51,838 nt of DNA from Verrucomicrobiales bacterium (lineage in GTDB: Bacteria > Verrucomicrobiota > Verrucomicrobiia > Limisphaerales > CANJXF01), in NCBI GenBank assembly GCA_947478865.1, contig CANJXF010000028.1, forward strand, positions 1 to 51,838, written 5' to 3'. The notes below the pieces were generated by a model that made no database searches, was not told where the DNA came from, and saw only the letters and a list, made by a program, of their open reading frames with translations. Below, in pieces: positions 1-51,838 of this stretch; position 1 is the first letter of the stretch, and every line of letters begins with the position of its first letter. The position numbers and the translations under genes are program-made.

Positions 1-255
1 GGCCTGGGCGGCGACGGCAAACCCTGGCGCATCGGCACGGAAGTCTATGGCGACCGCGACATCCTCCCGCGCGACGTCATCAGCCGCAAGCTGAGCGTGC
101 CCAACGCCGAACGCATCTTCTTCATCCGCCACGCCCTGCGCGCCGGCTTCTCCATCGAAGAGATTTTCAACCTCACGAAGATTGACCGCTGGTTTCTGGT
201 GCAGATTAAAGAGATTGTGGATTTTGAGGAGGAACTGGCGGGGGCGAAGAATTAA
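1..255 (+). CDS. carB: carbamoyl-phosphate synthase large subunit, N-terminal half (3' end only)
   Basis: The window opens inside this gene, so the start is missing. The 84 residues read GLGGDGKPWR..., then RAGFSIEEIFNLTKIDRWFL and VQIKEIVDFEEEL, which match the CarB segment linking the first ATP-grasp domain to the oligomerisation domain (about residues 395-480 of the E. coli protein). CarB makes carbamoyl phosphate with CarA, whose gene lies far away at 35905-37062 on the other strand. The reading frame ends with TAA just after VDFEEELAGAKN, well short of the usual ~1070 residues, and nothing downstream resembles the second synthetase half or the MGS domain. Either carB is split, with a separate C-terminal gene as in Aquifex and some archaea, or this copy is truncated. 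Family assignment is firm; functional state is not. Confidence 0.85.
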   Translation, partial: GLGGDGKPWRIGTEVYGDRDILPRDVISRKLSVPNAERIFFIRHALRAGFSIEEIFNLTKIDRWFLVQIKEIVDFEEELAGAKN

Positions 256-300
256 ATCTTTAGTCTCAAATCTGAAAACCAATGCGAAGAAAGGAAAAGT

Positions 301-930
301 ATGAGCGAAGAATTCGATGTCTGGAATAAGCGTGAGTGGGAGGCAGCAATCCGAGGAACGTTTCCCAAGGGAATTCCACAATGCGCAGAATTCAAACAAT
401 TGGAAGAAATCGTTCGCGTGTTACAGCCGTTCTGCAAAAACAATCTCAATCATACCATGTTGGCCGATGGCGGCGGCATGGACATCATTAAAGTTGAAAG
501 CGGGCGCGAAGAAGGATGCATTGATTTGTGGCCAAGTGCTCGTTCAACGTATGTTTGTAAACCAAGCCGTTTGATTTTCGAATACTTGCCAAACTCGCCA
601 TTAAATTCGTTTTTGCTGTTGGAAACAAATACGCTACAGCCCTCCGGCGTTTATGAAGAATTGTCGAGGCCTTATGAAGAGCTTGTAGAATTGACGGATG
701 GTAGCTTTCACGATCGGTCTTGTTGGGATCAAGCGTCGATCGGTCACGACGAGAACGGGTGTGAGATACCTTTGCCCAAAGACGCGCGGTTGACCTGTCG
801 CTTCCTGTCAGGAAAATTCCTGTTCGTTGCGAAAGCGAGTCGCTGGAATTCGGACAGCGCCACCTACGATGGCCGTCATTCGAAAATGACGGCTCAACAG
901 ATTCGGCACGCCATCGAGCATGCCCTGTAA
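301..930 (+). CDS. hypothetical protein, first gene of a coupled pair with a nuclease-like protein
   Basis: A 209-residue soluble-looking protein with no signal peptide or membrane segment. I do not recognise the family. It has seven cysteines spread through the chain and no obvious catalytic motif; the C-terminal part (GRHSKMTAQQIRHAIEHAL) looks like an amphipathic helix. The stop at 928-930 is two bases before the ATG of the next gene at 933, so the two are probably translated together and may work together. ATG at 301 follows AAGGAAAAGT, a weak ribosome-binding site. The pair sits directly after the truncated carB and before a repeat-rich zone, which suggests an acquired cassette, but this is inference. 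Confidence 0.6.
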   Translation: MSEEFDVWNKREWEAAIRGTFPKGIPQCAEFKQLEEIVRVLQPFCKNNLNHTMLADGGGMDIIKVESGREEGCIDLWPSARSTYVCKPSRLIFEYLPNSPLNSFLLLETNTLQPSGVYEELSRPYEELVELTDGSFHDRSCWDQASIGHDENGCEIPLPKDARLTCRFLSGKFLFVAKASRWNSDSATYDGRHSKMTAQQIRHAIEHAL

Positions 931-932
931 AA

Positions 933-1772
933 ATGAAAAGCGGCGATATTCCAAAGGACTCTCCCTCCGGGAACTGGCCAAAGCAGTTTCGAAAAAGTCT
1001 GAGCGCTTGGGCTCACCTACTAACTGATAGCCACGGGCTACAGCCATACGATAAACATCTTGAGCCTGCGGGTGAGGTGATACAGAAAGTTTTTACCGGA
1101 CGGCGTTCGTCGTGGCGGACTGAAAATAAGGGCAAGATACTGGAATGGGAAGAACGTGGAGAGATAACGCAAATATTCTTCAACGCACTCTTGGTCCAAC
1201 AGATGGACGCGTGGTTAGACTTCTGTGGAGATTTTGAGATGCTATTGGACACCCTTGATTCTGAGATTGAGGTGGCAATGCTTTTCGGGCTGATCATTTG
1301 CGCCCGGGATCAGTGGATGGGGGTCGACGTCAAATTTACACACCCAAGCCCGCCGTTTTCAGACCACCCTTCTTATCTCGATTTCAGCGCAAGAAAATCA
1401 TGGAGGGATTCCCTCGAAATTGAGCCGCAGGCTAGGCTTGGTGAATTTCGGGTGGACTTTCTACTGACCTTTACTGGTGAGAGGCCAGTCCCATCATTAC
1501 AAGGTGAAGGTGAACCTCAAAATCGCCATCAGGAACTTCGCCCTATTCAGAAGAAGATGATTGTCGAATGCGATGGCCACGACTTTCACGAGAAAACCAA
1601 AGAGCAAGCCAAACGAGACAAGTCACGTGACCGCACCTTACAGTCGCTTGGTTTTCCAGTTTATCACTATACCGGCTCGGAAATCTGGAAAGATGTGTTT
1701 GGTTCAGCATCCCAAATCATTCGAGATTTGACTGGCAATCATCCTCAGAATCTCATCGATAGCGTCCGTTGA
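933..1772 (+). CDS. DUF559/Vsr-like endonuclease-fold protein
   Basis: 279 residues. The last ~110 residues read like a PD-(D/E)xK nuclease domain of the DUF559/Vsr type: a conserved Asp in FRVDFLL (about D175), then IVECDGHDFHE (E212, D214, H216), a basic KRDKSRDRTLQ helix, and GFPVYHYTGSEIW where DUF559 members have the late strand and acidic residue. The N-terminal ~160 residues are unrecognised and largely helical, perhaps a partner- or target-recognition domain. It begins two bases after the previous stop, indicating a two-gene operon. Such small nuclease genes are common in accessory and defence-like cassettes; the actual substrate cannot be told from sequence. Nuclease fold is a motif-based call. 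Confidence 0.6.
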   Translation: MKSGDIPKDSPSGNWPKQFRKSLSAWAHLLTDSHGLQPYDKHLEPAGEVIQKVFTGRRSSWRTENKGKILEWEERGEITQIFFNALLVQQMDAWLDFCGDFEMLLDTLDSEIEVAMLFGLIICARDQWMGVDVKFTHPSPPFSDHPSYLDFSARKSWRDSLEIEPQARLGEFRVDFLLTFTGERPVPSLQGEGEPQNRHQELRPIQKKMIVECDGHDFHEKTKEQAKRDKSRDRTLQSLGFPVYHYTGSEIWKDVFGSASQIIRDLTGNHPQNLIDSVR

Positions 1773-1800
1773 AACCACGCGGGCTGCGCTCCGGTTCGCC

Positions 1801-1854
1801 GCTCCGTCAGGAGCGAAATCTTTGTAGCCACCCGCGCCACCCCATTCCCCAGCC
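1801..1854. repeat. 54-bp direct repeat, copy A
   Basis: Starts with a small hairpin (GCTCC gtca GGAGC) and runs through AAATCTTTGTAGCCACCCGC to CCCCAGCC. It matches 2462-2515 at 53 of 54 positions, with one A/C difference in the hairpin loop. The two copies flank the membrane protein gene at 1944-2447. The TTTGTAG-type sequence after a GCTCC..GGAGC hairpin resembles dispersed extragenic repeats seen in PVC and Bacteroidetes-type genomes. Confidence 0.8.
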
Positions 1855-1943
1855 GCGTGGGAGGGTATGTTTGTCGCATCGCTTTAATGAATGTCTGTTG
1901 ACGTTTTTTCGATTAACGCCTTCCGGCGCGGTTGTGATATTCG

Positions 1944-2447
1944 TTGATCGTGCAAAACGAAAATCCAACACCACAAAAACCGCGCCGGAACTATCAAGGC
2001 ATTTCCCTTGCCGGACTGGCGCTGCTGGTCGTCGGACTTTTTCTGGTTCGGCAACTTGATTATCCGCAGAGCCAGCGGATTTTTCCACGCCAACTCGAAA
2101 TACTGCTGATCCTAAGCCCGGTGATGGTCGCGCTGGGCGGGGTGATGTTGTTGATGGGGTTGTTCCGGTTTCTGGCGGGCTTGGGCTGGTTCGCGCGGCT
2201 GGTTTCGGTTCAAGCGGGGAAGCGGTTGCAAAAGGCGTGGCGCATTTTCATCTGGGTGCTGGTGGCGTTCAGCGCGTGGCCGTATTGGTGGCTGGATATC
2301 GTGACGCGGTTGAACGGCGAGCGTCCCGGCAACGAGGGCGAGGGCATGGGCGGGTTTATGATCATGCTGTTCATCGGGCTGCCGTCGCTGGCGCTGGCGA
2401 TTTTCAATGAAGCGCGCTTGCGCCGGAATCGCAGCAAGAAGAAGTGA
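1944..2447 (+). CDS. small integral membrane protein
   Basis: 167 residues with about four predicted membrane helices: SLAGLALLVVGLFLV (about 20-38), ILLILSPVMVALGGVMLLMG (52-72), IFIWVLVAFSAWPYWWL (about 95-112) and GGFMIMLFIGLPSLALAIF (132-152), ending in a basic RRNRSKKK tail. I recognise no family and no catalytic motif. The reading frame starts with TTG at 1944; no ATG is available until well into the protein, and no good ribosome-binding site is visible, so the start is uncertain. The gene is bracketed by the two 54-bp repeats, and could be a passenger between them. Confidence 0.55.
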   Translation: MIVQNENPTPQKPRRNYQGISLAGLALLVVGLFLVRQLDYPQSQRIFPRQLEILLILSPVMVALGGVMLLMGLFRFLAGLGWFARLVSVQAGKRLQKAWRIFIWVLVAFSAWPYWWLDIVTRLNGERPGNEGEGMGGFMIMLFIGLPSLALAIFNEARLRRNRSKKK

Positions 2448-2461
2448 CAGCAGCGGTCGCA

Positions 2462-2515
2462 GCTCCGTCCGGAGCGAAATCTTTGTAGCCACCCGCGCCA
2501 CCCCATTCCCCAGCC
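2462..2515. repeat. 54-bp direct repeat, copy B
   Basis: Near-identical to 1801-1854 (one mismatch in the loop of the leading GCTCC..GGAGC hairpin). It begins 15 bases after the stop of the membrane protein gene and runs straight into a further hairpin (CCCCGTCGGGG) and the tandem repeat field at 2543. Confidence 0.8.
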
Positions 2516-2542
2516 CCGTCGGGGCGGCATTTTCTGCGGGGC

Positions 2543-2850
2543 GCGGCGTTCATGCCGCCTCAATTCACAACCGTCAGCACGCGTTAAAATTTCCAAAGCC
2601 TCCGTCCATCCGTCCGTTGAAGCGACCTGAAGGTCGCGCTCCGTTCCGCGAATCCCAACGGGATTCAAATCCATCAGCCTAGGGCTGGCGGTTCGCGCCG
2701 GGCAAGGGGTGCGGCGTTCACGCCGCTTCAACTCACGCACACCAGCACGCACAGAAATTTTCCAATGCCCTCGTCTATTCACCCGTTGAAGCGACCTGAA
2801 GGTCGCGCTCCATTCCGCGAAATCCCAACGGGATTCAAATCCATCAGCCC
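2543..2850. repeat. 168-bp tandem repeat field of short hairpins (two copies, second partial)
   Basis: Copy 1 spans about 2543-2710 and copy 2 about 2711-2850. Shared blocks in the same order are GCGGCGTTCA.GCCGC (2543 and 2711), GTTGAAGCGACCTGAAGGTC (2616 and 2785) and CCCAACGGGATTCAAATCCA (2654 and 2824). Several blocks are palindromes: GCGACCT ga AGGTCGC, GCGGCGT tc ACGCCGC. Together with the 54-bp repeats this fills most of the gap 2448-3075. From 2851 to 3075 I see no gene on the plus strand. A minus-strand frame ending at TGA 2874-2876 (about 30 residues, ..SCRYIGQIDKRLTGLAG..) could be a gene remnant that I cannot identify. Confidence 0.75.
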
Positions 2851-3075
2851 CGGGTTGCGCTCCGTCCGTTTCGTCATTGCCCGTTGTTGAAGCTCTCCTT
2901 GATCACTCCCGCCAGGCCGGTGAGCCGCTTGTCGATCTGGCCGATGTAGCGGCAGGAATTAGTTTCTACAGAATTCAGCTGAGGCAAGGTGCGATTATTT
3001 TCGGATTGCCGTGGCAACACCTTGCTTGAATCCAGAGCCGGTCAATCGCAGAATCGATCGCGTCGCTTGGAAACT

Positions 3076-5505
3076 ATGATGAAATTCTCCCGAAAACGGC
3101 CCGCCTGTGGCATTGTCTTGTTTGCTCTCTCTGCGTTGTTGGCTGATGCCGCAGTGAACATTTATGTTTCACCTTCGGGTAACGACTCGAATCGGGGCAG
3201 CTCGGACAAGCCGGTCGCCTCCATCGTGGCGGCGCAAAAGCTGGCGCGCAAATCCGCCGGCCGGCAAGCCGTCAATGTCCAGTTGCACGGCGGAACTTAC
3301 TATCTGCCCGAGCCGGTGATCTTCACGGCGGAAGACAGCGGGACAACAAACGCGCCCGTCAATTGGCAGGCGATTGAAGGTGAGACTCCGGTCATAAGTG
3401 GGGGGCAAGAACTTCATCTGACTTGGGAGCGTGCGACGAATCTAAGCGGTGTCTTTCAATGCCGCCTCCCAGCCGGTTTGGAAATTGACCAGCTTTGGGT
3501 GAACGGCCAGCGGCAATGGATGGCGCGGTTTCCCAATCGCGAGTTGGGGGCTGATTTGAATGTCTTCGACACATGGAAACTCGATCATGGCGCCAAGCCT
3601 GATCCGGTGCGCGATCCGCTGGCAAAAGAACGAATGGCCCGTTGGGCCGATCCAACTGGAGCCTATCTGCACGCCATGCATCCCGCGCTTTGGGGCGGAA
3701 TTCATTGGCGTGTCACCGGCAAGAAGCCTGATGGCACCCTTGCCCTGGAGGGCGGCACTCAGAACAATCGCGGTTCGGCGATGCATCGCACGTATCGCAT
3801 CATCGAGAATGTTTTGGAGGAACTGGACGCGCCGGGCGAATGGTTTCACGACCGCAAGTCGAATACACTTTACTGCTTTCCGCAGCCGGGCACGGACCTG
3901 GCCAAGGCTTCCGTTGAGATCGTCCGCCTGCGGAATTTGATCGAACTGCGAGGCTCGCAGGCGCAGCCGGTCAAGTGGCTGCAATTTCGCGGCCTCACGT
4001 TTCGCCACACCGCGCGTACCTTAATGGATACCAAAGAGCCGTTGCTGCGCTCGGATTGGACGATTTATCGTGGAGGGGCGGTGCTGATGACCGGAACGGA
4101 AGACTGTCAGATGGAGGATTGCACATTTGACCAGGTGGGCGGCAACGCCATCTTCGTAAACAACTACAATCGTCGCGCGACGATTCGCGGTTGTCTCATC
4201 GCCGAAGCGGGTGCGAACGGCATCTGTTTTGTCGGCGATCCCGCCGCCGTGCGCAACGCGCTGTTCAATTACGACCAGCGTTTGAAGCCTGCCGACCTTG
4301 ATCGCACGCCCGGCCCGAAGTCGGATAATTACCCGGCGGACTGCCTGGTGGAGGACTGCCTCATCTATCGCAGCGGCCGGGTCGAGAAGCAGACCGCGCC
4401 GGTGGAGATTGGCATGGCGCAAAGCATTACGGTGCGCCATTGCTCGATTTACGACGTGCCGCGCTCCGGCATCAATATTGGCGATGGCTGCTGGGGCGGG
4501 CACGTCATCGAGTTCTGCGACATCTTTGACACGGTCAAGGAAACGGGCGACCACGGTTCGTTCAACTCCTGGGGACGCGACCGTTACTGGCCGGGCGAAC
4601 TTTTCAAACTCAACGAGGATGCGTCATGGGCGACGAACAGCGAGCTACCCTTTCTGGATGTGACCAAGACCATCATCCTGCGCAATAACCGGTGGCGGTG
4701 TGATCACGGCTGGGACATCGATCTCGACGACGGCTCGTCCAATTACGAAATCCGTAACAACCTTTGTTTGAGCGGCGGCATCAAGAATCGCGAGGGCTTC
4801 CGCCGCATTGTGGAGAACAATGTGATTGCCGCCAGCGGATTTCACCCGCACGTCTGGTATAAACACAGCGGGGATGTTTTCCGCCGGAATATCATCGCTT
4901 CGGCCAGATATTTTCCGGCCGTCATGGGCGCGCCGCCGTGGGGCGAGGAAATGGACTGGAATCTTGTTTGCGTTCCCGGCAGCACGAATATTGAATCGGC
5001 GGCCAATTTGGCCGAACAGTCCGGTCGCGACGCGCATTCCATTATTGCAGACGCCCGGTTCATTGATCCGGCCCATGGTGATTTCCGGGTCATGGAGAGC
5101 TCGCCGGCGTTAAAGCTCGGTTTTGTGAACTTTCGGATGGATCAATTTGGAGTGCAAAAGCCCTCGCTCAAAGCCCTCGCGCGCACGCCTTCCTTTTCAA
5201 GTTCGAAAGAGAATACAGCGGCGACGATGTTCAGCAGCAGCACCCGGTGGTTGGGAGCAAAGGTGAAGAATCTCGATACGATTGAAGAGGCGTCTGCTGT
5301 CGGCGTCGCTTTGAACACCGGCGGCGTTCTGGTCTTGGAGTTGCCGGCAAATTCTCCAGCAGCCCAGCATGGATTGCGGCGAGGCGACTTGATTATTGCG
5401 ATCGCCGGCAAACGGATAAAGAATTTTGCCGATCTCCAAAAATTCACCCAACCCGCTCCTCCGGTGGAAGTGATCCGCGACCAGCGGCGGCAAACTTTGA
5501 AGTGA
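3076..5505 (+). CDS. secreted right-handed beta-helix protein with C-terminal PDZ domain
   Basis: About 809 residues. The start at 3076 (MMKFSRKRP) gives a clean signal peptide ending near LLADAA; the frame stays open further upstream but without a signal. After it comes IYVSPSGNDSNRGS, the usual opening of secreted parallel beta-helix proteins (GH141/pectate-lyase-like), then HGGTYYL, and long runs of asparagine- and cysteine-rich coils (CTFDQVGGNAIFVNN, CSIYDVPRSGINIGDG, RIVENNVIAASG) consistent with a right-handed beta-helix of roughly 400 residues. The last ~75 residues form a PDZ domain: GGVLVLELPANSPAAQHGLR followed by RGDLIIAIAGKRIKNFADLQ. Likely an exported polysaccharide-acting or -binding enzyme; exact activity unknown. 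It converges on the glycosyltransferase at 5670. Confidence 0.8.
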   Translation: MMKFSRKRPACGIVLFALSALLADAAVNIYVSPSGNDSNRGSSDKPVASIVAAQKLARKSAGRQAVNVQLHGGTYYLPEPVIFTAEDSGTTNAPVNWQAIEGETPVISGGQELHLTWERATNLSGVFQCRLPAGLEIDQLWVNGQRQWMARFPNRELGADLNVFDTWKLDHGAKPDPVRDPLAKERMARWADPTGAYLHAMHPALWGGIHWRVTGKKPDGTLALEGGTQNNRGSAMHRTYRIIENVLEELDAPGEWFHDRKSNTLYCFPQPGTDLAKASVEIVRLRNLIELRGSQAQPVKWLQFRGLTFRHTARTLMDTKEPLLRSDWTIYRGGAVLMTGTEDCQMEDCTFDQVGGNAIFVNNYNRRATIRGCLIAEAGANGICFVGDPAAVRNALFNYDQRLKPADLDRTPGPKSDNYPADCLVEDCLIYRSGRVEKQTAPVEIGMAQSITVRHCSIYDVPRSGINIGDGCWGGHVIEFCDIFDTVKETGDHGSFNSWGRDRYWPGELFKLNEDASWATNSELPFLDVTKTIILRNNRWRCDHGWDIDLDDGSSNYEIRNNLCLSGGIKNREGFRRIVENNVIAASGFHPHVWYKHSGDVFRRNIIASARYFPAVMGAPPWGEEMDWNLVCVPGSTNIESAANLAEQSGRDAHSIIADARFIDPAHGDFRVMESSPALKLGFVNFRMDQFGVQKPSLKALARTPSFSSSKENTAATMFSSSTRWLGAKVKNLDTIEEASAVGVALNTGGVLVLELPANSPAAQHGLRRGDLIIAIAGKRIKNFADLQKFTQPAPPVEVIRDQRRQTLK

Positions 5506-5669
5506 TAAATGCGCCACCATCCCGCTGTGGAATGAAGCCTGCAACCTGACGTCGTGGGGCGGAGGATGACGTTGCGGTTGGATGAGCCGGAATTCCTCGA
5601 GGGATGTGTTCTACTTAAAATCAGAGCGCCTCGAAGTCTCCCCATTTGGCAGAAATTCTTGAGGAAAGG

Positions 5670-6425
5670 CTAATTCGTCTTTGCCGGAAACAGGGGCGAA
5701 CGAGAAATCCCGAGCTTTGCCAGCCGGTATTGCCACCCGATCCAGAGGCAGCCAAAACCATATTTGACGCTGCGCTGGAAGTTGATCGACGACGCTTCCG
5801 GGAAATATTTCGTGGGGCAACTGACCTCGGCGATGGTGTAACCGAACCACAGGATCTGGGCGAGCATCTGGTTGTCGAAAATGAAATCATCCGAGTTTTT
5901 ATCCAGGGGCAGGCGCTCTAAAATCTCCCGGGAAAATGCGCGGTAACCGGTGTGGTACTCGGAAAGTTTTGCGCCCAAAAAGATGTTTTCGGTGAAGGTT
6001 AGAAAGCGGTTGGCGATATACTTCCAGAGCGGCATCCCGCCTTTGAGCGCGTGGCCGCCCAGAATGCGGCTGCCGAGGACGCAGGAATAAAGCCCGTTGC
6101 CAATCATCGACGCCATCGCGGGGATGAGCTTGGGTGTGTACTGGTAATCGGGATGCACCATGATGACGATGTCCGCGCCGGTTTCCAGGGCGAGGCGATA
6201 GCAACTTTTCTGGTTTCCGCCGTAGCCAAGATTACTCGGGTGCGTAAAAACTTTCGTGTTGGGAAGCCCCTGGGCAATAGCCGAGGTCTCGTCGCGACTG
6301 GCGTCATCCACGATAATGATCTCGTCCACCACCCCTTGTTCCATGACCTCGTTGTAGGTTTGCTTCAAGGTTTTCGCGGCGTTGTAGGCCGGCATTACCA
6401 CAACAACTTTTTTATCGCGAAACAT
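5670..6425 (-). CDS. GT2 family glycosyltransferase (dolichol-phosphate-mannose-synthase-like)
   Basis: 251 residues with the GT2 fold from the first residues: [18 protein letters not shown], then [14 protein letters not shown] (nucleotide-sugar site, DD), [20 protein letters not shown], and [10 protein letters not shown], where the family usually has a D-x-D metal motif; here it reads HPDYQ, as in the DPM/GtrB-like subgroup. [19 protein letters not shown] and [13 protein letters not shown] are typical of lipid-linked sugar transferases. No extra membrane helices follow, so it is the soluble or peripheral catalytic type. It probably transfers a hexose to a polyprenyl phosphate or glycan at the inner membrane. 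Next to it, on the same strand, is the pseudouridine synthase gene, 39 bases upstream. Confidence 0.85.
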
Positions 6426-6464
6426 GTTTAGGCCAAGATGGGAATGAGAAATGTTCAGCGCAAT

Positions 6465-7037
6465 TTATTTTTCGCCGCTGAAAACCAAATCGCGCTCGGT
6501 TGCCTTCAGGATTTTCCATTCGCCGGGCTTTAAATTGCCCAGATGAAATTCGCCGATTTGGCTGCGGATCAGGCGCAGGGTCGGATGGCCAATGGCCGCG
6601 GTCATTTTGCGGACCTGCCGGTTTTTTCCCTCGACGAGTTTCAAGGCGATCCAGCAGTCGGGAACGGATTTGCGGAAACGAATGGGCGGATCGCGCGGAG
6701 GAACCGTGGGCTGCGGCTCCAGAAAGGTGGCGAGGCAGGGGAGCGTCCTGCGGCCCTGGATGACCACGCCGCGTTCCAGCGCTTGCAGCGAATCGGGCGA
6801 AGGGATTTTTTCCACCTGCGCCCAATAAATCCGCTCGTGGGCGTGGCGCGGGTGAAGAAGCTTTTCGTTCAAGCCGGGTTCATCGCTGAGCAACAGCAGG
6901 CCTTCGGAATCGGCATCCAACCGGCCCAGCGCATAAACGTTTTTCGGAAAATTAAATTCAGCGAGCGTGCGGTTTCCGGAGCCATCATCCGTGAACTGGG
7001 AAAGCACGCCAAATGGTTTGTTGAACGCAATGAGCAC
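6465..7037 (-). CDS. rluE: 23S rRNA pseudouridine synthase, RluE-like
   Basis: RsuA/RluE family. The protein opens LIAFNKPFGVLSQFTDD and carries the catalytic-Asp motif ALGRLDADSEGLLLLSD, then PRHAHERIYWAQVEKIP, EGKNRQVRKMTAAIGHPTLR and LIRSQIGEFHLGNLKPGEW, all standard for this family and closest to RluE, which modifies U2457 of 23S rRNA in E. coli. There is no N-terminal S4 domain, also as in RluE. I prefer the GTG at 7037 because it places the start right before LIAFNKPF as in E. coli RluE; the frame is open to a GTG at 7142, adding 35 residues that look non-conserved. About 191 residues from the chosen start. Confidence 0.85.
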   Translation of the reverse strand: MLIAFNKPFGVLSQFTDDGSGNRTLAEFNFPKNVYALGRLDADSEGLLLLSDEPGLNEKLLHPRHAHERIYWAQVEKIPSPDSLQALERGVVIQGRRTLPCLATFLEPQPTVPPRDPPIRFRKSVPDCWIALKLVEGKNRQVRKMTAAIGHPTLRLIRSQIGEFHLGNLKPGEWKILKATERDLVFSGEK

Positions 7038-7281
7038 GCGTCTTTTTTGCCACAGCTGAATCAGGAATGAAACAAAATCGGTCCAGTGCGAAGTGATTCT
7101 GGCGCGGCCAATCCGCCGATGGATCGCAGCCGATCGCGGCACGGGCAGAAGGAGGGGCGAACGCGAGTCTGGCCGGAGCGGCGGTTGGTTTTTCCTGAAA
7201 ATTATTCGCTGAAATTTATTTTCGCTCGGACAGCCTTTGTCCCACCGGCTTCGCTACGTTCAGCACCAGAAAGTAAAAACT

Positions 7282-7479
7282 ATGTTGAACAAAGAACAAA
7301 TGGAACTCGGCCTGGATGCAGCAGTGATTCGCGAAACCGCGCAGCGCCAACGCCGCATGAAACGCGCGCAATGGTGGTTCAAACAGATGCGCCGCGCGGT
7401 GGATTGCGCGATGGATTGGCAGCCGGCGCCCGATGCGCGCCACGAGCAGGTCCACATGAAATTGAGCCCGCGCTGGTAG
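7282..7479 (+). CDS. small conserved-looking protein (65 aa)
   Basis: MLNKEQMELGLDAAVIRETA, then the very basic and tryptophan-rich core RRMKRAQWWFKQMRRAV and DWQPAPDARHE. Small proteins with a WWF-QMR core followed by DW-PAP are, to my recollection, common in Verrucomicrobiota, but no function is known to me. It has no signal peptide or membrane helix; the charge pattern would suit nucleic-acid or membrane-surface binding. ATG at 7282 is chosen over an upstream in-frame start at 7237. It lies 73 bases before cimA on the same strand and may share its transcript. Confidence 0.55.
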   Translation: MLNKEQMELGLDAAVIRETAQRQRRMKRAQWWFKQMRRAVDCAMDWQPAPDARHEQVHMKLSPRW

Positions 7480-7552
7480 GCCGCGCGGGAGTTTGGACTT
7501 TGCAAGGGCGGGCGGGTGGCGTAGAAATTTCATTCCGCTTCGGCGGGACAAA

Positions 7553-9178
7553 ATGAAACCTGAAGTCGAAATCTACGATACGACCCTGCGCGATGGCAGC
7601 CAGGGTGAAGGCATCAATTTTTCGGTCGCGGACAAGCTCCGGATCGCCGAAAGACTCGATTCTTTTGGGGTTCATTATATTGAAGGCGGCTGGCCGGGAT
7701 CCAATCCCAAGGACATCGAATTTTTTGCGCAGGCCAAAAAGAAAAAATTCAAGAACGCCAGGCTGGCGGCGTTCGGCTCCACGCGGCGCAAGGGCGTAAC
7801 GGTGGAATGCGACGATCAGGTTCGCCTCCTGATCGAGGCGGCCACGCCGGTCGTCACGATCTACGGCAAGACCTCGATGTTGCACGTCAAAGAAGTTTTG
7901 CGCTGCATGCCGGAGGAAAACCTGGCGATGATCGCCGACACCGTGCGCTTCCTGAAAGAGAACGGGAAGTTCGTGATCTACGACGCGGAACATTGTTTTG
8001 ACGGTTATAAACTGGATCCCGCCTACGCCATCGCCACCTGGCAGGCGGCTGAGAAAGCCGGGGCCGACTTCGTGGTCCTCTGCGATACCAACGGAGGCTG
8101 TCTGCCTCGAGAGATAGCGGAGATCACGGCCGTGGCGAAAAGTAAGCTGAAGTGCAAAGTCGGCATCCATACCCACGACGACATCGGGCTTGGCGTCGCG
8201 AACGCTCTCGCCGCGTTGGAGGTCGGCGCGGTTCATGTGCAAGGGACCGTTAACGGTTACGGCGAGCGAACCGGCAATTGTAATTTAATCAGCGTCATCC
8301 CGTGCGTCGCGCTCAAGATGAAGAAGCGCTGCGTCCCGACGGCTTCGCTGCGGAAACTGAAAGAGCTTTCCCAGTTCGTCGATGAGATTGCCAACATCCG
8401 GCACAATCCACGTTTGCCATGGGTGGGCTCCGCGGCCTTTTCCCACAAGGGTGGAACTCACGTGAACGCCGTCCAAAAACTTGCGGCCAGCTACGAGCAT
8501 ATCGAGCCGCAGCTGGTTGGAAACGAGCGAACGGTTCTCGTCAGCGATTTGTCAGGGCGCAGCAACATCGTGATGAAGGCGCAGGAACTTGGTTTCAAGA
8601 TTGCCAACGACACGCCCGAGCTGAAAAACATTTTGTCGCGCATCAAAGAGCTGGAGCACGCCGGTTACGAATTTGAAGCCGCGGAAGGCTCTCTCGCCTT
8701 GCTCATCCGCCGTCGATTGAAAAACGAGAAGCCGCCGTTTGTCGTCGAGACCTATCACGTTTCCATGCGTCGCGACGGTGCGATCCAAAAGGGATCGGAA
8801 GGCAAATCGATCTGCGAAGCAACCGTGCGAGTGCGCGTTGGAGATGAAGTGGCCCATCGCGTCGCGGAAGGCGATGGTCCGGTCAACGCGCTGGATTCCG
8901 CCTTGCGCTTGGCTCTTGGCAAGTTTTTTCCAAAGCTCAAGAAGGTTCAGCTCACCGATTACAAGGTCCGCATTCTCGATGGAGAAAAAATCGTGCCGGT
9001 GAGCATTCCGGGAACGGATGCCCATAGCGGCACGGCTTCGAAGACGCGGGTCTTGATTGAATCGACCGATGGCAAAGACGAATGGGGCACCGTGGGCGTG
9101 AGCACAAATATCATCGAAGCCAGCTTGCAGGCTTTGGTGGATAGTCTTGAATACGGACTATTAAAGAATGTTCGGTGA
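7553..9178 (+). CDS. cimA: (R)-citramalate synthase
   Basis: 541 residues of the TIGR00977 citramalate synthase/LeuA-type family. It condenses pyruvate and acetyl-CoA to citramalate, opening the threonine-independent route to isoleucine. The catalytic HMGL-like barrel begins EIYDTTLRDGSQGEGINF, with the metal-binding TTLRDG motif, then HYIEGGWPGSNPKD, FVVLCDTNGGCLP, and the metal histidines in IHTHDDIGLGVANALAA. KGGTHVNAVQK and VLVSDLSGRSN are typical of citramalate/isopropylmalate synthases. The C-terminal ~150 residues (SICEATVRVRVGDEVAHRVA, GPVNALDSALR) are the LeuA regulatory domain. The start at 7553 removes 20 poorly conserved upstream residues and follows GGCGGGAC. 2-isopropylmalate synthase is less likely because of the EGGWPGSNP signature. 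Confidence 0.93.
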   Translation: MKPEVEIYDTTLRDGSQGEGINFSVADKLRIAERLDSFGVHYIEGGWPGSNPKDIEFFAQAKKKKFKNARLAAFGSTRRKGVTVECDDQVRLLIEAATPVVTIYGKTSMLHVKEVLRCMPEENLAMIADTVRFLKENGKFVIYDAEHCFDGYKLDPAYAIATWQAAEKAGADFVVLCDTNGGCLPREIAEITAVAKSKLKCKVGIHTHDDIGLGVANALAALEVGAVHVQGTVNGYGERTGNCNLISVIPCVALKMKKRCVPTASLRKLKELSQFVDEIANIRHNPRLPWVGSAAFSHKGGTHVNAVQKLAASYEHIEPQLVGNERTVLVSDLSGRSNIVMKAQELGFKIANDTPELKNILSRIKELEHAGYEFEAAEGSLALLIRRRLKNEKPPFVVETYHVSMRRDGAIQKGSEGKSICEATVRVRVGDEVAHRVAEGDGPVNALDSALRLALGKFFPKLKKVQLTDYKVRILDGEKIVPVSIPGTDAHSGTASKTRVLIESTDGKDEWGTVGVSTNIIEASLQALVDSLEYGLLKNVR

Positions 9179-9228
9179 AGCGGCTTTGGCTCGTGTAGAC
9201 GCGGCGGAGCCGATGAATCGGACGCAGC

Positions 9229-9612
9229 TTGGTCCAAGCAATCTTAAGAATGAGTATGCCCATAGCGGCGTCGGGCGACACGGTGGTGGTCGGGGCAGTG
9301 CAAGAGTCCAGCAACGCCACCGGGGTGAACGGCAACCAAAGCGACAACAGCGTCCCAGGCTCCGGCGCCGCCTACATCTTCACCGGCTTGGGGCATGGCC
9401 CATCGCTCGGCCTCGCGCCGGACGGCAGCAACGGTTACTTTCTTCGCTTCACCGGCGCGCCGGATGTCCGCTACCGTTTGCAGCGCGCCCCCAGCGTGAC
9501 CGGCCCGTGGTCCACCCTCGCCACGAACACCGCGCCCGCCTCCGGCCTCATCGAATATCACGAAACCACCCCGCCCCCCGGCGCCGCCTTCTACCGCACC
9601 GCCCAGCCGTGA
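9229..9612 (+). pseudogene. 3' remnant of an FG-GAP repeat secreted protein
   Basis: The frame contains SGDTVVVGAVQESSNATGVN and SGAAYIFTGLGHGPS, the wording of FG-GAP/beta-propeller repeats in verrucomicrobial surface proteins, followed by a C-terminal module LRFTGAPDVRYRLQRAPSVT and PPGAAFYRTAQP. Such proteins normally have many repeats and a signal peptide. Here only part of one repeat remains, and the upstream 50 bases after cimA have no signal sequence. I read it as the decayed end of a larger gene. A short expressed protein starting at 9229 or 9250 cannot be excluded. Confidence 0.6.
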
Positions 9613-9727
9613 GAATCTGGTTGCAGGACATAGCGGGGCTTGCGAGAGGTCGCCGGAACTGCAGATTCGATTTAACGAAAGAACTTGTGTTGCTGCGCTA
9701 CCACAGCCAATTAAACCTGTGCCCCTA

Positions 9728-10636
9728 ATGTCCAAGCGGCAAAGACTGTTCCTCCTCCTGGTCTGCGCCCTGGTGGCGGGCGTGGCCCTTATGCTTCTGA
9801 GCCGCACCCACGAACCGTCCTACAATGGCCGGTCCCTAAGCGATTGGCTGGTGGGCCTCACCAACTACCATGGGGACGATGACACGGACCAGGCCGCCGA
9901 GGCGATTCGCCAAATTGGCACCAACGCCATCCCATACTTGGTGCAATACAGTCATTACACACCTTGGCCTTTGCGGGTGAAAGCGGCGGAGGGCATAGCG
10001 GCGTTGGGCAAGCGGGTGGGGCGTGGTTGGCGGTTGCGAGGGAGCCGAAGCGAAGCCCGCGCGCAGGGTGCCTTCGATGCGCTGGCAATCCTTGGACCCG
10101 CCGCCGTGGTAACCATACCGGACCTGACGCAGTTGGCGGCGGACACTGGAGATTTGGGTCGTGCCAGCCAAGCTATAGCGACCTTGGGCTACATGGGTGC
10201 TCAGGCGCTGTCGCCGCTCATGGCCATTCTGACCAACCAACAAGCGCGACTGCGGCCTCAGGCGGCCATGAGCCTCTCCCAGCTCGGCACCAAGGCGCGC
10301 CCGGCGGTGACCATCCTCATCGAGTACCTGCGCGATCCCAAAGAGGATTTGGCAGCGTTGTCCGCAATGTCGTTGGGCAAAATGCGTCAAGAACCCAGCC
10401 GCGTTGTTCCGGCCTTGATTACCGCGCTGCAGGATCCCCGCCCCCGAGTCCGGCACTATGCGGCGGAAGCACTCGGCCAATTTGGCGACCAGGCTGCCTC
10501 CGCGGTGCCGGCGCTGGTCAAGCTCCTTAACGACCCGGATGAAGGGCCGCGCCAGGGGGCGACCAATGCCTTGCGCAGTATCGCGCCCGAGTTGTTCACC
10601 AACGCTCCGGCGTCTAAGCGAAAGGTAACGAACTGA
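9728..10636 (+). CDS. membrane-anchored HEAT-repeat protein
   Basis: 302 residues from ATG 9728 (an in-frame GTG lies at 9719). An N-terminal anchor, RLFLLLVCALVAGVALMLL (about 4-24), is followed by EPSYNGRSLSDWL, an opening seen in many Verrucomicrobiota HEAT proteins, then five to six helical repeats such as IPYLVQYSHYTPWPLRVKAA, ALSPLMAILTNQQARLRPQA, AVTILIEYLRDPKEDLAALS, VVPALITALQDPRPRVRHYA and AVPALVKLLNDPDEGPRQGA. HEAT arrays bind other proteins, so this is probably an extracytoplasmic scaffold; no partner is evident. It leads a run of four membrane or secreted proteins on the same strand up to valS. Confidence 0.8.
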   Translation: MSKRQRLFLLLVCALVAGVALMLLSRTHEPSYNGRSLSDWLVGLTNYHGDDDTDQAAEAIRQIGTNAIPYLVQYSHYTPWPLRVKAAEGIAALGKRVGRGWRLRGSRSEARAQGAFDALAILGPAAVVTIPDLTQLAADTGDLGRASQAIATLGYMGAQALSPLMAILTNQQARLRPQAAMSLSQLGTKARPAVTILIEYLRDPKEDLAALSAMSLGKMRQEPSRVVPALITALQDPRPRVRHYAAEALGQFGDQAASAVPALVKLLNDPDEGPRQGATNALRSIAPELFTNAPASKRKVTN

Positions 10637-10852
10637 ATCCTAGGCCACGGTCCGGTGACCTCGTAAGCCTCGCCGTTGGGACCGAATACACCAGTCATTA
10701 TTCGTGGGTCTTCGTGTCCATTCGTGGTTGAACTGTTTTTCTCCGGCTAATGCGAGCAGGTCGGGTGGAAAAATGCATTGGAAGATTGTTTCCAAGCGGG
10801 TAATCGGGAAACATCTATCTGCCATCAGCGAAAATTGGTGAAGCACACTGGT

Positions 10853-11449
10853 ATGAACCCTACATTCCTTGGCCTGTTAATGCGGCGATTTTTCGTCGGC
10901 CTGTTCTCGATGTGCGTGCTGACTATGTGGGCGCGCAGCGCATCCGCGGCTGCCGACACGAATGAAGTCACTGCAGCTTCCATCCTCAAAGACTTGGCTT
11001 CGGACGAAAATTACACGGGGCAGATCGCAACGCTCCTCGCCTTCGAAGCCAGAGAGGATGACCGGCCGTGGTATGTGGATCACGCGCTGCTGGTGTTGCA
11101 ATTGCCCAAAGGCAAATGGGTTCTGGCGCATGCCGTCCGAAATCCGAAGTTCCCGAAAGGTCAAAAACGCGTCTCCCGTTCCACCGAATGGAGGCTTCAC
11201 CACGTTGAAGATGCGCCGTTTGTTGGGGATCGCCATTTTGACCATCGCCCGAGCCGCAAGGAAGTGGACCAATTCCTCACGGACAACGAATGGCAGTTCG
11301 AGAGCGACATCCCGATGCGCGTCGTCCGACAAGTGGTGAACGAAGAGACGTGGCAAAAGGTGCTGGGCTACAAGCCGATCATTCAAGCCCCGAAGCGACG
11401 TGGCGCGGCGCTCCCCGCCATCCTCCATCATGCTGCCGCGATTTCGTAA
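10853..11449 (+). CDS. secreted hypothetical protein
   Basis: 198 residues from ATG 10853. The hydrophobic LLMRRFFVGLFSMCVLTMWA then RSASAAAD is a clear signal peptide; ATG at 10880 (MRRFF) is an alternative start. The mature part is unrecognised; it contains RPWYVDHALLVLQLPKGKWV and TEWRLHHVEDAPFVGDRHFD. Its last 20 bases overlap the start of the next HEAT protein, so the two are translationally linked. Between the preceding HEAT gene and this one (10637-10852) there is no gene; that gap contains a TTCGTG-rich stretch. Confidence 0.65.
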   Translation: MNPTFLGLLMRRFFVGLFSMCVLTMWARSASAAADTNEVTAASILKDLASDENYTGQIATLLAFEAREDDRPWYVDHALLVLQLPKGKWVLAHAVRNPKFPKGQKRVSRSTEWRLHHVEDAPFVGDRHFDHRPSRKEVDQFLTDNEWQFESDIPMRVVRQVVNEETWQKVLGYKPIIQAPKRRGAALPAILHHAAAIS

Positions 11450-12416
11450 GCGCCAAAACACAAGCATTCAGCCTGTCTTGGTCAGGTTGAAACGGCAAAA
11501 ACTTCTCCGCCTGATCGGAGTGGTGCTGCTCGTTGCCGCAGGGTTTACCCGGCTGCTCCATGAGCGCCAATTAGCGCGGGAACGGAGGCATTATGAAGGT
11601 CATTCCATAGTCGAGTGGGTGGAGCTGGCGCTCGCGGGCCATTTCGCTGATCCTGACCTGGATGCCACTCGCATGGTTTCGCGTATTGGCGCTCCCGCCG
11701 TGCCATATCTGGTGGACTTTTTGGATAGCCTGCGCGAAAACCGAATTCATGAGCGGCTGGTTCGTTGGCAAATTGAGTTCCTGCCGGCGTGGTGCCGGTG
11801 GTATGAATTGCACCCCGACGTGTCCGGTGACGTGGTGGCGGCGACGCGCCTCTTGACCGGCATGGGGGAAGCCGCGCGATCGGCCGTGCCGGCGATTATT
11901 CGGAATGCTGACCTGGTTCATTACTGGGCGTATATCGACATCCTCGACGACCTGGCGGAACTGGGGCCGGTGGCCAGGGCAGCCGTTCCCTGGTTGACCC
12001 AGCTTGCGGAAAAGGGTGACGTCAGTGCGGCGTGGGCGCTGTCGCTCATTATCCCCGGCGATGACACGTTCACGCGCGTGGTTATCCGGGCGATTCAGGT
12101 GCAAAGGAAACCATCCGCCGCGAACCGGGAACTGTTTTGGGTGCGGGAGGATACCGAGTTGAATCTTAAGCTCGTGCCCCTCCTGGCGGAAGTGGTGGGC
12201 GATGCCAGTGTGGCGGAAGACGAAAGGACGAGCGCCGCTGGCCACCTCGGTAACCGGGGAAGGGACGCCCTGCCGGCATTGCCTTTGATGCGGGTGGCCG
12301 CCTCCCAGACCGGTTCCGTTGCACTGCGGGAAGCAATCACCAAAGCCATCGCGGCGATTGAAGAGGTTGAAGCGGCGGCCCGCACCAATGCGCCGATGGC
12401 TGTGGAACCGAAATAA
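11430..12416 (+). CDS. membrane-anchored HEAT-like protein
   Basis: 328 residues from ATG 11430, overlapping the previous stop by 20 bases. A basic N-terminus precedes LLRLIGVVLLVAAGFTRLL (about 25-43), then HYEGHSIVEWVELAL, equivalent to the NGRSLSDWL opening of the HEAT protein at 9728. Repeats include AVPYLVDFLDSLRENRIHER, SAVPAIIRNADLVHYWAYID, AAVPWLTQLAEKGDVSAAWA and LNLKLVPLLAEVVGDASVAE. The two HEAT proteins are divergent paralogues. The C-terminus ends in an Ala-rich helix. Probably an inner-membrane-anchored periplasmic scaffold; function unknown. Confidence 0.75.
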   Translation: MLPRFRKRQNTSIQPVLVRLKRQKLLRLIGVVLLVAAGFTRLLHERQLARERRHYEGHSIVEWVELALAGHFADPDLDATRMVSRIGAPAVPYLVDFLDSLRENRIHERLVRWQIEFLPAWCRWYELHPDVSGDVVAATRLLTGMGEAARSAVPAIIRNADLVHYWAYIDILDDLAELGPVARAAVPWLTQLAEKGDVSAAWALSLIIPGDDTFTRVVIRAIQVQRKPSAANRELFWVREDTELNLKLVPLLAEVVGDASVAEDERTSAAGHLGNRGRDALPALPLMRVAASQTGSVALREAITKAIAAIEEVEAAARTNAPMAVEPK

Positions 12417-12426
12417 AACCCGACTC

Positions 12427-12951
12427 ATGCGAACACCAACCGCGAAGCGGATTCTCCTTTTGATTGTGACCGTGACGGTCTTACTGGGCCTGGTTGCCTG
12501 GATCATGCATCAACCGAGCTTGTCGGTGACGGTGCTCAACCCGAAGTTTCGCCTGCTCAACGCAAAGCTTTCCCATGGCACTAAGCATGAGCTCGCCAAG
12601 GACAGCTGGACGGTCACCCAGTGGTCAAAACTGCTCCACTTGGTGGATGCCAGGGTTGTTGTTCCGATTCAGTTACCCCCAATGCCCGAGAACAGTTACG
12701 CCCTCGCGGTCCGATTTACCGGGGACTTCGCGCCGAATGCATTGAGCGGCGTAAAGGCGGAACTGGTGGAGGCTTCAGGAACGGTCACCCTGCTTTGGAG
12801 CCCAGCCGGCTACGTCTCTGGAAAAAACATCCTGAGCGAGTATGGGCGGATCTGGCTGTTGGAATCTCCGCCCACGAATTCTGTCACCATTCGACTCCGT
12901 CCGGGAATCGGCCAGGCGTCTTTGGTGGAGTTTCGAATCCGGAGCGACTGA
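12427..12951 (+). CDS. membrane-anchored hypothetical protein
   Basis: 174 residues from ATG 12427, ten bases after the preceding stop, so it is part of the same operon. One N-terminal membrane segment, ILLLIVTVTVLLGLVAWIM (about 9-28), is followed by a ~145-residue extracytoplasmic domain that looks all-beta (YALAVRFTGDFAPNALSGVK, TVTLLWSPAGYVSGKN, SVTIRLRPGIGQASLVEFRI). I recognise no family. It may work with the adjacent HEAT proteins. An open frame extends upstream to 12319 but would overlap the previous gene by about 100 bases. Confidence 0.65.
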   Translation: MRTPTAKRILLLIVTVTVLLGLVAWIMHQPSLSVTVLNPKFRLLNAKLSHGTKHELAKDSWTVTQWSKLLHLVDARVVVPIQLPPMPENSYALAVRFTGDFAPNALSGVKAELVEASGTVTLLWSPAGYVSGKNILSEYGRIWLLESPPTNSVTIRLRPGIGQASLVEFRIRSD

Positions 12952-13017
12952 GGCAAGCGTGCGAACGGATTTGGTTTATTGCACCGCGCGCGAATCGTCT
13001 GCTACTGTTCGCGCCGC

Positions 13018-16000
13018 ATGTCCGAAATTCCTAAAGCCTACGAACCGCAAGCCGTCGAAGAGAAGTGGTATCAATTCTGGCTCGACCAGAAATGTTTTGT
13101 CGCCAATCCCGAGTCGCCGAAACCGAAATATTCCATCGTCATTCCGCCGCCGAATGTCACCGGCATGCTTCACATGGGGCACGTGCTCAACAACACCATC
13201 CAGGACATTCTCAGCCGCAAAGCGCGCATGGACGGCAAGGAAGTTCTCTGGCTGCCCGGCACCGATCACGCGGGCATTGCGACGCAAGTGCAGGTTGAAA
13301 AGGCGCTGAAAAAAGAAGAGCGCAAAACCAAATACGATCTCGGCCGCGAAGAATTTTTGAAACGCGTCTGGACGTGGAAAGAAAAACACGGCGGCATCAT
13401 CATCAATCAGCTCAAGAAACTCGGCTGCTCCTGTGATTGGACGCGCGAACGTTTCACGATGGACCCGGAATATTCCCGCTGCGTCCAAAAAGTTTTTGTC
13501 GAGCTTTACAAAAAGGGCCTCATCTATCGCGGCAAACGAATGGTGAATTGGTGTCCCGTTTCGCAAACCGCCCTCAGCGATGAAGAAGTCGAAATGAAAC
13601 CGCAAAAAGGTTTCATGTATCACTTCAAAGTTCAGGTCGCTGAGGAGCCGAACACCTGGCTCACCATTGCCACCACACGCCCGGAAACGATTCCCGGCGA
13701 CACCGCTGTGGCCGTGAATCCGAAGGACCCGCGTTACGCGCATCTCATCGGCAAACATATTATTCGCCCGCTGCCGATTCAGCTTCCGCACGAGCAAAAG
13801 CTCATTCCGATCATCGGCGATGAACACGTCGATTTTGAATTCGGCACCGGCGTGCTCAAGGTGACGCCCGCGCACGACAAGGCTGACTTCGAGATTGGCC
13901 AACGCCATAAACTTCCGGTCATAGACATCATGAATCCGAACGGCACGATGAACACCTTAACAGGTGAGCCACTGGCCGGACTCGACCGGTTTGAAGCTCG
14001 AAAAGTTGCCGTCGATTTGTTGCGCGAACAGAACGTGCTCGTTGAAGAAAAGCCTTACGAAAATAACGTCGGTTACAGTCAACGCGCCGATGTGCCGATT
14101 GAACCGCGCCTGAGCGAACAATGGTTTTTAAAATATCCCGCCGTGCCGGAATCGAAAGCGTGTGTGCAACAATCCGATGGGAGCGCACCCGCCCCGGGTG
14201 CAGTTGTCCGCGCCCTCGCGGGCAACACAGAGCGCGTGACGAGTTCTAGCGATTTCGATTTATCCACGTCATCGAATGTGACGGACGAGGCGTCCGTCAC
14301 TGCACGCGAGACGCGTGCGCTCCCCAAAATGCAGTTCCATCCGCAGCGGTGGGCGAAAGTTTACGATCATTGGCTGACGAACATTCAGGACTGGTGCATC
14401 AGCCGCCAGCTTTGGTGGGGGCATCGGATTCCGGTGTGGACGTTGAGTGTGCGAAGGAATGGAGTTGAGCAGGTGAAGTTGGACGGTCTCCGCGCCGCTT
14501 TGGCTTTTGAATATAAAAATAAAGAAAACAAAGGTTGGGCAACTGGCGGGTTTCCATTGAAACCGAATGCAACACCGGTCTATTTCCGGTGGTCATATGA
14601 TTCAGGCGAATTTATCCAAGTCAGTGCTGCCACGGATTCGTCGGAGGATGCAAAAATTCTTGAGGCCGCTGGCTTTACCCAAGACCCCGACGTTCTCGAT
14701 ACTTGGTTCAGTTCCTGGCTCTGGCCGTTCGCCACGATGGGCTGGCCGGAAAAAACTCCGACGCTCAAAGCTTTTTATCCAACAACCGATCTCGTCACCG
14801 GGCCGGATATTATTTTCTTCTGGGTCGCGCGCATGATCATGGCGGGCTACGAATACATGGGCGATTTGCCGTTCAAAAATGTTTATTTCACCGGCATCAT
14901 CCGCGACAAACAGGGACGCAAAATGTCGAAGACTCTCGGCAATTCGCCCGACCCGCTCGTGCTCATTTCGCAATATGGCGCGGACGCTTTGCGTTTCGGC
15001 ACGATGCGCAGCGCGCCGCTCGGACAGGACGTTCTCTTCGACGAAAAGGACGTCGAACTCGGCCGCAATTTCTGCAACAAACTTTGGAACGCCTGCCGTT
15101 TTCGCCAGATGCAGGGGAGCGCGCCCGCCTTGGGTGCAAGCGAGGGCGCTGCGCCTGAGCAGTTTGAAATCGAAAGCGAAATCCGCCGCGAACTTCTCAC
15201 CAGCGACGACAAATGGATTTTGCTGAAGCTCGATCAAGCGATTCGCGAAGTCACTGCCGCGCTGGCCGAATACAAATTCAGCGACGCTACCGCCGCGCTC
15301 TACCGGTTTTTCTGGAGCGAATTCTGCGACTGGTACCTCGAAGCGAGCAAAGCCGTTTTCTGGGGAACGGACCATGCGCAAAAGCAGAACACGCTGGCCG
15401 TCGTCGATTTTATTCTCTCGAACGCGCTGCGACTTTTTCATCCGTTCCTGCCGTTCATCACCGAGGAACTCTGGCAAGGCATGGGATTCAGCAAAGATCT
15501 CCCGGCAGAGCAGGGCGGCAACACCATCATGTTCGCGCATTGGCCGAAGCCGCTCGACGACGAATTCAAATCGCATTACGTCCTCGACGAAACCGACGAG
15601 CAATTTGTGAACGTGAAATACGAACTTGTTTCACAGGGGCGCAACCTCCGCCGCGAAGGGAATATCCCATCGAGCAAACGCGTGAAGTTCGTTTTCAAAC
15701 CCTCGGGCGAACTCAAGCCGATCGATGTCGAAGTGATTGGAATTTTGTTGAATGCCGAGGCACTCGAAGTGAATCCAGATTTCGCTCCGAAGAAAGGCAC
15801 GCCGCAAGTTCTCTCGTCGCTCGGCGAACTTTATCTGCCACTTGAAGGATTGATCGACGTCGAGGCTGAAAAAGTGCGCCTGACGAAAGAGCTGGAGAAA
15901 ATCGCCCAGGAAATTGAAAAGGTTCAAGCCAAGTTGAACAACCCGGCTTTCACCGAAAAAGTTCCGCCCGCCGTTTTGGAAGAACACAGAAAACGCCTGG

Positions 16001-16056
16001 GCGAATGGCAGGCGAAGCTCGCGCAGGTGAAGGTGGCGTTGTCTGCTTTGACCTAA
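13018..16056 (+). CDS. valS: valyl-tRNA synthetase with two in-frame repeat insertions
   Basis: 1012 residues, longer than the usual ~880-950. Class I signatures: PPPNVTGMLHMGHVLNN (HIGH-type HMGH at 52-55), NWCPVSQTALSDEEVE, TTRPETIPGDTAVAVNP (editing domain), the Val-specific NIQDWCISRQLWWGHRIPVW, and GRKMSKTLGNSPDP (KMSKS variant KMSKT at 635-639). The C-terminus (VRLTKELEKIAQEIEKVQ) is the Val-tRNA-binding coiled coil. Residues ~388-436 and ~700-712 are extra compared with the family and correspond to DNA hairpin elements, described separately. ATG 13018 is chosen because homologues begin just before YEPQAVEEKWYQFW. There is no obvious Shine-Dalgarno sequence. A strong terminator lies 48 bases after the stop. 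Confidence 0.96.
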   Translation: MSEIPKAYEPQAVEEKWYQFWLDQKCFVANPESPKPKYSIVIPPPNVTGMLHMGHVLNNTIQDILSRKARMDGKEVLWLPGTDHAGIATQVQVEKALKKEERKTKYDLGREEFLKRVWTWKEKHGGIIINQLKKLGCSCDWTRERFTMDPEYSRCVQKVFVELYKKGLIYRGKRMVNWCPVSQTALSDEEVEMKPQKGFMYHFKVQVAEEPNTWLTIATTRPETIPGDTAVAVNPKDPRYAHLIGKHIIRPLPIQLPHEQKLIPIIGDEHVDFEFGTGVLKVTPAHDKADFEIGQRHKLPVIDIMNPNGTMNTLTGEPLAGLDRFEARKVAVDLLREQNVLVEEKPYENNVGYSQRADVPIEPRLSEQWFLKYPAVPESKACVQQSDGSAPAPGAVVRALAGNTERVTSSSDFDLSTSSNVTDEASVTARETRALPKMQFHPQRWAKVYDHWLTNIQDWCISRQLWWGHRIPVWTLSVRRNGVEQVKLDGLRAALAFEYKNKENKGWATGGFPLKPNATPVYFRWSYDSGEFIQVSAATDSSEDAKILEAAGFTQDPDVLDTWFSSWLWPFATMGWPEKTPTLKAFYPTTDLVTGPDIIFFWVARMIMAGYEYMGDLPFKNVYFTGIIRDKQGRKMSKTLGNSPDPLVLISQYGADALRFGTMRSAPLGQDVLFDEKDVELGRNFCNKLWNACRFRQMQGSAPALGASEGAAPEQFEIESEIRRELLTSDDKWILLKLDQAIREVTAALAEYKFSDATAALYRFFWSEFCDWYLEASKAVFWGTDHAQKQNTLAVVDFILSNALRLFHPFLPFITEELWQGMGFSKDLPAEQGGNTIMFAHWPKPLDDEFKSHYVLDETDEQFVNVKYELVSQGRNLRREGNIPSSKRVKFVFKPSGELKPIDVEVIGILLNAEALEVNPDFAPKKGTPQVLSSLGELYLPLEGLIDVEAEKVRLTKELEKIAQEIEKVQAKLNNPAFTEKVPPAVLEEHRKRLGEWQAKLAQVKVALSALT
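14179..14324. repeat. 146-bp hairpin element inserted in frame in valS
   Basis: Bounded by 8-bp terminal inverted repeats, GGGAGCGC (14179-14186) and GCGCTCCC (14317-14324). Inside are four hairpins in symmetric order: GCACCCG ccc CGGGTGC (14185-14201), GTTGTCCGCG ccct CGCGGGCAAC (14203-14226, one G-T pair), a ~50-base AT-richer linker, GTGACGGACG agg CGTCCGTCAC (14278-14300) and GCACGCG aga CGCGTGC (14302-14318). The stretch is read through without stops as valS residues ~388-436, exactly where other ValRS proteins pass directly from WFLKYP.. to FHPQRW. No target-site duplication is obvious. Confidence 0.8.
15115..15153. repeat. shortened relative of the valS hairpin element
   Basis: The first 24 bases match the left end of the 14179 element at 21 of 24 positions: both begin GGGAGCGC and end GGGTGCA. 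Two small hairpins are visible: GCGCCC..GGGTGC and AGCG aggg CGCT. The right part of the element is missing. It is translated as GSAPALGASEGAAPE after the family-conserved NFCNKLWNACRFRQMQ, and valS continues in frame. Confidence 0.65.
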
Positions 16057-16103
16057 TAGGAACCGCCCAGCGCGATTCCAGATTCAGCTCCTGAAAATTT
16101 TGG

Positions 16104-16144
16104 GGGAGACTCAGCCGCGCGAGCCGAGTCTCCCGTTTTTTTTT
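16104..16144 (+). terminator. Rho-independent terminator of valS
   Basis: Stem GGGAGACTC (16104-16112) pairs with GAGTCTCCC (16126-16134), followed by GTTTTTTTTT. It lies 48 bases after the valS stop and just before the 3' end of the convergent cytochrome gene. Confidence 0.88.
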
Positions 16145-16147
16145 AGA

Positions 16148-16681
16148 TTACTTCGCGCCTTGCTCAATCCATGCGCGAACCAGGCCGACCTGCTCAGGCG
16201 TGAGCGGCGTTGCTGGCGGGAAATTGCCGCCGGGACCGCGACCTTGGCGCTGGCCAAGACCGCCGGCAGGAGCGTTGGTTCCCGGTTGGCCGGGAGCGCC
16301 GGAAGGAGGCCCGCCGCGACGTTCGCCGCCGCCGCCCGGTCCGCGGCCTTCACGAGGCTTCGGCGGCATGGCCGTTTTTGGATTCAGTTGGGCAACGGAA
16401 ATCAAGAGTGGGCTCTTGTTGCTGCCGGGTATGACTACTTTGCCGTCTTCGCTGCCTTTGAGAACGGCTTCCAAAGAATCGAGGCGCAATTCGCCTTTTT
16501 GCTTTTCCGGTCCGTGGCAACGGAAACAAGATTTCTCAAAAAGCGGCCGAATTTCTTTGGCGTAAGTAATTCCTTTTTGCGTGGAAGCTGGAGGCAGTTT
16601 GCTCAGGTCAGGTTCGGCAGCGTAAATCGTGCTGCCCGCAATCGCCGAAGCGGTTAGAAGAAGTTTGGAGATATAATTCAT
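16148..16681 (-). CDS. planctomycete-type c-type cytochrome, exported
   Basis: 177 residues with a signal peptide (LLLTASAIAGSTIYAAEPD). The mature start ITYAKEIRPLFEKSCFRCHG carries one haem-binding CxxCH (CFRCH), and GPEKQKGELRLDSLEAVLKG with GSEDGKVVIPGSNKSPLL is the PSCyt1 domain signature (PF07635). The C-terminal part (TPLTPEQVGLVRAWIEQGAK) matches the domain's last helix. Between PPKPRE and the end lies a ~50-residue Gly/Pro/Arg-rich low-complexity insert that replaces the usual short loop. It probably handles electrons in the periplasm or at the outer membrane. It is transcribed divergently from ftsH; the 329-base gap (16682-17010) contains no gene. Confidence 0.82.
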   Translation of the reverse strand: MNYISKLLLTASAIAGSTIYAAEPDLSKLPPASTQKGITYAKEIRPLFEKSCFRCHGPEKQKGELRLDSLEAVLKGSEDGKVVIPGSNKSPLLISVAQLNPKTAMPPKPREGRGPGGGGERRGGPPSGAPGQPGTNAPAGGLGQRQGRGPGGNFPPATPLTPEQVGLVRAWIEQGAK

Positions 16682-16993
16682 AGTTTTTAGCCGAGTTCGT
16701 TGATGTGACGGCGGCTATTTGCATCCGGTTACGAATTTCATAAACGAAAGATTTCGGTTCTAGGGGCGTGAATTCTGGTTTTTGGGCAATTACGTCTTTT
16801 GTTGGGACAGTTTTTTTGAAAGGAGGAATCCAAGCTTGAAATCGCGCCTTCTGAAAAAGCCGTTTCCGACAGAGTTTAGACTCCAAAAGCTCCGTTACAA
16901 CGTTACAGAATTCAACGATTTGGCATAAAGAATGATGCCGTTGGCGGGTCGGAGGAAGAATGGGTTTTTGCCCAACCAAGTTCCTTCGGCAAA

Positions 16994-16999
16994 AAGGAG
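16994..16999 (+). promoter_or_regulatory. ribosome-binding site that fixes the ftsH start
   Basis: AAGGAG lies 11 bases upstream of the ATG at 17011. This supports 17011 over the in-frame ATG at 16960, which has no such site. It is one of the few strong Shine-Dalgarno sequences in the window. Confidence 0.7.
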
Positions 17000-17010
17000 C
17001 GGTAAAAATC

Positions 17011-18750
17011 ATGTTAAAAAACAAAAGGATTATCTTTGGCTTTTCGCTGGGACTCGTCGTTGCGGCGTCGGTCTTCTTTTATTCTGTTTCGATTCCCACG
17101 CCGGAAATTACTCCGGGGAAATTGCAGGAATTGATCGCTGCCAATTCGGTCAGCCAGGCGACGGTTTCACCAACGGTTTACGGGGGGATTTATTCGGTCG
17201 AAGGAGAAGAGTCGTCGGGCCAGCAGCCGGCAAAATTCAAAATCACCACGCATCTCGATGAGGCGCAACTTCAGGCGCTGCTCGGAAAGAAAGCGATCAA
17301 AGTGGAAATCCCGGGCAAAAGCGGAACCGCGTTGCTGGTCACCATTCTGCCGCCGCTGATTATTTGCGGGTTGGTTTTTGGATTGGTCATGCACCAGACG
17401 AATATGGGCAAGAGCCGCAAGGCTCATCGCGTGAAACATCGGCCGGAGACGCGTTTCGCCGACGTGGCGGGCGTCGAAGAGGCGAAGGCCGAAGTGCAGG
17501 AGATTGTGGATTTTTTGAAGAATCCTAAAAAATACAAACGCTTCAGCGCAACGCTGCCGAAAGGCGTCCTGCTGATCGGCCCGCCGGGCACGGGGAAAAC
17601 CATGTTAGCCAAAGCGATTGCCGGTGAAGCGGAGGCGAATTTCTTCAGCGCGCACGGCAGTGATTTTAATGAGATTTTCGTCGGCGTTGGCGCAAAGCGG
17701 ATTCGGGAACTTTTCCGTCAGGCGGAGAAAAACAAGCCGGCGATCATTTTCATCGACGAGATTGATTGTCTCGGAAAAAAACGTAGGCAGGACGGCCACG
17801 GAGAATTGCAACAGACCAACAATGCATTGCTCGCATCGATGGACGGATTTGAACCGAGCGAGGGAATCGTGGTGCTTGGCGCGACGAATCGCCCGGAAGA
17901 TTTGGATGAAGCGTTGCTGCGTCCGGGCCGGTTTGACCGAAAAGTTCGCGTGCCGTTGCCGGATCGCAAGGGGCGTCGCGCGATCCTCGCCAGCCACGCG
18001 AAGGATAAGCCGATCCACGAGAAGGAGAGGGTGCTGGATGTAATTGCGCAAACCACGCCGGAGCTTTCCGGGGCGGATTTGGCGAGCATTATCAACGAGG
18101 CGGCAATTCTTTCGGCGCAAAAAAACCTGGAAGAAATCGGGCTCCACGAGCTGGAGGAGTCGCGTGATAAAGTGCGTTGGGGCAAAGAGCGGAAGTCGAT
18201 GGTGCTAAAAAAAGAGGAGCGCGAAATGGTTGCCTATCACGAGGCGGGCCACACCATCATCAACCTGCACAAAGCCTTGCTCCCGCCGCTCTATAAAGTG
18301 AGCATCATCCCCCGCGGTGGAGCTTTGGGCGTGACCACGATGTTGCCGAGCGAAGATCAGAATATTCACAGCAAAACATTTCTAATTGAAGAACTCGTTG
18401 TGCTCATGGGCGGACGCGCGGCGGAAAAAGTTTTTTACGGCGCGACGACCAACGGAGCCCATGGCGACTTGGACACCGCAAAAAAACTCGCCCGGCAAAT
18501 GATTCACGAATGGGGCATGGGCGAAAAACTGTTCTATCAGGCCGACCGGCAAGATGCGGAAATGGAGATCAACCGGTTGCTGGAAAACGCCGATCGCGAG
18601 GCCTTCACTCTGATTGAACGCGAGAAGGATAAGACGCATAAACTCGCCCAAGCGCTGTTGGAGCACGATACGTTGACCCGCGAACAGGTGCTCGATTTGC
18701 TTTACCAAGGGAAAAATCCGTTGTCAGAACGCGTGCCGACTTTTGATTAA
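17011..18750 (+). CDS. ftsH: ATP-dependent zinc metalloprotease FtsH
   Basis: 579 residues. TM1 (about 7-25), a ~75-residue periplasmic domain, and TM2 ([20 protein letters not shown], 107-127). The AAA domain has Walker A GPPGTGKT (190-197), Walker [10 protein letters not shown], and the second region of homology [20 protein letters not shown] with its arginine fingers. The protease domain has the zinc motif HEAGH (410-414) and, about 75 residues on, the Asp ligand region [17 protein letters not shown]. FtsH degrades misfolded and regulatory membrane proteins. All key residues look intact. It is shorter than E. coli FtsH (644), mainly at the C-terminal tail. It lies divergent to the cytochrome gene and is followed by its own terminator. 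Confidence 0.94.
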
Positions 18751-18769
18751 ACTCGTGGCAGCCTTGAAC

Positions 18770-18799
18770 GCGCCGATGAATTCGTTCGTCGGGGCTTTT
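18770..18799 (+). terminator. terminator after ftsH with UUCG tetraloop
   Basis: CCGATGAA (18773-18780), loop TTCG, TTCGTCGG (18785-18792, one G-T pair), extended by GC..GC across a G/G mismatch, then TTTTC. The short U-tract makes it moderate in strength. Confidence 0.6.
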
Positions 18800-18925
18800 C
18801 GTCTTCAGCCGCGATCGGGTTCCCCGGGATAATGAAGCGGGTTCACCCAGATAAGCACTTGCTGCGAAGCGATTTTTTTGCTCTTAATTGTGAGTTATAT
18901 TTGGTCGATTCCTTTTGCATGAACC

Positions 18926-21385
18926 ATGTTTAAACGATCTCCCATTCGAGATTTTGCGCGAACGATCCAGCGGTTCTTGCCCGAATCGCTTCGCATCTTC
19001 GTTGCTCTCGTGCTGGCTTTGATCGCGCCAAATTGTTTTGGCGTCATTCGCGATGGTGGAATTGATCCATCCAACCTTGGACGCGGCAGCTGGATTTATC
19101 TCATGCCCACGGCGACGAGCCAGTTGGGCGGCAACGTCTCTTCCGTCAGCAACCTCACCACCCTGATGACGTTCATGAAAAATCAGGGGCTGCAATACGT
19201 CATCATCAAAGCCGCGCAGGCCGACACGGTTTTCAAGGTGAACAGCGCGACGAATTTCACAACAGCGATTGTTGAAGCCGGACACGCAGCGGGGCTCAAG
19301 GTGTTTGGTTATATCTACACGATTGGCGCCAACGTTCCGGGCGAAGTGGCGATGGCCAATTTCATTTTTCAACAAGGCGGCGACGGCCTGGTTTACGACG
19401 CGGAAGTGGAATGGGAAAGCAACACCTCAAGCTCAACTGTGGGAACGAACGGCCCGGCGCTGGCCACGCAGCTTTGTTCCACTGTCCGCTCCAATTGGCC
19501 GAATAAATTCATGGGCTTATCCACGTGGCCGTATCGCTCGGTGCACACCACGTTGCCCTACAAAGAATTTGCCTACTACTGCGACGTCATCATGCCGCAA
19601 GCGTATTGGATTGAGCTGGGCGACACGCCGAGCGCCTGCGTCACACGTGTGAACAGCGATTGGAACACCTGGAAAAACGGGCTCACGGGAAAATGGACCA
19701 ACGCGATCAAGCCCTTTGTCATGACCGGGCAGGGATGGAGCTCGGCGAGCGGCACGATCACGCCGGCGCAGGTGTGGGAGTTTGAAAACGCTTTGAAGAC
19801 AAACGGAAATCCGGTTTCGCCAGGTGGCTTTAAGAACGTGGATTATTGGCGGGCCGAGTTGCATCCATCGACGATCTGGACGGCGATTCGCACCAACTTC
19901 CTTTCCAAGCCCTACACGAATGCGCCGGTCATCCAATACGTTCCTGCCACGACGGTCGGTGCCACCAATGCCAGCATCTCCTGGCCGACAGATCAAATTT
20001 CCGACGCGGTCGTGGAGTACGGTTCGAGCACCAACTATGGAAGCGCGACCACGAACGCGACGTTGAACTGGTATCACACCGTGAATCTGGGCGGTTTGAA
20101 TCCGAATACCTCCTACCATTACCGCGTGAAATCCAAGGGGACGAACAATCTCTCAGGCACATCGGTGGATTATGTTTTTACCACCGCATCGGCGGCGGTG
20201 ACGGACATTATCATAGACGAAATCAACGCCAACAACACGAATGGCCATACCGTTTCTTACGTGGGCGGATGGACGGCAATAACCGGCCCCGCATATCTGG
20301 GCGGTGCAAGCTATGCCAGCGCGACTTACAATTTGGGAGCGCCGACCGCGACGGCTAAGTTTAGTCCGAGCATTTTAACGCCGGGCAATTACAACGTTTA
20401 TGCGTCTTGGTACGCATCCGCTGCCGGGGGAAATCGCGCTACGAACGCCCCATTTCGCATCGTCAACAATGGCGTCACCACCTTGGTTCGCGTCAATCAG
20501 GAGGCGAATGGAAACTCCTTTCAGTTGCTCGCGAGCAATAAGTTTTTCCAGGCTGGCACCATTGACTATGTGCAATTGGGAAACGACGTGACGCTGGGCG
20601 CGGGAGGAGACATTTGCGTCGCGGATGCCGTGAAGCTCGTTTACGTCCCGCCGCCGCCCACCGCGCCGCTCATTGCCGCCCAACCCCAGAGCCAAACCGT
20701 TAGCCAGGGAAATCCGGCTTCATTCGCCGTTTCCGCATCTGGAACCGGCCCGCTCACCTATCAATGGAAACAGAACGGCACCAACATTCCGGGTGCGACG
20801 GGCAGCACTTACACCCGCAACAATGTTCAACTGAGCGATGCGGGAACCTTTTCTGTCGGCATCACGAATTCAGTAGGCGGAACCAATAGTGGGTCCGCCA
20901 CGCTCAGCGTTGTTCAGCCGCCCTTTATTGCGGCGGAACCGCAAGATCTGGCAACCAACGCCGGTGCCACTATTTCCTTTTCGGTCTCAGCAACGGGAAC
21001 GGCCCCGCTGCGGTATCGCTGGCAATTTGCCGGGAGTGATATTGCTGGCGCGACGAACTCCATTTTAAATCGCACGAACGTGCAACTGACCGATGTTGGA
21101 ACCTATACTGTCATCGTGACGAACGTTGCTGGAAATGTATCGTCGTCCGCTGAGTTGAGCTTCCTCCCAACCACGCCGCCGTTGCTGGCCAACGGTCCCT
21201 TTACGGATGGAAAATTCCATATCCGATTTTCGGGTGATCCAGGAAATTACATTCTGCAAGGCTCATCGAATTTTTTGGCGTGGGAGGACTTGACCAATTT
21301 CATTCATACCAACGGCGTGTTTGAATTCATTGATCCAGAAACGAACTTGCCGATCCGGTTTTATCGCGCCCGCACTCAGCAGTAA
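18926..21385 (+). CDS. secreted multidomain protein: TIM-barrel-like, Fn3, golvesin-like and two Ig-like domains
   Basis: 819 residues. Signal peptide near IFVALVLALIAPNCFG. Residues ~45-330 look like a glycoside-hydrolase-type barrel: QGLQYVIIKAAQADTVF, GHAAGLKVFGYIYTIG, GGDGLVYDAEVEWES and CDVIMPQAYWIE, in which acidic residues could be catalytic. An Fn3-like module follows (ISDAVVEYGSSTNYG..TSYHYRVKSKG), then a golvesin-type domain (WTAITGPAYLGGASYASATY, YNVYASWYASAAGGNRATNA, ICVADAVKLVYVPP). Two Ig-like repeats follow (PQSQTVSQGNPASFAVSASG, PQDLATNAGATISFSVSATG) and the common C-terminal module GNYILQGSSNFLAWEDL. Probably an exported cell-surface or polysaccharide-acting protein; barrel activity is unknown. 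Confidence 0.8.
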   Translation: MFKRSPIRDFARTIQRFLPESLRIFVALVLALIAPNCFGVIRDGGIDPSNLGRGSWIYLMPTATSQLGGNVSSVSNLTTLMTFMKNQGLQYVIIKAAQADTVFKVNSATNFTTAIVEAGHAAGLKVFGYIYTIGANVPGEVAMANFIFQQGGDGLVYDAEVEWESNTSSSTVGTNGPALATQLCSTVRSNWPNKFMGLSTWPYRSVHTTLPYKEFAYYCDVIMPQAYWIELGDTPSACVTRVNSDWNTWKNGLTGKWTNAIKPFVMTGQGWSSASGTITPAQVWEFENALKTNGNPVSPGGFKNVDYWRAELHPSTIWTAIRTNFLSKPYTNAPVIQYVPATTVGATNASISWPTDQISDAVVEYGSSTNYGSATTNATLNWYHTVNLGGLNPNTSYHYRVKSKGTNNLSGTSVDYVFTTASAAVTDIIIDEINANNTNGHTVSYVGGWTAITGPAYLGGASYASATYNLGAPTATAKFSPSILTPGNYNVYASWYASAAGGNRATNAPFRIVNNGVTTLVRVNQEANGNSFQLLASNKFFQAGTIDYVQLGNDVTLGAGGDICVADAVKLVYVPPPPTAPLIAAQPQSQTVSQGNPASFAVSASGTGPLTYQWKQNGTNIPGATGSTYTRNNVQLSDAGTFSVGITNSVGGTNSGSATLSVVQPPFIAAEPQDLATNAGATISFSVSATGTAPLRYRWQFAGSDIAGATNSILNRTNVQLTDVGTYTVIVTNVAGNVSSSAELSFLPTTPPLLANGPFTDGKFHIRFSGDPGNYILQGSSNFLAWEDLTNFIHTNGVFEFIDPETNLPIRFYRARTQQ

Positions 21386-21467
21386 TCAGACTCGTCCACG
21401 CACGGAGGTTTTCCGGGCAAAGACATTTCGTGACAAGCCCTCGACTCGCCTCTAAAACTCTCGGCGA

Positions 21468-23129
21468 ATGAAAACATTCATTGGTTTTTTTGCCGGAATT
21501 TTCCTTATGACCGATTCCATCAATGCCGCTTCTCCCCTGGCTGCCGACCTCATCATCGTCAACGCGACCGTTCGCACCATGGACTACGCTTCGCCGAAGG
21601 CAGAAGCTGTTGCGATCTATGGAAATAGAATTGTCGCGATGGGCACGAGTAAAGAATTGCGCGCCCTGGCTGGGAGAAAAACACGCATCATCGACGCGAA
21701 AGGTCGTTTGGTTTTGCCGGGTTTCAATGATTCCCACGTGCATTTCCTGATGGGTGGATTTTCGCTGGCGAGCGTCGACCTGCGCGATGCGAAGTCGCCC
21801 GAGGAAATGGCCCAGCGCCTGGGAAATTACGCGAAGAAGATTTCCAAAGGCCAATGGATTCTCGGAGGCGATTGGGACCACGAGAAATGGCCGGGCGCAC
21901 CGTTGCCGACCCGGCAAATGATCGATGCGGCCACGCCGGACAATCCTGTTTTCATCAATCGCACCGACGGTCACATGGCTTTGGCCAACAGCCTGGCCAT
22001 CCAGCTTTCCCGCGTGACGAACGAGACCAAAGATCCGGATGGCGGCTTGATTGTACGCGATGCAAAAGGCGAGACCACCGGCGTTTTCAAGGATTCTGCG
22101 GAAGACTTGATCAAAGTGCCGCCGCATTCGTTTGAGGAGAATTTACACGCCGCGCGCGCCGCAACCGAGCACGCCGGCAAGCTCGGCGTAACAAGTGTCA
22201 CCGACATGTCGGCGGGCGACGATGTCGGGCTGTATCAGTTCATGATGGAACGGGGCGAATTGAAGACCCGCATTTACGCGGCTCGTTCGATCGTCGGCAG
22301 CCAGGTTTTGCTCGACGCCGGCGTTCGCGCCGCATTTGGAAACGACCTTGTTCGCATTGGTGCGCTGAAAGCGTTCGCCGATGGGAGCCTCGGTTCGACA
22401 ACGGCAAAATTCTTCGAGCCGTATTCTGATGCGCCTGATACGCGCGGCCTATGGTTTGATCAAATGCAGCCGGACGGAATCATGCTGAAGCGCGTTCTTG
22501 CCTGTGACAAAGCGGGGCTGCAGGTGATGATTCACGCCATCGGCGACGAGGCGAATGCAAAAATTTTGGATATCTTTCGCGAGACCGCCGAGAAAAACGG
22601 CCCGCGCGATCGCCGTTTCAAAATCGAACACGCGCAACATCTTCGCCCGATGGACATCGCCCGTTTCTCCAGCCAACACGTCATTGCTTCAATGCAGCCC
22701 TATCACGCGATCGACGATGGCCGCTGGTGCGACAAACGGATCGGCAAGGAGCGTTCCCAAGGCACGTATGCGTTCCGTTCGTTGCTTGATGCCGGCGCCA
22801 CGCTCGCCTTTGGAACCGATTGGACCGTTGCGCCGCTCGATCCGATGCTCTCGATTTATGCCGCCGTGACCCGCCGGACGCTGGACGATAAGAATCCGAA
22901 CGGCTGGGTGCCCGAGCAAAAAATTACGGTCGAAGAAGCCGTGCGCGCTTACACTGTGGGCTCGGCCTACGCGGAATTTGCCGAGAAAATCAAAGGCAGT
23001 CTCACCCCCGGGAAGCTGGCGGACATCGTCATGCTGGATCAAAACATATTCGAAATTGATCCGGTGCAGATCCAAAATGCGCATGCTGTGTTAACCATCA
23101 TGGACGGCCGGATCGTGTATGAAAAATAA
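21468..23129 (+). CDS. exported amidohydrolase, YtcJ-like
   Basis: 553 residues of the amidohydrolase_3 (YtcJ) family. An N-terminal signal peptide ([18 protein letters not shown]) precedes [33 protein letters not shown] and the metal site [11 protein letters not shown] (HxH). Other landmarks are [68 protein letters not shown] and [14 protein letters not shown], whose Asp is the late metal ligand. The C-terminus returns to the beta-sandwich ([12 protein letters not shown]). These enzymes hydrolyse amide bonds of varied substrates; this substrate is unknown. The stop overlaps the start of the ankyrin gene by 11 bases, so the two are co-translated. Confidence 0.88.
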
Positions 23130-23637
23130 ACCCGCAGCGAAGGCATCATCGTCCGGAAAACAGAAGATGATCGCTGTCGTTGTTATCTCAGTCGTGGTGC
23201 TGGCCGCGCTGATCAACCTCGCGCTTAAGGTTACCGACCATCGCGCGGAACTGCGGACTGCCTTATCCCTGCGCGACAATGTTCGCCTGGAACAATTATT
23301 GAAGGCGCACCCGGGGCTGATCGATGCGCAATTGGCAAACCGCAATCCCACGGACACCTGGTTCCCGCTGCATATGGCGGCCTGCTACGGCAATCCCGAG
23401 GCGATCGAAATTCTCGTAAAACATAAAGCCAAAGTGAACGCGAAAGATGCAAATGGCTTAACGCCGCTCCACTACACCGTTTCCCTGAGCCATTTTGATT
23501 GCGCAGAAGTGTTGATCAACAAAGGCGCGGACATGAACGCCACGGGGCGAGATGGGCGAACGCCAATTGAGCTGGCGAAGACGACGCGCGACAAACGGAT
23601 GATTGAACTTTTTCGCGTGCATGGAGCGAAAGAGTAA
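23119..23637 (+). CDS. membrane-anchored ankyrin-repeat protein
   Basis: 172 residues. One N-terminal membrane helix ([19 protein letters not shown], about 18-36) and then about three ankyrin repeats: [60 protein letters not shown] and [23 protein letters not shown] at 23119 overlaps the amidohydrolase stop by 11 bases. The ankyrin domain would lie in the periplasm if the helix is an uncleaved anchor. Function unknown; perhaps a protein-binding partner of the amidohydrolase. Confidence 0.8.
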
Positions 23638-23777
23638 TTCCTTTCGCCTTTGAAACATTCGCTGAAGCGGAAAAGTGCCCGGCTGCCTTAGTTTTCAACA
23701 TGGAAGGCAAGCTTCGTTTCCACACTTGCAGACGACCTATCCCTCTGTGACGAAGAAAGAACCGGGGCGGCGACTCT

Positions 23778-24092
23778 TTATTTTGTAATGTCGTTTAGGG
23801 TCTTGTCCCGCTTTTCGGCATGCGCTTGAAGGCCTTTCAACGCCTCAGAGGTTGTGCTGTCAACCGGGCCAGCCTTCGGGTTATTGAGAAATTTTTCAGA
23901 AGCAAATTGTTGCAACTCCGCGCGGTAAAAGAAACTGGTGGCGAGGGCGGCGGTGAACAAGCAAAACGCGACACCGCGGCGAATTCGGGTGAAGATCTGG
24001 CGTCGGCGTTGAGCCTTGAGTTCGAGTAATTGTTCCGCATCCGCCTCATCGGCGATTTGGTTCATCACGTTAGCAAAGGATTTATTATTCAT
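23778..24092 (-). CDS. small membrane protein, hypothetical
   Basis: 104 residues: an N-terminal acidic helix (ANVMNQIADEADAEQLLELK), a basic stretch QRRRQIFTRIRRG, one membrane helix (VAFCLFTAALATSFFYRA, about 41-58), and a C-terminal hydrophilic tail. I do not recognise a family. It lies alone between the ankyrin gene and the sialidase-like gene. The arrangement (helix, arginine cluster, one TM) is common for small inner-membrane proteins with a cytoplasmic N-terminus. Confidence 0.6.
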   Translation of the reverse strand: MNNKSFANVMNQIADEADAEQLLELKAQRRRQIFTRIRRGVAFCLFTAALATSFFYRAELQQFASEKFLNNPKAGPVDSTTSEALKGLQAHAEKRDKTLNDITK

Positions 24093-24290
24093 GCCGCCGA
24101 CGTTTGCAAATCACATGCCAACACCCCCGAACAGCGAAAATGCGCAGAATAAACAAAAAAGCCGCTAAAAACTGCCCTTGGAATCTAGAGAAGTGGCTGA
24201 TTTTTTGACAACGCAATCCGCAATTGGGAAAAGCCACCGGTCGTAGCAGCCTCCTGCCGAACCACCGGTTGCCTCCGTAGTTTAAGAAGC

Positions 24291-25430
24291 TCATGTTGCG
24301 GTCATCCAAATCCTGCTCACGCGCCGGATGCGCGTGCGATTTAGATGGCCGATTTTCGGGTCGCCTGCGCAGTAAGCGAGCAGCACGGCAGCGGCTGTGA
24401 AGTGAATCGCCGTGTAGCAATACCAGCCCGTCGGATCGCTTTCGATGAGTTTGCGGCGCGGCCAGGTTTTGCCGCCGTCGGATGAAATCGCGGCGACGAG
24501 CGGCGAGCGTTTGCCTTTGGGAAATTCAAACTTGCCGGAGTGATCGTTGAAGATCGCGAGCAGATCGGATGAGCCGGGCAATCGCTTGATGCTCGTGGGC
24601 GAATTCGGCGAGGCGAGTTCCGTCTTCTGGAGCAATGTCCAAGGCACTCCTTCGTCTATGCTGGTGCAGCCGAACTGGGCACCTTGATCGGTGCGTGCCC
24701 AACTGAAAAGTGTTCCGTCCGCGAGTTCCACCACTCCCGGCTCTTGGAAACCAGAAGTTGAGCGCACAGGCAGCGCCCACCAGTCGTCGGCCTCGCGCCA
24801 CGTTTTGCCTTCGTCGTCGGACAAGCACCACACGGCGATGCCGCGACTGTCCCAGAGTTTGTAGCTCTTGGGATCATTGCCGCGTGAGCGATGCAGCGCC
24901 AGCGGCACAACGAGGCGACCGCTCTTGAGTTGGATCACGCGGTCGTTGTTCAAAACAAAATAGCCGGGTGCGGTTGTGACAACGGCGGGTTCGGACCAAG
25001 TCTGCGCTTCGTCATCGGAAAACCGCACGACCGGGCGGCAGTCGAGCAAGCTGTTCTTAACGAGATAAAACAACGCGATGCGTCCGCTCTTCAATCGCAG
25101 CAGCGAAACGCTCATCACGTTTTCACCGCCGGGATTTGGCACTTCCACTTTGTGATCCGAACTCCACGTCCGCCCGTCATCGGCCGAAACTGTGCTGACC
25201 AGATCGGCGGGGCTGTGGTCTGCCGCGCCTTCGCGAAACCGCGTGTAGATGAACCGAATCTTGCCGGACTTCAACGTGACGAACGCGCCTTCCGACAAAC
25301 GCGGATATTGCGGCGATGGATCAAGGCTTAACACGATCTCGTTCTCCGGCTCGGCGGCGCGAGCGGAGAGACTGAACAAAGTTGCGGTGGAGACGATGGT
25401 GGTCGTTTGGATGAATTTTCGGCGGTTCAT
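24291..25430 (-). CDS. exported sialidase-like (BNR/Asp-box) protein
   Basis: 379 residues. The N-terminus MNRRKFIQTTTIVSTATLFS is a Tat-type signal. The body is a six-bladed sialidase-like propeller with BNR/Asp-box motifs: SADDGRTWSSD, SDDEAQTWSEP, SDDEGKTWREA and SSDGGKTWPRR, plus the RIP-like opening YPRLSEGAFVTLKSGKIRFI and late QEPGVVELADGTLFSWART. The family includes exo-alpha-sialidases and other glycosidases, so cleavage of sialic or another sugar is possible but unproven. It is preceded 13 bases upstream by a broken sialate O-acetylesterase gene on the same strand, which suggests an ancestral glycan-degradation operon. Confidence 0.82.
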   Translation of the reverse strand: MNRRKFIQTTTIVSTATLFSLSARAAEPENEIVLSLDPSPQYPRLSEGAFVTLKSGKIRFIYTRFREGAADHSPADLVSTVSADDGRTWSSDHKVEVPNPGGENVMSVSLLRLKSGRIALFYLVKNSLLDCRPVVRFSDDEAQTWSEPAVVTTAPGYFVLNNDRVIQLKSGRLVVPLALHRSRGNDPKSYKLWDSRGIAVWCLSDDEGKTWREADDWWALPVRSTSGFQEPGVVELADGTLFSWARTDQGAQFGCTSIDEGVPWTLLQKTELASPNSPTSIKRLPGSSDLLAIFNDHSGKFEFPKGKRSPLVAAISSDGGKTWPRRKLIESDPTGWYCYTAIHFTAAAVLLAYCAGDPKIGHLNRTRIRRVSRIWMTAT

Positions 25431-25443
25431 AAAAATTTGGCGG

Positions 25444-26018
25444 TCACGGTTGCTGCGGCGTGGTCAGCCGGAAGAAGCTGCTGGTGTTGGTCGGACTCAC
25501 GGGCACGGCGATCACGCTGTTGCTGGGGCGGGCGGAGATGTCCTGATACCGCTGCCACGCGGGTGCGGCAAGATTGCTTGTGGTTTGAACGGTGTAACTC
25601 TTGTTTGACACCGCCGACCACGAAAGCTCGTGACTGTTCGAGTTCGTCGGCGAAATTCCCAAGCGCAACGAACTCTGGCTGTCGAGCGGATCAGTGCCTG
25701 CGACGAACTCCCCATAGTTGTTCAAGCCGTCGCCGTCGGGATCGGCGGTCAGCGTGGAGATGGCAGCGTTGGATAAATCTGTTTGCAGATTCGTCAGCAG
25801 CGAGGCGAAACGAATGTCCGCTTCGTTAGCTTCGGTGCTATTGTTGCTTTAGCCTGTAGGTAGAGCAGGGCGATGATTTGATGGTTGGTGTAGCCCGACG
25901 GCAACACGGGCACGGCATTGCTCACGGTATTCACGACCTTGTCATACATGTGATGATCGGCGTTAGTCTTGTTCCAAAAAGAATTTCCGCCCCCGCCGCG
26001 CGCCGCCTTCACGACCAC
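25444..26018 (-). pseudogene. frameshifted and 5'-truncated sialate O-acetylesterase-like gene
   Basis: Reading on the minus strand, residues upstream of 25850 give KAARGGGGNSFWNKTNADHH and NAVPVLPSGYTNHQIIALLY, and after a one-base frameshift near 25852 the other frame gives SNNSTEANEADIRFASLLTN. Joined, these restore the SASA-family block LLYLQGESNNSTEANEADIR (the family's YQGESN motif). The downstream frame has an in-frame TAA at 25849-25851 where GAA (Glu) is expected. It then continues DPDGDGLNNYGEFVAGTDPL and a normal verrucomicrobial C-terminal module ending at 25444. The N-terminal part and signal peptide are missing; homology appears to stop near 26020-26045. A sequencing error could explain the frameshift, but not the missing 5' end. 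Confidence 0.75.
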
Positions 26019-26026
26019 GAACAGCC

Positions 26027-26626
26027 ATTTTCTATCCCGCCACGCGCACCGCGACTTATCTGGCGGATGGAAATGTGCTCCTCGCTAACGTCGCGCCGAT
26101 CACCGCGCCGAACGCCAGCGCGCACGGCGCGGCCTGGGGCGTCGGACGCGGCGACGCCTACTTCAACCAGCTGCGCTGCGAGATTTACGACAATACTCCC
26201 ACCGTCGTCACCACGAACCCCGCGAGCGCCACCTTGCCTCCGGGCGCGACTCATACCTTCACTGCGAGCTACACCGGCTGCGCGACGAATTTGCAGTGGC
26301 ATGAGAACAACGCTGCTATGTCCGGCGAAAACGGCCACACCCTCACGCTGGTCAACGTCACCAGCAATCATGTCGCCGCCTACAAACTCGGCATCGCCGA
26401 CCCGCAGACCGGCACAACCATCTTCACCGCATCTGCGACGCTTACGATTCAGCCGACGATCTCGATTCTTTTGTCCGATGGGAACATCGCCATCCATTTC
26501 ACTGGCACCCTTCAATCCAGCGCGACTATGACCGGCCCGTTCACCAACATCGCATCCGCGCCGACCAGTCCAATTGTTCTGACCAACCCTGCCGCATCCG
26601 CCCAATTTTTTCGCACGCGTTACTGA
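26027..26626 (+). pseudogene. 5'-truncated secreted Ig-like protein fragment
   Basis: The frame reads TRTATYLADGNVLLANVAPI, GRGDAYFNQLRCEIYDN, then an Ig-like module (SATLPPGATHTFTASYTGCA, LQWHENNAAMSGENGHTLTL) and a typical C-terminal module with ISILLSDGNIAIHFTGTLQS, ending AQFFRTRY. There is no signal peptide and no start region; the reading begins abruptly beside the truncated esterase on the other strand. I read it as the surviving 3' half of a large secreted protein. A start at 26075 is possible but would give an orphan fragment. Confidence 0.6.
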
Positions 26627-26970
26627 CCCTCGGTATTGGTCTCATGACAACCCTTTCCCTCATGGCTTTTCAGCTTGTCAACGCACTCGGCCATGTCCGC
26701 CGGACAACTCTGGTTTTATTCCGCAGCCCAGGCCGCTCGTCGAATGGTTCGGGAAGGAGCTCTTTCACCAGCTGCCGGAGCGATCCGGCGTGCATCTGAT
26801 GTGCGGCGAGCGGGAAGCTGTCGGCTCCACGGGCTCGGCGCCGGGGTGACGAATCTGGCGGTCTTGAATAACGGAACCAACGCGGACGCTTACAATGTTC
26901 ACGGCAACTGGACATTTCTATTTTTCACAGTGGGCGGGGTGGTAATTTCCCGCCATTATGGAAACCGCTT
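26627..26970. other. intergenic, no supported gene
   Basis: No frame looks like an intact gene. One plus-strand frame at about 26727-26846 gives PLVEWFGKELFHQLPERSGV followed by HLMCGEREAVGS and then a stop, which could be a fragment of an unidentified protein. The run into apbE has no strong promoter or ribosome-binding site that I can see. Confidence 0.5.
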
Positions 26971-27999
26971 ATGCGATCGAAGGATTCATTTTTTATTTTT
27001 GCGACATTGTTTGGGCTCTGTTCCTGCGCGCAGCTCAAGGTGGACAGAACGATGGCGCTTTCTCGCTACGAATTCTCCCAGCCGGAAATGGGCGTGCCGT
27101 TCCGCATGGTCATGTATGCCGCGACAGAAGCGGAGGCGCAGTCGGCGGCGAAGGCAGCGTTTGATCGCATCGCGCAGCTCAACGGCATTTTGAGCGACTA
27201 TGACCCCGACAGTGAACTTAGCCGGCTTTCGCATACCTCAGGCACCGGTCAGAAGGTAAGGTTGAGCAGCGATCTCTGGTTGGTTTTGGAGCGTGCGCAG
27301 AGCCTGGCGAAGCGGAGCGGGGGAGCGTTTGATGTCACGGTCGGTCCCTACATCAATTTGTGGCGCAAGGCGCGGCGTGAGAAAAAAATGCCCGATGCCG
27401 ATCTGCTCAGCGAGGCGGCAAAGGCTGTGGGACATGACAAATTGCGACTCAACGCCGCGAACCACACCGCAGAGCTACTCGTTCCGAACATGCGGCTCGA
27501 TCTGGGCTCCATCGCCAAGGGGTATGCCGTGGATGAGGGTTTGCGGGTTCTGCGCGAGGGAGGAATTCGTTCGGCACTGGTGGCCGGTGCTGGCGACCTG
27601 GCCGTGAGCGAACCGCCGCCTGGAAAACCGGGATGGCGAATCGAAATCGCGCCATTGGATTCACCGGATGCGCCAGCGAAAAAATTTGTGCTGCTAAAGA
27701 ATGCCGCGCTCGGAACCTCAGGCGATCTGTTTCAGCGGCTGGAAATCGACGGCAAACGTTATTCGCACATTGTCGATCCGCACACGGGCCTCGGCTTGAC
27801 CGACCACAGTTTGGTCAACGCCATTGCCAGGGATTGTATCACGGCGAATACTCTGGCGACGACTGTCAGCGTGCTGGGGCCGGAAAATGGATTGAAGCTG
27901 GCGAGCAAAACGCCTCACGCCGCGATTAGGATTCTGCGAAAGCCGGGGAACGAAATCGAAGAGTTCGAATCGCCGGGGTTCAAGAAATTCTACGAGTGA
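26971..27999 (+). CDS. apbE: FAD:protein FMN transferase (ApbE family), likely lipoprotein
   Basis: 342 residues. The N-terminus FFIFATLFGLCSC is a possible lipoprotein signal (LCSC). ApbE landmarks: MGVPFRMVMYA, AQLNGILSDYDPDSELSRL, GGAFDVTVGPYINLWR (the family's FDxTxGPLxxLW), MRLDLGSIAKGYAVDEGLRV (GAIAKGYAVD type), GIRSALVAGAGDL, and SHIVDPHTGLG with the metal/FMN region. ApbE attaches FMN covalently to Thr/Ser of target flavoproteins such as NqrB/C or RnfG at the periplasmic face. No such target is in the window. It follows the gene-debris region with no co-directional neighbour and is followed by the convergent terminator of the Gfo/Idh operon. Confidence 0.9.
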   Translation: MRSKDSFFIFATLFGLCSCAQLKVDRTMALSRYEFSQPEMGVPFRMVMYAATEAEAQSAAKAAFDRIAQLNGILSDYDPDSELSRLSHTSGTGQKVRLSSDLWLVLERAQSLAKRSGGAFDVTVGPYINLWRKARREKKMPDADLLSEAAKAVGHDKLRLNAANHTAELLVPNMRLDLGSIAKGYAVDEGLRVLREGGIRSALVAGAGDLAVSEPPPGKPGWRIEIAPLDSPDAPAKKFVLLKNAALGTSGDLFQRLEIDGKRYSHIVDPHTGLGLTDHSLVNAIARDCITANTLATTVSVLGPENGLKLASKTPHAAIRILRKPGNEIEEFESPGFKKFYE

Positions 28000-28105
28000 A
28001 AAACGGCGGGGCGCTGCGCTTGGATCCTTGTGCCTGCGCCCACGCGTTATGCGGTCGTGAATGCGACAGGGACGCGCCCTAATTGATGCGCCCGCCCGTC
28101 GCAGG

Positions 28106-28137
28106 CAAAAAAAGAGACGCCTCAGCGAGGCGTCTCT
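28106..28137 (-). terminator. Rho-independent terminator of the Gfo/Idh operon
   Basis: Perfect 11-bp stem AGAGACGCCTC / GAGGCGTCTCT (28113-28123 and 28127-28137) with a 3-base loop. On the minus strand it is followed by TTTTTTTG. It lies about 21 bases after the Gfo/Idh stop. Confidence 0.9.
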
Positions 28138-28158
28138 TGAGATCCAGTTCAGGAGAGT

Positions 28159-29490
28159 TTAGACGGTGATCGTCTTGCCCGGAATGGCGATCGCATAGCG
28201 GCCATTTTTATCGGGCAGTGTTGGCGGATTGGCATCCCAGGCGAATGCTTTCGGCATCAAATCGATTTTTGAATTAATCGCCTCGTCCCATTCAATACTT
28301 TTCCCAGAATAGGTTGCCATGCGGCCCATGATTGAAGTCATGGTGCTGTGCGCGCCGTATTCGGCTTCGTTGTAAGGCTTGTCGGTGCGGATGGCCTTGA
28401 ACAAATCGTTATGCTCCTGCTGGTAAGGATCGATCGCGCCTTGCTTGTCGAACTTCCACTTGTTTGCCCCGCGAATAATGTGGCTGCTGACATCGCAAGT
28501 TCCTTTGGTGCCGATGACATGTTCGGAAACGCTGCTCCAAACCCCTTCGATATGTTCGCATTGGCTGAAAAGGCGTGATCCATCGGCGTATTCGTATTCG
28601 ACGGCGTGATGGTCAAAAATTTCGCCGTGATCGATGCCGGTGCGAACCTGACGTCCGCCCATTCCGTGGCAACGAACGGGGTGACCATTCTTCACCCAAT
28701 TGATCACGTCCAGATTGTGAATGTGCTGCTCGTTGATATGATCGCCGCAGAGCCAGTTGAAGTAATACCAATTGCGCATTTGATATTCCATTTCGGTCTG
28801 GCCGGCCTGACGGGGGCGCACCCAGACGCCGCTGCCGTTCCAGTAACAACGCATGGCCACGATGTCGCCAATCGCGCCGTCATGAAGGCGTTCCATCGTT
28901 TCCAAATAGCCCATTTGATGATGGCGTTGCAGACCGACGCCGACTTTCAAGTTCTTGGTTTTCGCTTCTGCGGCGGCGGCGAGAACGCGGCGCACGCCGG
29001 GCGCATCCACGGCGACGGGCTTTTCCATGAAAACGTGTTTGCCCTGCTTGACCGCTTCCTCGAAATGAATCGGTCGGAATCCGGGAGGTGTGGCCAGGAT
29101 CACCACATCGGCGAGGGCGATGGCTTTTTTGTAAGCATCGAAACCGATAAAACGATTTTCTTCGGGAACGACAACTTTGTCGCCGTGCTCTTTTTGCAAA
29201 CTCTTCAGGCATCCATCCATCCGGTCGCTAAAAGCATCCGCCACCGCGACGAGTTTCAAATTCTTATCAGCGCTCAAGGCCTGGTTGGCCGCGCCGGAGC
29301 CGCGCCCCCCGCAGCCGATTAGGGCGATTTTCAGCGTGCTGTTGTTTTGGGCAGCGAACGATTTTCCCGCGATCGTGGTGGCCGCAACAACACTGGCGAA
29401 AGTGGTGCCGATGGCTGCGCTGGAGGTTGTTTTAATAAAGTCCCGGCGCGTGAATTTGCTCTCGGGCAACTGAGATTCGTTTGGGTTCAT
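28159..29490 (-). CDS. Tat-exported Gfo/Idh/MocA family oxidoreductase
   Basis: 443 residues from ATG 29490. The Tat signal reads KFTRRDFIKTTSSAAIG. The NAD(P)-binding Rossmann fold starts LKIALIGCGGRGSGAANQAL. EKPVAVDAPGVRR carries the conserved EKP motif, and NWYYFNWLCGDHINEQHIHN carries the catalytic-region D/H pair of the family. Proteins of this exported group are abundant in Planctomycetes and Verrucomicrobiota and act on sugars or cyclitols; this substrate is unknown. It sits 22 bases downstream of the cytochrome/FGE gene in an operon ending at the 28106 terminator. An in-frame upstream ATG at 29529 would add 13 residues and overlap the previous gene. Confidence 0.88.
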   Translation of the reverse strand: MNPNESQLPESKFTRRDFIKTTSSAAIGTTFASVVAATTIAGKSFAAQNNSTLKIALIGCGGRGSGAANQALSADKNLKLVAVADAFSDRMDGCLKSLQKEHGDKVVVPEENRFIGFDAYKKAIALADVVILATPPGFRPIHFEEAVKQGKHVFMEKPVAVDAPGVRRVLAAAAEAKTKNLKVGVGLQRHHQMGYLETMERLHDGAIGDIVAMRCYWNGSGVWVRPRQAGQTEMEYQMRNWYYFNWLCGDHINEQHIHNLDVINWVKNGHPVRCHGMGGRQVRTGIDHGEIFDHHAVEYEYADGSRLFSQCEHIEGVWSSVSEHVIGTKGTCDVSSHIIRGANKWKFDKQGAIDPYQQEHNDLFKAIRTDKPYNEAEYGAHSTMTSIMGRMATYSGKSIEWDEAINSKIDLMPKAFAWDANPPTLPDKNGRYAIAIPGKTITV

Positions 29491-29512
29491 GTTTGTAAGT
29501 AAAAAGGTTTTC

Positions 29513-31060
29513 TTATTCTTTTTCAACACCGCTATTCCAGTAATTTTTCATTTCTTCGGCGCTCGGAACTTTGAGCGGACGAACGATGCGGAAACCGAGA
29601 AATTGCGCGTCGGTGAGAAACCAAATGCTTTTGGGCAGCTGCGGGTCTTGCATCTTCCAATCTTTGGAGGAGGCGCGTCGGGCCGCGCTGCGCAGCTTAT
29701 CGGGTTTGTCATCCCACGATCCGCCACGCGCCGAGTGCGGGTAAGGAAGGGTCGCTTTGTTCCACGGATTTTCGGAGCCGGCGGCAAACTTCTTGTAAAG
29801 TTCTGCATCGTAACCGTCGAGCGTCCATTCGGCGACGTTGCCGTGCATGTCATGCAGGCCCCATGGGTTCGCTTTTTTCTTGCCGACCTTTTGATATTTA
29901 TAATCGCTGTTCTTTTCATACCAGGCGTAGTCGCCGATCTGCGATTCATCGTTTCCGAACGAATAGGTCGTCGTTGTGCCGGCGCGGCAGGCGTATTCCC
30001 ATTCTGCTTCCGTCGGCAGGCGATAGAAGTGACCGGTCTTGGCGCTCAGCCACTGGCAGTACTTGTTCGCGGCGTGCTGCGTCATGCTGATGGCGGGGAA
30101 GCCATTCTTGCCCATGCCGAAACTCATTTCGACGTACGGTTTGGTTGGTCGGGTGACGGCGTCGGCGGTTTCACTGGTGTAAGTGCCGTCGGCCTCTTTC
30201 TTTTTCTCGGCCGGATACATGAACAATTCATATTCGTCCCAGGTCACTTCGCACTTGGCCATCCAGAACGGGGCGAGCTTCACTTTATGTTGCGGGCCTT
30301 CGTCTGGTTTGCGATTCGCTTCCGAATCAGCGCTGCCCATCGTGAATTCTCCGCTCGGAATCGGCAGCAGATCAAAGGTCACTTCGGTGCCTGGAATTTT
30401 TTCACTGATCTTTTTCATCTCCGCTTCCGTGTTTTCTTTCGAAGCGGCGAGAATGCGTTTGTGAATTTCCGCGACCACGATCATTTCCGGATCCTGAATC
30501 ACGCCGCCCGCGCCGCCGAGTTTGACGTCCTTGGGCCAAACGGCGCCTTGGTTGACCCAAAGTTTCAAATCCTCAATCGCGGTTTCGGAGAGCGGTCCGC
30601 CCTTCTCGAGAATCGGTTTGATGTCCCGGACGAAATCAATTTTCTTCACATTGACCAATGTCAAATCGGACGGCCATTTTCCGCCTTCGGCAATCCATTG
30701 GCGAATCACTTCGGTTTGCGCTTTCGGCAAGGGTCCGCCTTTGTCCTTGGGCGGCATCAGCCGTTTGTTGTCCGCGGGCAGGACCAGGTAGGTATAGATT
30801 TTGCTTTTTTCTGCGTCGCCGGGCACAAGGTCGCTTCCTTTTTCGCCGCCTTTAATTACGTTTGCCAACGTGGTCATATCGAACTCGCCATTCTCGTGGG
30901 CGTTTTTCGAGCCATGGCAGGAGAGACAATTCGATTCCAGGATCGGTTTTACCTCTTTGACAAAGTCAACCGCGGCGGAGGCGGATTGGGGTGACAACGT
31001 GCAGGCGAACAGCGCTAGAACAGCGCTTCCAGTTAAAGCGAGTGAACAAGTGTTTTTCAT
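29513..31060 (-). CDS. exported fusion: planctomycete cytochrome c domain(s) plus FGE/sulfatase-modifying-like domain
   Basis: 515 residues from ATG 31060, with signal peptide LALTGSAVLALFACTLSPQS. PSCyt1-type domain: VDFVKEVKPILESNCLSCHG with CxxCH, then LMPPKDKGGPLPKAQTEVIR and QWIAEGGKWPSD. A second copy follows (IDFVRDIKPILEKGGPLSET..LKLWVNQGAVWP) but the haem motif and the segment around it are missing. From ~225 the chain is an FGE-sulfatase domain (PF03781): IPSGEFTMGSADSEANRKPD, FWMAKCEVTWDEYELFM, RLPTEAEWEYACRAGTTTTY, WGLHDMHGNVAEWTLD and LGFRIVRP. Most such proteins are not true formylglycine generators, and I do not assign that activity. It is the first gene of the operon with the Gfo/Idh protein. 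Confidence 0.88.
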   Translation of the reverse strand: MKNTCSLALTGSAVLALFACTLSPQSASAAVDFVKEVKPILESNCLSCHGSKNAHENGEFDMTTLANVIKGGEKGSDLVPGDAEKSKIYTYLVLPADNKRLMPPKDKGGPLPKAQTEVIRQWIAEGGKWPSDLTLVNVKKIDFVRDIKPILEKGGPLSETAIEDLKLWVNQGAVWPKDVKLGGAGGVIQDPEMIVVAEIHKRILAASKENTEAEMKKISEKIPGTEVTFDLLPIPSGEFTMGSADSEANRKPDEGPQHKVKLAPFWMAKCEVTWDEYELFMYPAEKKKEADGTYTSETADAVTRPTKPYVEMSFGMGKNGFPAISMTQHAANKYCQWLSAKTGHFYRLPTEAEWEYACRAGTTTTYSFGNDESQIGDYAWYEKNSDYKYQKVGKKKANPWGLHDMHGNVAEWTLDGYDAELYKKFAAGSENPWNKATLPYPHSARGGSWDDKPDKLRSAARRASSKDWKMQDPQLPKSIWFLTDAQFLGFRIVRPLKVPSAEEMKNYWNSGVEKE

Positions 31061-31299
31061 TTCAGTGATGCAACGAGCCAATTTTTCACGGCGACGAATT
31101 CAATGTCAATCTTGCATCGAAATCAGACGTGATGCACGCCCGGCGATTCAAAAGAGTTTTTTTGGGCTCAGCCATAAGCGAATGAGTTTAAGCCGGGGAA
31201 AGATGGCTGTGAGAAGAAAGTGCCCGAACGCCCTTGAAGTTTGTTCGACAATCTTACGCTTATTGTAATCGGGTTCTCGCTGACAAATCGGCCAATTTC

Positions 31300-33474
31300 T
31301 TAGTAGCCCACGAGCATCGATGGCTTATCGTGATCCGTTCCAAGCCCGAATCGGGGAAATGCCTTCAGAGAAAACGTGGCCGCAATCGTGTAATCGTTGC
31401 CCTCGCTGCGATTGTCCCGCACGCGGAACGTCAGCGCGGCCGTCCAACTCCGCAGGTCGCGATAGATCGTGTAATACTGTTCTTCCATCGTTCCATCGCG
31501 TGCTTCGAAATGGTGCGAGATGCGCGTTCCCCAGTTTTCGTTGAGTCGATAATAGAGGCTGGTCGTAATCAAGTTGTGGCCGATGTTCGAACCCGACAGC
31601 GCTTCGCTATCGAGAAAGCGATGGCCAAGACTCAAGCTCCAGACGTTGTTTGGCTCAAGCAGGAGGCGATGCTGTGCCTCCATAAAGCGCCAGCGGTTCA
31701 GATTGTAGCGCGTGTCGGACTGGAAGCTGACCCAGTTGCGCGGCCGGAATTCCAGCGCGGAATTGAGCGAAGCGAAGTCGGTCTGGTTCGTCCGCGGATC
31801 GATTCGCCAGTCGGTGGATAGGCTCCAGTTTAATAAATTTTCCACCAGCTCATCGCGTTTCGTTTGCAAGCGATTGCGAATGCCAAAGCGCAGAACATTT
31901 TGCGAATCGATTGCGTCGATCGAGTTGTATTGGGGAAAGTCGATGGGCAGCGTGCGCAGGCTTTGCAACTCGGGATCAAATTGCGGCAGCTCGGGCGGGA
32001 GCACGTTCGGGCTCGGGACGAAAACGTAATTGATCGACGGTTCAAAAATGTGGCGAAGCCCTCTCACATCAAACAATTTATTCTCTGCGCCGGCCCAAAG
32101 GCGGGATGACTTGAGGGAGACTTCCGAGCCGGTATTGAACACGCCGCGGGTTTCTTCCCTCGTGGTCGCTCCGGGGCCATCGGCTTCGGTGTAATAGGTG
32201 AAGCGCCCGCCGACTCTTGGAATCACGTTAAGCCAGCCAAAGAACGTTTGCGGCAATAGGATTTGATGAAAGGAATCGGCGCGGCCCGCTGAATAATTTG
32301 TCGAATTGTCAACGAAGGCGCGGTTGTAGTAGCCGACGGAATTATCTCCCTCGTAGTAGAACGGCGTGTCTCCGAGTTGCTGCCGTAACGCGGTCAGTTT
32401 GACATCGGGCAAACGCTCCACGGTTTCGAGGAAATCATTGACCTGCGGCTGGGCGAGAATGTTCAGGCTGTAGTTCGGCCAGAGTTGATTTATTTCCAAA
32501 AAGCTTTTTGGCTGAATATTGCTGCGATATTCGCTTTCGAAGAAATCGTGGTCCACCCGCGGATCGCTTTGGTAATTAGCCACGGCCTTTACCGTCAAAT
32601 TGGTTCGGACGGTTGCCTGATGCGAAAAGGCGATCCGATGTCGCTCGTCGGGAACCGGTTCGAAGGAGGAATTGGAATTAGGCGCGTCGTCGTTGGCGTA
32701 ATAGTATTCGACCTTTCCTTCTCCAAGATGGCCGAGGTGCCACCCAAACTCAGGCCCGCCGGCAAACCCGCGCTTCTCGCGGTAGTCCATATGCAGCGCA
32801 CCATCGATTTTCTCTTCCGTGTAGAAATTATAAGTGCTCAAAAGGAATGGCCCGTAAGCCGTGCGATAACCGGGCACGAAATCAAAATGGTTCACGCGCG
32901 GGCCGAGCGTTCGACGGTAGTAAGGAAAATAGAAAATGGGGACATCGCCGATCCGCACCGTCGCCTCCCGCGCTTCGAAATATTTCCCTGGAACAATGGT
33001 CAGGCTGCGCGCTTGAACTTTGTAGGCAGGCTCCGCGTAATCATCCGTGGTTATGACAACGTTGGTCCCGGTATACGTGTTGTTAGTTCGTTTGGCCTGA
33101 AGATTTTCACCCGAAAGAAAAAACGGCGCTTGGCCCGTCTTGAATCGGCCCGACTCCATTTGCTGGGTTTTGAAATTGTAAAAGATTCGCTCGCCCGACC
33201 AAAGTGCGCCCTTGGTTTTGATCGTCACATTTCCGTCGGCAAGGATGTCTCCCGTCTTCGCGTCGGCCGAGGCTGAATCCGCCGTCAGGACGACGTTGCT
33301 ATAGGTGATGATGACGCCGTTCGTGGCGGTGGCGATTTTCGTGACGGTGTCAAATTCGACGACGCCTTTGTCGTTTTTAGGTTTGATCGAAAACCCAAAA
33401 TCTTCCTGAGCGCGGGCGGTCGCAGCCGTGGAGCAGACGAGTAGAATCAGGCAAAGCGCGCGCAGTTGTTTCAT
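31300..33474 (-). CDS. lptD: LPS-assembly outer-membrane protein LptD
   Basis: 724 residues from ATG 33474, with a signal peptide (LRALCLILLVCSTAATARAQ). An OstA/LptA-like N-terminal domain follows (ATNGVIITYSNVVLTADSAS, KTGDILADGNVTIKTKGALW, RIFYNFKTQQMESGRFKTGQ), then the LptD barrel segment (VPIFYFPYYRRTLGPRVNHF, FLLSTYNFYTEEKIDGALHM, WLNVIPRVGGRFTYYTEADG, RHIFEPSINYVFVP) and many alternating beta strands to the C-terminus. It inserts lipopolysaccharide into the outer leaflet and implies a diderm cell with LPS. The cysteines that form disulfides in E. coli LptD are largely absent. The next upstream gene on the same strand is DUF4230. An alternative start at 33495 would add seven residues. 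Confidence 0.88.
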   Translation of the reverse strand: MKQLRALCLILLVCSTAATARAQEDFGFSIKPKNDKGVVEFDTVTKIATATNGVIITYSNVVLTADSASADAKTGDILADGNVTIKTKGALWSGERIFYNFKTQQMESGRFKTGQAPFFLSGENLQAKRTNNTYTGTNVVITTDDYAEPAYKVQARSLTIVPGKYFEAREATVRIGDVPIFYFPYYRRTLGPRVNHFDFVPGYRTAYGPFLLSTYNFYTEEKIDGALHMDYREKRGFAGGPEFGWHLGHLGEGKVEYYYANDDAPNSNSSFEPVPDERHRIAFSHQATVRTNLTVKAVANYQSDPRVDHDFFESEYRSNIQPKSFLEINQLWPNYSLNILAQPQVNDFLETVERLPDVKLTALRQQLGDTPFYYEGDNSVGYYNRAFVDNSTNYSAGRADSFHQILLPQTFFGWLNVIPRVGGRFTYYTEADGPGATTREETRGVFNTGSEVSLKSSRLWAGAENKLFDVRGLRHIFEPSINYVFVPSPNVLPPELPQFDPELQSLRTLPIDFPQYNSIDAIDSQNVLRFGIRNRLQTKRDELVENLLNWSLSTDWRIDPRTNQTDFASLNSALEFRPRNWVSFQSDTRYNLNRWRFMEAQHRLLLEPNNVWSLSLGHRFLDSEALSGSNIGHNLITTSLYYRLNENWGTRISHHFEARDGTMEEQYYTIYRDLRSWTAALTFRVRDNRSEGNDYTIAATFSLKAFPRFGLGTDHDKPSMLVGY

Positions 33475-33569
33475 TAGGCGCGCAAAGCTAAGCAAAAGGG
33501 GGAATTGCTGCCAAGCGGCATTTAAAGATTCTTGCGGAGCATTGCGAATGCAAATCTCACGAATGCGGG

Positions 33570-34166
33570 CTAGCGGAATTCCACTTCGCTGAAACCCATT
33601 TGGTGAAAGAGGTTCGTGAGTTGCGTTCGCGCCCGTTCGTCAGCTTCCTTCAAAATTCCATTATAACGGGCGGACCGTTTGAGGTCATCCACCGCCTGGC
33701 GGCGCGCGTTCTGCTCCAGATTGCGATCAAACGGACGGAATAATCCCGTCGTGCGCTCGAGCACTTGCGTTTTTGTGTCATCGAGATAGGAGTCGGTGAT
33801 TTTTGCCGCGGGCATTTTGCAAAAAATCTTTTTGTCATCAATGCGCAGGTCGTTTGTCCCAAGCTGTTGGAAGTCAATGCCGGCTTTGGTAATTCCGTGC
33901 GCCAAAAGAATGAGCCGACTCTGCCCGGCAAACATCTGGGCGAGCAAGCTTTCTGGCGGAACGTCGAGGACCACAACTTTTTCCATTACGTATTTAACCG
34001 TGACCAGTTCGGAGAGGCCTTGGATTTGTTTGATGACAGTTGAAGTGCCGTAGATTTGTCCTGGCGATCTTGCGCCGGAAAGCTTTTGAAACAGAGCGCC
34101 GCCGACCAGTCCCAATAAAAAAACCAGGGCAAGGACGGACAATGCGATGGCGATGCGCTTGAACAT
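33570..34166 (-). CDS. DUF4230 domain membrane-anchored protein
   Basis: 198 residues. One N-terminal anchor (IAIALSVLALVFLLGLVGGA, 5-24) and then the DUF4230 region: STVIKQIQGLSELVTVKYVM (the typical motif where the protein is anchored by a helix and reads LxTxxY), MEKVVVLDVP, LILLAHGITKAGIDFQQLGT, RIDDKKIFCKMPAAKITDSY and NARRQAVDDLKRSARYNGIL. The family is widespread, has one TM and has no proven biochemical role. It lies 95 bases upstream of lptD on the same strand and is divergent from hemB. Confidence 0.8.
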   Translation of the reverse strand: MFKRIAIALSVLALVFLLGLVGGALFQKLSGARSPGQIYGTSTVIKQIQGLSELVTVKYVMEKVVVLDVPPESLLAQMFAGQSRLILLAHGITKAGIDFQQLGTNDLRIDDKKIFCKMPAAKITDSYLDDTKTQVLERTTGLFRPFDRNLEQNARRQAVDDLKRSARYNGILKEADERARTQLTNLFHQMGFSEVEFR

Positions 34167-34270
34167 GAGAATGATTTTAGCTTTTTATGGCTGGTTGCAA
34201 AGGGGGAAAACGCGGCCCGTGGTTTCTTTCCTGCATTGCCGCAGCGAAGCCGATTCATTAACTTTGCTCC

Positions 34271-35266
34271 ATGAGTTTGAATTCAGTCGGCCAGTTTCCG
34301 AACTATCGTCCGCGCCGTTTGCGGCAATCACCCGCGATGCGCCGGCTGGTTCAGGAAACTCGTTTGAGCGCCGACCAGCTCGTCCTGCCTCTGTTCGTTC
34401 GCGCCGGGAAAAAATTGCGCCAGCCAATCTCTTCGATGCCTGGGGTCTTCCAACTTTCGCCCGACGAGATGCTGGTGGAAGCACGCAACGCCCACGACGC
34501 CGGGGTGCCCGCCGTTTTGCTTTTTGGCATTCCCGAAACCAAAGATGCCAAAGCCTCTGGAGCCTACGCGCAGAATGGAATAGTGCAGAAAGCGGTGCGT
34601 TTGCTCAAAAAAGAATTGCCCGATCTGCTTGTGATCACGGACGTGTGCCTGTGCGAATACATGAGCCACGGGCACTGCGGAATCGTTGAGGCGCGCGGGC
34701 GTGTGCTCAATGATCCCAGCTTAAAACTATTGGCGCGCGCGGCGGTGAGTCATGCCGAGGCGGGTGCGGATATCGTTGCGCCGAGCGACATGATGGACGG
34801 GCGTGTTCGCGCCCTGCGCGAAGCGCTGGACACAAATGGTTTTCTGGATATGCCGATTCTTTCCTACGCGGCAAAATTTGCTTCTGCCTATTACGGTCCA
34901 TTTCGCGAAGCGGCAGAATCGGCGCCGCAATTTGGGGATCGCCGCAGTTACCAGATGAATGGAGCCAATGCCGAGGAAGCCATGCGCGAAGTGGCCATGG
35001 ATATTCAGGAGGGAGCGGACATGGTCATGGTGAAGCCCGCGCTGGCTTACCTGGATATTTTATACCGCGTGAAAACCGAGTTCGGCTACCCGACCGCCGC
35101 GTATTCCGTGAGCGCTGAATATTCGATGATTAAAGCCGCCGCGGCGAAAGGCTGGATCGACGAACGTGCCGTGATGATGGAAACGCTGCTTTCGATGCGC
35201 CGCGCTGGCGCTGATATTTTGATTACCTACGCAGCCGCTGACGTGGCGCGCTGGTTGAAAAGCTGA
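34271..35266 (+). CDS. hemB: delta-aminolevulinic acid dehydratase (porphobilinogen synthase)
   Basis: 331 residues. Joins two 5-aminolevulinate molecules into porphobilinogen in haem/tetrapyrrole biosynthesis. The zinc-cysteine signature [15 protein letters not shown] (C126, C128, C136) is present, so it is the Zn-dependent type. The two active-site lysines lie in [18 protein letters not shown] (K202) and [13 protein letters not shown] (K255). [17 protein letters not shown] and [18 protein letters not shown] are family blocks. ATG 34271 has no good Shine-Dalgarno sequence. It is divergent from DUF4230 and its last 40 bases overlap the 3' end of the FHA gene on the opposite strand. Confidence 0.96.
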
Positions 35267-35802
35267 TTCTGTCCCGTCGGTTTCATTTGCTTGGACTGGA
35301 CGAAAAGGAAGTAGGCAATAATTCCAAGAATCACCACGCCGACTACAGCGGCAATAATGATGAACATTTTCGTTCCCTTGTTGCTTTTCTTTTCAAACGG
35401 AGAACTGCCGCCGAAGTGCACCGGCCTGGTTCCGGTTTCGCTGCCCAACTTGACCCCTTGCGGGATAAACATTGTCTGGTCAGGAAGTTTCTTTCCAGAG
35501 GCCGCCGCGGGTTCGCCGGATTCCAAACGCATTTCAATCTGGCCGAGGCGCAGGATTTGACCGGGCTTCAAAACGGCTTCGCCCGTGAACTGCTGGCCAT
35601 TGATAAAGGAGCCGTTGGTGGAGTTGAGGTCCTTGACCACGATATCATTTCCGCGAAGCAGGATTTCGCAGTGATGACTCGAGATCGAGCCTTCGGGAAT
35701 TTGGAAGGAGTTATCTTCCACGCGCCCGATGGTGGTTTTATCCACCTTCAGTTCATAGGCACGTCCGGTTAAACCTTCACTAAGAACGACAAGTCTGGCC
35801 AT
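35227..35802 (-). CDS. FHA-domain protein with C-terminal membrane anchor
   Basis: 191 residues. An FHA phosphothreonine-binding domain fills residues ~1-95: [40 protein letters not shown] (the Gly-Arg and Ser-x-x-His core) and [13 protein letters not shown] (the asparagine motif). A Gly/Pro-rich linker follows, then one membrane helix ([24 protein letters not shown], about 145-168) and a short tail. It probably presents a phospho-binding module at the inner membrane, either cytoplasmic with an anchor or as a signalling scaffold; no kinase lies nearby. The 3' end overlaps hemB by 40 bases in convergent orientation. Confidence 0.85.
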
Positions 35803-35904
35803 AGATAATATTGTGAGCCGATTATGTTCAGTAACTACTTCAAGTCAAACGGTTTCACTGAATTCAATTTTTTGAATCGGGAATCGTGGCCATAGCAAAA
35901 TGCT

Positions 35905-37062
35905 TTAGCTCTTTTCAATCAAGCTCCGAAATTGAGAAAATAACGCCGTGGAATCATGCGGGCCCGGAGAAGCCTCAGGATGATATTGCACGCAGTAAAT
36001 TGGTTTGGTCTTGTGGCGAAGCCCTTCCACCGTCTGGTCATTCAAGTTGATCCGGGTCACTGCGACGTCGGCGGGCAGCGACTTTGCATCCACCGCGAAT
36101 CCGTGATTCTGCGAGGTGATTTCAACCTTCCCGGTTTCCAAATCTTTCACCGGCTGATTTCCGCCGCGATGGCCAAATTTTAATTTGAAAGTTTTTCCGC
36201 CGAACGCCTGTCCAAGAATCTGGTGCCCCAGACAAATGCCGAAAATCGGAATGCCCGTGTTGATCAAGTCTTTGGCCGCCTGCACCGCGTAGCCGAGCGC
36301 CGATGGATCACCGGGGCCGTTGGAAAGAAAAATCCCAGCCGGTTTATATTTCAACGCTTCAGCCGCCGGCGTCGTCGCGGGAACCACTTGCACTTTGAAC
36401 CCCTGCTGGCGCAATCGGCGCAGGATGTTGTATTTCATCCCGAAATCATAGGCGACGATCGGAATAGTCGCCGGAGGCAAAGTGTCGCGCACATTTCGGG
36501 CATCGGGCGCCACGTTGCCGCGCACCAGATTGAAACTCGCGCTCTGCTCATCCTTTTCGTCCCAGAGAAAAGCTTCCTTGTGCGTCACTTCTTTTACGTA
36601 ATCGACGCCGGCCAAACCCGGCCAATTCTTCGCACGCGAAACCGCTTCTGCATCCGAAATATCTTCCGTCGAAATAAACCCGTTCAACGCGCCGCGCACC
36701 CGCAGCTTTTTGGTGAGGGCGCGTGTATCAATCCCTTGGATTCCCGGAATGCCGTTGTTTTTGAGATATTCCTCCAGCGAAAAATCCGCGCGCCAATTAC
36801 TCACGACCGGCGACAACTCGCGAATTACAAAGCCGGCGGCATGCGGACGCCAGGATTCGACGTCCTGCTGGTTCACCCCATAATTGCCAATCAACGGATA
36901 AGTCATCGTGACGATCTGGGCTCTGTAAGATGGGTCGGTGAGGATTTCCTGATAGCCCGTCATTGACGTGTTGAAACAAACTTCACCGCACGCGCTGGCC
37001 GCCGCGCCGAAGCCGCGTCCGCGAAATACCGATCCGTCTTCCAGAGCTAAAATTGCGTTCAT
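35905..37062 (-). CDS. carA: carbamoyl-phosphate synthase small subunit
   Basis: 385 residues. The glutaminase subunit that feeds ammonia to CarB for pyrimidine and arginine synthesis. N-terminal domain: [33 protein letters not shown] and [15 protein letters not shown]. The class I amidotransferase domain has [34 protein letters not shown] with the nucleophile C277, [24 protein letters not shown], and [16 protein letters not shown] with the catalytic His and Glu. Complete. It is not beside carB; the carB piece in the window is 35 kb away and on the other strand. Confidence 0.96.
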
Positions 37063-37220
37063 CAGAATTTAAAAGTCGCGCGATGCTACGACGGGCAGAA
37101 AATCGGTCAAGCGCGAACCAAAAACAAGCGGCACTTTTTTGAGAAAATCAATCAGGAATTCTTCTGAATCCGCTCAGGAGCCCTCCGTTCTCTGATGCGC
37201 CAAGAGGATTAACGCGGCCT

Positions 37221-37997
37221 TCAGGCTGTATCCCACATTTTGCGCAGGAGGTCGCGGCTGTGTTTCAGGTAGGTGTCGTCGTCGCAAAACACTTCCAGGG
37301 TGACGGTGCCGTTGTAGCCGCTTTGCTTCAGCGAATGGATGTAGTGAGCGATGTCGATCGTTCCTGCGCCCAACGGAAGGTGCAGGTCGGCGCTGCCGCC
37401 TTTGTTGTCGTGCAGATGCACGTGCTTGAGTCGTGAGGCATAGGCAGCGAGCAGTTTTTCGGCGGTATTTTCTTCCACCATCAGGTTGCAATGGCCGATG
37501 TCGATGTGCAGGCCGATTTCTGGAAGTGGATCGAGGATTTGGGCGAGCTGTTCGACGCTGTTGAATTTTCCGGGAAGATTTTCAACCATCAAACCGACGC
37601 CATAATCATTTGCGACCGGCAGCAGTTCGCGAAGGCTTTGAAGATTTTTGTCGACGTGAAAATTATTCGGGTGCATCGGCGCCCGCCCATCGGGATGAAG
37701 GTTCATCCAGCGCACGCCGATTTTGGCAAAGGCTTCCAGGCAACGCTTTAATTCTTCAACGGCGGCGCGGCGCAGACTCTCAAAAGGCGACGCGAGCGGC
37801 AGATAATAGGCGGTGTGGCCCACTGCGCCGAGCTGATGCCGGGCGAGCGCGTCATGGATCTCGTTCGGGTCGATAGCCCACACGGCGGCAGCGGGCGGTT
37901 CGATCGTGAGGTCAACAAAGTCTAAACCAATTCTTGCGATCCATTCGATCTCCTCGACGACCGGACGCGCTGGATGATTCATCGCTCCAATCAACAT
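37221..37997 (-). CDS. sugar phosphate isomerase/epimerase-type TIM-barrel protein
   Basis: 258 residues of the AP-endonuclease-2 (xylose isomerase-like) family: IGLDFVDLTIEPPAA, VGHTAYYLPLASPFESLRRA, RWMNLHPDGRAPM, VGLMVENLPGKFNSVEQLA (a metal Glu), IGLHIDIGHCNL (Asp/His), LKHVHLHDNKGGSADLHLPL and GTVTLEVFCDDD. The metal-binding Glu/Asp/His/Glu set is recognisable, so it is probably an active isomerase, epimerase or deglycosylating enzyme; substrate unknown. It starts three bases after the stop of the nucleotidyltransferase gene, as third gene of the fba operon. The ATG at 37982 (MNHPARP) is an alternative start. Confidence 0.82.
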   Translation of the reverse strand: MLIGAMNHPARPVVEEIEWIARIGLDFVDLTIEPPAAAVWAIDPNEIHDALARHQLGAVGHTAYYLPLASPFESLRRAAVEELKRCLEAFAKIGVRWMNLHPDGRAPMHPNNFHVDKNLQSLRELLPVANDYGVGLMVENLPGKFNSVEQLAQILDPLPEIGLHIDIGHCNLMVEENTAEKLLAAYASRLKHVHLHDNKGGSADLHLPLGAGTIDIAHYIHSLKQSGYNGTVTLEVFCDDDTYLKHSRDLLRKMWDTA

Positions 37998-38000
37998 AAA

Positions 38001-38759
38001 TCAATTTTCGAGTTTGATGTGGGCTTCCTCAATTCCAGCGAACCAGGCGCGCGAATCGAGCAATTTGACGTTACGCTTCCACTCCCTCGGATCGTCCGGC
38101 GAATGGCCGGGCAGATGGAGCTGTTCGCGCAGCCACTCGGGCAATTCGCTGGAAACATCGGGGCAAATCCAATCGAAAACCAGAAGCGCGGCCTGGAGCA
38201 ATTGCGTGTCGCTTTCAAGCCGGTTCAACAAGTGTTGCCAGTCGAGGGTTGGGCCGTTGGCGTAGAGTAGATTCCAAACATCTGGCCAGTCGCAGCGTTC
38301 ACGTTGCACCACGTAAAGTTTGTGCCAGAGAAGCTCCTCGGCGGGAACGATGCGCAGTTTCTCATTTCGAATGAAAATAGTCGGCGCCCGCTCGAACCAC
38401 AGCGAGTCCACTTCCGCGCGGCGATTGGCCATCGCCCAAATGACATCAACGATAAATCCATTTCGAGTCGAGCGGTAAATCCAGCCGCGGTCATAAGCGC
38501 ATTGGTTATGATAATCGACAAACCCGGATTCGGTGAGCGCCTGGATAATTGCGTCGCGATCCCGCGGCAGCACCAGCAGATCGAGATCCTTGGTGTCGCG
38601 CCAGCGATTGGTGTAAACCGCCAGGCCAAACGCGCCGGCGAGAAGGAAATCAACTTTGGCCTGGCGCACTATTTTGAGCGCGGCTTCGTAGGCAGACCAT
38701 TCCTCGGGCGCAATAAACTGCGACCAGATCATTTTTTGTCGCGGTCTCTTAGTGGGCAT
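38001..38759 (-). CDS. nucleotidyltransferase-fold protein (AbiEii-like group)
   Basis: 252 residues from ATG 38759. The core AKVDFLLAGAFGLAVYTNRW followed by RDTKDLDLLVLPRDRDAIIQ gives the nucleotidyltransferase G-x-A motif and the DLD metal pair. GFIVDVIWAM supplies the third acidic region and VPAEELLWHKLYVVQRERCD the downstream helix, as in minimal nucleotidyltransferases and AbiEii toxins. No antitoxin-like partner is adjacent. It overlaps the end of fba by 11 bases and is followed three bases later by the TIM-barrel gene. This placement suggests a metabolic or regulatory role rather than a toxin, but that is inference. The ATG at 38732 is an alternative start. Confidence 0.75.
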   Translation of the reverse strand: MPTKRPRQKMIWSQFIAPEEWSAYEAALKIVRQAKVDFLLAGAFGLAVYTNRWRDTKDLDLLVLPRDRDAIIQALTESGFVDYHNQCAYDRGWIYRSTRNGFIVDVIWAMANRRAEVDSLWFERAPTIFIRNEKLRIVPAEELLWHKLYVVQRERCDWPDVWNLLYANGPTLDWQHLLNRLESDTQLLQAALLVFDWICPDVSSELPEWLREQLHLPGHSPDDPREWKRNVKLLDSRAWFAGIEEAHIKLEN

Positions 38760-39777
38760 AAAGTTCAGATCGTTCAAGCGCTTCGGAATAGCGGGCACGT
38801 CGGGCCGCGTTGTTCATGCGGGCGCGATGCAGCAATGCATCCTGGGCGGCAGCAATCTGACTCGGATCACCGTGCCAGGCTTTTAGGGCAGGGGATTGCA
38901 AGGCGCGGCCAAAAGAAAAGCTCAATTCCCAAGGCGCGCTGTTGATCTCGTTCATGGCGTTGAGATGCGCGGTGGCAAGTTCGTCGCTTTGTCCGCCCGA
39001 GAGGAAAACGATTCCGGGCACCGCTGCGGGAACGGTTTCGCGAAGGCAGAGCAACGTAGCTTCGGCGACCTGACGAACGTTGGATTGTCTTGGGCAATCC
39101 TGCCCGGCGATGACCATGCTCGGCTTCAACAACATTTCTTCGAGCCGAACCTTGTGCGCGAATAATGCGACGAAAACGGCTTCAAACGTCGCGACGGTGA
39201 CTTCGAAACAGCGTTCGATGGAATGACGGCCTTTCATCAATATTTCGGGTTCGACAATCGGGACCAGGCCCGCCTCTTGCGCCAGCGACGCGTAACGAGC
39301 CAGGGCATGCGCGTTGGCTTCAATGCAGAAATCCGTCGGGGTTTTTTCGCCGATGGAAATGACCGCGCGCCATTTGGCGAACCGCGCGCCGAACTGCGTG
39401 TATTCAGCAAATCGTTCGCGTAATCCGTCAAGGCCTTCGGTGACTTTTTCGCCGGGAAAATTGGCCAGCGCCTTCGCCCCCCGATCCACCTTGATGCCGG
39501 GGATAATCCCCGCGCCGGCGAGCATTTCAGGAATGGGAATTCCCGCGCTCGTCTTCTGGCGAACCGTTTCGTCGAACAAGATGACGCCGCTGATGAACTC
39601 TGATAAACCCGGCGTCGCGCAGAGGAGTTCGCGATACACGCGGCGCGTTTGTTCGGTCGAGACGACGCCAACACTCTGGAAGCGCTTCTCGATCGTGGGA
39701 TGGCTTTCGTCCGCGGCCAGAATCCCTTTTCCGGGCGCGACCAGTTGTTTGGCGAGAGCGGCGAGATCAGTGTTCAT
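38749..39777 (-). CDS. class I fructose-bisphosphate aldolase
   Basis: 342 residues. Cleaves fructose 1,6-bisphosphate in glycolysis and acts in reverse in gluconeogenesis. Class I eukaryote-type landmarks: LVAPGKGILAADESHPTIEK, YRELLCATPGLSEFISGVIL, FDETVRQKT, IIPGIKVDRGAKAL, FAKWRAVISIGEKTP, GLVPIVEPEILMKGRHSIER, and LLKPSMVIAGQDCP with the Schiff-base lysine. FLSGGQSDELATAHLNAMNE, WELSFSFGRALQSPALKAWH and the C-terminal ALERSELYAH complete it. Residues 1-3 before ATG 39777 were dropped as non-conserved. First gene of a three-gene operon with the nucleotidyltransferase and TIM-barrel genes. Confidence 0.93.
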   Translation of the reverse strand: MNTDLAALAKQLVAPGKGILAADESHPTIEKRFQSVGVVSTEQTRRVYRELLCATPGLSEFISGVILFDETVRQKTSAGIPIPEMLAGAGIIPGIKVDRGAKALANFPGEKVTEGLDGLRERFAEYTQFGARFAKWRAVISIGEKTPTDFCIEANAHALARYASLAQEAGLVPIVEPEILMKGRHSIERCFEVTVATFEAVFVALFAHKVRLEEMLLKPSMVIAGQDCPRQSNVRQVAEATLLCLRETVPAAVPGIVFLSGGQSDELATAHLNAMNEINSAPWELSFSFGRALQSPALKAWHGDPSQIAAAQDALLHRARMNNAARRARYSEALERSELYAH

Positions 39778-40007
39778 CCTGTGCATTTACCTTTCCTGGT
39801 GGGTGTTTGTATTCGGCGACCCTTTTGGCGTTTGGATAATGACGTTCGAGCCTCCCTGCGGATCGATGGAAAACGTTTTTTTCAGGTCGAAAGATATCAT
39901 CGGCGCTCCTTGAATTTTAACTACGTTATCACTGGGGAAAATGCAAGGGGACCCGCTCAGAAGAAACTGCGCAGAGGAGCTTGAAATGCCTCCGAGATTC
40001 CGTCGGG

Positions 40008-40259
40008 TTATTTCCTCTTTAGAAGATAACTGACAAATGAGCCCAAACCGGAGAAGCGAAAGCGCGGATCAACGTAGCGTTCAATAACGTAGAACGCGAA
40101 GTAGTAGAAACGGCAGAACGCCCAAACCGCCAGCGCCAGGAGCACCGCTTCTTTGACAGTTGGATTCTCCAAGATTAACAAGGTCGCAGAGACCGTGCCG
40201 ATGACGAGGAACAGGACGGCTTTGAGTTTGATCCAGCGCGCGTCGGCCAGGTCTTTCAT
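40008..40259 (-). CDS. small membrane protein, hypothetical
   Basis: 83 residues with two membrane helices (LKAVLFLVIGTVSATLLIL, about 12-30, and AVLLALAVWAFCRFYYFAFY, 38-57), then a basic C-terminus FVSYLLKRK. The tail VIERYVDPRFRFSGLGSF looks conserved in PVC small proteins, but I know no function. It lies 39 bases downstream of the YncE-phosphoesterase gene on the same strand and may be co-transcribed. Confidence 0.6.
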   Translation of the reverse strand: MKDLADARWIKLKAVLFLVIGTVSATLLILENPTVKEAVLLALAVWAFCRFYYFAFYVIERYVDPRFRFSGLGSFVSYLLKRK

Positions 40260-40298
40260 AAAAGAATTTTGTGCATTGCTCGCGCGGTTCGCAGTGGC

Positions 40299-42950
40299 TC
40301 AATCATCGTCCACGACCATCGTCACCGCCCAGGAGGGATAGGGGATTTTTGAACCTTTTTGAGCGTTCCAGATAATACGGTTGAACAAATCTTCGGGGCA
40401 TTGATCAATTTCTTCGAGCGGCAATTTTGTGGAGGCAATCGCGTATTTTTTCTGCACCGGATCGCGAATCGCCTTAATCTCGGGATTCATCTGGTCGAGC
40501 GGAATGAGGTTCGGGACAACATCGAACGGCGTGAAATCCGGTTCGTTTTGGAAGCAGGCAGCCATCGGCGTGGCGGACGCGTCCATCTGGCTCATGGGCG
40601 GCAGGCCAAGCATTAACTCCATCGTGCGCATGAGGCTGGTTTGATTGTAATTCACGCTGATCACTTTTTTACGTTTCGTGTAAGGGCTCACGACGTAAGC
40701 CGTCGTGCGATAGCCGCTCACATGATCCCACCCGGCCTGCGGATCATCTTCAATGGCGAAGATGCAGGTCTCTTTCCAGAATTTGCTGTGACTGATCGCA
40801 TCGACGATCCGGCCGAACGCGAGATCGTTGTCAGCGACCATCGCGGCGGGGGTAGGCGAGCTGGGCCTGGCTCCCGCGCAATGGTCGTTGGGTAGAAGAA
40901 TGATGCTCAGGTTGGGCATTTCACCTTTCGCCTCAAATGCATGCAGCTCTTTAATGAATTGTGCCGCGCGGAAAACGTCTGGCACGGCGAGGTTCCAACC
41001 AATGGTGTTGGTCATCAGGTGCGGGGCCAATGAGGCCACGCCGGGGACCGAGCTGATTTCGATCTCCCCGCGCTGGTTAATGAAGTCATCATAGAATTCG
41101 CGGAACTTCGGGTCGCTGCGTCCCTTTGGATTTTTCCATCCGGTGTGGCCGAGGGCAAATTCGCCGTAGTCGCGAAAGGTCTTTCCGTGCGCCAGCACGT
41201 TGTCCCAAATAAATCCGCCGGGCGAATAGGCCATTGCATCGATGGCCTCGGCAGTTCCGCCAAACGGGTAGCTGCGCGGGAATCCTGCGAACGATTTTTC
41301 GATGTAATCGGTCGCGAATGCCGTGTCGGCCCATTGATGTCCGTCTGCGCTGAGAATTCCCGAGCAGTAAGTGTTATCCAATAGAACGAAATCCCGCACC
41401 ATCTTGTGCTGGTTGGGTGTGATTTTTTCCCCGAAAATGCACAGCTCCGCATCGCCGTTTCCTTCCTTGATATCGCCGAGCACCTGGTCGTAGGTGCGGT
41501 TTTCTTTGATGAGATAAACGACGTGCTTGAAGACCGAAGGTTCCCCGACGCGTTCGGGCACTGGTTGCGGTGCACGATTGGCGCGGGCCGGCTTCAATGC
41601 TTCCTGCATGACTTCGTCGCGGTAATTGCGCAGAACAATTTTGGTGTGCGCCGCGAGTTCTTTCTTATGGGGAACGGGAATCAACGACAAGGTCCCGGCG
41701 TAATCGTGGCTGTTATATTTCGCCTGGTTGACCGGAAGCGTCCCTTTGATGTTGGCGACGTAAAGTGCAGCCCGTTTTTTATCGTAAGCGATGGCCCCGG
41801 GAAACCAGCCGGTCGGAATCAGGCCGAGTAATTTTGATTTACCAATTCGAAATGAAACTGCGGCGACGGCGTTTTGACTTCCGTTGCAGACGTAAAGCAC
41901 CTCGCCGCGCGCATCGAACGCCAGCGCATTTGGACTCGCGCCAAAAATATCGTTCGCATGCCAGCGCAAAGAAATCGTCTCGATAACGGTATCTTTGCGC
42001 GAATCAATTACGCTGATGGTGTCGCTGCCGGCGTTTGCGACGCAGACGTAGCGTCCGTTCGGGCTGACCACCATTCCCGAAGCGTGCAGGCCGGCCATAA
42101 TTTCCTTGGTCACTTTTCCGCTGGCCAAATCAACGACGGAAACTGAGCCTTCGTTGGCGATGAATCGAACGGGATCAACGCGCACCGTTGTTCCGCGACC
42201 AGCGGGCCCGGTCGCGCTGTCGGATGCGGGACGGCGTCCGCCCCAGTTGCTGACGTAAGCTTTGCTGCCGACCAGGACGACATCGTAGGGCAGCGCGCCG
42301 ACGTCGGTTTGGCGCAGTAATTTTCCTGACGGAAGTTCGAGTTCCAGAAGGCGATTGGAGAGATTCCCGGCAACGTAAAGGCGCTTGCCATCGTGCGACA
42401 CAGCCAAGCCGGCCGGGATTTCATCTTTTCGGCGCGGTGCATCGGCCGCAGGAAGCGCGATGGAGTTCTGTCCGGCGATCTTGCGGTCGCTGCTGACGGA
42501 AAAGACCTTAATCGTGCCGTTGACGTCCGAGAGGAAAAGTTTTGAACCATCCGGCGAGAACGTCAGGCCGGTATAGCTGCCGCGGGCGGCGGTATCGGGC
42601 TTCAGGATTTCCGGAGAAACAACGTCGGTTGCACTGGGCTTGGCTGCTTGTGGCAAAGGGATCTGCTGAAGAATGGTGCCTTGGGCGGGATCGATGACGA
42701 TGAGTTCATTCAAGCCCGAGGTGACGAGCAAGGCCGAGTCAGGACTGAGGGCCGCCATTTGTGGGCGCATTTTGCGCAGCTCGATTTGCCGTCCAGCGGG
42801 AGTCAGGATTTGGTTAACGGGAGTAACCGTTCCGTTTTCATCGTTTCTCCCGACCTTTTCCAGATCGTCCGCACGCAAAATGAAAGTCGCAGCGAGAAGC
42901 GTGGAGAAAATTGCCGCCAAGGGGCGCCAAGGGAATTTCAATCGGTTCAT
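40299..42950 (-). CDS. exported YncE-like beta-propeller fused to phosphoesterase domain
   Basis: 883 residues from ATG 42950, with signal peptide (PLAAIFSTLLAATFILRADD). Residues ~60-440 are a seven-bladed YncE/surface-antigen-type propeller: MAALSPDSALLVTSGLNELI, YTGLTFSPDGSKLFLSDVNG, AVSHDGKRLYVAGNLSNRLL and SPNGRYVCVANAGSDTISVI. From ~480 comes a PF04185-type phosphoesterase: VFKHVVYLIKENRTYDQVLG (E-N-R-T metal site), LLDNTYCSGILSADGHQWAD, ILLPNDHCAG, and CIFAIEDDPQAGWDHVSGYR with the family's D-D-x-Q-x-x-x-D-H. Probably a periplasmic phosphomonoesterase or phospholipase-C/acid-phosphatase type enzyme; substrate unknown. The propeller-first fusion is common in Bacteroidetes and Verrucomicrobiota. 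Confidence 0.85.
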   Translation of the reverse strand: MNRLKFPWRPLAAIFSTLLAATFILRADDLEKVGRNDENGTVTPVNQILTPAGRQIELRKMRPQMAALSPDSALLVTSGLNELIVIDPAQGTILQQIPLPQAAKPSATDVVSPEILKPDTAARGSYTGLTFSPDGSKLFLSDVNGTIKVFSVSSDRKIAGQNSIALPAADAPRRKDEIPAGLAVSHDGKRLYVAGNLSNRLLELELPSGKLLRQTDVGALPYDVVLVGSKAYVSNWGGRRPASDSATGPAGRGTTVRVDPVRFIANEGSVSVVDLASGKVTKEIMAGLHASGMVVSPNGRYVCVANAGSDTISVIDSRKDTVIETISLRWHANDIFGASPNALAFDARGEVLYVCNGSQNAVAAVSFRIGKSKLLGLIPTGWFPGAIAYDKKRAALYVANIKGTLPVNQAKYNSHDYAGTLSLIPVPHKKELAAHTKIVLRNYRDEVMQEALKPARANRAPQPVPERVGEPSVFKHVVYLIKENRTYDQVLGDIKEGNGDAELCIFGEKITPNQHKMVRDFVLLDNTYCSGILSADGHQWADTAFATDYIEKSFAGFPRSYPFGGTAEAIDAMAYSPGGFIWDNVLAHGKTFRDYGEFALGHTGWKNPKGRSDPKFREFYDDFINQRGEIEISSVPGVASLAPHLMTNTIGWNLAVPDVFRAAQFIKELHAFEAKGEMPNLSIILLPNDHCAGARPSSPTPAAMVADNDLAFGRIVDAISHSKFWKETCIFAIEDDPQAGWDHVSGYRTTAYVVSPYTKRKKVISVNYNQTSLMRTMELMLGLPPMSQMDASATPMAACFQNEPDFTPFDVVPNLIPLDQMNPEIKAIRDPVQKKYAIASTKLPLEEIDQCPEDLFNRIIWNAQKGSKIPYPSWAVTMVVDDD

Positions 42951-43047
42951 GAGATAACAAGTCTCAGCACCTGACGCGATTGCGCAAGCATTCTTCAATC
43001 GGACGGAATTAAGTCCGATTGCAACTGGCGCTGGAAGAAATGGAAAC

Positions 43048-43641
43048 TTAGTCCGCCTGCTTCAAGCGAATCCGGCGGTATTCCATCTGGCCGCGGTCCC
43101 CTTCAAAGCCGATCGGTCCGGTCGCGGGAACGGGCAACGCCTCTTCCAAGACCTCGCCATTACAGGTGCAATGGGCCACCCCGCCTTTGACGGTCACGAC
43201 GATTTCGTTCCAATCCTGCGGTTTATATTTTTTGAGTGTTTTGTATTTGTCGGGACCAGCCACGAGGTAATCGCGGCATTGCAACTGCGGTTTACGGATA
43301 AAAATCCCGCTGTCCGCGTTGATCGCTGAACGGAACTCCAGTTTCAAAACAAAATCTTTGGGGAATTCCCGCGTGGTCCAGATGATTTGCATCAGGCGCG
43401 GTTCGCGCGGGTTCACCACCAATATTCCATCTTTTGCGGAATACCGTTTGTCGACGCTTTCCGTCTTTCCATCGAAGTTATTGGTGATGTAACCCCAGCC
43501 GGTCAGGTCTTTGCCGTTGAAGAGGCTGATGTAACCAGGTTCCAGCTTGAAATTGTCGGCGTGCGCCACGGTTAAAGTCAGTGATCCAAGAATTACGGCG
43601 ACGAGGTGGAGATAATTAACGCGAAAGATTTTCATAATCAT
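43048..43641 (-). CDS. exported DUF1080 (3-keto-disaccharide hydrolase-like) protein
   Basis: 197 residues from ATG 43641. Signal peptide VNYLHLVAVILGSLTLTVAH. The DUF1080/LamG-like jelly roll begins YISLFNGKDLTGWGY and has KRYSAKDGILVVNPREPRLM, WTTREFPKDFVLKLEFRSAI, ADSGIFIRKPQLQCRDYLVA, DWNEIVVTVKGG and PIGFEGDRGQMEYRRIRLKQ. DUF1080 proteins include 3-keto-glucoside hydrolases, working with Gfo/Idh oxidoreductases. The frame is open for 84 residues upstream, but those look random and lack a signal. It is divergent from the haemoglobin gene (208-base gap). Confidence 0.88.
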   Translation of the reverse strand: MIMKIFRVNYLHLVAVILGSLTLTVAHADNFKLEPGYISLFNGKDLTGWGYITNNFDGKTESVDKRYSAKDGILVVNPREPRLMQIIWTTREFPKDFVLKLEFRSAINADSGIFIRKPQLQCRDYLVAGPDKYKTLKKYKPQDWNEIVVTVKGGVAHCTCNGEVLEEALPVPATGPIGFEGDRGQMEYRRIRLKQAD

Positions 43642-43849
43642 AGTTTGGTGCCGGGAAAGTTGCACCCACGACGCCCGAGGGATCAAGCGGCAAATAAAAT
43701 CCGGGCGAGGAACCAGAGGAATCGGTTTCGGAAAAATGAAATCGTGTCGAGGTCTCAATTGGGTGAGCCGATGCGCGCATTTCCCGAGATTTGATAGCGC
43801 ACAGGTTGTGGTTGCAAGTGGAAGAGTTGTGTTATGGTGGGTTGAACTT

Positions 43850-44224
43850 ATGTCATCACCGCGACCCGACATCGCCACGGAAAACGATATCAAACTTCTC
43901 GTGGATTCGTTTTATGACAAGGTTAACGCAGACGATTTGCTGTCGCCGATCTTCAACACGCTGGCCAAAGTCGATTGGAAAAAGCATCTGCCGACGATGT
44001 ACCTTTTCTGGAGTTCCATCCTGCTGAAAACAAATTCGTATCGGGATCAGCCCTGGCCAAAACACGCCGTGCTCCCGGTTGATGCCGCTCACTTCCATCG
44101 CTGGCTGACGTTATTTAAAGCGACCGTGGACGAACATTTTTCCGGGCCGAAATCGGTTGAGGCGAAGAACGCGGCGGCAAGTATTGCTGATACGTTCCAA
44201 AACCGACGGCAGCTTTTTCGTTAG
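43850..44224 (+). CDS. group III truncated haemoglobin
   Basis: 124 residues. TrHb3 family: ENDIKLLVDSFYDKVNADDL, LSPIFNTLAKVDWKKHLPTM, YLFWSSILL, PWPKHAVLPVDAAHFHRWLT with the proximal-His region, and LFKATVDEHFSGPKSVEAKN. Group III globins bind O2 or NO and are linked to respiration or NO defence. No haem oxygenase or NO-related gene lies beside it. ATG 43850 is chosen because upstream in-frame sequence runs through the shared divergent promoter zone with DUF1080. Confidence 0.88.
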   Translation: MSSPRPDIATENDIKLLVDSFYDKVNADDLLSPIFNTLAKVDWKKHLPTMYLFWSSILLKTNSYRDQPWPKHAVLPVDAAHFHRWLTLFKATVDEHFSGPKSVEAKNAAASIADTFQNRRQLFR

Positions 44225-44322
44225 TTCTTCAAGCGTCAGTTCAAAAAATAATGCCGCGCGCTTGAGGTTCCTTTGTTTGATTGCGCATCGCGCCGCCACG
44301 TGTGCTATTTTGTGATAAAGCT

Positions 44323-44823
44323 ATGCCGATTTACGAATTTGCCTGCCCAAAATGCCGCCGGATTTTCAACTTTCTTTCCAAGCGGGTCGAGCCGGATCGC
44401 TTGCCGGCTTGCCCGAAGTGCGGCAACAAGAAGTTGATCAAACAGATGAGTAGTTTTGCGGCGCTGAAGGGAGCCAAGGAAACGACTTCGACTTCGACTG
44501 ACCCGGTTGAGCATGGGATGCCGGATGTGGATGATCCTCGCATGATGCGCGCCATGGCCGAGATGGAGCGCGACATGGCGCACATGGACGAAAATAACCC
44601 AAAACACATGGCGCAAATGATGCGAAAGATGAAGGAGTTTTTGCCCGCGGGTTCCACTCCGAAAGAGTTCGAAACCGCCATAAAACGCCTCGAATCCGGG
44701 GAGGACCCGGAAAAAATCGAAGCCGACATGGGCGATGTGTTTGGTGAATTTGGCGGCGATGGAGAATCGCCGGGCGGCAGTGGTGCCGGATTTGATCGCG
44801 ATTCCGGCCTTTATGATTATTAG
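44323..44823 (+). CDS. FmdB-family zinc-ribbon protein
   Basis: 166 residues. The N-terminus MPIYEFACPKCRRIFNFLSK and LPACPKCGNKKLIKQMSSFA give the two CxxC pairs of the FmdB/CxxC_CXXC_SSSS zinc ribbon. The remainder is a long acidic, methionine-rich tail (MMRAMAEMERDMAHMDENNP, MAQMMRKMKEFLP), unusual compared with the ~80-110-residue typical members, ending Gly-rich. Function unknown; the family is named from an Fmd operon regulator. ATG 44323 is obvious from the motif. Confidence 0.85.
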   Translation: MPIYEFACPKCRRIFNFLSKRVEPDRLPACPKCGNKKLIKQMSSFAALKGAKETTSTSTDPVEHGMPDVDDPRMMRAMAEMERDMAHMDENNPKHMAQMMRKMKEFLPAGSTPKEFETAIKRLESGEDPEKIEADMGDVFGEFGGDGESPGGSGAGFDRDSGLYDY

Positions 44824-45090
44824 CCCTTGAATGCAGCGTGATAGGAGAGGACAGGCCAGAAAGGCAGGTTTGTTATTGTTTTCCCGCCTTAATTTGGAAT
44901 GGGCAAAAGGTGTCAAGAACGTAAGCCTGTTTTTGCCGGAATCCTTAACCGCCGACCTTGAAATAAACCTGGACCTGAAAGCAAGCGGCTTTTCCTCCGT
45001 GAGTTCCTTTCCCACAGCTACTTCTGATTTTTTTTGGTCTAAAAGTGTTTTTTTCTTGTAACACAACCGGCACACCCGAAGATGAGGGAC

Positions 45091-45381
45091 ATGCGAGTGC
45101 TAATTCAGAGCACAACTACATTTTTGTTTTTGGCGGACCGCGACACAGTGACTCAAAATCCTGATGAGGCGCGGGACTTCAAACACACGTCCAAGGCGCT
45201 CCGGTTTATCCGGCAGAATCGCCTGCCCAATGTTCAGATCGTGCTCAAATTTCCCAAGTCCAGCGATGACGTGAATCTCGCCATCCTCGAGCTCTTGGAA
45301 AAGGATCAGAATAGATTCGCCCAGAAAATGCAGTCGCCCGGCGGTTCCGCTCCGGGAACTTTCGGTTCCGCAAACCCGTAA
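45091..45381 (+). CDS. small hypothetical protein
   Basis: 96 residues from ATG 45091 (an in-frame ATG also lies at 45082). MRVLIQSTTTFLFLADRDTV, then DFKHTSKALRFIRQNRLPNV and LPNVQIVLKFPKSSDDVNLA, with a Gly/Pro-rich end. It looks like a compact soluble alpha/beta protein; no family or signal is recognised. In the 267-base gap before it (44824-45090) I see only AT-rich sequence with T-runs near 45033-45056 and no supported gene. Its stop codon is inside one arm of a palindrome shared with glnE. Confidence 0.5.
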   Translation: MRVLIQSTTTFLFLADRDTVTQNPDEARDFKHTSKALRFIRQNRLPNVQIVLKFPKSSDDVNLAILELLEKDQNRFAQKMQSPGGSAPGTFGSANP

Positions 45382-45408
45382 ACGTATTCTGCCCGCCGCC
45401 GTTTACGG
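45376..45408. terminator. palindrome holding both convergent stop codons (weak terminator candidate)
   Basis: CCGTAAAC (45376-45383) and GTTTACGG (45401-45408) form a perfect 8-bp inverted repeat with a 17-base loop. The left arm contains the TAA of the small plus-strand gene; the right arm contains the complement of the glnE TAA. On the plus strand AAAAA follows, so it lacks a U-tract there, and it is only a candidate stem. Confidence 0.4.
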
Positions 45409-48400
45409 AAAAACCTTTTGGTAAACCGCCCGGATTGCCGCGCGGCATTTTTGCACTGAACTCATAAACGGATCGGTGCTCCTGAATCCGCACCGCACCG
45501 CCACGCGATACAACGGCGCCGCTTCGTCTGGCAATAAGGTTTCGCCCGCAAAACTCCAACGTCGCAAAATCCCTTCGATCCGCCGCAGTTGGCGATAGTT
45601 TTCGATCAGTGCCAGCGCGTCGGGCTTTGCCAAAACGCCATTGGATATTCCAAGTTGCAGCGCTTTTAATGTGTTGGGTTCGTGCCAGCCATTTTCGAGG
45701 CACCACGTTTGCGCAATGAATTCCGCATCCATCAATCCGCCGGTTCCAGTCTTGATCGCCAGGGCATCTTTTCCGGGTGGCGTGCGCTCTTTTTCGATGC
45801 GTTGGCGCATCTGTGCAATCTCCTTTTTCCAATTGGGCGTGAACGCGGCTAATCCCTTTTTCTTCGCGAGCGCAGGTTGGTTATTGCCGGCATCGCCGCT
45901 GCGGTGCAACCGAAACTCTGCCGTGACAGAATCTTCTCGGAAATCGGTCAGCGCTTCCGCCATTTCCTGAAATTCTTTTCCAATGTTCTCATCGCCGGCA
46001 ACCGGGCGGACCCGGGTGAGCGACTGGATTTCCCAGAGCATGGCGCGCTGTCGATAATAGTCTTCGTAACCGGTCAGCGAGTTGACCAGGAGACCCTTTT
46101 CGCCATCTGGGCGCAGGCGCGCGTCCGTCGGGAAAACAATTCCCAACTCAGTCGGGGTGGAAAGAAAATCCATCACTTCCGCGGCTAGCTTTTGCATGGA
46201 AGGAAGATTCTTCGGGTCTCGATCGGCGACGAAGACGATATCAAGGTCCGAGCCATAATTGATTTCCGAGCCGCCCAGTTTTCCCATCCCGACGATGCTA
46301 AACGGCGCTTTGGCTAAGTTGTTTTTGCGCAAGACGACTTCCACCGCGTATTGGAGGCAGGCGTCGGCCAGCGCGGAAAGTTCGGCGAGATTTGATTCGA
46401 AGTCAGCCAGGTCCAGGATGTCGCGCAACCCGATGCGCATCAATTCGGCTTGATGATATTTGCGCAGCCAGAGGTGCTGATCCTTGTCGCGCGCGCCGTG
46501 ACGCAAATCCGCCAACGTTTCCGCCGTGGTCTTTTTTCGGCGAAGGCGTCCGCTCAATTCCAATTCGTCCACAAGGTCCGGCGTGCGAATGGCAATCTCC
46601 GCCAGAAATTCGGAACGATCAAAAAGCCAGATCAATAATTCGAACAAGGGCGGGTTGGTCGTCCATAATTCGTAGAGCAGGGCGCGCGTGCCATAAACGC
46701 CAATGAAGCTGTCGAGTCGCGCCAGAACACGATCAGGGTCAGACAGAAATCGTTGGGTGTTGAGTTTTGCGTTTTGCGTTTCCGAAACAGGCTCCGGGCA
46801 GGCCGACCGTTTCGGGCAAAGCGAGAAATATCTCGGCAGCAGTTCGCGCGCAAGTTCCGTGGTGCGGGAGGAGACGTGGACGTAGCCGGGACCTTCGATA
46901 AAGAGTTGGATGAGCCGAAAGGCCTGGTCCACATCGCGAAACGAGTGCTCGGCCAAAAGCTTTTTCCACCGCTCCTCCTGGCCAGCGAACCCTTCCGGCA
47001 AATTGGGCGGTTGCACCGGTTCGTCCGATTTCAGCAGCTTATCGTAAGTCCGCCGCACATTGCTCGAATGCATTTGGTGCGCTTTTTCAAAGGCAACCAG
47101 CGATTCAAATCCCATCAGTGCAGCCAGGCGTTCCCGCGATTGTCGATCGGTCGGAATGGTGTGGGTTTGCTGGTTGTTTTCCATTTGCAGACGGTGTTCC
47201 ACCTCGCGCAAAAAGAAATAAGCCCGCGTGAGGTCGTCCGCTTCGCTTCCCTGCAGCAATTTGTATTCAACCAGCTTTTTGAGCGTTGGAACGGTTTGGT
47301 TGCCTTGCAGAAATGGAATTTTTCCAGCGTGAAGAATTTGCAGGGTTTGAACCACGAATTCGATTTCGCGAATCCCGCCGCGCCCAAGTTTAACGTTGCG
47401 ATCGAGTTCGCCGCTTTTGACCACTTCAGTCTCGATCCTCTGTTTGACGGCGGCAATTTCGCGGAGCACGCGTTCGTTCAACGATCGAGGAAAACGAAAT
47501 GGCTGAATCATCTCCAGGAATTCCGCGGCGAGTTGCGCATCGCCCGCTACTCCGCGAGCTTTGATCAACATCATCCGTTCCCAGGTCTGGCCCCATTGTG
47601 CGTAATAATTCTCGTAGCTTGCGAGCGAGCGGGCGAGGGGACCTGCGTTGCCTTCGGGTCGCAGGCGGAGATCAATGCGAAAGAGCATTCCTTCTGCGGT
47701 CATCCGGCTGACCTCGGTGATAAACAGTTCGCTCAGCCGGATAAAAAACTGGTGATTGCTCAAACCTTTTCCCGCCTGATCCGAAGGTCGCGGTGGCGTT
47801 CTAAAAACAGATCCTTCTTCGCTGTAAACAAACAGCACGTCCACGTCGGAGCTGTAATTAAGTTCGCGCCCGCCGAGTTTGCCCATGCCTAAAACGGCAA
47901 ATGCAGTCGCATGCCAGCATCCGTCCGTATCGAGATGATACGGGACGCCAAAGCGCTCGATCAGTTGCTGGCGGCAAAGCTGCAAGACAGCCTCCAGGCA
48001 AACTTCTGCAACGATCGAAATCTCTCGCGTGATTTCGGTGACATCGGCGAGCCGCGCCAGATCGCGGGTGGCGATGCGCAACATTTCGCGCTGTTTGAAC
48101 TCACGAAGTTTTTGGAAACTATTGGTGTATTCATGAGAAGCGAGAGCCGGCTTGAGCCAGGAATTCATTTCGCGGCGAACTCCCTGCTCCTGCCGCGGGA
48201 ATTGGATTTGTTCCAGCTTAAGCGTCTCCAGCCATTCGGGCCGGGCGATGAGCAACTCACTCAATGTCTGCGAGCCGCTGAAAAGCGCCGCCAGGATGCG
48301 CGCCTGCTCAAACGCAGCCTTCTTCAAGAACGCCCCGGAGGTGGCGCTGAGTTGCTCTAAATATCGTGCCGCTCGTGGCGGATCGACGGCGGATTGCAGG

Positions 48401-48432
48401 GCCTTTTTCCAAGCGTTCGATTGCATTAACAT
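45403..48432 (-). CDS. glnE: bifunctional glutamine synthetase adenylyltransferase/deadenylase
   Basis: 1009 residues. Adds AMP to and removes AMP from glutamine synthetase in nitrogen control. Two nucleotidyltransferase halves are each complete in motif: LGMGKLGGRELNYSSDVDVL (about 181-200, deadenylase half) and VGMGKLGGSEINYGSDLDIV (about 715-735, adenylylation half). RIDLRLRPEGNAGPLARSL and PTDARLRPDGEKGLLVNSL are the paired GlnE signatures, and GRGGIREIEFVVQTLQILHA and KTGTGGLMDAEFIAQTWCL are the following GlnD_UR-type helices. The start may be ATG 48432 or 48426. It is divergent from a methyltransferase gene. Confidence 0.94.
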   Translation of the reverse strand: MLMQSNAWKKALQSAVDPPRAARYLEQLSATSGAFLKKAAFEQARILAALFSGSQTLSELLIARPEWLETLKLEQIQFPRQEQGVRREMNSWLKPALASHEYTNSFQKLREFKQREMLRIATRDLARLADVTEITREISIVAEVCLEAVLQLCRQQLIERFGVPYHLDTDGCWHATAFAVLGMGKLGGRELNYSSDVDVLFVYSEEGSVFRTPPRPSDQAGKGLSNHQFFIRLSELFITEVSRMTAEGMLFRIDLRLRPEGNAGPLARSLASYENYYAQWGQTWERMMLIKARGVAGDAQLAAEFLEMIQPFRFPRSLNERVLREIAAVKQRIETEVVKSGELDRNVKLGRGGIREIEFVVQTLQILHAGKIPFLQGNQTVPTLKKLVEYKLLQGSEADDLTRAYFFLREVEHRLQMENNQQTHTIPTDRQSRERLAALMGFESLVAFEKAHQMHSSNVRRTYDKLLKSDEPVQPPNLPEGFAGQEERWKKLLAEHSFRDVDQAFRLIQLFIEGPGYVHVSSRTTELARELLPRYFSLCPKRSACPEPVSETQNAKLNTQRFLSDPDRVLARLDSFIGVYGTRALLYELWTTNPPLFELLIWLFDRSEFLAEIAIRTPDLVDELELSGRLRRKKTTAETLADLRHGARDKDQHLWLRKYHQAELMRIGLRDILDLADFESNLAELSALADACLQYAVEVVLRKNNLAKAPFSIVGMGKLGGSEINYGSDLDIVFVADRDPKNLPSMQKLAAEVMDFLSTPTELGIVFPTDARLRPDGEKGLLVNSLTGYEDYYRQRAMLWEIQSLTRVRPVAGDENIGKEFQEMAEALTDFREDSVTAEFRLHRSGDAGNNQPALAKKKGLAAFTPNWKKEIAQMRQRIEKERTPPGKDALAIKTGTGGLMDAEFIAQTWCLENGWHEPNTLKALQLGISNGVLAKPDALALIENYRQLRRIEGILRRWSFAGETLLPDEAAPLYRVAVRCGFRSTDPFMSSVQKCRAAIRAVYQKVFP

Positions 48433-48542
48433 CTAAAACTAGAATTGAACCAGGTTTGCGGCAACCGGGAACCCGGGAAATCTCTGGCTGAATTTCGGCT
48501 CGACAAGACCAGGGCTTTGCTGTGGCTTGTTCGGCGAAAAGC

Positions 48543-49259
48543 ATGAAAGTTAAAACGGTTGGCTACACAAGTTTAGGCGGTTGGGACGATCAGGCAGAGC
48601 ATTCGGCCAACGTGGTGGTCCCGCTCATTCTGGACCTGGTCGCGCCCCGCAGCGTGGTGGACATCGGCTGCGGTCCCGGCGGCTGGCTGGAGGTTTTTCA
48701 CAAGAGCGGCGTCAAAGAGTTCCTGGGAATGGACGGCGCCTGGGTTCCGTTGGATAAGTTGAGGATTCCACGTGAGAATTTTATCGCGACGGATCTGACG
48801 AAACCGCTCCCGTCCCAACGCCGTTTTGACCTGGTGGTTTGCCTCGAGGTCGCCGAACACCTAGAAGCTCAATTTGCCGACACGCTCGTCAGCTCGTTAA
48901 CCGGGCTGGGGGACGTCCTCCTTTTTTCCGCGGCCATTCCCGGACAGCGCGGCTTTCAACACGTCAACGAGCAGTTTCAGGATTATTGGGTCGAAAAATT
49001 TCGCGCGCTCGGTTTCGAATGCTACGATTTCGTGCGGCCGCAAATCTGGAACAACCGCAGCGTCAGCTTTTATTACTGCCAAAACATGCTGCTGTTCGTG
49101 AAGGGTGGAAGTCCGCTCGAAGGAAAATTAAAAGATCTGCAAATTGCCCCGGCGAACAAATTATTGTCGGTCGTTCATCCTGAGCTTTACTGGCGGCGTT
49201 TGCATCCCGTGAAACATATTCTGCGCCGGTTGCGGGAGAAATTAGGCAAGGGTTCTTGA
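48543..49259 (+). CDS. class I SAM-dependent methyltransferase
   Basis: 238 residues from ATG 48543. SAM-binding motif I SVVDIGCGPGGWLEVFHKSG and motif II FDLVVCLEVAEHLE are clear. The N-terminal opening VGYTSLGGWDDQAEHSANVV and the later RPQIWNNRSVSFYYCQNMLL resemble the methyltransferases found with glycosyltransferases in cell-surface polysaccharide loci. The target is unknown; a sugar or glycan methylation is plausible given the GT4 gene converging 3 bases away. The start at 48522 adds seven non-conserved residues. Confidence 0.85.
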   Translation: MKVKTVGYTSLGGWDDQAEHSANVVVPLILDLVAPRSVVDIGCGPGGWLEVFHKSGVKEFLGMDGAWVPLDKLRIPRENFIATDLTKPLPSQRRFDLVVCLEVAEHLEAQFADTLVSSLTGLGDVLLFSAAIPGQRGFQHVNEQFQDYWVEKFRALGFECYDFVRPQIWNNRSVSFYYCQNMLLFVKGGSPLEGKLKDLQIAPANKLLSVVHPELYWRRLHPVKHILRRLREKLGKGS

Positions 49260-49262
49260 GCC

Positions 49263-50477
49263 TTACGCGCGCTTTCCCTGCGCATAAGTTTGTTCCAGAA
49301 AATCAATGGCTTTGCGGCTGATCGCGCGCCAGTCCAGATCGGCGCGGACGCGGTCGCTCGCCGTTTTGCCGAGCTTCGCAATCACTTCGGGCGATTCATC
49401 AAACCAGCTCACCGCTTTGCGCCCCAGATCAGCGCCGTTGAATTCAGAGAAACGCACCAGCGGCAAATCGTGGAAATAACGTTGCACGCTCCGCAGCGGC
49501 GTGGAAACCAGCGGGATTCCCAGCGCCGCATACTCAACCGCCTTGGCCGCGAACGCGCAGTGCGTCCCGATCGATTCTTCATACGGAATGATTCCCACGC
49601 TTGCCGCCGCCAGGTGTTTGGGCACGTCCTGATAGGCCACGAATCCGGTCGATTCAATTTTTGCCGCCGGAATTTCAGCCTGCGCGCGATTGAGAAACTT
49701 TTCCATCGCCGCCGTGCGATGGCCGACAAAGCGAAACACCGTTTCCGGGCGCGACTGGAAAATGGTCCGCACCGCGTCGAACGCGATCCCGCCCACGTGA
49801 TGGAAATCGAGCGACCCGTGCATCGTGACCACGGGAGCTTTGGCGGAACCGCGCGCGATTCCCTCCTGGTATTTGAAAATCGCCGAATCGTAACCGTAAT
49901 AGATCGGGAGAATTTTTTCGCGCGGATAACCGGTTTCGGCAAACAGATCAGCGAGCGTGTCGGAAACGGTGAAGACGCCGTCCGCGTTGTTGCGTTTCGG
50001 TAATTTGAGTTCGAACTTCATCAGCGAGGCCACGACTGGACGAGGCGCGATATATGCCGGCCACGTTTCCATGAATGCCGTCAGGTAATCCAAAAAATTC
50101 ATGAACACCGGAACGCCCAGCGACCGTTTCAAGCCGCCCGCCGCCACTGCGGAAATCGCGTGCTGTGAAAGCACCGCGTCGAATTTGATTTTCCTGGCCT
50201 TTCGCTCCACGAGCCGCTGGAGAAACGAGGGATAGAGCAGATACTTAAAATTTCGCAGTTTCGTGTAGCGCCCCATTTCCCACGTGGTGAATTCATGCAG
50301 TTGAACGCCGAATTTTTTCCGCACCATTTCCGGTTCCGCCAGCTTCGGGCAAAAGAGATGAACCTGATGACCGCGCTGCACGAGTTCTTCGACGAGATAA
50401 ATGGCTTCCGCTGAGCCGCCGCCGGAAGGCGGATAAAACGGCTCATGCGTTAAAAAGGCGATGCAAATGGGCTGCAC
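49263..50477 (-). CDS. GT4-family glycosyltransferase
   Basis: 404 residues of the GT-B fold, group 1 glycosyltransferase. N-terminal half: FYPPSGGGSAEAIYLVEELV, QRGHQVHLFCP (donor-side Rossmann). C-terminal half: MHGSLDFHHVGGIAFDAVRT, FRFVGHRTAAMEKFLNRAQA, STGFVAYQDVPKHLAAASVG and IIPYEESIGTHCAFAAKAVE, YAALGIPLVSTPLRS, which contains the E-x7-E-type motif positions of GT4 enzymes. Likely adds a sugar in surface glycan or LPS synthesis; donor unknown. It is convergent with the methyltransferase gene and divergent from sufT. Confidence 0.85.
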   Translation of the reverse strand: MQPICIAFLTHEPFYPPSGGGSAEAIYLVEELVQRGHQVHLFCPKLAEPEMVRKKFGVQLHEFTTWEMGRYTKLRNFKYLLYPSFLQRLVERKARKIKFDAVLSQHAISAVAAGGLKRSLGVPVFMNFLDYLTAFMETWPAYIAPRPVVASLMKFELKLPKRNNADGVFTVSDTLADLFAETGYPREKILPIYYGYDSAIFKYQEGIARGSAKAPVVTMHGSLDFHHVGGIAFDAVRTIFQSRPETVFRFVGHRTAAMEKFLNRAQAEIPAAKIESTGFVAYQDVPKHLAAASVGIIPYEESIGTHCAFAAKAVEYAALGIPLVSTPLRSVQRYFHDLPLVRFSEFNGADLGRKAVSWFDESPEVIAKLGKTASDRVRADLDWRAISRKAIDFLEQTYAQGKRA

Positions 50478-50553
50478 GGGCGCGAGGCTAGACGATTCGC
50501 CGAGCGTGTTTCAATTCATTATCCACTGGAAAGCGGCAGTTTCCTGGTTGGAT

Positions 50554-50656
50554 GGAGCGCGGGTCTGTGACCGGCAGCGGCTTCGCTGAACAGAAAACAT
50601 TTAAATTAAGATGGAGCGGTTTGAAACATTTGGAACCGCTGCGGCTCATTGAGCCG
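50554..50656. repeat. hairpin-rich extragenic repeat upstream of sufT
   Basis: Two perfect hairpins: AGCGGTT (50615-50621) with AACCGCT (50634-50640), and CGGCTC att GAGCCG (50642-50656). Just upstream is GGAGCGCGGGTCTGTGACCG (50554-50573). A GGAGCGCGGGT.. start with a TGACC core is a form I have seen in dispersed verrucomicrobial intergenic repeats, but I could not compare copies here. It lies in the 270-base divergent gap between GT4 and sufT. Confidence 0.6.
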
Positions 50657-50747
50657 TCCCCAATCAAACTGGGCGACTCCGAAAATCCACTGGCGTTGCC
50701 GTCAACCTTGGTTAGATTGCTGTCTCGACGGCTTGGCCAAAAATTTT

Positions 50748-51311
50748 ATGCATAACGTAACTTCCGTAGAACTCACCCGCGATTGCGACGCAGTCCAGAT
50801 TCCTGTTGGCACCAGCGTCACGCTGCCTGCCGGAACCCCGGTGGACATCACGCAGACTTTGGGCGGAACCTACACCGTTCACGCGCAAGGCGGTTTGTAT
50901 CGCATCGCCACCAAGGATGCTGACGCCCTGGGCATCAACGAATCCACTTCCACCCTCGGCGAAGCCGTTTTGGAGAAACCAACGGGGCCCGCCGGACCGG
51001 TGAACGAGAAGGAAGTCTGGGAAACCTTGCGCACCTGTTACGACCCGGAAATTCCGGTGAATATCGTCGATCTTGGTTTAGTTTACGACATGGTCATCGA
51101 ACCATTGCCCACCGGTAACAGCCAGGTGCTGGTGAAAATGACTCTGACCGCGCCCGGTTGCGGCATGGGCGGTGTCATTGCGGGAGATGCTCAAACCAAA
51201 CTGCTCACGTTGCCCGGCGTGGACGAAGCCACCGTCGAAATCGTCTGGGATCCGCCGTGGCATCAATCGATGATCACCCCGGCGGGACGAGGAATTCTCG
51301 GGTTGGAATAG
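50748..51311 (+). CDS. sufT: SufT/MIP18-family Fe-S assembly protein
   Basis: 187 residues from ATG 50748. The N-terminal ~90 residues (VELTRDCDAVQIPVGTSVTL, PAGTPVDITQTLGGTYTVHA) are the SufT-specific extension. The C-terminal half is the DUF59/MIP18 domain: VWETLRTCYDPEIPVNIVDL, GLVYDMVIEPL, VLVKMTLTAPGCGMGGVIAG with the conserved CGM cysteine, and VDEATVEIVWDPPWHQSM. It helps mature Fe-S proteins. No other suf gene is next to it. It is divergent from GT4 and preceded by hairpin repeats; an in-frame upstream start at 50649 would run into those repeats. Confidence 0.88.
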   Translation: MHNVTSVELTRDCDAVQIPVGTSVTLPAGTPVDITQTLGGTYTVHAQGGLYRIATKDADALGINESTSTLGEAVLEKPTGPAGPVNEKEVWETLRTCYDPEIPVNIVDLGLVYDMVIEPLPTGNSQVLVKMTLTAPGCGMGGVIAGDAQTKLLTLPGVDEATVEIVWDPPWHQSMITPAGRGILGLE

Positions 51312-51408
51312 TCCGCGACGGAATCTCACATTTCATCACGGCAGGGATGATTTCCAAGTTGTCCCTGATTTCTGTTGCGGATGATTCTGAAGGCGCGGCG
51401 ACTTGTCC

Positions 51409-51537
51409 GATCCTGAACATCCCGACTTATCCCTGTTGAAAATATTGTAACTCCGTGCCTTCGCCTGAGCGGTGAGACTGCTCGTTCGGTGCTGGTTTGC
51501 AATTGCTGAAACAGGGATGCACGGGATAAACCGGATC
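51409..51537. repeat. 129-bp rod-like imperfect inverted repeat
   Basis: Paired arms, from outside inwards: GATCC/GGATC, ATCCC/GGGAT, ATCCCTGTT/AACAGGGAT, TTGTAA/TTGCAA (one G-T pair), GTGCC/GGTGC (two G-T pairs) and GAGC/GCTC, separated by nearly symmetric internal loops (5x5, 5x4, 7x7). Positions 51409-51437 pair with 51510-51537. The 452-base stretch 51312-51763 has no supported gene; short open frames on the minus strand cross the structure and look spurious. Confidence 0.6.
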
Positions 51538-51610
51538 GCCAGATTCCATCCTGAACCTCCTTTCCATCAGTGCTAAAATTCCTACTCCGTTCCACACCCC
51601 AAATAACAAG

Positions 51611-51646
51611 AACACAAAGGAGGACGTCTCGCTCCTTTGTGTTTTT
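51611..51646 (+). terminator. Rho-independent terminator downstream of the rod-like repeat
   Basis: AACACAAAGGAG (51611-51622), 9-base loop, CTCCTTTGTGTT (51632-51643), then TTT/TTC. A 12-bp perfect stem. It lies 300 bases after sufT and 74 bases after the inverted repeat, so it could end the sufT transcript or an independent RNA. Confidence 0.85.
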
Positions 51647-51763
51647 CGTTTTGTGTTAGGTCGCAGAATCTGGCTGTGTGAGGTTAACTTCAGCGGCAAG
51701 GTGGCTTTGGTGTCCTCAAACGAGACTGGCTTGGTAAGAATCAGGCACGAAGCCCTGGGCTTT

Positions 51764-51838
51764 TTACTCTTTTCGATTTAGTTCTTGCTCTAAAGCGGTG
51801 ATTTCACTGGGTTTGCCTGTCAAATTCAATTTGGCATA
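51764..51838 (-). CDS. possible 3' end of a minus-strand gene cut by the window edge
   Basis: From the window end, the minus strand reads AKLNLTGKPSEITALEQELN and then RKE before TAA at 51764-51766. The composition is helical and looks coding, but 24 open codons can occur by chance. No family is recognised. Confidence 0.35.
   Translation of the reverse strand, partial: YAKLNLTGKPSEITALEQELNRKE

Follow-up and report, generated by a model that had tools for sequence, protein, structure and literature searches.

Two worn copies of a dispersed palindrome probably account for a rod-like fold downstream of sufT in a Verrucomicrobiales bacterium

Introduction

6S RNA is transcribed, binds RNA polymerase and templates pRNA. 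Its rod-like fold with internal loops (RF00013) is shared by one segment of contig CANJXF010000028.1 from a Verrucomicrobiales bacterium (assembly GCA_947478865.1), of which we analysed the whole 51,838-nucleotide stretch, called the window below. Unlike 6S RNA, this segment matches no RNA family, and the 6S match of the genome lies elsewhere. The original prediction had offered two readings: a non-coding RNA of the 6S type followed by a terminator of its own, or a widespread extragenic repeat.

Several described repeats resemble the second reading. REP, BIME and REPIN elements are short, mostly intergenic palindromes that occur many times per genome, often in oppositely oriented pairs, and the repeat reported here shares these traits. 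In the part of the source drawn on here, REPs measure 20–40 bp and GTAG repeats are reported for the verrucomicrobium O. terrae (PMC3733652). In contrast, the units of our repeat measure 57–92 bp, have arms with a 9-bp period, seldom carry the GTAG/CGTC tag and show no link to Y1_Tnp genes in this genome or at 30 Y1_Tnp loci. Bacterial MITEs are likewise small, non-coding, bounded by inverted ends and scattered between genes, whereas each arm of our repeat is itself an array of one motif, target-site duplications do not stand out and no clean empty site was found. A further relative is found among genes of the GxxExxY family (TIGR04256, PF13366) flanked by inverted repeats, one of which is bounded by arms of the kind described here. 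The arms in the window, however, enclose no such gene, and most of the 30 GxxExxY loci that we scored have other flanks.

Results

The rod-shaped fold at 51409–51537 is real. The features of the region are as follows.

50649–51311, + strand: upstream gene for a SufT-type Fe-S cluster assembly protein (open frame; TIGR03406, 219.3 bits, cut-off 202.6)
51340–51437, no strand: repeat unit U1; right half (51409–51437) intact and ending in ATCCCTGTT, left half worn, with a putative start at 51340
51342–51367, + strand: small hairpin CAGGGATGA...TTGTCCCTG directly past the sufT stop, from a consensus terminator scan
51409–51437, + strand: left arm of the rod fold, the right half of U1
51438–51509, + strand: core between the arms (72 nt), weakly folded; similar on its left side to the core of the copy on contig C11
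51510–51537: right arm of the rod, formed by the left half of U2, with an exact pattern match at 51510–51536
51510–51574, no strand: repeat unit U2; left half intact, right half worn
51608–51646, + strand: terminator-like hairpin of 15 outer pairs, one of them G-U, followed by a T run

On the + strand, 51409–51646 folds at -76.1 kcal/mol (z -5.0; 0/200 dinucleotide shuffles as stable) and the rod alone reaches z -5.6 (0/200 shuffles equal its fold), z-scores that refer to a stretch picked beforehand as a striking hairpin within 51.8 kb and are uncorrected for that choice. The opposite (-) strand of 51409–51646 is unremarkable (z -0.9, 32/200 shuffles). Folded separately, the 72-nt core is weakly above chance (z -1.8, equalled by 10/200 shuffles) and U2 gives z -0.2 (75/200), so the extra stability of the rod sits in its arms. 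The six paired segments counted in the original prediction are roughly correct for the fold of the stretch, and the near-symmetric internal loops that it described coincide with the NNN positions of the repeat pattern given below.

It had also been claimed that no gene explains the region, and this holds. Three ORFs of 89–93 aa lie over it, with zero Pfam matches up to E = 1 and NCBIfam matches at chance level only (best E 0.07); without a convincing match to either library, a protein-coding reading was rejected.

One rival reading is a discrete regulatory RNA of the 6S type, which would bind RNA polymerase and stop at the terminator; the long rod, its internal loops and the terminator-like hairpin 70 bases further on would suit it. 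However, an Rfam scan of the window, rod included, returned zero families at gathering score, and a permissive scan of 51250–51838 up to E = 10 gave eight weak matches, none of them to 6S. The RF00013 match of the genome sits at C40:11131–11311 (locus L108), at 68.5 bits against a cut-off of 46.4. Promoters of the sigma-70-like type numbered 0 in 50000–51838, where 1.0 is expected by chance; moreover, the arms belong to a dispersed repeat, and the rod is lost in the paralogue on C11. With no covariance-model match at the site and an RF00013 match over cut-off on C40, we rejected 6S RNA: this half of the original prediction did not survive, and a 6S-type RNA here is extremely unlikely.

The other half, a widespread extragenic repeat with GGGAT/GGATC-periodic arms, proved right. 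BLAST of 51320–51660 against the own genome of the window found a copy on contig C11 that is 74% alike and runs from the left arm through the core into the inner end of the right one, and a copy on C2 that is 83% alike over query bases 191–242, on the right side of the rod. On its own, the C2 copy forms a complete hairpin of 66 bp with outer ends AACAG. From these two copies we derived the search pattern AACAGGGATNNNNNGGATNNNCNGGAT, i.e. a half-array AACAGGGAT(NNNCAGGAT)2. Counting genomic copies, as had been proposed, gave 31 matches at up to three mismatches in the 4.4-Mb own genome (11, 10, 4 and 6 with 0, 1, 2 and 3 mismatches) and 0 for the reversed pattern. Contig C47 holds 12 of the 31, several as facing pairs across ~65 bp. 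Intact copies are inverted arrays of 57–92 bp, built of 9-bp-periodic blocks: AACAGGGAT, then NNNCAGGAT twice, then the mirror image. Each arm of the rod is half of such a palindrome, of ~65 bp. One copy on C2 and one on C47 fold as near-perfect hairpins (z -6.6 and -6.5).

The genes around the C47 repeats are glycosyltransferase-like, as named by eye. At loci L042 and L043 (G000:C47), gaps between such genes carry AGGATTA-, CGAAGGGG- and AACAGGGAT-type periodic repeats side by side.

The repeat reaches far beyond this genome. Of 387 genomes from the phylum, 17 contain the unit at up to one mismatch, that of the window among them; six of these show one match each, perhaps by chance in some cases, and one has 63. 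The motif varies by genus and reads AACATGGAT, AACAAGGAT or AACAGGGAT. The reversed control gave three matches in the 387 genomes, all in G331. A search for the full palindrome with one genome per species returned at least 116 stretches, and among the 80 matches listed the record titles, mostly of metagenome bins in which mis-sorting is possible, span about ten phyla. They name Acidobacteria, Chloroflexi, Geobacter/Pelobacter, Nitrospirae, Nitrospinae, Planctomycetota, Sumerlaeota, Latescibacterota, Lentisphaeria and Verrucomicrobiota; the record of Geobacter sp. AOG1 is a 3.7-Mb scaffold. When the own genome and 57 genomes of the same order were searched at the DNA level, copies turned up in the own genome only, so the site itself has no orthologous comparison. 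We found no description of the repeat in the open PMC literature, a limited library, searched by sequence string and keyword.

Other observations concern individual genomes. The backwards-pattern matches in G331 perhaps belong to another periodic repeat. Near position 1500 of L059 (G246:C52), a long 9-bp repeat run with CTTATCCGC and CATATCCGG, possibly coding, contains the single unit match of its genome. By eye, loci L061 and L062 (G362 and G327, one genus) carry a like palindrome upstream of seemingly the same gene, and some copies may therefore persist across species.

Palindromes lie mostly between genes in other genomes: frames of at least 200 aa span 12/107 palindromes against 1802/2320 random positions, and frames of at least 120 aa 28/107 against 1979/2320. 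In the own genome, where 9 units were checked, a frame of at least 150 aa, whether genuine or spurious, runs across 3 of them. The orientation of the neighbouring genes is unbiased, with convergent, divergent and tandem gaps all used without preference: among 88 gaps that hold a palindrome 20% are convergent, and among 296 that lack one, 18%. Across 44 palindromes, the left flank is A-rich and the right flank T-rich, as in a bidirectional terminator, and some copies could thus end transcripts. The spacer, gene-spanning, gene-gap and GxxExxY-proximity counts use 116 palindrome stretches, to which the flank analysis adds nine.

The original prediction placed a 12-bp terminator 74 bases past the rod. 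A hairpin is indeed present at 51608–51646, with 15 pairs and at a distance of 70 bases. The consensus terminator scan omitted it because its loop limit was 8 bases, and listed instead 51342–51367, which is possibly the worn outer end of U1. Among 17 own-genome units, chosen by eye from the pattern matches, the unit in the window is the only one that has a terminator-like hairpin in the 160 nt beyond its ends; this count omits the matches on C3, C6, C10, C45, C74 and C79, takes approximate unit starts on C14, C43 and C86, and ignores T runs directly behind a unit's own stem. Since 16 of the 17 have no such hairpin nearby, the one at 51608–51646 appears to be an unrelated neighbour. The original prediction regarded many copies without terminators as evidence against its RNA, and this is in part what we see in the 16 chosen units. 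Together with the share of convergent gaps (20% against 18%), the lack of a hairpin and T run within 160 nt of these units led us to reject dedicated terminators. The hairpin would be an ordinary independent terminator, perhaps one that stops read-through from sufT. The TIGR03406 match in the sufT frame starts at residue 40, and the contig ends at 51838, so nothing is visible further downstream.

The rod forms because the repeat halves are mutually complementary: the right half of U1 (51409–51437) pairs with the left half of U2 (51510–51537). On this reading, the intergenic space downstream of sufT would hold, as U1 and U2, neighbouring and worn copies of a dispersed palindrome that is short and non-coding. 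Aligned with the window, the C11 paralogue retains 31 of the 45 pairs of the rod (22 of them unchanged, 8 with a one-sided change and 1 compensatory); 12 are broken and 2 gapped, and the paralogue adopts another fold, at z -1.0. The spacers (NNN) of 39 distinct palindromes, many of which share genomes, pair near the level of arms shuffled among elements: 0.38 against 0.39 at position 11 and 0.33 against 0.37 at position 20, with the largest excesses at position 12 (0.67 against 0.60, reached by 126/1000 shuffles) and position 10 (0.49 against 0.43, 48/1000). The paired blocks hardly vary and are therefore uninformative about structure. Since the paralogue folds differently and the spacers pair near chance, the fold is an apparent by-product of inverted motif arrays. 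What is conserved appears to be the 9-bp-periodic motif in an inverted array, the internal loops of the rod being unconserved spacers. We infer that conservation acts on a DNA motif array, which a protein would read, and not on the shape of an RNA.

The C11 copy bears on another reading, in which rod and core form a functional two-unit composite, dispersed whole, that acts as an sRNA or as a 3'-UTR element stabilising or ending the sufT mRNA. This copy has the same facing arrangement of halves, and its core matches on the left side, so that the two-unit composite may have spread as a single piece; the A-rich left and T-rich right flanks of canonical palindromes would also fit an element that ends transcripts. 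Yet only two such composites were found in the genome (E <= 0.001) and none in the 57 genomes of the same order, and the 14 broken or gapped pairs in C11 argue against a maintained rod. In other genomes, convergent gaps are not preferred, and the upstream stop is the nearer one in 33 of 55 tandem cases. We consider a functional composite unlikely.

A further reading is a REP/BIME element mobilised by a RAYT, a REP-associated tyrosine transposase. Such an element would, like our repeat, be palindromic, mostly intergenic and multi-copy with units in both orientations, and GTAG repeats are on record for O. terrae in the part of the source cited above. However, just one of the 39 distinct palindromes has a GTAG/CGTC tag close to an end, Y1_Tnp has 0 matches at E <= 0.001 in the own genome (a 97% complete assembly), and the unit is present in 0 of 30 Y1_Tnp loci. 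We rejected REP/RAYT on these three grounds; in addition, the units are about twice the REP size given in that part of the source. A RAYT-moved element is very unlikely.

Signs of insertion were looked for at the palindromes. A target-site duplication accompanies 32% of 44 palindromes, against 25% when shuffled (sd 5%), and none of the 5 sites queried (10 were prepared) gave a continuous empty site in a relative. Queries of joined flanks returned self-matches and other repeats within the flanks; at L075, homology to a relative breaks off ahead of the palindrome, with unlike sequence beyond. At L054, pieces of the flanks lie on one contig of G445. As candidate parent transposons, the analysis covered Y1_Tnp and GxxExxY genes.

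The GxxExxY genes are of interest owing to one locus in G080, where a 125-aa gene of this family (TIGR04256, 141 bits; PF13366, of the nuclease-like PD-(D/E)XK superfamily) lies exactly between two AACAAGGAT-type arms. In G381 (L093), a GxxExxY gene has units on both sides. The window could accordingly hold empty relics of a GxxExxY (PD-(D/E)XK-like) element class with the same kind of inverted periodic arms. From 46 matches we scored 30 loci, of which 26 remain after removal of two partial genes and two genes in much longer frames, none of the four passing the 99% line. In 17 of these 26 full-length loci, from 14 genomes, the inverted flanks beat 99% of mismatched flank pairs, as such a class would predict. 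On the other hand, 9 of the 26 are also above their own 99% line in the direct-orientation control, which indicates that GxxExxY flanks are repeat-rich in general. The arms of these loci are often short-period arrays, e.g. CACGAAAGA or CACAGAGG, and the repeat unit itself flanks the gene on both sides in 2 of the 30 loci; one more locus has it on a single side. Unit pairs 150–2500 bases apart are no more often converging (5, three of them at one place) than diverging (6) or same-sense (5). The 846 kb around 116 palindrome stretches contain one GxxExxY gene, at a distance of 1.5 kb from the nearby palindrome; in the own genome, the arms of the GxxExxY gene differ from the repeat unit, and in the window the space between the arms is the 72-nt core, with no GxxExxY gene. 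Relics of this class are thus a rather unlikely account of the window.

Other loci with periodic arms were seen along the way. At L008 (G000:C27:24310–24657) and L080–L107, GxxExxY genes are often inside inverted 8–10-bp-periodic repeats whose motif differs by gene. At L135 (4365–5724 of an Anaerolineales record), converging units 1.3 kb apart surround a 274-codon frame that is not recognisably GxxExxY. By eye, the four-helix-bundle (TIGR02436) genes at L010 (G000:C47:26114–26431) and L011 (G000:C18:44740–45069) also seem to lie inside imperfect inverted periodic repeats.

Discussion

We put the probability of our main reading at about 0.7: a dispersed palindrome is present in the window as two copies, facing each other and both worn, the rod is a by-product of their mutual complementarity, the DNA array is what is conserved and is spread in trans by a protein, and the terminator-like hairpin is independent. 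The fold is real and probably owes its existence to the two copies. The protein that spreads the copies in trans would be of a mobile-element or repair type. The original prediction is partly supported overall.

A wider reading, possible if doubtful, would make the AACAGGGAT(NNNCAGGAT)n arrays one motif class of an undescribed cross-phylum mobile element. Such an element would have 8–10-bp-periodic arms, a nuclease-like reader for which GxxExxY is a candidate, and both empty and gene-bearing forms, and the window would hold two decaying empty ones.

As a candidate regulatory RNA, the region is ordinary; the underlying repeat is less so. The family is unusual in its cross-phylum reach and its build from motif arrays, and, in contrast to the GTAG/CGTC REPs, no mover is known for it. 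Should the repeat be spread by a protein that reads the 9-bp arrays, that protein and a possible link to the orphan GxxExxY family would be directly testable.
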